DNA of 26,601 bases, taken from positions 1-26,601 of the IMG/VR virus record IMGVR_UViG_3300020060_000024; one strand, 5' to 3'. The notes beneath the pieces are model-generated. The model was given only the letters and a program-made list of their open reading frames with translations. It had not been told where the DNA came from and searched no databases. Made by a program: the position numbers and the translations under genes. Positions 1-26,601 of the stretch are shown here, one piece after another (the first letter of the stretch is position 1; each line of letters begins with the position of its first letter). Origin of the DNA: a virus.

Positions 1-53
1 TCCACCACATAAGTGATGTCGGTCGAGTAGTCAATGAATTCAAACCTGGCCAT
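1..53 (-). CDS. Partial leftward gene, N-terminus only
   Basis: Only the first 17 codons lie in the window; the deduced start is MARFEFIDYSTDITYVV. The ATG (53-51 on the minus strand) is preceded by AAAGGAG at 62-68 with an 8-nt spacer, and by a TTGACA promoter at 92-120. Promoter, Shine-Dalgarno site and start therefore agree. The function cannot be told from so few residues. As the first gene behind a strong promoter facing away from the late genes, it probably opens an early leftward transcription unit that continues beyond the window. Confidence 0.7.
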   Translation of the reverse strand, partial: MARFEFIDYSTDITYVV

Positions 54-91
54 GATGCTCACTCCTTTGGGTTGATTGCCTTACAACACAA

Positions 92-120
92 ACAATATTC
101 CCAATAGAAGTAATTGTCAA
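92..120 (-). promoter_or_regulatory. Sigma70-type promoter for the leftward gene at the left edge
   Basis: On the minus strand a perfect -35 TTGACA (120-115) is followed by a 17-nt spacer and TATTGT (97-92, 4 of 6 matches to TATAAT). The predicted start of transcription is near 85, giving a leader of about 30 nt with AAAGGAG at 62-68. Unlike the promoters at 402 and 23138, this one has a normal leader with a ribosome-binding site. Confidence 0.65.
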
Positions 121-145
121 TAACATGTTGTCCGAAATTTTGGCG

Positions 146-174
146 CCTATTCCACCTGTACTTCCCCTATTCCA
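146..174. repeat. Direct repeat CCTATTCCA x2, possible operator
   Basis: CCTATTCCA occurs at 146-154 and again at 166-174, 20 bp apart start to start, so both copies face nearly the same side of the helix. They lie 26-54 bp upstream of the -35 of the leftward promoter, in the 152-bp gap between the leftward edge gene and the ribbon-helix-helix gene. Position and spacing fit a binding site for a regulator, perhaps one of the two DNA-binding proteins next door. This is inference from position only. Confidence 0.35.
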
Positions 175-205
175 ATCTGAATTTACAAATATAGCTTAGT
201 ATACC

Positions 206-445
206 TCAGAATTGTCTCTCATGCCACCAACTAGGAAGACACCCCTCCCTAATTAACTGGTTCTCTAGACTCTCTTTAATCCATTGAGGAACAGTCAGGT
301 GTTTTAGTTTGGCAGCTTCCTCTACAGCCATTAAAACTCTGCCCTGTAGCTGCACTTCAATTTTTTCTAAGCCGGGAACTTTAGTGTACCTTCCTTTATC
401 CTTGACAATCATATCATCTAATGATTTACTGGTTTTATGAGACAT
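206..445 (-). CDS. Ribbon-helix-helix-like small DNA-binding protein
   Basis: A protein of about 79 residues from ATG 445-443. The middle holds a short beta strand (KIEVQLQGRVL) followed by two predicted helices (AVEEAAKLKHL, then TVPQWIKESLENQLI), the order seen in Arc/CopG-type ribbon-helix-helix repressors. A basic N-terminal arm precedes it and the tail ends PSWWHERQF. The start is uncertain: no candidate (TTG 484, ATG 460, ATG 445) has a convincing Shine-Dalgarno site. From ATG 445 the gene overlaps the start of the divergent helix-turn-helix gene by 9 nt, and the promoter of that gene lies inside this coding region. The pair therefore looks like a compact regulatory switch. The fold is inferred from pattern, not from a search. 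Confidence 0.55.
   Translation of the reverse strand: MSHKTSKSLDDMIVKDKGRYTKVPGLEKIEVQLQGRVLMAVEEAAKLKHLTVPQWIKESLENQLIREGCLPSWWHERQF
402..437 (+). promoter_or_regulatory. Leaderless promoter of the double-HTH regulator gene
   Basis: TTGACA at 402-407, a 17-nt spacer and TTTACT at 425-430 place the predicted transcription start at about 437, the A of the ATG. No Shine-Dalgarno site precedes this ATG, so the mRNA is probably leaderless. An inverted repeat AATCAT-N8-ATGATT (407-412, 421-426) covers the spacer and edges the -10, and may be an operator. The same hexamers and spacing recur before the WhiB gene at 23138-23166. Confidence 0.6.
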
Positions 446-934
446 CCTTGGGCCCTTCATCGTAGATCTGTTGGTCTTACACAAGAATCACTTGCTGACT
501 TTCTTGAAGTTAGTAGGCACATGGTGATTAGGCTAGAACAATCCCTATTCCCTGAACCACCACCTCAGTTACTTAAGGCTATTAGTTCTTTGCTAGAAGT
601 TAGTTCTTCAGATTTACTTAATGAATACCATTCATATGCTACTGAAACTAGATATTCTTTTAGAGATGAACACAGAGATTTCTTTTCAGTTTTGGTTAAT
701 TATCGCGTAGACTCGTTAGACATGGCACCCCTAGTTTACTATAGAGAGGCTGAAGGCTTAACGAGGATGGGGTTGTGTAAGGGGTTATGCTTACATCAGG
801 ATTCAGTTAGGGATTATGAATTGAATCTGCAGCGTTCTTTACCTGCTCAATTAATAGAAGCTGCTGACTTATTAGATTGGAATTATTCTGTTATTGAGGA
901 GCTAACTCAAAAGTGGAGGATTAGATGGCATTAG
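437..934 (+). CDS. Xre-type regulator with two helix-turn-helix segments
   Basis: A 165-residue protein. Residues 5-62 match the Xre/Cro pattern: GLTQESLADFLEVSR at 13-27, then a recognition helix and IRLEQ. Residues 98-160 repeat the architecture in a diverged form (REAEGLTRMGLCKGLCL, QDSVRDYELN, then a LPAQLIEAADLL helix), so the protein seems to hold two HTH units in tandem. This could let a monomer bind two half-sites. The ATG at 437 sits at the predicted transcription start with no ribosome-binding site. The gene overlaps the next one by 10 nt and so may head the late operon. Its role as a repressor or activator of early/late control is inferred. Confidence 0.7.
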   Translation: MRHPWALHRRSVGLTQESLADFLEVSRHMVIRLEQSLFPEPPPQLLKAISSLLEVSSSDLLNEYHSYATETRYSFRDEHRDFFSVLVNYRVDSLDMAPLVYYREAEGLTRMGLCKGLCLHQDSVRDYELNLQRSLPAQLIEAADLLDWNYSVIEELTQKWRIRWH

Positions 935-1155
935 ATTCAAAGCATTTGGAGTTTACCTTTATTAGATTTAGTGATTCAGGTAAAACTAAAATTTGGGTAG
1001 TTGTGAACACTACGACTGTTGAAAGAATTGGGTTGGTGAAGTGGGCAGGAAATTTTAGAAAATACGCTTTCTTCCCTAATGAAGCAACGGCTTACGATAG
1101 TAATTGTTTACAGGACATTGCTGCTTTTCTTCAAGAGGTAACCTCATGCCATTAG
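925..1155 (+). CDS. Small phage protein of unknown function
   Basis: A 76-residue protein starting MALDSKHLEF; the ATG overlaps the preceding stop by 10 nt and is preceded by GGAGG at 915-919. The pattern is a beta-rich N-terminal half (FTFIRFSDSGKTKIWVV) followed by GLVKWAGNFRKYAFFP and a C-terminal helix with CLQDIAAFLQEV. Small proteins with this Trp-x-x-x-(W/F)-R-x-Y-x-F-F-P and C-L-x-D-I-A pattern are familiar in many phages, but I know of no assigned role. It lies between a regulator and the small terminase and is probably co-transcribed with both. Confidence 0.65.
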   Translation: MALDSKHLEFTFIRFSDSGKTKIWVVVNTTTVERIGLVKWAGNFRKYAFFPNEATAYDSNCLQDIAAFLQEVTSCH

Positions 1156-1910
1156 ATGAAACCGAACGCCGGATTGTCGCAGTGATAGAAGAGAATTGGA
1201 TGGGTTATGCTAGGTTAACTAGCCCTCGGACCATTGCTGAAAGTTTCTCAATATCAGAAATTGCTGCAAGTAAGCTACTACAGAGAGAGAATGTTAGGGA
1301 GGCCCTTAACTCGCGGGGAATACCGCAGATTGAGGGAGCAGGTTTATCGCCTGATCAAGTAACTGCAATTAACGTGGTGGTGAACCCAATTGACACTCGC
1401 AGTAGAACTAAAAAGCTACAGGAGATGTCAATTAGCCCTAGTAAATGGTCTGGGTGGTTAAAGCAGCCTAACTTTAAAGAATTCTTGGCCCAGCGGTCGA
1501 CGGACCTATTAAATGATGCTATTCCTGAAGCTCACATGGCTCTTGTAGACAACGTGATGAGAGGGGACTTTCAGAGCATTAAGTTCCTTTATGAAATGAC
1601 TGGACATTACGATTCCAATAAATCCGGAGTGGATATTCCTAGTTTCCTGAACAGGGTTTTTGACATCATCTCTGAGCACGTGAAGAACCCTCAGATTCTT
1701 TTGGCGATTGCTAATGAGTTACAGGGTCTTGCAGGGGGGACTAGTATTAGTCCTAAGCCTGAAGCTGCTACAAAAGAGCTAGTACAGGGGGAAGTAATTA
1801 TTCAAGAAGCATTTAAAGACCCAACCCCTGTAGCCCGCTCGGTTGTTAAAAGCACAGCTGTTAAAAGCACAGTTAGCCAAGATGTTGAGGACCTATTTAA
1901 GGGGATGTAG
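1146..1910 (+). CDS. Putative small terminase subunit (phBC6A51-like HTH protein)
   Basis: A 254-residue protein. The ATG at 1146 is chosen because GAGGT lies 4-8 nt upstream and the gene overlaps the previous stop by 10 nt; the frame is open further upstream only through the preceding gene. Residues 65-150 carry the pattern of phBC6A51-type helix-turn-helix proteins annotated as small terminases: LSPDQVTAINVVVNP, then D-R-S-R-x-KKLQEM, SPSKWSGWLKQPNFKEFL and HMALVDNVMRGDFQSIK followed by FLYEMTGHYD. In that family this region is the DNA-recognition part, while the C-terminal part oligomerises and meets the large subunit. The C-terminal 50 residues are Lys/Ala/Ser/Thr-rich with a short tandem repeat. 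The large terminase follows two genes later. Confidence 0.75.
   Translation: MPLDETERRIVAVIEENWMGYARLTSPRTIAESFSISEIAASKLLQRENVREALNSRGIPQIEGAGLSPDQVTAINVVVNPIDTRSRTKKLQEMSISPSKWSGWLKQPNFKEFLAQRSTDLLNDAIPEAHMALVDNVMRGDFQSIKFLYEMTGHYDSNKSGVDIPSFLNRVFDIISEHVKNPQILLAIANELQGLAGGTSISPKPEAATKELVQGEVIIQEAFKDPTPVARSVVKSTAVKSTVSQDVEDLFKGM
1844..1873 (+). repeat. 15-bp tandem duplication in the small terminase gene
   Basis: TGTTAAAAGCACAGC (1844-1858) is followed directly by TGTTAAAAGCACAGT (1859-1873), 14 of 15 identical. It is in frame and encodes a doubled V-K-S-T-A/V unit in the disordered C-terminal tail, so it looks like a slippage duplication that keeps the reading frame. Confidence 0.8.
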
Positions 1911-2474
1911 ATGACTAACACTCTCACTCAACGTTTGAATTTGATTAAGCCAACACCAGGAACTCAAGACCCGGTAGAAGTAGCTGAGCTTAACACTAAT
2001 GCTGATTTAATTGATGAGTGGTTGGTTCCTGCTTGTAAGCTACGGTCCATTGCAAACCAGACCTACACTACTGGTGTAACTGCGAATGTGCTATTTGATA
2101 CTATTGCATTTGATACCTGGAATGGTCAAGCTGAAGGTGCTATGGCTGACCACTTAAATGAGAGAATTATTATTAGAATTGCTGGACTTTATTTAGTTAC
2201 AGCAGCTGTTGTGTTTGCTGCTAATGCTACTGGTTCTAGAGTTCTTAATTTATTGCTTAATGGTGGAACTCAGAAAAGAGATGCTGAGTTGGGACATGCA
2301 GGAGCTAATAATGTTCTGGCTTGCTCTACTTTAATTCCTCTTGATCCTGGTGATTTTATTAATGCTACAGCTTCTCAGGCTTCTGGTGGTAACTTAGATA
2401 TTTTAGCTACAGGTGGTTCTGGTGATCCTGATGGTGTTTTGCTTTCTGCTGTTTGGTTAGGAAAGAAGCCATGA
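1911..2474 (+). CDS. C1q-like beta-sandwich structural or appendage protein
   Basis: A 187-residue protein. The ATG directly follows the previous stop and has AAGGGG 6 nt upstream. Residues 1-38 (LTQRLNLIKPTPG, then VAELNTNADLIDEWL) resemble the N-terminal segment of many phage fibre or decoration proteins. Residues 46-184 fit a C1q/TNF-type jelly roll: a FDTIAFDT strand, then IIIRIAGLYLVTAAVVF, LNLLLNGGT and a final GVLLSAVWLGKKP strand. Such domains form trimers and often bind surface polymers. Codon use is strongly biased to T-ending codons, as in highly expressed structural genes. The likely role is a fibre, spike or decoration, inferred from fold pattern. Its place between the terminase genes is unusual. 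Confidence 0.6.
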   Translation: MTNTLTQRLNLIKPTPGTQDPVEVAELNTNADLIDEWLVPACKLRSIANQTYTTGVTANVLFDTIAFDTWNGQAEGAMADHLNERIIIRIAGLYLVTAAVVFAANATGSRVLNLLLNGGTQKRDAELGHAGANNVLACSTLIPLDPGDFINATASQASGGNLDILATGGSGDPDGVLLSAVWLGKKP

Positions 2475-2800
2475 CAATTAATGATCCTAGAGATAGTCCT
2501 AAATTTAGAGTTGGACTTGAAAATTATAAAGGTGAATTTGAAAAGAAGGGGGATGTTGCAGCTGCTGAGGTAAATGAATTACATAAGAAGAGTGATTTAG
2601 ATAGCTCAGCTGAGGCTCAACATCATTCTTTAGGAACTAAGAGAGATCAAGCTACTTCTGGAACTCATAAGCATGATGGTAAAGACTCAGTCAAGATTAT
2701 GACTGGTATGACTATTACAGGAGCTAAAGCTGGTAATGCTGCTTTAGCTAGTGTTATTGCTCAGCTAGTTAAGCTTGGCGCGATTGATAATAGTACATAA
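2471..2800 (+). CDS. Small His-rich structural protein, likely fibre or decoration
   Basis: A 109-residue protein. The ATG at 2471 overlaps the previous stop (ATGA) and has AGGAAAG upstream. The centre reads AEAQHHSLGTKRDQAT then GTHKHDGKDS. This H-H-S-L-G/Q-A-x-x-G-x-H-x-H-D-G arrangement is common in phage tail-fibre and neck-fibre proteins and may bind a metal or form a trimeric knot, as histidines do in several phage fibres. The C-terminus is a hydrophobic Ala-rich helix (NAALASVIAQLVKLGAI) suited to oligomerisation. It is translationally coupled to the C1q-like gene, so the two may act in the same appendage. The role is inferred. Confidence 0.55.
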   Translation: MTINDPRDSPKFRVGLENYKGEFEKKGDVAAAEVNELHKKSDLDSSAEAQHHSLGTKRDQATSGTHKHDGKDSVKIMTGMTITGAKAGNAALASVIAQLVKLGAIDNST

Positions 2801-4338
2801 TGGCTAGAACTAAGCATTCTGAAACTTTCTCGCTACAGGATATGGTTAGAAGTCTTAGTGAGAGAGTTAAAAATCAGGCAGTACGTCCGGATATTAAAGG
2901 CTATGTTCCTCATGATAAGCAGATTATTTTTCATGCGGCATCAGGCCGCCACAGACTCTATATTGGTGGTAACCGTTCTGGTAAGACTACAGGGGGGATT
3001 GCTGAGGATATATGGTGGCTTACTGGTAAACATCCCTATAGAAAGACTCCTGAAGGTGGAATTAGAGGAAGAATTGTAGGGGTTGACTTTTTAAATGGAA
3101 TTGAGAAGATTCTTAAGCCAGAATTAATGCGTTGGTGCCCTGTATCTGAACTTAGAGATAATAACTGGACTGATTCTTATGATACTCAGGAGCGCACACT
3201 ACATTTTGCTAATGGATCATTTGTTGAGTTTATGTCTTACGACCAACAACTCAACAAATTTGCAGGCACTTCGCGCCATTTTATTCATTTTGACGAAGAA
3301 CCTCCCCAGGATATATATACTGAGTGTCTCGTTCGTTTACTCGATACTAAAGGTTCTTGGTGGATGACTCTTACCCCTGTAGAGGGTATGGAGTGGATGT
3401 ATGATGATATTTATATTAAGGGTAAGACAGATGAATCTGCTAATATCTCAGTAATTGAAGTAGAAACTTATGAGAATCCTTATCTAGATCAAGATGAAAT
3501 TGATACTTTATTAGCGGCGATTGGTGCAGATGATCAAGATGCCCGTATTAAGGGTAAATTTATTCGTCGTGGTGGTCTAGTTTATAAGAAATTTAATAAA
3601 ATGATTCATGTTATTAAGCCATTATTAGAAATTCCATCTGGTTGGGAAATTTATGCTTCAATGGACCACGGCTTTAACAATCCTACTTCTTGGCACTGGC
3701 ATGGAGTGGATAGTGATGGGAACGTGGTTACTTTTGCTGAGCATTATGCATCCGAAATGGTCGTTAAAGATCATGCATCGGCAGTTAAAGCTATTGATGC
3801 TAGTAATGGTCGGACTGCAGGTATGTATATTGGTGATCCTGCTATTACTCAGCACAATGGGGTAACTGGTTCCACAGTTCAATCTGAGTATGCTATTAAT
3901 GGAATCTATATTACTGGTGCTAATAATGAAGTTCTAAATGGAATTAACAAAGTCAATACTTATCTTCAGCATAAGATGCCTGAACATCCTCCTCGTTGGC
4001 ATATCACTAATAACTGTACAGAACTAATTCGAGAAATTCAGCGCTACAGGTGGAAAACCTGGGCTAATAAACAAATGGCCAATCAAAATAATAAATATGA
4101 TGTGGCTCATAAAAAAGATGACCATGCAATGGATGATGTTAGATATTTCTTTACTATTATGCCTGACCTCACCCCACTTAAAATTGAGGATACTAAGAAC
4201 CCTATGCCTGTATTAGGACCCAATGGTATTATGCCTGCAGAAGATAAAACTGATCCTTGGGTTTTAATGGGTAGCAATAGAATTCAGCAGGAATGGTCTA
4301 CTGAATCAGTTGATGAATATATGGGTGGGGAATGGTAG
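2800..4338 (+). CDS. terL: Terminase large subunit (packaging ATPase-nuclease)
   Basis: A 512-residue protein and the best-defined gene here. It drives DNA into the prohead and cuts the concatemer. Walker A is GGNRSGKT (56-63), Walker B FIHFDEE (161-167, catalytic Glu after the Asp), and the coupling motif follows at MTLTPVEGMEW (189-199). The nuclease domain, RNase H-like, begins at SMDHGFNNP (D289), with further acidic residues at GDPA (D346) and HAMDDVRYF (442-450). Length and order match full-size TerL proteins. The ATG overlaps the preceding TAA (TAATG), so translation is probably coupled. Confidence 0.95.
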   Translation: MARTKHSETFSLQDMVRSLSERVKNQAVRPDIKGYVPHDKQIIFHAASGRHRLYIGGNRSGKTTGGIAEDIWWLTGKHPYRKTPEGGIRGRIVGVDFLNGIEKILKPELMRWCPVSELRDNNWTDSYDTQERTLHFANGSFVEFMSYDQQLNKFAGTSRHFIHFDEEPPQDIYTECLVRLLDTKGSWWMTLTPVEGMEWMYDDIYIKGKTDESANISVIEVETYENPYLDQDEIDTLLAAIGADDQDARIKGKFIRRGGLVYKKFNKMIHVIKPLLEIPSGWEIYASMDHGFNNPTSWHWHGVDSDGNVVTFAEHYASEMVVKDHASAVKAIDASNGRTAGMYIGDPAITQHNGVTGSTVQSEYAINGIYITGANNEVLNGINKVNTYLQHKMPEHPPRWHITNNCTELIREIQRYRWKTWANKQMANQNNKYDVAHKKDDHAMDDVRYFFTIMPDLTPLKIEDTKNPMPVLGPNGIMPAEDKTDPWVLMGSNRIQQEWSTESVDEYMGGEW

Positions 4339-4365
4339 TTGACGTCCCCTGTAGCCTTGTATTAG

Positions 4366-4383
4366 TACAGACCTCCGAAAGGA
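4366..4383 (+). promoter_or_regulatory. Leader element TACAG..CCTC.GAAAGGA, copy 1
   Basis: The 52-nt gap between the large terminase and the acidic gene holds TACAGACCTCCGAAAGGA, which ends in the Shine-Dalgarno site GAAAGGA 7 nt before ATG 4391. A close copy, TACAGCCTCGAAAGGA, stands before the scaffold gene at 7688-7703. CTGTA (4349-4353) can pair with TACAG (4366-4370) as a weak stem. The shared element may control translation or mRNA stability. No clear promoter was found here. Confidence 0.4.
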
Positions 4384-4390
4384 TTTTGTA

Positions 4391-4876
4391 ATGACTGGCA
4401 AAAAGGTTGAGGAAAAGAAGGACGACACTAAGTTAGAGCTTTTTGACGCCAATCAGGGTCTTATGAAGCGTAGTGGTGGTCCTTACTTGGATGAGTTAGA
4501 AGCTTTAAAGGCTGAGGAAAGGCGTGCTGTAGTTGAAGATCGTGATCCTGATTTAGATAATCCTGGTCCTTATGCAGGTACTCAGTTAGTCCCGAAGCAG
4601 TACCTTACGGAAAAGGATATTGATCACTCTCATGCTGCTTTGGGTGGTTATGTCGAATTAGAGCACGATCCAGTTATGGTAGTGGATATTCCTGAGGAAA
4701 AGAACGAAGCTGATCCTACTCAGGTTGATTACGATAATGACAGTCAAAAGGTTGCCGCTATGGTTGCAGCAGCTTCTGTTCAGGAATCAAAAGAAAAGCT
4801 TGGTGTTAGTGAGAAGAAGGCTGATGTTAGTGGTCCTTCTACTGCTAGCCCTTCTGGATCTAGTACCAATGGTTGA
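4391..4876 (+). CDS. Acidic protein of unknown function, head-gene cluster
   Basis: A 161-residue, strongly charged protein. The N-terminal 20 residues are Lys/Glu/Asp-rich. A middle part (residues 23-90) looks conserved and structured: GLMKRSGGPYLDELEALKAE, then DPDLDNPGPYAGTQLVPKQY and LTEKDIDHSHAALGG. The last 40 residues are low-complexity Ala/Ser/Lys/Gly and probably disordered. The ATG is preceded by GAAAGGA. I do not recognise the family. Its place between terminase and portal suggests a head-assembly or DNA-packaging accessory, but nothing in the sequence shows a catalytic site. Confidence 0.6.
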   Translation: MTGKKVEEKKDDTKLELFDANQGLMKRSGGPYLDELEALKAEERRAVVEDRDPDLDNPGPYAGTQLVPKQYLTEKDIDHSHAALGGYVELEHDPVMVVDIPEEKNEADPTQVDYDNDSQKVAAMVAAASVQESKEKLGVSEKKADVSGPSTASPSGSSTNG

Positions 4877-5387
4877 TACTTTCCTCAGGGAAAGTTCAAA
4901 GTTTCGGATTTTAAATGCTCCAATTGAAGCTCCAGGTACTTGTGCTAGTTGTGGTGCTAGTAGTGCAGATGATCGCGATTATATTGATCTCGGTATCGAT
5001 CTGGAATTCTTTGGAACAATTTACTTCTGTACTTTCTGCTACACTGAGGGTGCTAACGCTTTAGGTTTTGTAAATCCTGATCAGGCTCGTGAATTAGAAG
5101 ATAAACTTACAGCAGCTGAAAATCATATTATTGAGTTCAGAACTAAGGAGAGAGCTTTAGATGACACCATTAATCTCTTACGCAATTCTGGGCTTCTTAA
5201 CCTTAATGATGATCCTACTACTCGTATCATTGAAGATTTTAATCGGGCTAGCGACAAAGCCACTTCTGGAAACAATTCAGGCTCAGAACAAATTGATCAG
5301 CACTCAGAACAATCTTCTTCAAAGCAAAGACCCAATGACATTCCAACAGTTAGAAGTGATGACCCCCTCGATTCCCTCCAATTATGA
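4869..5387 (+). CDS. Zinc-finger protein, C-terminus overprinted by the next gene
   Basis: A 172-residue protein from ATG 4869, overlapping the previous gene by 8 nt. Cys pairs CASC (25-28) and CTFC (54-57), 25 residues apart, form a likely zinc ribbon or knuckle. Residues 70-107 are a predicted coiled coil (ARELEDKLTAAENHIIEF and onward). From about residue 98 the DNA is also read by the gene starting at 5161, and in this stretch the protein turns into a Ser/Asn/Asp/Gln-rich, apparently disordered tail. The frame is open upstream of 4869, but that part is in the frame shadow of the acidic gene and has an unlikely composition. The function is unknown; Cys-pair proteins beside portal genes occur in other actinophages. 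Confidence 0.65.
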   Translation: MVDTFLRESSKFRILNAPIEAPGTCASCGASSADDRDYIDLGIDLEFFGTIYFCTFCYTEGANALGFVNPDQARELEDKLTAAENHIIEFRTKERALDDTINLLRNSGLLNLNDDPTTRIIEDFNRASDKATSGNNSGSEQIDQHSEQSSSKQRPNDIPTVRSDDPLDSLQL

Positions 5388-5556
5388 ACGAGTAGGGATG
5401 TCGGATTGGGAAGAAGCTCAGAGATATGCTGAGCAATTTGGAGATACCCAGGGGTTAGGAGACGCTATTTATGACGATGAACATGGTGCCGCCGCCCTCG
5501 GGGAGCTTGGAGTTACCGGGCCAGAATCCCTTAATAGTAGGGCAGGCAGTAACTAA
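5161..5556 (+). CDS. Single-pass membrane protein with coiled coil, overlapping two genes
   Basis: A 131-residue protein in a different frame from both neighbours. AAGGAG at 5145-5150 stands 10 nt before the ATG. Residues 5-31 form one strong membrane helix (ISYAILGFLTLMMILLLVSL and onward). Residues 33-55 are a polar heptad-like stretch (LETIQAQNKLISTQNNLL). A well-formed acidic region follows (MSDWEEAQRYAEQFGD). It overlaps the zinc-finger gene by 227 nt and the portal gene by 86 nt. Nucleotides 5388-5470 are coding only in this frame, which is the main reason to accept it. The role is unknown; a membrane protein inside a head-gene cluster could be an early lysis or exclusion factor, or an inner-membrane docking protein. 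Confidence 0.65.
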   Translation: MTPLISYAILGFLTLMMILLLVSLKILIGLATKPLLETIQAQNKLISTQNNLLQSKDPMTFQQLEVMTPSIPSNYERVGMSDWEEAQRYAEQFGDTQGLGDAIYDDEHGAAALGELGVTGPESLNSRAGSN

Positions 5557-7636
5557 ATTATCTGAGAAAGATGCACAGTTTTTAGCGAGTTTTGCCAAAG
5601 AAAATTTCTTTAAGTTAAAGAATAATAGAACACAGCATGAGCGTCAATGGTACTTGAACCTGGCTTTTTATTTTGGCAGGCAAAATGTATTAGCTCAGAA
5701 CGTTAGAGGTGTAGGTACGAGACTTATTGTCCCTCCTGCACCTCCTTGGCGTGTTCGGACAGTTGTTAATAGAATTAGACCTATTATCAGAACTGAACTT
5801 TCTAAGTTAACTTCTCAAAAGCCTAGTGCTACGGTAATTCCTTCTTCTAATGAAGAAGCGGATCTTTTTGCTGCACAGGCTGGAGAACAAATCTGGGAAT
5901 CTATGTATTTTGGTAAGGACTTAAAGAAAGTTCTTAGTCGTACACTATGGTGGACTCTTGTAACTGGTACTGGGTATACTAAGACTTATTGGGATTCTAA
6001 TAAAATTGATGTTGTATCTGGTATGCCTGGAGATATTTGTTATGATCCTGAGACTCCTTTTCATATTTTAGTTCCTGATCTTAGGGAAATTGAACTAGAA
6101 AATCAGCCTTTTGTTATCCATTCCTCTACTCGTTCTCCCGAGTGGGTAAATATGCATTATAGGCAAACTTTGGATGGTAAAGAAGTTAAGCCAAATGCTA
6201 GATCCAATAATGAAATTCTTGATGATGCTTTCTTGAATCTCTTAGGGGCTAGTGAGATTGATCCAAATTCAGTCTTAATTCATGAGGTATTTATTAAGCC
6301 TGGTATGCATCCTAAATTCCCTGAGGGTGCTATGTTTACTACTACTGAAGATCAGGTAGTTCAGTTTCATGACATGTATCCTTATCAGCATAATGAATTC
6401 CCATTCGCTAAATTTGATCATATCCCTACAGGTAAATTCTATAGTGACTCTGTGATTGTAGATTTAATTCCTATTCAGAAGGAATATAACAGAACTCGTA
6501 GTCAGATTATTGAATCTAAGAATAAAATGTCTAAACCTCAGTTAACTGCTCCGGCTGGATCTATTGATGCAGCTAAGATGACTACTGAACCTGGACAAAT
6601 TGTTTTTTATAAGCCTGGTTTTGCTCCTCCTCAGCCTATTCAATTACAACCTATCCCTAATTATGTATTACAAGAGGTTCAGCAATTACAACAGGATATG
6701 GATGATATTTCAGGACAGCATGAAGTAACCCGGGGTGGTGTCCCACCTGGTGTTACTGCAGCTACTGCTATTAGTTATTTACAGGAGCAAGATGATTCTA
6801 AACTTTCGGCTACAGTAGATAGTATTGAATCCGGTGTTGAAAAAATTGCTCGGCATACTCTGTCTTATGTTGGTCAGTACTGGGATGTACCTCGTCTTGT
6901 TAAAATTACTGGGACCGATGGTTCTTTTGATAGCGCTATGTTTAAAGGTGCCCAGCTTAATGGTAATACTGATATTAGAGTGGAAGCCGGCTCTGCTTTA
7001 CCTACTTCTAAAGCGGCTAGGCAAGCTTTAATTACAGACTTTATGAAGCTAGGGTTTATTAAGCCTGAAGAAGGTATGGCTATCCTTGAAATGGGTGGCA
7101 TTACTAAGCTTTATGAAGCTGTTAAAATTGACCAGGCTCAGGCTCGTCGTGAAAATCTTAAGATGCAGAATATGGATCAGCAACTTATTATCTCTAGTAT
7201 TCAGGAATCTATGAATCCGGTTGATCCTTCTACAGGTCAGCCAATGCCTCCCCCTGTTAATGAACGTACAGGTAAGCCTATGCTTCCTGAACCTTCTATT
7301 CCTGTTAATACTTTTGATAATCATGCTATCCATATTGATACTCATAACAGGTTCCGTAAGTCTCAGGCTTTTGAATCTTTACCTCCTGCTAATCAGATTT
7401 TATTCGAGCTTCATGTTCAAAAGCATATGGAAGCAATTGCCGGAGTTCATATTGGAGGTATGCCCACTCCTGAGATGATGATTAGTATTGCTGAGCAGCA
7501 AGCTAATCAACCTCCTCCGACTGATATGAATACTCCTATGGACCCAATGATGGGTGGAGAAAACCCTGAAACTATGGAGCAACCTGGACCTGAAAGTTTT
7601 GCTCCAACTAGTGAAGAAATGCCACCACCAGAATAA
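5471..7636 (+). CDS. P22-like portal protein
   Basis: A 721-residue protein, the size of P22-type portals, forming the dodecameric ring at the DNA entry vertex. AGGAG at 5457-5461 lies 9 nt before the ATG. The N-terminal region has the pattern of this family: KLKNNRTQHERQWYLNLAFY, VVNRIRPIIRTELSKL, SGMPGDICYDPE, then ELPF-type FPFAKFDHIP and the long helices IQKEYNRTRSQIIESKN and VQQLQQDMDDISGQHE with a GVPPGVTAATAI turn (wing-to-stem region). A long C-terminal part is rich in Gln, Met and Pro (GMPTPEMMISIAEQQA and onward), as in portals with an extended barrel or tail. The coding frame and T-rich third positions are uniform throughout. Confidence 0.9.
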   Translation: MTMNMVPPPSGSLELPGQNPLIVGQAVTKLSEKDAQFLASFAKENFFKLKNNRTQHERQWYLNLAFYFGRQNVLAQNVRGVGTRLIVPPAPPWRVRTVVNRIRPIIRTELSKLTSQKPSATVIPSSNEEADLFAAQAGEQIWESMYFGKDLKKVLSRTLWWTLVTGTGYTKTYWDSNKIDVVSGMPGDICYDPETPFHILVPDLREIELENQPFVIHSSTRSPEWVNMHYRQTLDGKEVKPNARSNNEILDDAFLNLLGASEIDPNSVLIHEVFIKPGMHPKFPEGAMFTTTEDQVVQFHDMYPYQHNEFPFAKFDHIPTGKFYSDSVIVDLIPIQKEYNRTRSQIIESKNKMSKPQLTAPAGSIDAAKMTTEPGQIVFYKPGFAPPQPIQLQPIPNYVLQEVQQLQQDMDDISGQHEVTRGGVPPGVTAATAISYLQEQDDSKLSATVDSIESGVEKIARHTLSYVGQYWDVPRLVKITGTDGSFDSAMFKGAQLNGNTDIRVEAGSALPTSKAARQALITDFMKLGFIKPEEGMAILEMGGITKLYEAVKIDQAQARRENLKMQNMDQQLIISSIQESMNPVDPSTGQPMPPPVNERTGKPMLPEPSIPVNTFDNHAIHIDTHNRFRKSQAFESLPPANQILFELHVQKHMEAIAGVHIGGMPTPEMMISIAEQQANQPPPTDMNTPMDPMMGGENPETMEQPGPESFAPTSEEMPPPE

Positions 7637-7709
7637 CCAAGGGTATTGACTCTACTTATACTCTTAGATCAGAGGCCAGGGCTTCGGTACAGCCTCGAAA
7701 GGAATAATT
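7637..7709 (+). promoter_or_regulatory. Leader of the scaffold-coat genes with hairpin and repeated element
   Basis: This 73-nt gap contains TATACT at 7657-7662, a possible -10 with only a weak -35 (about 3 of 6 at 17 nt). It also holds a stem GAGGC/GCCTC (7672-7676, 7692-7696) and TACAGCCTCGAAAGGA (7688-7703), which ends in the ribosome-binding site 6 nt before ATG 7710. The last element is nearly the same as that at 4366-4383. A TTGACT at 7646-7651 has no matching -10 at the right distance. The leader may set expression of scaffold and coat; a promoter here is only possible. Confidence 0.4.
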
Positions 7710-8582
7710 ATGACCGTTAATATGGGCGAGGGCCCGGCGGACTCTGGTCAATTAAGTGCTCAAGACCAGGTTGCAAATCAGTTAGCTGGTAATAATCAAG
7801 CTTCGGATAATAGTACTGAAACCCCTGTAGCTCCTGTAACTCAAGAGCAGCCAACTATTAATCCAGCTTGGAATCCTCTTCTAGAGGTATTACCTGCTTC
7901 TTTACATGGAATGGTTACCCCTCACTTAACTAAGTGGGATCAGGGTGTCCAACAAATGGTTCAAAAGGTACACTCAGAATACGCTCCGTGGAAAGCATTC
8001 CAAGATGCTCAGTTAGATCCTGAAGCTCTTTATCAGAGTTATCAGATTCAACAGGCTCTTGAGGCCGATCCTCAGAAGTTTATTGAGGCGGTTATGCAGC
8101 ATTACGGAATGGAATTTGAGCAGGGCCAGCAGGATCAATTAGAAGAAAATGATGGAGAAGAAGAACTAGGACTGGTCGATTTTACACAGGATCCAGAGTT
8201 TCAGCGTCAGCAACAGATGACGGAAACTATGGCTCAGTATTTAATCGCTCAGCAGCAAGCCCAAGATGATGCAGCAGAGGATAAGCAATTAGATGCTGAT
8301 TTAAAGGCTGCTAAAGAAAAGCACGGTGATTTTGATGAAGATTGGGTTCTTCAAAGGGTAATGTACTTTAATGAGGATCCTGATACTGCTGTTCAAAAGT
8401 ATCATCAACATGTTCAGCAAATCATTACTAATCATCGTAATCCTAGTGCGGGTGCTCCTGTCATTATGGGTAGCGGTGGAGGAACACCAGTTACTCCTAC
8501 GGTCACTAGTAATATGAGTGGTAAAGATCGTAGAGCTTTGATGGTTCAGATGCTGGCGAATGCTCACGCGAATGGAGATTAA
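7710..8582 (+). CDS. Scaffolding protein
   Basis: A 290-residue acidic, Gln-rich protein directly before the coat gene, the usual place for a scaffold that guides prohead assembly and then leaves. The first 50 residues are polar and disordered. Residues 53-110 hold Trp/Pro-containing helices (INPAWNPLLEVLPASL, LTKWDQGVQQMVQKV). Residues 110-245 are long charged helices (DPEALYQSYQIQQALEADP, QQQAQDDAAEDKQLDADLK). A basic end (MSGKDRRALMVQML) resembles the coat-binding tail of known scaffolds. Only 3 nt separate it from the coat gene. No protease motif was seen. Identity rests on position and composition. Confidence 0.75.
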   Translation: MTVNMGEGPADSGQLSAQDQVANQLAGNNQASDNSTETPVAPVTQEQPTINPAWNPLLEVLPASLHGMVTPHLTKWDQGVQQMVQKVHSEYAPWKAFQDAQLDPEALYQSYQIQQALEADPQKFIEAVMQHYGMEFEQGQQDQLEENDGEEELGLVDFTQDPEFQRQQQMTETMAQYLIAQQQAQDDAAEDKQLDADLKAAKEKHGDFDEDWVLQRVMYFNEDPDTAVQKYHQHVQQIITNHRNPSAGAPVIMGSGGGTPVTPTVTSNMSGKDRRALMVQMLANAHANGD

Positions 8583-8585
8583 GAA

Positions 8586-9788
8586 ATGGGTGCTACTCTA
8601 GCAACTGTTTCTGCTCTTCTCAAGGAAATTTATGAGAAGGATGCGCAGGATCAGTTAAATAACGATACTATTGGTATGAAGCGAATTGAAAAAACCTCTG
8701 AGGGTGTTACTAACGAAGTAGGCGGTCGTTATGTAACTTTCCCAGTTAGAACTGGTCGTAACACTGGTATTGGTGCTCGTAATGAGAACGAAGCCCTTCC
8801 TACTGCAGGTCAGCAGAAGACTGCATCGGCTCGCGTTCCTCTTAAGTACCTTTATGGTAGTATTCGTTTAACTGGACAGACTATTTCTCTTGCTGACTCA
8901 AATTTCCAGGCTTTTGCTAGTGCTCTTGATGAAGAAATGACGGGCCTTAAGCGAGATCTTGCTAAGGATATGAACCGTCAGTTCTATGGTGCTAACACTG
9001 GTGTTATGACTTCTATTACTGCAGATGCCGCTAACTCAATTACTGTGGCTAATGCTCAGTATCTTGAAGTTGGTATGGCTATTGATGTCTTTGATATTAC
9101 TTTAGTTACTAACCGTATTTCAAACCGTCTTATTGTTTCAATTACTCCTACTACCTTCCCAGCAGCTACTGTTGTTTATTCTGGTGCTGATGGTTCTGCT
9201 TCTATTGTTGCTACTGATGTTGTTGTTCGTACTGGTAACATCAGTCGTGAAGTAACTGGTCTCGGATCTATTATCAGGGCTACAGGAATTCTCTTTAACA
9301 TTGACCCAACAGTTGAGCCTGTCTGGAAGGCTGTTGTTAATGCTAATGGTGGTACTCCTCGTGCTCTTACAGAAGCTCTTATGATTCGTGTTGTAGATGA
9401 TGTTTATACTAATGGTGGTAATACTACTGTTGGTTTAACTAGTCTCGGTGTTCGTCGAGCATACTTTAACCTTCTTAAGACTGAACGTCGACACGTTAAC
9501 ACTACTAAGTTCGAGGGTGGTTTTGAGGGTCTAGCCTTCACCACTGATAAGGGTGATGTTCCCATTGTCTCTGATGTGGATGCTCCTTATGGTGAAATTC
9601 AGTTTGTTAATGAGAAGAAGATTAAGCTTTACCAGGAAGGCGACTGGTCTTGGATGAACCGTGATGGTTCTAACCTCCAGCGTGTTATTGGTTTCGATGC
9701 CTATGAAGGTACTATGTTCAAGTACTGTGAAATTGGTACTCATCGTCGTAATTCTCATGGACTTCTTGACGACATCACTGAAGGCTAA
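8586..9788 (+). CDS. Major capsid protein (HK97 fold)
   Basis: A 400-residue protein. An N-terminal helix (TLATVSALLKEIYEKDAQ) is followed by the extended arm and P-loop-like region (TFPVRTGRNTGIGARNE), and a spine helix (FASALDEEMTGLKRDLAKDM). Residues about 148-217 form a beta-rich insertion (SITVANAQYLEVGMAIDVF and onward) that looks like an extra surface domain comparable in position to insertion domains of P22-like coats. The C-terminal half returns to the A-domain pattern (GLTSLGVRRAYFNLLKTER, QRVIGFDAYEGTMFKYCEIG). It lies directly after the scaffold and 15 nt before a terminator-like hairpin. No separate protease gene is present, so cleavage of the N-terminus is not expected. Confidence 0.88.
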   Translation: MGATLATVSALLKEIYEKDAQDQLNNDTIGMKRIEKTSEGVTNEVGGRYVTFPVRTGRNTGIGARNENEALPTAGQQKTASARVPLKYLYGSIRLTGQTISLADSNFQAFASALDEEMTGLKRDLAKDMNRQFYGANTGVMTSITADAANSITVANAQYLEVGMAIDVFDITLVTNRISNRLIVSITPTTFPAATVVYSGADGSASIVATDVVVRTGNISREVTGLGSIIRATGILFNIDPTVEPVWKAVVNANGGTPRALTEALMIRVVDDVYTNGGNTTVGLTSLGVRRAYFNLLKTERRHVNTTKFEGGFEGLAFTTDKGDVPIVSDVDAPYGEIQFVNEKKIKLYQEGDWSWMNRDGSNLQRVIGFDAYEGTMFKYCEIGTHRRNSHGLLDDITEG

Positions 9789-9803
9789 TTTTATCTGACC
9801 CCT

Positions 9804-9844
9804 CAATTAGGGCCTAGGTCTGCAATGGGCCTGGGCCCTAATTG
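9804..9844 (+). terminator. Hairpin after the coat gene, probable partial terminator
   Basis: CAATTAGGGCC (9804-9814) pairs perfectly with GGCCCTAATTG (9834-9844). The stem extends to 16 bp with two G-U pairs, leaving a 9-nt loop. It is followed by only TATTT, so termination is likely to be partial. It would reduce transcription of the downstream genes relative to the coat gene, and would protect the 3' end of the scaffold-coat message. Confidence 0.7.
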
Positions 9845-9858
9845 TATTTGGAGACATT

Positions 9859-10083
9859 ATGAAAATTGTAGCAAATGAACGGTTTTTAGATGGTAGGAAT
9901 GAGTATTTAAAGGATAAAGAATATTCTGTACCTAATGATAAAGGTTACTACTTCTGTCATATGGGATGGGCTAGGAAAGAAGGGGAACCTGAAATTCTAG
10001 AATTAGATCAACCTTCTGAGACATCTTTAGATATTCAAGATGTTGAACATAAGACAAAATCTAGATGGAGGAGTCGTGGCTAA
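9859..10083 (+). CDS. Small protein after the coat gene, unknown
   Basis: A 74-residue protein with GGAG 9 nt before the ATG. The conserved-looking part is ERFLDGRNEYLKDKEYSVP followed by GYYFCHMGWARKEGEPE, a beta-rich small fold. The C-terminal 20 residues are polar and basic. Short proteins of the form F-x-D-G-x-x-x-Y ... G-Y-x-x-G-W-A often follow coat genes in phages, and some are head-decoration or head-completion proteins. I cannot assign this one. Its last 8 nt overlap the next gene. Confidence 0.6.
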   Translation: MKIVANERFLDGRNEYLKDKEYSVPNDKGYYFCHMGWARKEGEPEILELDQPSETSLDIQDVEHKTKSRWRSRG

Positions 10084-10450
10084 ATTTGCTCCAGATATTG
10101 TCTTAGATGGTCCTGCTGATATAATTGACCAAGCAGATAAGATGATTGCTTGCTCTGCTCAACCTACTACTTTTACTGAAGCAAATGCTACATTTGCCTT
10201 AGCTGATGCAGCCATGACACCTAATACTGATTATACTAAAGCAAATGGTGATACCAATGGTAGGAAGGTTACTGTTGCAGCTAAGTCAGCCGTTACCATC
10301 GATACTTCTGGTACTGCTAATCATATTGCTTTAGTGAGTGTTGGGGACTCTACCTTACGTTATGTCACTACTTGTACGCCCCAGGGATTAACTGCAGGTA
10401 ATACTGTAAACTTTCCTGCTTGGGATATTGAAACGGCAGACCCCACATAA
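10076..10450 (+). CDS. Phage structural protein, unknown role (head region)
   Basis: A 124-residue protein. The start chosen is GTG 10076, which has GGAGGAG at 10067-10073 and gives the N-terminus MAKFAPDIVLDGPADIIDQA. The centre is EANATFALADAAMTP, DYTKANGDTNGRKVTV, SGTANHIALVS; the end is LTAGNTVNFPAWDIETADP. This layout (helical start, then a beta barrel with N-G-D-x-x-G-R-K-V and a P-A-W-D-I-E end) recurs in many uncultured phages beside coat genes. The function is not established; decoration or head-tail joining is the likely area. It is coupled to both neighbours by short overlaps. Confidence 0.65.
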   Translation: MAKFAPDIVLDGPADIIDQADKMIACSAQPTTFTEANATFALADAAMTPNTDYTKANGDTNGRKVTVAAKSAVTIDTSGTANHIALVSVGDSTLRYVTTCTPQGLTAGNTVNFPAWDIETADPT

Positions 10451-10908
10451 TGCAATGGTCAATAGGTGGTAGAAGTGCTGCTACAGCTGCAACGGCTAAT
10501 CATGTTGGTGCTTTGTTTTGGAATCCGGCTACTACTAAAGGTGTCTGGGTAACTGCTCTTTCTCTGTTTCAAACTACAGCTATAGTTTCTAATCCCAGTC
10601 TTAAAAGAGCAACTGTACTTGGATCGGCTCCTGCGGCTACTTATGTACCTACAATTGCAAATGATCATAACAGACTCATAGCTCCCCCTAGTGGTTCTGT
10701 TCTTCATATGGGTGTTTTTGGTGGTCAACCAACTCTTGAAGGTTCTGATCTATTTAAAGCTAATATCCCAGCTGCTATTGGATCAGGTTTTATGATGCCA
10801 TTTCCTGGTAGAGGAATTTATGTTCCTGCTGCTTCTGGGTTAGCTATTAATACACCTATAGGTGTTATTTTGCAACCTTTTGATTGTACATTCTTTGTTG
10901 AGGAATAA
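10450..10908 (+). CDS. Beta-rich structural protein, possible decoration or minor capsid protein
   Basis: A 152-residue protein whose ATG overlaps the previous TAA (TAATG) with no clear Shine-Dalgarno site, so it is probably made by reinitiation. The sequence is almost entirely predicted beta strands and Gly/Ala/Pro turns: KGVWVTALSLFQTTAIV, MMPFPGRGIYVPAASGLAI, IGVILQPFDCTFFVEE. The G-I-Y-V-P-A-x-S-G-L-A-I stretch resembles the cupin-like or jelly-roll edge of other phage surface proteins. No enzyme motif was seen. The role is inferred from the neighbours, which are all virion proteins. Confidence 0.6.
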   Translation: MQWSIGGRSAATAATANHVGALFWNPATTKGVWVTALSLFQTTAIVSNPSLKRATVLGSAPAATYVPTIANDHNRLIAPPSGSVLHMGVFGGQPTLEGSDLFKANIPAAIGSGFMMPFPGRGIYVPAASGLAINTPIGVILQPFDCTFFVEE

Positions 10909-11642
10909 TGCCTACATACAGAATGGCCTCTGCTGCTAATACTGCAGTTATACAAATTTGGGGACAACATTCTGGTGGATTTGTTGATGTTGCAGGTGCT
11001 TATGGATTTTATACTACACCAAGACCTATTGAACCTATTCTACAGGGAATTAAACCTGTTCTTTTCAGAGATTTTCGAGACCTTAATAGTGATCTAATTA
11101 TTCAAGACGCTCTACATGGTACTTTAGTAGATAATTTGGATATAGTACAGACCCATATCTTAGGTATTCAAGATGCTAGACACTTACAATCTGTAGATAA
11201 TTTGGTCCTTTCTCAAATCCACAATCTAATAGTTCAAGATTCGTTACAAGCTACCTTAGCTGATAACCTAGCTCTAACATTGGGTGCTATTAATTTAGCT
11301 ATTCATGATGCTTTGCATGTGACTAAAGCAGATATTGTTGACCTCGATGTGGGTATAGGAGAGGCTATGTCATTGGCGGATATACAGCTAGAGAAATTAG
11401 CTGTGCTTACAGGTAGTACCGGTAGTATGTCAGATCTGATGTTTAAGTACTACAGTGGACTAAGTGGCTTAACCCCTGTAGCTGCATTCAGTACTACTGA
11501 TCATCAGAGAACTTATTGGGAGGCTCAGACAGGTCTTACAGGTAAGTCTATGGGAGATCTAGAGGATGCTTTCTATGATTTACAGTTAATTCCTGAAGGT
11601 CCTTTGTCTGATAGAGAACTCATTTATTGGAGTAGTCTATAA
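10908..11642 (+). CDS. Structural protein with 22-residue tandem repeats
   Basis: A 244-residue protein. After a 60-residue N-terminal part, residues 63-150 hold four units of about 22 residues with the consensus L-x-I-Q-D-A-x-H-x-x-x-x-D-N-L-x-L-x-x-x-H-x (IQDALHGTLVDNL, IQDARHLQSVDNL, VQDSLQATLADNL, IHDALHVTKADIV). Such regular D-A-x-H repeats probably form a beta-solenoid or extended fibre and are known from phage virion proteins. The C-terminal 70 residues (SMSDLMFKYYSGLSG, HQRTYWEAQTGLTGKSMGDL) form a globular end typical of phage tail-associated proteins. GAGGA precedes the ATG, which overlaps the previous TAA. Confidence 0.65.
   Translation: MPTYRMASAANTAVIQIWGQHSGGFVDVAGAYGFYTTPRPIEPILQGIKPVLFRDFRDLNSDLIIQDALHGTLVDNLDIVQTHILGIQDARHLQSVDNLVLSQIHNLIVQDSLQATLADNLALTLGAINLAIHDALHVTKADIVDLDVGIGEAMSLADIQLEKLAVLTGSTGSMSDLMFKYYSGLSGLTPVAAFSTTDHQRTYWEAQTGLTGKSMGDLEDAFYDLQLIPEGPLSDRELIYWSSL
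11094..11357 (+). repeat. Protein-level tandem repeat, four 66-nt units
   Basis: Four consecutive units of about 66 nt encode the D-A-x-H / D-N-L repeats. The DNA copies have diverged strongly while the spaced Asp, Ala, His and Leu positions remain, which indicates selection on protein structure and not a recent expansion. Confidence 0.65.
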
Positions 11643-12058
11643 TGGTATATGTACCTACTGAAACTGGTCACTTTGTTAGTGAGAAGTTTGCTTATATTGC
11701 TGAGATCATTAAAGACTATGATCATGAAATGGAATTGGCTTGGATTCCACCTGAAAATAGACGTATTACTGATAAGGAACCTTTTGCAGTAATTCATAGG
11801 CCTCTTGGTGGTAAGGAATATGTAATGTTCTACATCAAAGAAGGTGAGCTAGATGAGCGAGTGCTAGCTAGAATTTTTGATGGAGACTTAAAACATACTG
11901 ATGTGCTTAAAAGACTTGAGTCTTTAGATCATGCTAAAGAGGTTATGTCTCTTAAGGAAAAGATGGAAGCTGCGGCAGAGCGACAGGATTTCATTAAATC
12001 TGTTGTAGGATCTCATAAGCATTCATTTAGACATAATGGGAAGGTGATTCCCAAATGA
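11642..12058 (+). CDS. Conserved phage protein of unknown function (head-tail region)
   Basis: A 138-residue protein; its ATG overlaps the preceding stop (TAATG). The pattern is FVSEKFAYIAEIIKDYD, ELAWIPPENRR, PFAVIHRPLGGKEYVMFYI, then DERVLARIFDGDLKHTDVL and a long C-terminal helix (EKMEAAAERQDFIKSVV), ending KHSFRHNGKVIPK. Proteins with this W-I-P-P-E-N-R and basic C-terminus occur beside adaptor genes in several actinobacterial phages. I know of no proven role. It overlaps the adaptor gene by 4 nt, which suggests that the two are made in a fixed ratio. Confidence 0.65.
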   Translation: MVYVPTETGHFVSEKFAYIAEIIKDYDHEMELAWIPPENRRITDKEPFAVIHRPLGGKEYVMFYIKEGELDERVLARIFDGDLKHTDVLKRLESLDHAKEVMSLKEKMEAAAERQDFIKSVVGSHKHSFRHNGKVIPK

Positions 12059-12684
12059 TTGTTTCTGATATTATTGGTAGGGTTCAACGCCAGTTTGGTG
12101 ATGAATCTTCAGTTCAATTAGAAGATACAGACATTATTCGTTGGATTAATGATGGTCAGAAAGATATTGTTGTTCAGAATGATTTGATGCAAACTACTGG
12201 AACTCTTCCTACAGTTCCTGGTACTAATGAATACACTTTTCCTACTGATATGCTATCAATGCATGCTATGTATTATAGTAATGAACGTCTAAAATATATG
12301 TCTCGTCAAGAATATGATGAGTATGTGAATGTATCAGATCCTGATGAAATTTCTTCTGATAAGCCTATGTTTTATACTAAATGGGGTAATAAGTTCATTT
12401 TATACCCTAAGCCTAATGTTGTTGAAACCATCAAGCTTTTGTACCTTAAGCGACCTGCTGAAGTAGATGATCCTTCTGATTCTTTAGACCTTCCTGTAGA
12501 ATATCATCCAAGAATTGTGGAGTTTTGTCTTAGACAAGCCTATGAAATGGATGAGGACTGGGATGCTTCTGCAGTTAAGGCTACTCAGTTTGATGCTGGA
12601 TTATCTATTTTAAAGGAAAAAGAACAGAATCCAGTACAACAGTATTACCCTACTGTCACAGTATTACCGGATGATCAGTGGTGA
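12055..12684 (+). CDS. Head-to-tail adaptor (P22 gp4-like)
   Basis: A 209-residue protein. The N-terminal part (VSDIIGRVQRQFGDES, then DTDIIRWINDGQKDIVVQND) and the middle (GTNEYTFPTDMLSMHAMYY, PMFYTKWGNKFILYPKP, IKLLYLKRPAEV) match the phage adaptor family whose best-known member is P22 gp4. That protein is a mostly helical subunit bound beneath the portal ring. A C-terminal helix (PRIVEFCLRQAYEMDEDW) would contact the portal. The ATG overlaps the previous stop by 4 nt. Its place 4 nt before the hub-like gene fits a short-tail assembly block. Confidence 0.75.
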   Translation: MIVSDIIGRVQRQFGDESSVQLEDTDIIRWINDGQKDIVVQNDLMQTTGTLPTVPGTNEYTFPTDMLSMHAMYYSNERLKYMSRQEYDEYVNVSDPDEISSDKPMFYTKWGNKFILYPKPNVVETIKLLYLKRPAEVDDPSDSLDLPVEYHPRIVEFCLRQAYEMDEDWDASAVKATQFDAGLSILKEKEQNPVQQYYPTVTVLPDDQW

Positions 12685-12688
12685 TGTA

Positions 12689-14224
12689 ATGGGTGGCGAA
12701 CCAATTCGTTTAGGTCCTTTTGTCGGAGGCATGAATACTCTCTCTGATCCGACAGCCTTACAGGATACTGAACTAGTAGATGCTTTGAATGTAGAACTTG
12801 ATTTAGATGGATCTTATATTTCAAGACCTCCTTTTTTCACAGTTGCTAGTCCTGCTTCTGGTGGTCATGTTAAGCTTCTAGGTTATTATATTAGTGGAAC
12901 TAGTTTATTACTTATTGGCATCAATTCTACAGGGCTATGGTATTTTAACTCGGGTGCTTGGACCTTTATTGCGGGTACAGGAACTTTAACCTCAACTGCA
13001 GTAGTTCAATATGATGATGCTCTTTGGATTGTTGCTACTCCTGGATCTACTGGTAATGGTGGACGATTAAATGGTACTGTCTTTACAGCTGTAGCTGCTA
13101 TGCCTCGTGGTGGGTCTGCTGTAGTACATAAAGAGCGTATGTATATTGTTCCAGGTCCTTCTATTACAGGTACTAACAGTACTTTACTTAGATTTTCCGA
13201 CCCTGCTGATTTCAATACTTGGCCTGGTGGTAATTCTATCTTTATCAATAAGGGTGATGGTCAGAAACTTATTGATATTGCAGTTTACAATGATAATTTA
13301 CTTCTTTTCAAAGAAGATAGTACTTATGTACTAGCTTTTGATATCTCACCTTCTGATGCTATTACTCGTAAGATTAACAGCAATATTGGAGTTTCTAGTA
13401 AAGACTGTGTTGTAGCATACGAGAACCAGTTGTATGTTCTTCACGAAAATAATGTCTATGAAGTAGTTAACTATGACTTTGCTAAGATTAATTCTAAGGT
13501 ACCTTTAACCTATGACTCTACTGCTCCTGGTGGAGGTTGGTCTGATCCTTTCTTCTTAACATTGCTAGGAGATAGATTAGTAGTTAAGTACTATGCTAAG
13601 CTTTATATTTTTGGATTGAAGACTAAAGTATGGACTAGATGGGATACTGAAACTTTAGGCGGTCGTTATATTGGACCTGCTATCCCTGTACCTATTAAAG
13701 ATGAAGCAAATGCTATTCCTACATTCTTTATGAATTCTGCTGCTTTGAGTTCTGGTGCTGTCTATAGTTTTAGGGATGTTATTGATAGTTCAAATGCTGA
13801 AGATATTGCAGTTTCTATTAAGACTAAGAATTATGATTTTGGAGTTCCTCATCGTTATAAGAGATTATTTTGGTGGGGAGCAGATGTCTCAACTAAGAGT
13901 GATATTACTGGAACTGCTCAGCCCATAATTGTTAACTTCTCTGTTAACTGGGATCAGTTAGAAGATGGTGCTCCTGCTATTAACTGGGATACCCTAGCTA
14001 CTTGGGATCAACCTCTTAATATGCCTATTGTTATTCAGACAGTTAGATTAGCTCAATCAGCTGTTAGAAAATTTGCTAAATTTAGGAAGTCTCTTAGATT
14101 TAGACAAATTAACTTTGGTATTGAAATGTCATATGATGGTACTAATATCTCAGGTCCTGTTAGATTCTTCACACTTACTACTATTATTGGCACAAAAGAA
14201 CACGTATCCAAGGACTTGACGTAG
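12689..14224 (+). CDS. Tail hub / stabilization protein (P22 gp10-like, beta-propeller pattern)
   Basis: A 511-residue protein from ATG 12689 (an in-frame ATG at 12671 would add six residues but has no ribosome-binding site). It begins MGGEPIRLGPFVGGMN, and DTELVDALNVELDLDGSYIS follows, a start common to podovirus hub-like proteins. The body is a series of strand pairs with repeating aromatic/Gly patterns (LLGYYISGTSLLLIGI, AVVQYDDALWIVATPG, IDIAVYNDNLLLFKED, DCVVAYENQLYVLHENNVY), as in a beta-propeller. The C-terminus (RKFAKFRKSLRFRQINF) is basic. With the adaptor before it, it probably closes the portal channel and carries the tail spikes or needle. The identity is by pattern and context. 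Confidence 0.65.
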   Translation: MGGEPIRLGPFVGGMNTLSDPTALQDTELVDALNVELDLDGSYISRPPFFTVASPASGGHVKLLGYYISGTSLLLIGINSTGLWYFNSGAWTFIAGTGTLTSTAVVQYDDALWIVATPGSTGNGGRLNGTVFTAVAAMPRGGSAVVHKERMYIVPGPSITGTNSTLLRFSDPADFNTWPGGNSIFINKGDGQKLIDIAVYNDNLLLFKEDSTYVLAFDISPSDAITRKINSNIGVSSKDCVVAYENQLYVLHENNVYEVVNYDFAKINSKVPLTYDSTAPGGGWSDPFFLTLLGDRLVVKYYAKLYIFGLKTKVWTRWDTETLGGRYIGPAIPVPIKDEANAIPTFFMNSAALSSGAVYSFRDVIDSSNAEDIAVSIKTKNYDFGVPHRYKRLFWWGADVSTKSDITGTAQPIIVNFSVNWDQLEDGAPAINWDTLATWDQPLNMPIVIQTVRLAQSAVRKFAKFRKSLRFRQINFGIEMSYDGTNISGPVRFFTLTTIIGTKEHVSKDLT

Positions 14225-14240
14225 GAGGTATGCTTAAATT

Positions 14241-14465
14241 ATGGCTGGATATGATGCTTATGCTGCTGGTTCTAAGGTTTATAATGGTGTGTCCTCTGCT
14301 CCTAATATGGGACCAGTCACTAATAATCTAGGCTATAAAACTAGAGATCTTAAATACAAAACCCGTAAGCGTAATAATGCCATTCTACGTAGAATGCAAG
14401 CTAGGCAGGGAAAGAATTATGCTTCTTCCGACAATTTAAGTAGTCCTATGGGAAGGACAGTTTAA
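14241..14465 (+). CDS. Small basic virion-associated protein
   Basis: A 74-residue basic protein (MAGYDAYAAGSKVYNG, then APNMGPVTNNLGYKTRDLKY and TRKRNNAILRRMQARQ). AGGAGG at 14223-14228 lies 12 nt before the ATG, a long spacer. The GYDAY-AGSKVY start and the Lys/Arg-rich centre suggest nucleic-acid contact or packing within the capsid. It heads a block of basic and Gln-rich genes running to 20724. The function is unknown. Confidence 0.65.
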   Translation: MAGYDAYAAGSKVYNGVSSAPNMGPVTNNLGYKTRDLKYKTRKRNNAILRRMQARQGKNYASSDNLSSPMGRTV

Positions 14466-15172
14466 TGGCTGATATTGATTCGGCAGGTGCTAGGAATAGA
14501 CAAGCTCCTGTTCGTAAGCCTGCTGTAGTAAAAAAGCAGCCTAAGTCAACTATTGCTATTGGTAGGAGGGTTTCTAAGCCTTCCCGTAGTACTCGAAGGC
14601 CTACTGGAAATACTAATTACTCTAAGAATCAGGGACAGAGTCGAGTTAGGGCTGCCCAGAGGAGAAGTACTTCTAGGAAGACTTCAAGTAGTTCTACTCC
14701 TAAGCCTACTCAAGCAGTTGCTAAGAGAATTGTTCCACCATCGCCTCCGAAGCCTGTAGCTCCTGATATTAATAAATTCTTAGCTGGGGATTCAACTTAT
14801 CAGCGACAGCTGGCAGCTTTTGGTAAGTCTCTTTCAGATTTCCAAGCTGATCAGGGATTGGCTAGCACTGATTACACTACTAATTATGGTAATACTCGTC
14901 GTGATATTGGACTCGCTAAGACTGATGCCTCAGAAGGTCTTGAAGAAGATTATGCTTCTCGTGGTATGCTTAAGTCTGGTCTTTATAATGAAGCATTAGG
15001 AGAGCTTAACCAGCAGTATCAAAATCAGTATGTAGATCTTGATAAGCAGAAGACTTCTTTCATGGATCAGCTTGCTCAGGAACTTAAAAAGTATCAGGGT
15101 GAACAGGGTGTGCAGAAGGGTAATGCTTATGCAGATGCTGCACGCCGTAGAGCAGAAAAGTATAACTTATGA
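14465..15172 (+). CDS. Basic, disordered-to-coiled-coil protein, probable internal virion protein
   Basis: A 235-residue protein whose ATG overlaps the previous TAA. Residues 1-95 are very rich in Arg, Lys, Ser, Pro and Thr (KKQPKSTIAIGRRVSKPSR and on), so they are disordered and DNA-binding in character. Residues 100-235 form helices with FGKSLSDFQADQGLA, IGLAKTDASEGLEEDYASRG, MLKSGLYNEALGELNQQY and a long coiled coil. Such D-Y-A-S-R-G-M-x-x-S-G modules occur in phage proteins near ejection genes. A role in the capsid interior or in ejection is inferred from position and composition. Confidence 0.6.
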   Translation: MADIDSAGARNRQAPVRKPAVVKKQPKSTIAIGRRVSKPSRSTRRPTGNTNYSKNQGQSRVRAAQRRSTSRKTSSSSTPKPTQAVAKRIVPPSPPKPVAPDINKFLAGDSTYQRQLAAFGKSLSDFQADQGLASTDYTTNYGNTRRDIGLAKTDASEGLEEDYASRGMLKSGLYNEALGELNQQYQNQYVDLDKQKTSFMDQLAQELKKYQGEQGVQKGNAYADAARRRAEKYNL

Positions 15173-16533
15173 GTATTTGGGATACTATCAAGAATATGCT
15201 TCAGCCTGAAAATGAGGCTGTGGTACCTAACGATATTGGTCAGCAATTAAAACAGCGTCTAGGTAATATTCAGCAGAGGAAAAGTCCTCCTTATATTTCT
15301 ACAGCACCTGCTGCTTTTCCAAAAAATGCTGCAGACATGATTAATCCTAATACTTTAAATCCTTATGCTTCTGGTAAATATAATGGAATGGGGCAGCAAT
15401 CCCGCCCTTCTCAACAGGACCCTTTGCAGCAGATCATGCAGCAATTAACCCAACTGATGGGGGAGGGTCCTCCTGATATTCAGTTTAAGCAGATGGAAAT
15501 GCCTACTTTTGATCCTAATAAGTTCAAGGGTCAGGCTACAGGGATTGTAAATGAGCAGTTCAATCCTATTATTAATGAGATTTTAGGACAGCAAAAAACT
15601 ACTCAGGCTAGGGCTAAAACTAATCAGGGTATGGTTGGTGGTATTTACAATGAAATGGCTAACCAAATTGGTAAAGACGCTGCTGTAACTAGTAAGGGTT
15701 ATGATCAGGCTCAAGCACAATCTCAAGGCCTTTATAAAGATGAACAAAGTAAGATCGCTGCTATGTATGCTGCAGATGCGGCTGCACAAAAAGCAGAGGC
15801 TAAGCGTTTAGGTACTGAAGCTTTTGGTACTCCTGATGCTTTAGCTGCTCAGAATGCAGATAAGAACTTTGCTCAGCAATTGGGTAGCCAGCAGATGCAA
15901 TCCACTAATGCTGCTTTTGAACAGCAACAGCAGGCAGCTGGTCAGTATGATCAGGCTATGCAGGGTGCTGCAAGATCTGAAGGTGGAGAAGCTCAGAGAG
16001 ATATTATTAGTCAGCTTGAAGATTATATGACTAGCTCTAATTCTAACTTAGCTGAAACTCGTTCACAGCAAGCTGGCTCTATTAATGACTTAATGATGCA
16101 ACTCGCTCAGGGTACCTATGATCGAGATGTCCAAAATGCTCAGTTTGGTTATCAGCAGCAACGTGACTTTATTGGTGATCAGAACAATTTATATGATCGT
16201 GAATTAGAAATGAAAATGAACCAACTTAAAATGATGCAGGAAGCTACAGGAGCTAGTGGTTCAAGTAGTGCTGAAAAACTTAATCCTTGGCAGTCTGTTG
16301 CTCAATTCTCAGAGCAGTTACAGCCTGGTCAGGGTGATGATATTGTTGGTGCTTTAATGGGTGCTATGAATGAGCGTCCTGAGATCTTTGCTAGGTCTAA
16401 GGATGATCCAGTACCTATGACTCCTGCCCTATTTGCTAAGCTAATTGGCGATAGTCAATCTGCAGGTAGTTTAGACCAGAATTCATTAAGAATGGCAGCA
16501 CAAGAGTTATACCGGTTACTTTACGGATCGTAG
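15169..16533 (+). CDS. Gln-rich helical protein, probable internal virion/ejection protein
   Basis: A 454-residue protein overlapping the previous gene by 4 nt (ATGA). The first 90 residues are Pro/Gln/Asn-rich; the rest is long Gln/Ala/Met helices (QQDPLQQIMQQLTQLMGEG, RSQQAGSINDLMMQLAQ, YQQQRDFIGDQNNLYDREL). There is no signal peptide, membrane helix or catalytic motif. Length, helical content and place directly before the giant protein resemble the middle internal core proteins of short-tailed phages such as T7 gp15 or P22 ejection proteins, though no sequence match can be claimed. GGGA in the 6-nt gap serves the next gene. Confidence 0.6.
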   Translation: MSIWDTIKNMLQPENEAVVPNDIGQQLKQRLGNIQQRKSPPYISTAPAAFPKNAADMINPNTLNPYASGKYNGMGQQSRPSQQDPLQQIMQQLTQLMGEGPPDIQFKQMEMPTFDPNKFKGQATGIVNEQFNPIINEILGQQKTTQARAKTNQGMVGGIYNEMANQIGKDAAVTSKGYDQAQAQSQGLYKDEQSKIAAMYAADAAAQKAEAKRLGTEAFGTPDALAAQNADKNFAQQLGSQQMQSTNAAFEQQQQAAGQYDQAMQGAARSEGGEAQRDIISQLEDYMTSSNSNLAETRSQQAGSINDLMMQLAQGTYDRDVQNAQFGYQQQRDFIGDQNNLYDRELEMKMNQLKMMQEATGASGSSSAEKLNPWQSVAQFSEQLQPGQGDDIVGALMGAMNERPEIFARSKDDPVPMTPALFAKLIGDSQSAGSLDQNSLRMAAQELYRLLYGS

Positions 16534-16539
16534 GGAATT

Positions 16540-19500
16540 ATGACCTATGCTGAAGAATATGCTAGCCGACTGAATCGTATGAAGTTATTGAGTTCTCTAG
16601 GGATTTCAACTAAAACGATGAGTCGCCCTGCTAGTAAAACTGAATTAGCTAATTTGATTCTTCAAAGGGCCCGCTCTGATTTCAAACTCAGTGGGCCTAT
16701 TGGTGTGCCTGAAACTAAAAAAGAAGATAAGAACATTCTAGATCGTGGTAAGTCTGTCGGTTTAGGTATTTTAGATATTCTCAGTCGGCCGTTATATGGT
16801 TTAGCTGAGGGTTTAGATACTGCAGTCAATGAAGGGGGTAATCCTTTAAAGGGAGCCTGGGAGGGTATCTCTGGTAAGGAAAAAACCTCCTTTATTGATG
16901 TGTCCCAAAATAGTAAGATTAGAAAAATTCGAGGTGAAGACGAATATAAGCGAATTGTCTCTGAGCGTGGGGAACAAGAGGGTGAAAATTATATTGCCCT
17001 CAGAACTAAGGATATTCAGTCAGGTTTAGCTAGTGATGTGGTCCCTGGATTAGTTGGAGATTTGGCCTTAGATCCTCTTAATTTTGTTCCTGCAGGTATT
17101 GTAGCTAAGCCATTTACTGGTGCTAAGAGTTTGGTAAACACTTATAGAGGTTTAACAAAAGTTGAGGACCTGGGGGAGGCTGCCTTGGTTGGGGCTCGTC
17201 CTGGGGCAACCTCGCTTGCGGGAGAGGCTGTTGAGAGCCTGCCTTCTCAGTCTCAAAACCTCCCTCCAGCTTTTATCAAGTCAGAAGAAACGACATTATC
17301 TCCTTCATCTCAAAGAGATATTGACTGGGAAAGATTACAAGGAACTAAGCAACCTTTTCCTAAGGCTACTAGAGCTCCTTTTACTCTGCCTAAGAGACCT
17401 GATACTGCAAATATTGAGGGGGTTGATGTCCCTGCTCTTAAAGGTCAGGAGCAGAGATCTCTTATTGACACGATTAAATCAGAGCCTAAATTTGCAACTC
17501 TAGCTGATGTATTTAATAAAGATATTCGTCCTAAGGATTATGAGGGACTGACAAAAGCTCGTGTTGTAAATGAGACTGCACAAATTGTGGATCAAGCTGC
17601 AAAGTCAAACCCAGCTGCTATTGAGTTCTTATCTACATCTAAAGTGGGACAATTATCTCCTGTAGCTAGAAGTTCTGTGGACGATGCAGTAGATCGTGTT
17701 AGTCGTGAGATTAAAGAATCTATTGCTGATCCTGTTAAAGCTAGAGCCGCAGGTAAGCAGCCACGTCATCCTGTGTTTAATGCTCCTACTCAGACTAATT
17801 TAAGTAATAAGTTAACTACGGCAGCGAGAGCTCAATTTGAAATTGAATCACTTAATCCTAATACTGGAAGTAAGGTTACTAAGGGAGCTTCTAATAAGTT
17901 TATCCCTGCTGTGTATGAGCGTTATATTAGTATGTTGCGCAATGCAGAAGAAAGCATGGTATCTAAGGGTAGAGATTTGGGTGATGATGCTTTTTACCCT
18001 CGTGCTGGTAATAAACCTGATAGTCCCTATCTTCGTTTAAGTGATGTTTTAGATAGACTTCCACCTGAGATTGCACGTAAAAGCATTCTTGGTCCAGTAA
18101 CTAAAGATAAAGTATTACCTGGTCTGTTGCTTAGGGCTGTAGCTGGAGAGAAAAAGGCTCTAGGTGTTATTGCTAGAGATCATAAGGATTTGGCTGCAGC
18201 TATTAGCCAGGTTGACTGGGCACCATTAATGACTAAAGAGTATGCTCTTAGGGTTATTGATGCTGCTAACAAGGTTAAGCCTGCTCTTGATGAAGCTGCA
18301 GACCTTATTGACCAAGCTAAGTCTCTAAATGCTAGTGATACTACTAAGGCAGCAGCTACTGATCAGGTAGTTAATGAGGTTAAGAAACCTTTTAAGAATG
18401 AAATGCCTTCTGCTAAGGGTTCTTTCTATGACTTAATTAAGACAATTGCTAATCCTAAGCCTAATGTGGTTGAGCAAATCATTGATAGTAAGAAATCTAG
18501 ACTTGCTGCTGGTGTGACAGGTGGTAAGAATGGTCAAAAGGTAGCTCAACCTGGAAGAATTGCAGTTGCTGCAGAAAGTATTGAAGAGGCTACAGGAGTT
18601 ATTCCTAAAGAGGCTGGACTTAACCCAGAATTAGCTGATAAGGCTGCAGAGTATGGAATCTTTAGTACGGTCCTTAGTTGGATTAAGCCTGATCTTGGGT
18701 ACAAAGAGTTGCGACCCACAGTCATTAAAAATGTCAGTGTTAGAAAAGCCTCAGCTGCTACGAGAGCTAACCAGTTTACCAAAATCCTCAATTTGGTCCC
18801 TACTGGGGAACATTTAGATTTCTGGAAAGAAGCTACAGGAGTTTTAGAGGTTATTCCTGAACATGCTGAAGCAGTCCAGCATCTTCAAAAAGCTTTTGGT
18901 AACATGTTTGGTGAATCTGGTCTTTTATCTAAATTTGAAGGAAACTCGTCTATAGCCCGAGCAGGTATTGCAGTAAATGATTTGAATAAACACCTTAGAA
19001 TTGCAGGTATTAAAGACTTCCAATTCACTAAGGAAGCTAAAGATCCATTGACTGGTAAAATGATCAAATTTGATGGACCTGAAATGCTTCAAAGTTGGAG
19101 GCATTACATTCCTAAGAGTGAAACTGATTTACGTCAGTTTGTCTTTGGTATGACCCAGGCTGTTGAGAATGTCATGGTAGAGTATTCAACTTATGCTAAT
19201 TTGGGAGCTCTTTGGGGTAGCAAGAAATTTAAGGAGGGCTACGTAAAGGTCTCCGATATGCACCCTGCTATTAATGAGATGTATTTTCCAAAGGATATCG
19301 TTTCTCAGATCGGCAAGATGTCTCGTGGAATCGATGAGTTCTACGAACCTCTCACCACTAACAATTTCATGAAACTGTATGATCAAGCCCTTAGGTCTTG
19401 GAAGTCTGGTGTCACTATTTATGCACCAAGTCACCATATCCGGAATATGATCGGGGATATGTTCCTCGCGTGGCTTGATGGAGTCAGTAATCCTGTTTAC

Positions 19501-20724
19501 TATGAACGTGCTCGAAAAGTACTCATGGCTAATTATGGCCATTACTCGGACATTGACCCTAAGAAGAATCCATTGAGCGATATTCTCGGCGAGGGACGGG
19601 AAGCCGATATCATTGCCAAAATCATGGGGCAATCTAAAAAGAGAATTCCCAAGGGTGAGGGTGTTATAGCTAACGCCAAGATCCAGGGAAAACGTTATCA
19701 AATGACTATTGATCAGGTCTATCAGATGGGATTCCGTCATGGATTATTCCCTCACTCGAATGTAATTGAGGATATGCCTGGATCAGAGACTTTCTTTGAG
19801 CATTTAGCCGAGAAATTTCATCCTGGTAAAGCTGGACCCTTTCAACCATTTGGCGGACGAGTTCAGAAAGCGGCCCGACAAGTTTCTGAAAGTCGCGAAC
19901 ATTATGCTCGTCTAGCTCATTACTTGTACGCATTAGAGCATACAAAAGCGAATTCTCTAGAGGATCTGTTCGAGTTATCTGCACAACGTGTACGGAAATA
20001 CCATCCTGATGGGTTGGATCTGACAACAACAGAAAAGCATGTATTACGTCGTCTTTTCCCATTTTATGCGTGGACACGGAAAGCTATCCCCTTAGTAGTT
20101 GAAGGTGTAGTAACTCATCCTGCTAAAATCATGGCTTATCCTAAGATTATGTCTGCTATGCAGGAACAAGGTGGTCAGGATAGTTCAGTTAGTGATCCTT
20201 GGCCAGAAGATCAACTCTTCCCTGATTGGTTATCTGGTAACGTAATTGGACCAGTATTTGATCCTCAATCAGCTTTAAGTCGGGCTGTAGCTAGATCTGA
20301 TGATGAAGTTGGTTATACTATCTTTAACCCTGGTAATCCTGCTACTGATATCTTAGAGGACTATGCTAACAATCCAATTAAGGGTATTGGTAACTCTGTA
20401 ACACCATTTTTAAAGATCCCTGCTGAACTTGGTTTTGGGACTGAATTTATGAGTGGTGCTCCTATTACTGATAAGACAGAGTATGTAGATAAAAACATTC
20501 CTCTATTGTCCACTATTAGCCGTATGACAAATGGTGCTGTTGGTAGTGGTTTAATAGAGGGTGGAGATTTGAAGGGTAAAGAATCAGAACCTTTCAATCC
20601 TCAGGCTCTAATTAACTACTTGACAGGTGCCGGTATTCTGGATACAGGTCGATACACAAAGGGTGGAGAGTTCGATTTAAAGAAGCGTATTGCTGAAGAA
20701 AAGAAGCGACAGGAGGGTAGGTAA
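16540..20724 (+). CDS. Giant internal virion / DNA ejection protein
   Basis: A 1394-residue protein, the largest in the window. The N-terminal 200 residues include hydrophobic Gly-rich helices (VGLGILDILSRPLYGLAEGL, SGLASDVVPGLVGDLALDPL) that could insert into membrane. Residues 200-700 are mixed, with many Lys/Ala/Pro segments. The core at about 890-1190 carries SHHIRNMIGDMFLAWLDGV (964-982) and RLFPFYAWTRKAIPLVVEGV (about 1170-1190), patterns found in very large virion proteins of other actinobacterial and marine phages. It lies where T7-like phages carry gp16, just before the muralytic genes, so it probably enters the cell during infection. No lytic or polymerase motif was seen. Codon use in the core (about 19207-20110) differs from the rest. 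Confidence 0.65.
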   Translation: MTYAEEYASRLNRMKLLSSLGISTKTMSRPASKTELANLILQRARSDFKLSGPIGVPETKKEDKNILDRGKSVGLGILDILSRPLYGLAEGLDTAVNEGGNPLKGAWEGISGKEKTSFIDVSQNSKIRKIRGEDEYKRIVSERGEQEGENYIALRTKDIQSGLASDVVPGLVGDLALDPLNFVPAGIVAKPFTGAKSLVNTYRGLTKVEDLGEAALVGARPGATSLAGEAVESLPSQSQNLPPAFIKSEETTLSPSSQRDIDWERLQGTKQPFPKATRAPFTLPKRPDTANIEGVDVPALKGQEQRSLIDTIKSEPKFATLADVFNKDIRPKDYEGLTKARVVNETAQIVDQAAKSNPAAIEFLSTSKVGQLSPVARSSVDDAVDRVSREIKESIADPVKARAAGKQPRHPVFNAPTQTNLSNKLTTAARAQFEIESLNPNTGSKVTKGASNKFIPAVYERYISMLRNAEESMVSKGRDLGDDAFYPRAGNKPDSPYLRLSDVLDRLPPEIARKSILGPVTKDKVLPGLLLRAVAGEKKALGVIARDHKDLAAAISQVDWAPLMTKEYALRVIDAANKVKPALDEAADLIDQAKSLNASDTTKAAATDQVVNEVKKPFKNEMPSAKGSFYDLIKTIANPKPNVVEQIIDSKKSRLAAGVTGGKNGQKVAQPGRIAVAAESIEEATGVIPKEAGLNPELADKAAEYGIFSTVLSWIKPDLGYKELRPTVIKNVSVRKASAATRANQFTKILNLVPTGEHLDFWKEATGVLEVIPEHAEAVQHLQKAFGNMFGESGLLSKFEGNSSIARAGIAVNDLNKHLRIAGIKDFQFTKEAKDPLTGKMIKFDGPEMLQSWRHYIPKSETDLRQFVFGMTQAVENVMVEYSTYANLGALWGSKKFKEGYVKVSDMHPAINEMYFPKDIVSQIGKMSRGIDEFYEPLTTNNFMKLYDQALRSWKSGVTIYAPSHHIRNMIGDMFLAWLDGVSNPVYYERARKVLMANYGHYSDIDPKKNPLSDILGEGREADIIAKIMGQSKKRIPKGEGVIANAKIQGKRYQMTIDQVYQMGFRHGLFPHSNVIEDMPGSETFFEHLAEKFHPGKAGPFQPFGGRVQKAARQVSESREHYARLAHYLYALEHTKANSLEDLFELSAQRVRKYHPDGLDLTTTEKHVLRRLFPFYAWTRKAIPLVVEGVVTHPAKIMAYPKIMSAMQEQGGQDSSVSDPWPEDQLFPDWLSGNVIGPVFDPQSALSRAVARSDDEVGYTIFNPGNPATDILEDYANNPIKGIGNSVTPFLKIPAELGFGTEFMSGAPITDKTEYVDKNIPLLSTISRMTNGAVGSGLIEGGDLKGKESEPFNPQALINYLTGAGILDTGRYTKGGEFDLKKRIAEEKKRQEGR

Positions 20725-21356
20725 TGTCTGCACTTGAAGATGCTTTTAACCGCCTTGCTGATATTGCTTCTGGTGGCTCACAACAAACTACTTATGATGA
20801 AATGCGTGGAGCTAGAGGTAGACAAAGAAATAAATTCTATCAAGACTTAGAGACTGAACGTAAGAGAAGAATTCAGTTTGCTGTAAGTATTCCAAAACAA
20901 GATTATCAAAATCAGAGCATTCAAGGTGGAGCCGGTGGGGTTATGGGCTCTGGTCTAAAGCAGTCTGGTAACTGGATGTATCCTCTTAAAGGGAACTTTA
21001 GAATTAGTTCTGATTTTGGAGGTAGGACTCATCCTATTAGTGGGAAACATAGTAATCATACTGGCATTGATTGGGCGGCTCCTTCAGGGACTCCTATTTA
21101 TGCTCCTGGTGCTGGTACTATTCGCTCCTCGGACTTTAATAAGATCTATGGAAATCGTACTATCTTAGACTTTGGTGGTGGACAATCTAGTATGTTTGGT
21201 CATCAATCTAAGTCAGTCGTTAAGCCAGGACAGCAGGTTAAAGCAGGACAACTTCTTGGTTATGTAGGTAGTACTGGTTGGGCTACAGGAGCTCATTTAC
21301 ATTTTGAGACTTGGGTTAATAATAAGCCAGTTAATCCTCTAAGTTGGTTCATGTAA
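20724..21356 (+). CDS. M23-family peptidoglycan endopeptidase
   Basis: A 210-residue protein overlapping the giant gene by 1 nt (TAATG). Residues 1-80 are charged helices with no signal peptide. Residues 86-206 form a LytM/M23 domain: the zinc ligands are H112 and D116 in HTGIDWAAPSGTPIYAPGAG, and H193 in the GAHLHFE motif, with H160 (SMFGH) and H191 as catalytic histidines. The family cuts peptide cross-bridges in peptidoglycan. All key residues are present, so it should be active. It may be a virion enzyme aiding entry, given its place after the ejection genes, or one half of the lysis pair with the next gene. Confidence 0.88.
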   Translation: MSALEDAFNRLADIASGGSQQTTYDEMRGARGRQRNKFYQDLETERKRRIQFAVSIPKQDYQNQSIQGGAGGVMGSGLKQSGNWMYPLKGNFRISSDFGGRTHPISGKHSNHTGIDWAAPSGTPIYAPGAGTIRSSDFNKIYGNRTILDFGGGQSSMFGHQSKSVVKPGQQVKAGQLLGYVGSTGWATGAHLHFETWVNNKPVNPLSWFM

Positions 21357-22075
21357 TGGCATATATTAATGAGAAATACATCCCGCCTGATAAGACTAGT
21401 GAGCTTGAAAAGAAGCAAATGCAATGGCAGTCACAGTTGCTAGGAATTAAAAAAGGACCAGTAGAAAAGCAAAGTTATAGGCGTAGGGCTGGAGACATCT
21501 CTCAGGCTGGGGAACAAGCTACTGCCTATGAAGTTGCTAAGAGAAATAAGCGTGAAGCTGCCGCTATGGAGGCTGCACGTAAGAGAATGGAAGCTGACAC
21601 TTGGCGAAGAATTACTACCAGTGTGGGTCAGGGAGGAGGTCCTAGTTTAACTCCTACTGGTGGTGGAGGTAATGCCTATAAACCAACTGGTAATACTACC
21701 TTTGACAAATTTATGCAAGCTATCTCTGGTCAAGAATCTGGTGGTAACTATGGTGCTAAGAACAAAAGTTCTGGTGCTATGGGTAAGTATCAGATTATGC
21801 CAGGTAATATCAGTGGTAAAGGTCGAGGCTGGGATTATGAAGCTTTAGGTCATGATGTCTCAACTCAGCAATTTATGAGTAGTCCTCAATTACAGGAACA
21901 AATTGCTAGATTTCAATTACAGAAGTACTATAATAAATACGGTCCACGGGGCGCGGCTATCGCTTGGTATGCAGGTCCAGGTGCTCTAAGTTATAAGAAC
22001 CTAAATTCAGGACAAGGGGCTTATCCGAGCATCAATAACTATGCCAATGCTATTATGCGACGATTGGGATTATAG
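21356..22075 (+). CDS. Lytic transglycosylase / lysozyme-fold enzyme
   Basis: A 239-residue protein. The start chosen is ATG 21356 overlapping the previous TAA, since the four upstream codons in frame have no support. Residues 1-110 are polar and basic, with a helix rich in Ala, Glu and Arg and a Gly-rich linker. The catalytic domain is 115-239: FMQAISGQESGGNYGAKN with E127 as the catalytic Glu, SGAMGKYQIMPGN, and AIAWYAGPGALSYKNL, the standard SLT order. It would cleave the glycan strand. It lacks a signal peptide and so needs a holin or virion delivery. With the M23 enzyme it supplies both glycan and peptide cleavage. Confidence 0.88.
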   Translation: MAYINEKYIPPDKTSELEKKQMQWQSQLLGIKKGPVEKQSYRRRAGDISQAGEQATAYEVAKRNKREAAAMEAARKRMEADTWRRITTSVGQGGGPSLTPTGGGGNAYKPTGNTTFDKFMQAISGQESGGNYGAKNKSSGAMGKYQIMPGNISGKGRGWDYEALGHDVSTQQFMSSPQLQEQIARFQLQKYYNKYGPRGAAIAWYAGPGALSYKNLNSGQGAYPSINNYANAIMRRLGL

Positions 22076-22506
22076 TGCCAGTTATTGTTGTAGCACCTTT
22101 GAGATGGAGTAGATCACCTTTACAAAGTTTCTTTCTTCTCTTACTTGCTGTTACAGGACTACTAATTACTCTTAATATTTCTCGTAATGCAGTCACAGTA
22201 GAAATGGGAGAGCCTTGGGCTAGTTTCTGGGGAACTTCTATTTTTCTTGGATCCTCAGTAGCTGTTATAGGTTCTTATTGGAAAGATAAGATCTCTGGTA
22301 TGTTAATTGAGAGATCTGGTATTTTATTACTTGGTGGGGCTTCTGTTATTTGGCCTGCAGCACTTGTATTGAGTGTAGGTTGGGAAAAAAGTGGTTTCTC
22401 AGCTGTTATAACATTCATTTTTGCAATGTTTTGCTTCTTACAGGTAAGGTACATTAATAAGCATATTCAACTTATCTTAGAAGCTATAAAGAAGGAGGCT
22501 GAGTAA
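22075..22506 (+). CDS. Four-helix membrane protein, holin candidate
   Basis: A 143-residue protein from GTG 22075, overlapping the previous TAG (TAGTG). Four hydrophobic helices are seen at about 16-35, 50-68, 82-102 and 108-126, with a basic N-terminus (LRWSRSP) and a charged C-terminal end (EAIKKEAE). It directly follows the cell-wall enzymes, the usual place of holins and anti-holins, but four-helix holins are less common than one- to three-helix types. No Shine-Dalgarno site stands before the GTG, so it is probably expressed by reinitiation. Confidence 0.55.
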   Translation: MPVIVVAPLRWSRSPLQSFFLLLLAVTGLLITLNISRNAVTVEMGEPWASFWGTSIFLGSSVAVIGSYWKDKISGMLIERSGILLLGGASVIWPAALVLSVGWEKSGFSAVITFIFAMFCFLQVRYINKHIQLILEAIKKEAE

Positions 22507-22874
22507 TGGATGATCTCGTTACTAAGATTCTCCTAGGTTTGGTTGCCGTGGGATTTTTTAGTGATTTAGCTAAGGGATTCTTTCAACGAAAAAAGATTAA
22601 TTCTGAATCTAATTTAGATGATGCTAATGCTATTCAGGTTATTGTAGGTTCTTCCATTACTATGTTAACACCTTTAAAAACTAGAATTGGTGAGTTAGAG
22701 TCTGAGACTACTATCCTGAGAAATGAACTTAGAGAATCTCGGGATGAGGTGGTTCGAACTACGAGATTGTTACATGCAGCAAATGATCAATTAGAAGCCT
22801 CTACAGCAGAAAACAAAAGGGTAACTGCTGAGAATAAACGTCTTAGAATTCAACTAGCAGGAGGAAAACCATGA
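22506..22874 (+). CDS. Membrane-anchored coiled-coil protein in the lysis cassette
   Basis: A 122-residue protein with AGGAGG before ATG 22506. One N-terminal membrane helix (about 4-26, TKILLGLVAVGFFSDLAKGF) is followed by a basic patch (QRKK) and, from residue 57, a long heptad coiled coil (RIGELESETTILRNELRES, then AENKRVTAENKRLRIQLA). The topology recalls an inner-membrane spanin, but a host without an outer membrane would not need one. It may instead regulate the holin or tether the lytic enzymes. It is coupled to both neighbours (TAATG before, ATGA after). Confidence 0.55.
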   Translation: MDDLVTKILLGLVAVGFFSDLAKGFFQRKKINSESNLDDANAIQVIVGSSITMLTPLKTRIGELESETTILRNELRESRDEVVRTTRLLHAANDQLEASTAENKRVTAENKRLRIQLAGGKP

Positions 22875-23110
22875 GTGCACCAACTCAGCGTAAAGTCTAT
22901 GCATCTACTATTGGTGCAGGAGCAGGTGTTACAGTTTCAGGATTTGCTTTATGGGTTGCTGATCAAATTTGGTGGCCGTCTGAGACAGTAGATATTCCTA
23001 TTCCTGTAGCTGCTTTTATTGGATTAGTAGTAACTACTGGTTTAACATTTATTGCTGGTTGGTTAGCTAAGCAAGGTGTAGAGGTTACTGAATACCCACC
23101 AGTTGCGTAA
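22871..23110 (+). CDS. Small two-helix membrane protein, probable holin
   Basis: A 79-residue protein with AGGAGG about 8 nt before its ATG. There are two membrane helices (about 11-31, STIGAGAGVTVSGFALWVAD, and 44-66, PVAAFIGLVVTTGLTFIAGW), short polar ends and a Trp pair in the loop (WWPSETVDIP). Size and hairpin topology match class II-type holins of actinobacterial phages. It is the last gene of the rightward late series and ends 16 nt before the palindrome at 23127. Confidence 0.65.
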   Translation: MSAPTQRKVYASTIGAGAGVTVSGFALWVADQIWWPSETVDIPIPVAAFIGLVVTTGLTFIAGWLAKQGVEVTEYPPVA

Positions 23111-23126
23111 CAATCTAAGAAAAAAG

Positions 23127-23165
23127 GTAAACCCCTCTTGACAAGGTCTGTCAAGAGGGGTTTAC
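23127..23165 (-). terminator. Perfect 17-bp inverted repeat: leftward terminator and promoter palindrome
   Basis: GTAAACCCCTCTTGACA (23127-23143), a 5-nt loop AGGTC and TGTCAAGAGGGGTTTAC (23149-23165) pair without a mismatch. Read leftward, the hairpin is followed at once by CCTTTTTTCTTAG, a good U-tract, so it should end transcripts of the polymerase operon. Read rightward it lies 16 nt after the last late gene but is followed by TATGTCC, so rightward termination would be weaker. The same repeat contains the -35 and nearly all of the -10 of the WhiB promoter. Confidence 0.8.
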
Positions 23166-23174
23166 TATGTCCTA
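23138..23174 (+). promoter_or_regulatory. Leaderless promoter of the WhiB-like gene
   Basis: TTGACA (23138-23143), a 17-nt spacer and TTTACT (23161-23166) are identical in hexamers and spacing to the promoter at 402-430. The ATG at 23174 lies 8 nt after the -10, at the expected transcription start. The only purine-rich stretch upstream (AGAGGGG) is inside the promoter. The whole element lies within a perfect palindrome, so a dimeric repressor could cover it. Confidence 0.6.
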
Positions 23175-23569
23175 TGGGAGACATGCAGGCCATATCAGTA
23201 TGGCGCAGACGGGCAGCATGTAAAGGACAAGAATATTTATTTGACACAAACCCTAAAAAAGCTAAAAAAGAATTATGTTCAGTGTGTCCAGTAGCGGATC
23301 AATGTTTAAAATTCGCCATTATTTATAGTGAACATGGGATTTGGGGAGGCACAACTAAAGATGGAAGAGACGCGCTAATTCTTGCTCAGCCTTTAATTCG
23401 GCTGATGTTAATTGCGGAGGCAAAGGCTCTGGGTCTTTATGAGCATCGTTATACTGTTGAGCAGTATTGGAAATCAATTCGGCAAGCTCAGGATAGAGGA
23501 AAGATTCCTTATCAGAAACCTGTTCCGATTCAACAATGGGACTGGAATGATCCATGGACTTGGCAATAG
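23174..23569 (+). CDS. WhiB-like iron-sulfur transcription factor
   Basis: A 131-residue protein from ATG 23174 (ATG 23183 is an alternative). The four [4Fe-4S] ligands are C16, C35, C38 and C44, in the WhiB spacing C-x18-C-x2-C-x5-C, followed by GIWGGTT (55-61), the family's turn that contacts sigma factor. Known phage members such as WhiB of mycobacteriophage TM4 alter host gene expression and superinfection. In place of a short basic tail, this protein has a 65-residue C-terminal extension (helices LIRLMLIAEAKALGLYEH and YTVEQYWKSIRQAQDRG, then a Trp-rich end WDWNDPWTW). The extension is overlapped antisense for 215 nt by the zinc-protein gene. The upstream start TTG 23138 would lie in the promoter and is rejected. 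Confidence 0.85.
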   Translation: MGDMQAISVWRRRAACKGQEYLFDTNPKKAKKELCSVCPVADQCLKFAIIYSEHGIWGGTTKDGRDALILAQPLIRLMLIAEAKALGLYEHRYTVEQYWKSIRQAQDRGKIPYQKPVPIQQWDWNDPWTWQ

Positions 23570-23927
23570 TAAGTAATACTTCTAATGCTTTAGGTGGGAT
23601 AGAGTACTCAGTAGGTATTTGAGCTCTCTTCCAACGTTCGTCCGCTGTATGCATTGGGTTCCAAATAACACCCATTTTTTCTAAAGACTCGACTCTACAT
23701 TTAGTCGAGCAAACAGTGACGAACTGATAAGAAGTAAGAAAGTACTTTTTGCAGTTATCACACTTTTTGTGAAGAAACTCATCTGGTTTCTCTACAAAGA
23801 GTAAAACTGCCTGCGCTTCACGCATATTATCATTTTGATCTTGTGTTGTTTTGAGATCTCCAAATTCTTCTTCTGTAAGTCCTAACAGTTCAGCAGCTAA
23901 CTTCTCTTTTTTCGTCAATTTTCTCAA
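23355..23927 (-). CDS. Zinc-binding protein with GVIWNP...ERW motif, unknown function
   Basis: A 190-residue protein. The start is taken as TTG 23927, overlapping the resolvase stop (TTGA), with AGGT upstream; this start is less certain. Residues 56-77 hold CDNC-x13-CSTKC, a treble-clef-like zinc site, followed by GVIWNP (86-91) and ERWKRAQIP (97-105), then IPPKALEVLL. Small proteins with this Cys pattern and an E-R-W segment are seen in replication regions of actinobacteriophages, some annotated as HNH-like or zinc-finger proteins, but the HNH catalytic residues are not visible here. The last 71 codons lie antisense to the WhiB gene; this tail is acidic and Pro/Gln/Ala-rich. Confidence 0.65.
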   Translation of the reverse strand: MRKLTKKEKLAAELLGLTEEEFGDLKTTQDQNDNMREAQAVLLFVEKPDEFLHKKCDNCKKYFLTSYQFVTVCSTKCRVESLEKMGVIWNPMHTADERWKRAQIPTEYSIPPKALEVLLTIAKSMDHSSPIVESEQVSDKESFLYPELAELISNTAQQYNDAHKDPEPLPPQLTSAELKAEQELARLFHL

Positions 23928-24358
23928 AGTTTTACCTGCTTAATTTTGTTCTTAATTAACCAGTACTCACCAATGTTATAGGCATCAATTACATGTGTCT
24001 TACTATGATCCATCCCTTTTGTGGAATGTCCTGTAAGTTTCTCAGCAATTTCTTTAACACCTGATGGTTGTTTAACAAGAGAGGCTCCCCATAATTTAGC
24101 AAAAGTCTCAATACGGCCAATAGAAAGAGAAGCTGGCATACGACTACCAATTTGAGATTTAGCTCTCTTACCAAACAACTTGAAATCTTCTACAATAACT
24201 ACCTTAATAGTGATAGGAAAAGCAGCTAGGAGATCATGTAATTCATCATAATTCCAAACTGTTCCCATATCTAAAGGATTACCTTTATCATCCCATGTTG
24301 CCCATCCAGTAGCCTTACCTGGATCACAGGCTAAGTAATACGGATGTCTGGATTCCAT
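23924..24358 (-). CDS. RuvC-like Holliday junction resolvase
   Basis: A 144-residue protein with an RNase H-like fold. YYLACDPGKATGWATWD gives the first catalytic Asp (D12), IKVVIVEDF the Glu (E57), and HVIDAYNIGEYW the C-terminal acidic residue (D125). RuvC-type enzymes cut four-way junctions, which phages use to resolve recombination intermediates before packaging. The length is slightly below bacterial RuvC (about 170), as in other phage forms. The ATG lies inside the preceding 52-residue gene (28-nt overlap), and the stop overlaps the next start. It shares the operon with the polymerase. Confidence 0.8.
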   Translation of the reverse strand: MESRHPYYLACDPGKATGWATWDDKGNPLDMGTVWNYDELHDLLAAFPITIKVVIVEDFKLFGKRAKSQIGSRMPASLSIGRIETFAKLWGASLVKQPSGVKEIAEKLTGHSTKGMDHSKTHVIDAYNIGEYWLIKNKIKQVKL

Positions 24359-24489
24359 GACAGTATATTCTCTACAATCTCTATGTTATCCTCCAGCACT
24401 AACTGCTTAACGCTGGTCTCTGGCACATGCTTACAAATAGAACACCATTCAGCAAAAATATCATGTATACAAGTAGTTTGTAATTGCAT
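24331..24489 (-). CDS. 52-residue Cys-pair protein between polymerase and resolvase
   Basis: The ATG (24489-24487) overlaps the TAA of the polymerase gene (TAATG on the minus strand) and the frame is open for 52 codons to a TAG at 24331, filling an otherwise empty 130-bp gap. The protein has EWCSICKHVPE (CxxC at residues 16-19), then VKQLVLEDNIEIVENILSW. A third Cys is at residue 7. One Cys pair alone is not a full zinc site, so it may bind metal as a dimer or not at all. Its coupling to both neighbours argues for a real gene. No family is recognised. Confidence 0.55.
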   Translation of the reverse strand: MQLQTTCIHDIFAEWCSICKHVPETSVKQLVLEDNIEIVENILSWNPDIRIT

Positions 24490-26255
24490 TATTTGCCCCA
24501 TTCATGTACGTCAACTCTGAAAGGAATACCAAAGTCAGCGCCAATAGCAGGAGTATCTTCCATAATTCGCTTGATCTCTGGTAAGTGTTTCTTTTCTTGA
24601 CCAATAGGAATTTCAAAAACTACAGCATCATGGATCTGCAAGACCTGGAGACACTCCGGGTCTATTTCTTTGTCTAGACGTAATTGAATACGCTTTACAA
24701 TCTCAGCTGCACCACCTTGCATTGCTGAATTAACTGCTTTGTGAGCCTCTGCCATAGGATTCTCAAAGTGCCTCCTACGACCTGTCCAGAACCTCACAAA
24801 ACCTTGTCCTTTAGCTACAGACATAGCTAGATCATTAAGAACAAGTAGAGCAGGGTAATTTTCAAAGTATTTGTCATAAATTCTATATCCCTGAGCCTCA
24901 GTTCTGCCAAGCATCCAAGCAATCTTAGCAGGTTTAGCTCCATAACCAATTGCATAACTCAGCTGCTTAACATCATATCTAGGCTCTCCCATTTCAAGAG
25001 CCATTTCATCAAAGAGATCTCTCTCATCATTCATAAAAATCTTAATGAGTTTAGGCTCTTTAGAATAAGCAGCTAATAATCTCATCTCCAGTTGCTTATA
25101 ATCAGCTTCCCAGAGACCACAACCCTCTCTAGGAACAAATCCTGCTTTGACTTTCCTATTCCATGGTTTAGAAGTAACTCTAGGGATTTGCTGTCCATTC
25201 GGATCAACACAACTGAGTCTTGAGTTTTTAGTTCCATGTTGTTTAAAATTAGGATGGATTCGTCCGTCTGAGTTAACCAGTCTGAGATAAGCTTTCCAAT
25301 AAGATGACGTTGCTTTTTGAAATCCACGATACTCCAATACTTCTGTAGCTAAAGGATTGTCAGAATATTCAAGAAGTTCTTCATAGTATTCCATAGCTTT
25401 CTTATCAAATGAAGGACCTGTTTTACCTGAATGGTGAACAGGTAAACCCATCTCATCAATTAACAGCTTTTTAAGATCTTTGTTAGAACCAGGATTAAGT
25501 CCTAATTCATCTACAATTTCTTGCATACGAAGCTCACCTAGTAAGATCTGCTGTTGTGCAAGATCTAGGTCAACCTCAATACCATTACCTTCCATTTTAT
25601 TAAGGAAGTAAGCATACTCCTTCTCTACTTCCCATCTATCTCCGCCACCCTCGTTCATATAGAGAGGCCAGAAATAGTTATGTACTTCAAGATGTAATTC
25701 TGCATCTCTTGCTGCATAAGGTGCCATTACTTGAGCAGGAATACCTCCCCAACCAAAGGCTTTAAGATACATCTTGAAGTCATCTTCTCGCATTTTACCC
25801 TCGATACCTACTACACTTCTAGCAAGATAATCAAGGCTATAAGACAAGTAATTCTCATTCACATTATGAGCAGCAAGTAAGCTACAGCGCGCATCATTAG
25901 GTACATTAATTCCTAAAGACTCAAGAGCTAGTTTATCATGCCTCAAGTGGTGGGCTGTTAATGGCTTGGATTCAATGAGAGTTTTTAGTTTATCCCTATA
26001 TGACCAATTAAGATTACCGTGCTCGTGTCGGAACGGAAAATAATATGCATATCCATTAACCCCATCGTGGGAAAAAGCGATGGACATTCCAACAGTATGA
26101 CCCTCTCCAGTTCTAAGATCCTTTCCATTAGACTCTGTGTCAACTCCTAAGATAGGTGCATACTCTGCCATTTTAAGAAATAATTTGAATTCATTATCAT
26201 CACTAGAGTTCGAAGTGGGGTCCAGTAATAGGGGACTCTCGTTTTGTCGCCTCAT
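24489..26255 (-). CDS. Family A DNA polymerase with 3'-5' exonuclease
   Basis: A 588-residue protein. AGGAG at 26263-26267 stands 7 nt before the ATG, fixing the start although it lies 53 nt inside the upstream gene. The proofreading domain is intact: D39 and E41 (GVDTES), D107 (HHLRHDKLAL) and APYAARDAE (178-186, D184). The polymerase domain has motif A WEADYKQLEMR (D385), motif B RYDVKQLSYAIGYG (R426, K430, Y434) and motif C QIHDAVVFE (H542, D543). There is no 5'-3' exonuclease domain, as usual for phage PolA. Y434 occupies the position of E. coli Phe762. It is the main replicative enzyme of the leftward operon. Confidence 0.93.
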   Translation of the reverse strand: MRRQNESPLLLDPTSNSSDDNEFKLFLKMAEYAPILGVDTESNGKDLRTGEGHTVGMSIAFSHDGVNGYAYYFPFRHEHGNLNWSYRDKLKTLIESKPLTAHHLRHDKLALESLGINVPNDARCSLLAAHNVNENYLSYSLDYLARSVVGIEGKMREDDFKMYLKAFGWGGIPAQVMAPYAARDAELHLEVHNYFWPLYMNEGGGDRWEVEKEYAYFLNKMEGNGIEVDLDLAQQQILLGELRMQEIVDELGLNPGSNKDLKKLLIDEMGLPVHHSGKTGPSFDKKAMEYYEELLEYSDNPLATEVLEYRGFQKATSSYWKAYLRLVNSDGRIHPNFKQHGTKNSRLSCVDPNGQQIPRVTSKPWNRKVKAGFVPREGCGLWEADYKQLEMRLLAAYSKEPKLIKIFMNDERDLFDEMALEMGEPRYDVKQLSYAIGYGAKPAKIAWMLGRTEAQGYRIYDKYFENYPALLVLNDLAMSVAKGQGFVRFWTGRRRHFENPMAEAHKAVNSAMQGGAAEIVKRIQLRLDKEIDPECLQVLQIHDAVVFEIPIGQEKKHLPEIKRIMEDTPAIGADFGIPFRVDVHEWGK

Positions 26256-26601
26256 GAATCATCTCCTCTCTCTTTTGTTCTGCTTCTGCCATAATAGCCT
26301 TAACTGATACTTCTTCGAAGGTAAGTCCTTCAATCCTAATAATCTTCATAGGATCAGGTTCTTTAGCTAGACGAACCTTAAGCCAGTTGAGATCAATCTC
26401 ATTAGTCTTGAGATTTCTCCACATACCTAAGACTGTAGTTGCTTGGGCAGTGATAAAATAAGAACCATATACGTCAGAGAGACCATCAGGCTTTTTGTTG
26501 TTGACCTGTGCCTTCCTGTGGTGATGAATAAAAGTAATACTCGTGTCAAACTCCATACGAAGCTGTCCCGCAACATCCATAATCCTCTTAGCGGCAGTCT
26601 C
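26203..26601 (-). CDS. RecA/DnaB-like ATPase, C-terminal part (cut by window edge)
   Basis: The frame is open to base 26601 and upstream, so the N-terminus and Walker A lie outside the window; 132 residues are visible. ITFIHHHRKAQ, then GLSDVYGSYFITAQATTVLGMW, matches the core of AAA_25/RepA-like and DnaB-type hexameric ATPases, where the His-His and Tyr-Gly-Ser segments line the active site and oligomer interface. A charged helix (MAEAEQKREEMIHEATK) ends the protein. It is probably a helicase or a recombination ATPase serving the polymerase encoded directly downstream. Which of these it is cannot be decided without the missing part. Confidence 0.7.
   Translation of the reverse strand, partial: ETAAKRIMDVAGQLRMEFDTSITFIHHHRKAQVNNKKPDGLSDVYGSYFITAQATTVLGMWRNLKTNEIDLNWLKVRLAKEPDPMKIIRIEGLTFEEVSVKAIMAEAEQKREEMIHEATKRESPITGPHFEL

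Follow-up and report, generated by a model that had tools for sequence, protein, structure and literature searches.

The stretch analysed here (the window, 26,601 nucleotides or 26.6 kb) makes up the whole of a virus record, and may be part of a larger genome. The capsid protein is about 40-46% identical to the capsids of Adat, Jasmine (Arthrobacter), DS1 (Cellulosimicrobium) and Shocker (Microbacterium). The gene order HTH - terminase - portal - capsid - tail - holin - whiB / convergent replication genes is the same in Adat. Capsid homology and gene order place the window in the Jasmine-like phage family, whose members infect actinobacteria. Jasmine is a podovirus, and the Arthrobacter phages described alongside it are primarily lytic (PMC5513430). 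Seventy related virus records were collected by a capsid profile. Compared records are labelled with L-numbers (L004, L007 and so on), L017 being DS1 (MW590223.1), L018 Shocker (NC_073470.1) and L019 Adat. The features under study lie at the two ends of the rightward gene array and are as follows.

206 to 445, minus strand: probable divergent gene of 79 amino acids that contains the HTH promoter and has an SD-like GAAGGG, called from translation, codon score and Shine-Dalgarno (SD) duplex.
402 to 430, plus strand: predicted sigma-A-type promoter of the HTH gene, with -35 TTGACA at 402-407, a 17-nt spacer and -10 TTTACT at 425-430.
437 to 934, plus strand: XRE/HTH_3 DNA-binding regulator of 165 amino acids, first gene of the rightward array, predicted leaderless.
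22871 to 23110, plus strand: probable holin (weak PHROG match to a holin, E 0.0061); it closes the rightward array and is followed by the hairpin.
23117 to 23126, minus strand: T-rich tail CTTTTTTCTT past the hairpin, read leftward, intrinsic-terminator-like for the leftward genes.
23127 to 23165, no strand assigned: perfect 17-bp inverted repeat with a loop of 5, GTAAACCCCTCTTGACA-AGGTC-TGTCAAGAGGGGTTTAC, in which the whiB -35 is embedded.
23138 to 23168, plus strand: predicted whiB promoter, with -35 TTGACA at 23138-23143, a 19-nt spacer and -10 TACTAT at 23163-23168.
23174 to 23569, plus strand: WhiB-family regulator of 131 amino acids, predicted leaderless (Pfam Whib, E 7.4e-13).
23355 to 23927, minus strand: last gene of the leftward array, which converges on whiB and overlaps its 3' half by 215 nt.

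The gene at 437 heads the rightward terminase-to-holin array, and whiB stands just past the end of this array. Pfam bears out the view that both genes encode regulators, an XRE-type HTH protein (HTH_3, E 5.9e-08) and a WhiB protein. The HTH protein is 46% identical to its closest relative, in L007, and has a homologue at the same place in Adat, gp03 (24% identity over 123 aa, pairwise E 3e-5). Ahead of the conserved protein core, as far back as the preceding stop, ATG 437 is the sole ATG, GTG or TTG. The window WhiB matches its homologue in L004 along the whole length at 58%. Cysteines C16, C35, C38 and C44 are kept in all four aligned proteins, and the window protein has GIWGG. The probable holin has a homologue in the same place in L004 (66% identical), and its position is that of the Adat gp28 holin. 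The tail-to-tail overlap of whiB with the leftward gene (23355-23569) is kept in L004 and Adat, and both frames look coding.

The element TTGACA-N17-TTTACT stands before both ATGs, at 402-430 and 23138-23166, just as the preliminary description had it. The exact pattern, whose hexamers were chosen after the fact, was found twice against 0.01 expected from dinucleotide shuffles, and none of 100 shuffles reached two. At up to 2 mismatches, 7 matches were found against 4.2 expected. Because the approximate matches are not enriched, they are uninformative as a test of the pattern, and only the exact pair carries weight. The gaps to the ATG had been given as 7 and 8 nt; counting the bases in between, they are 6 nt (437) and 7 nt (23174). 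The element had also been called identical at the two places. This holds for the hexamers, but the spacers are unrelated and the copy at 23138 lies inside a perfect inverted repeat. A shared duplicated element is ruled out by these unrelated spacers; the family keeps the geometry only.

The -35 is perfect at both sites, and the -10 matches 4 of 6 positions at both. The A at position 2 is a key base of a -10 box. At whiB, the -10 as first read was TTTACT at 23161-23166 with a 17-nt spacer; since this box is without the key A, TACTAT appears to be the better reading of the sequence, with a spacer of 19 nt where the norm is 16-18. TACTAT lies at -11 and has the form TANNNT, the first T of which is needed about 10-12 bp before the start. 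The box at 437, TTTACT, lacks the A at position 2 and is not a TANNNT box; this promoter is leaderless-like by spacing. A TANNNT box is present before the homologues of 437 in Adat (TACGGT) and L071 (TAGTAT). The -35 starts 35 nt before ATG 437 and 36 nt before ATG 23174, and transcription is predicted to start at about 437 for the HTH gene and at 23173-23175 for whiB. A general promoter scan of the window listed neither the 402 nor the 23138 site, because it required an A at -10 position 2 and a spacer of 16-18.

Duplex energies agree with the earlier observation that neither start has a usable SD site while most other genes of the window have one. Both starts are ATG, and an SD at usable distance is missing at both. 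At ATG 437 there is no SD, the duplex being -2.7 kcal/mol. At ATG 23174 the sole candidate is AAGAGGGG, which lies 13-21 nt upstream and is buried in the hairpin. Most other window genes have SD duplexes of about -5 to -13 kcal/mol. The genes at 2800, 10040, 12671 and 15169 are also without an SD, and each abuts or overlaps the gene upstream.

Conservation of this arrangement was then measured with a promoter score that was written, from the general sigma-70 consensus, after the window had been seen. With it, the starts at 437 and 23174 tie at 11 at the top of the 33 gene starts of the window, and the next gene scores 7.5. Similarly, the top two of 56 starts in Adat are gp03 (TTGACA-N17-TACGGT-N6-ATG) and whiB (TTGCTA-N17-TAAGAT-N6-ATG), the next scores being 8. 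In DS1 the top start belongs to a whiB gene that carries no annotation, TTGTCT-N17-TACCAT-N7-ATG. Across 10 Jasmine-like genomes, an unbiased scan of 647 ORF-genes returned 16 leaderless-type promoters at a score of at least 10. They stand before 9/9 whiB genes, 5/8 homologues of the HTH gene and two other genes, both in one record (Fisher 1e-18 for whiB and 1e-9 for HTH, with sequences treated as independent though the family members are related). Among control genes (terminase, portal, scaffold, capsid and two further structural genes) only 2 of 238 have such a promoter. Of the first 45 records searched with a WhiB profile, 14 have whiB; the search found none in a further 34, which are mostly short fragments. 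The leaderless-type promoter is present in 13 of 15 whiB records, the failures (L119 and L120) being distant WhiB types, and before 6 of 16 HTH homologues.

In all 17 starts measured, including all 12 whiB starts, the distance from the first T of the -35 to the start codon is 35 or 36 nt; the 17 were chosen for having a promoter, so this result describes spacing and not frequency. This is the distance needed for transcription to start at the A of the ATG. A constant distance of 35-36 nt across unrelated intervening sequence points to selection on the promoter-to-start spacing, and would otherwise be hard to explain. The geometry, its conservation and its near-exclusive occurrence at the two regulators are direct observations.

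The HTH gene is less uniform than whiB. Its closest relative, L007, is SD-led with GGAGG-N6-ATG, and SD-led starts are also found in L038, L043, L087, L010 and L101. DS1 keeps TTGACA-N16-TACTCT before its HTH gene but has an SD site and a leader about 45 nt long. The HTH genes of Shocker and L082 have an extended -10 (TGnTACCCT) 6 nt before the ATG. With an SD leader in about half of the homologues, the promoter is the steadier feature of this gene and the leader the variable one. The proposal that leaderless expression is used selectively for the regulators is therefore strongly supported for whiB (9/9 against 2/238 controls) and partly for HTH (5/8). Likewise, conservation in relatives, which the preliminary description had put forward as a check, was found for whiB (13/15) and only in part for HTH (6/16). 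The early and coordinate expression first suggested for the pair gains no support from their places, one at the head of the rightward array and one past its end, and continued translation under changed ribosomes is a conjecture.

The best explanation, with a probability of about 0.78, is that two regulators have their own host-type promoters placed so as to give leaderless mRNAs, and that nearly all remaining genes are SD-led or translationally coupled. Sigma-A-like promoters (TTGACA / TANNNT) 35-36 nt upstream would start transcription at the A of the ATG. The HTH and whiB mRNAs would then be leaderless and would be translated from a 5'-terminal ATG without an SD, a routine mode in Actinobacteria. 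From the geometry we infer this transcription start, leaderless translation and an independent timing of the two regulators. The whiB arrangement would be conserved through the family, and the HTH promoter would be common with a variable leader. In the window's branch, the whiB promoter would in addition be merged with the hairpin at the close of the rightward operon. The HTH -10 without A at position 2 and the 19-nt spacer of the whiB TACTAT count against this explanation, as do the SD-led HTH starts of L007, DS1 and the other relatives named above and the missing element of the WhiB records L119 and L120.

It is rather unlikely that the leaderless start is confined to whiB, with the HTH gene at 437 transcribed from a promoter farther upstream and its ordinary leader translated without an SD. 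The leaders and SD sites of several relatives agree with such an arrangement, as does TTTACT, which is a poor -10. The promoter at 402-430 also lies inside the probable divergent gene at 206-445. This minus-strand gene has 9 nt at its 5' end in common with the start of the HTH gene. Its codon score is +0.125 per codon, where antisense ORFs have a mean of -0.30 and a maximum of 0.017, and its SD duplex is -7.0 kcal/mol. Codon usage thus indicates that it is probably a real gene; it matches a HicB-like antitoxin weakly (E 0.04) and has no clear family. However, the HTH homologues of Adat, L071, L062 and L053 have a -35 box at an equal distance, 35 nt upstream of the start, and their spacers are unrelated, which favours a leaderless HTH mRNA.

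The whiB promoter lies within the hairpin at the end of the rightward array. This hairpin (23127-23165) folds at -31.1 kcal/mol with a z of -7.9, and a terminator scan reports it with 18 pairs and a T tail. The T tract after the hairpin is weak in the rightward direction (TATGTCCT) and present in the leftward direction. The 5' arm carries the whiB -35, and the 3' arm together with the T-rich bases beyond it carries the -10. Comparable hairpins stand at the same place in L004, L108 and L110. The element reads ATAACCCCTCTTGACA-GGTGG-TGTCAAGAGGGGTTAT-CTTTGTCTT-ATG in L108/L109 and GGGCCTTGACA-TCCTCG-TGTCAAGGCCC-TATTCT-TGTACT-ATG in L110, and L004 has a different 16-bp stem with TTGACA in the loop. 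The stem sequences vary and the pairing is preserved, with folding that is far stronger than in shuffles (z -6.3 to -7.9); as L110 was set wrongly in the MAFFT alignment of the hairpins, the compensatory stem changes were read by eye and left uncounted. The arrangement in L113 is similar, with a stem of another sequence (z -3.9). The terminator hairpins of Adat and DS1 stand apart from the promoter and end 127 and 37 nt before the ATG, and Shocker has a hairpin at the same place and no whiB. The simplest account of these arrangements is that an overlap between the whiB promoter and the hairpin at the operon end arose in the branch to which the window belongs.

A somewhat improbable alternative is that TTGACA-N5/6-TGTCAA over the whiB -35 mainly serves as operator for a dimeric repressor, which may be the HTH protein, and that the RNA hairpin is incidental. 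The dyad recurs in the window, L108, L110, partly in L111, and in L131 with a short stem, and similar dyads stand in the HTH promoters of L062 (CTTGACTCGGAGTCAAG) and L053 (TTGACA-N10-TGTCAA). However, L004 is without the dyad and yet keeps its different 16-bp stem, which favours the hairpin itself. Nor is the dyad seen in the window's own HTH promoter, and the stem of L113 has another sequence. An operator would be compatible with a leaderless whiB promoter. In another phage (L131, 1420-1477), the same dyad lies over the -35 of a whiB gene as CTTGACA-GGGCCT-TGTCAAG, and the ATG of this whiB is preceded by an SD-like GGGAG.

The strong hairpin at the expected terminator place after the holin gene, its minus-strand T tract and the fact that a palindrome containing TTGACA shows TTGACA on both strands could make the 23138 copy a by-product of a terminator, with whiB expressed by late read-through or from GAGGGG in the hairpin as SD, but this is very improbable because L112, L114, L115 and L116 have the same promoter geometry without such a hairpin, the hairpins of Adat and DS1 are separate from the whiB promoter, and GAGGGG is too distant from the ATG and missing in L110 and others.

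Under the preferred explanation of a leaderless whiB with its own promoter, we infer terminator activity of the hairpin. A further step, which is speculative and unlikely, would be that the hairpin acts as terminator and promoter in one, so that expression of whiB and transcription of the operons on either side exclude each other. The rightward late polymerase would stop at the hairpin or occlude the whiB promoter. The leftward polymerase would cross the whole of whiB in antisense and stop at the same hairpin. Leaderless whiB mRNA would then appear only while neither operon is transcribed. The intrinsic terminators that separate convergent operons in phages are likewise GC-rich hairpins after the last late gene. 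In contrast to ordinary terminators, the hairpin of the window, L004, L108 and L110 also carries the promoter of the next gene.

Leaderless regulators have precedents in other phages, with lambda cI and P2 C as the gene names. These are likewise phage DNA-binding regulators with a promoter that places the mRNA start at the AUG. The present case differs in having two regulators, one of them WhiB, in a family related to lytic Arthrobacter phages, with starts that are predicted and not mapped. The known leaderless genes of E. coli come mostly from lambda, P2 and Tn1721, and in mycobacteria leaderless initiation needs only a 5' ATG or GTG (PMC4633059). In mycobacteriophage Adephagia, gene 90 is predicted to have a leaderless transcript (PMC11373665). 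In bacterial genomes, leaderless genes are marked by TANNNT some 10-12 bp ahead of the start, and in Actinobacteria they average 19% of genes (PMC3160421). Such actinobacterial genes share with the two phage genes the -10-to-start spacing, the absence of an SD and the ATG/GTG start. The actinobacterial hosts have about a fifth of their genes leaderless, whereas in these phages almost only two genes are of this type, and they have a good -35 as well.

Leaderless whiB was rejected as a rule for all actinophages, since annotated whiB genes are mostly operon-internal. The whiB genes of Che8, Redi, Yuna, Nebkiss and other actinophages belong to the same Pfam Whib family, but those inspected mostly lie in operons and overlap or abut the preceding gene. 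At further whiB loci, only 9 of 42 score at least 9, several of them at implausibly distant starts. The leaderless whiB pattern thus appears to be a property of this family and not of phage WhiB generally. A literature search with incomplete coverage found no transcript data for these phages and no paper on the conserved HTH/WhiB leaderless pairing or on the hairpin-promoter overlap. Leaderless phage regulators and leaderless actinobacterial genes are already known; the pairing and the fused hairpin-promoter appear to be undescribed.

Read from sequence alone, the phage family seems to keep a special mode of expression for just two regulators. This raises the question of whether leaderless translation serves regulators that need to be produced alone, outside the large operons. 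The start-site rules are also useful for annotation, as the whiB of DS1 (MW590223.1) is missing from its record. It lies at 13807-14226 (Pfam Whib, E 1.8e-14), between the last rightward gene and the convergent leftward genes.

Two further sets of start-proximal repeats were seen in the relatives. In Adat, the HTH (1580-1618) and whiB (27600-27650) promoters have the string CTATGCTACGG in common downstream of TTGACA, a similarity that may reflect common control. In Shocker (NC_073470.1), TGCTACCCT-N6-ATG occurs three times, at 535-550, 692-707 and 3567-3582. The first copy precedes gp02, the second an ATG at 707 that carries no annotation, and the third gp10, the homologue of the HTH gene; they are likely a set of extended -10 leaderless promoters.
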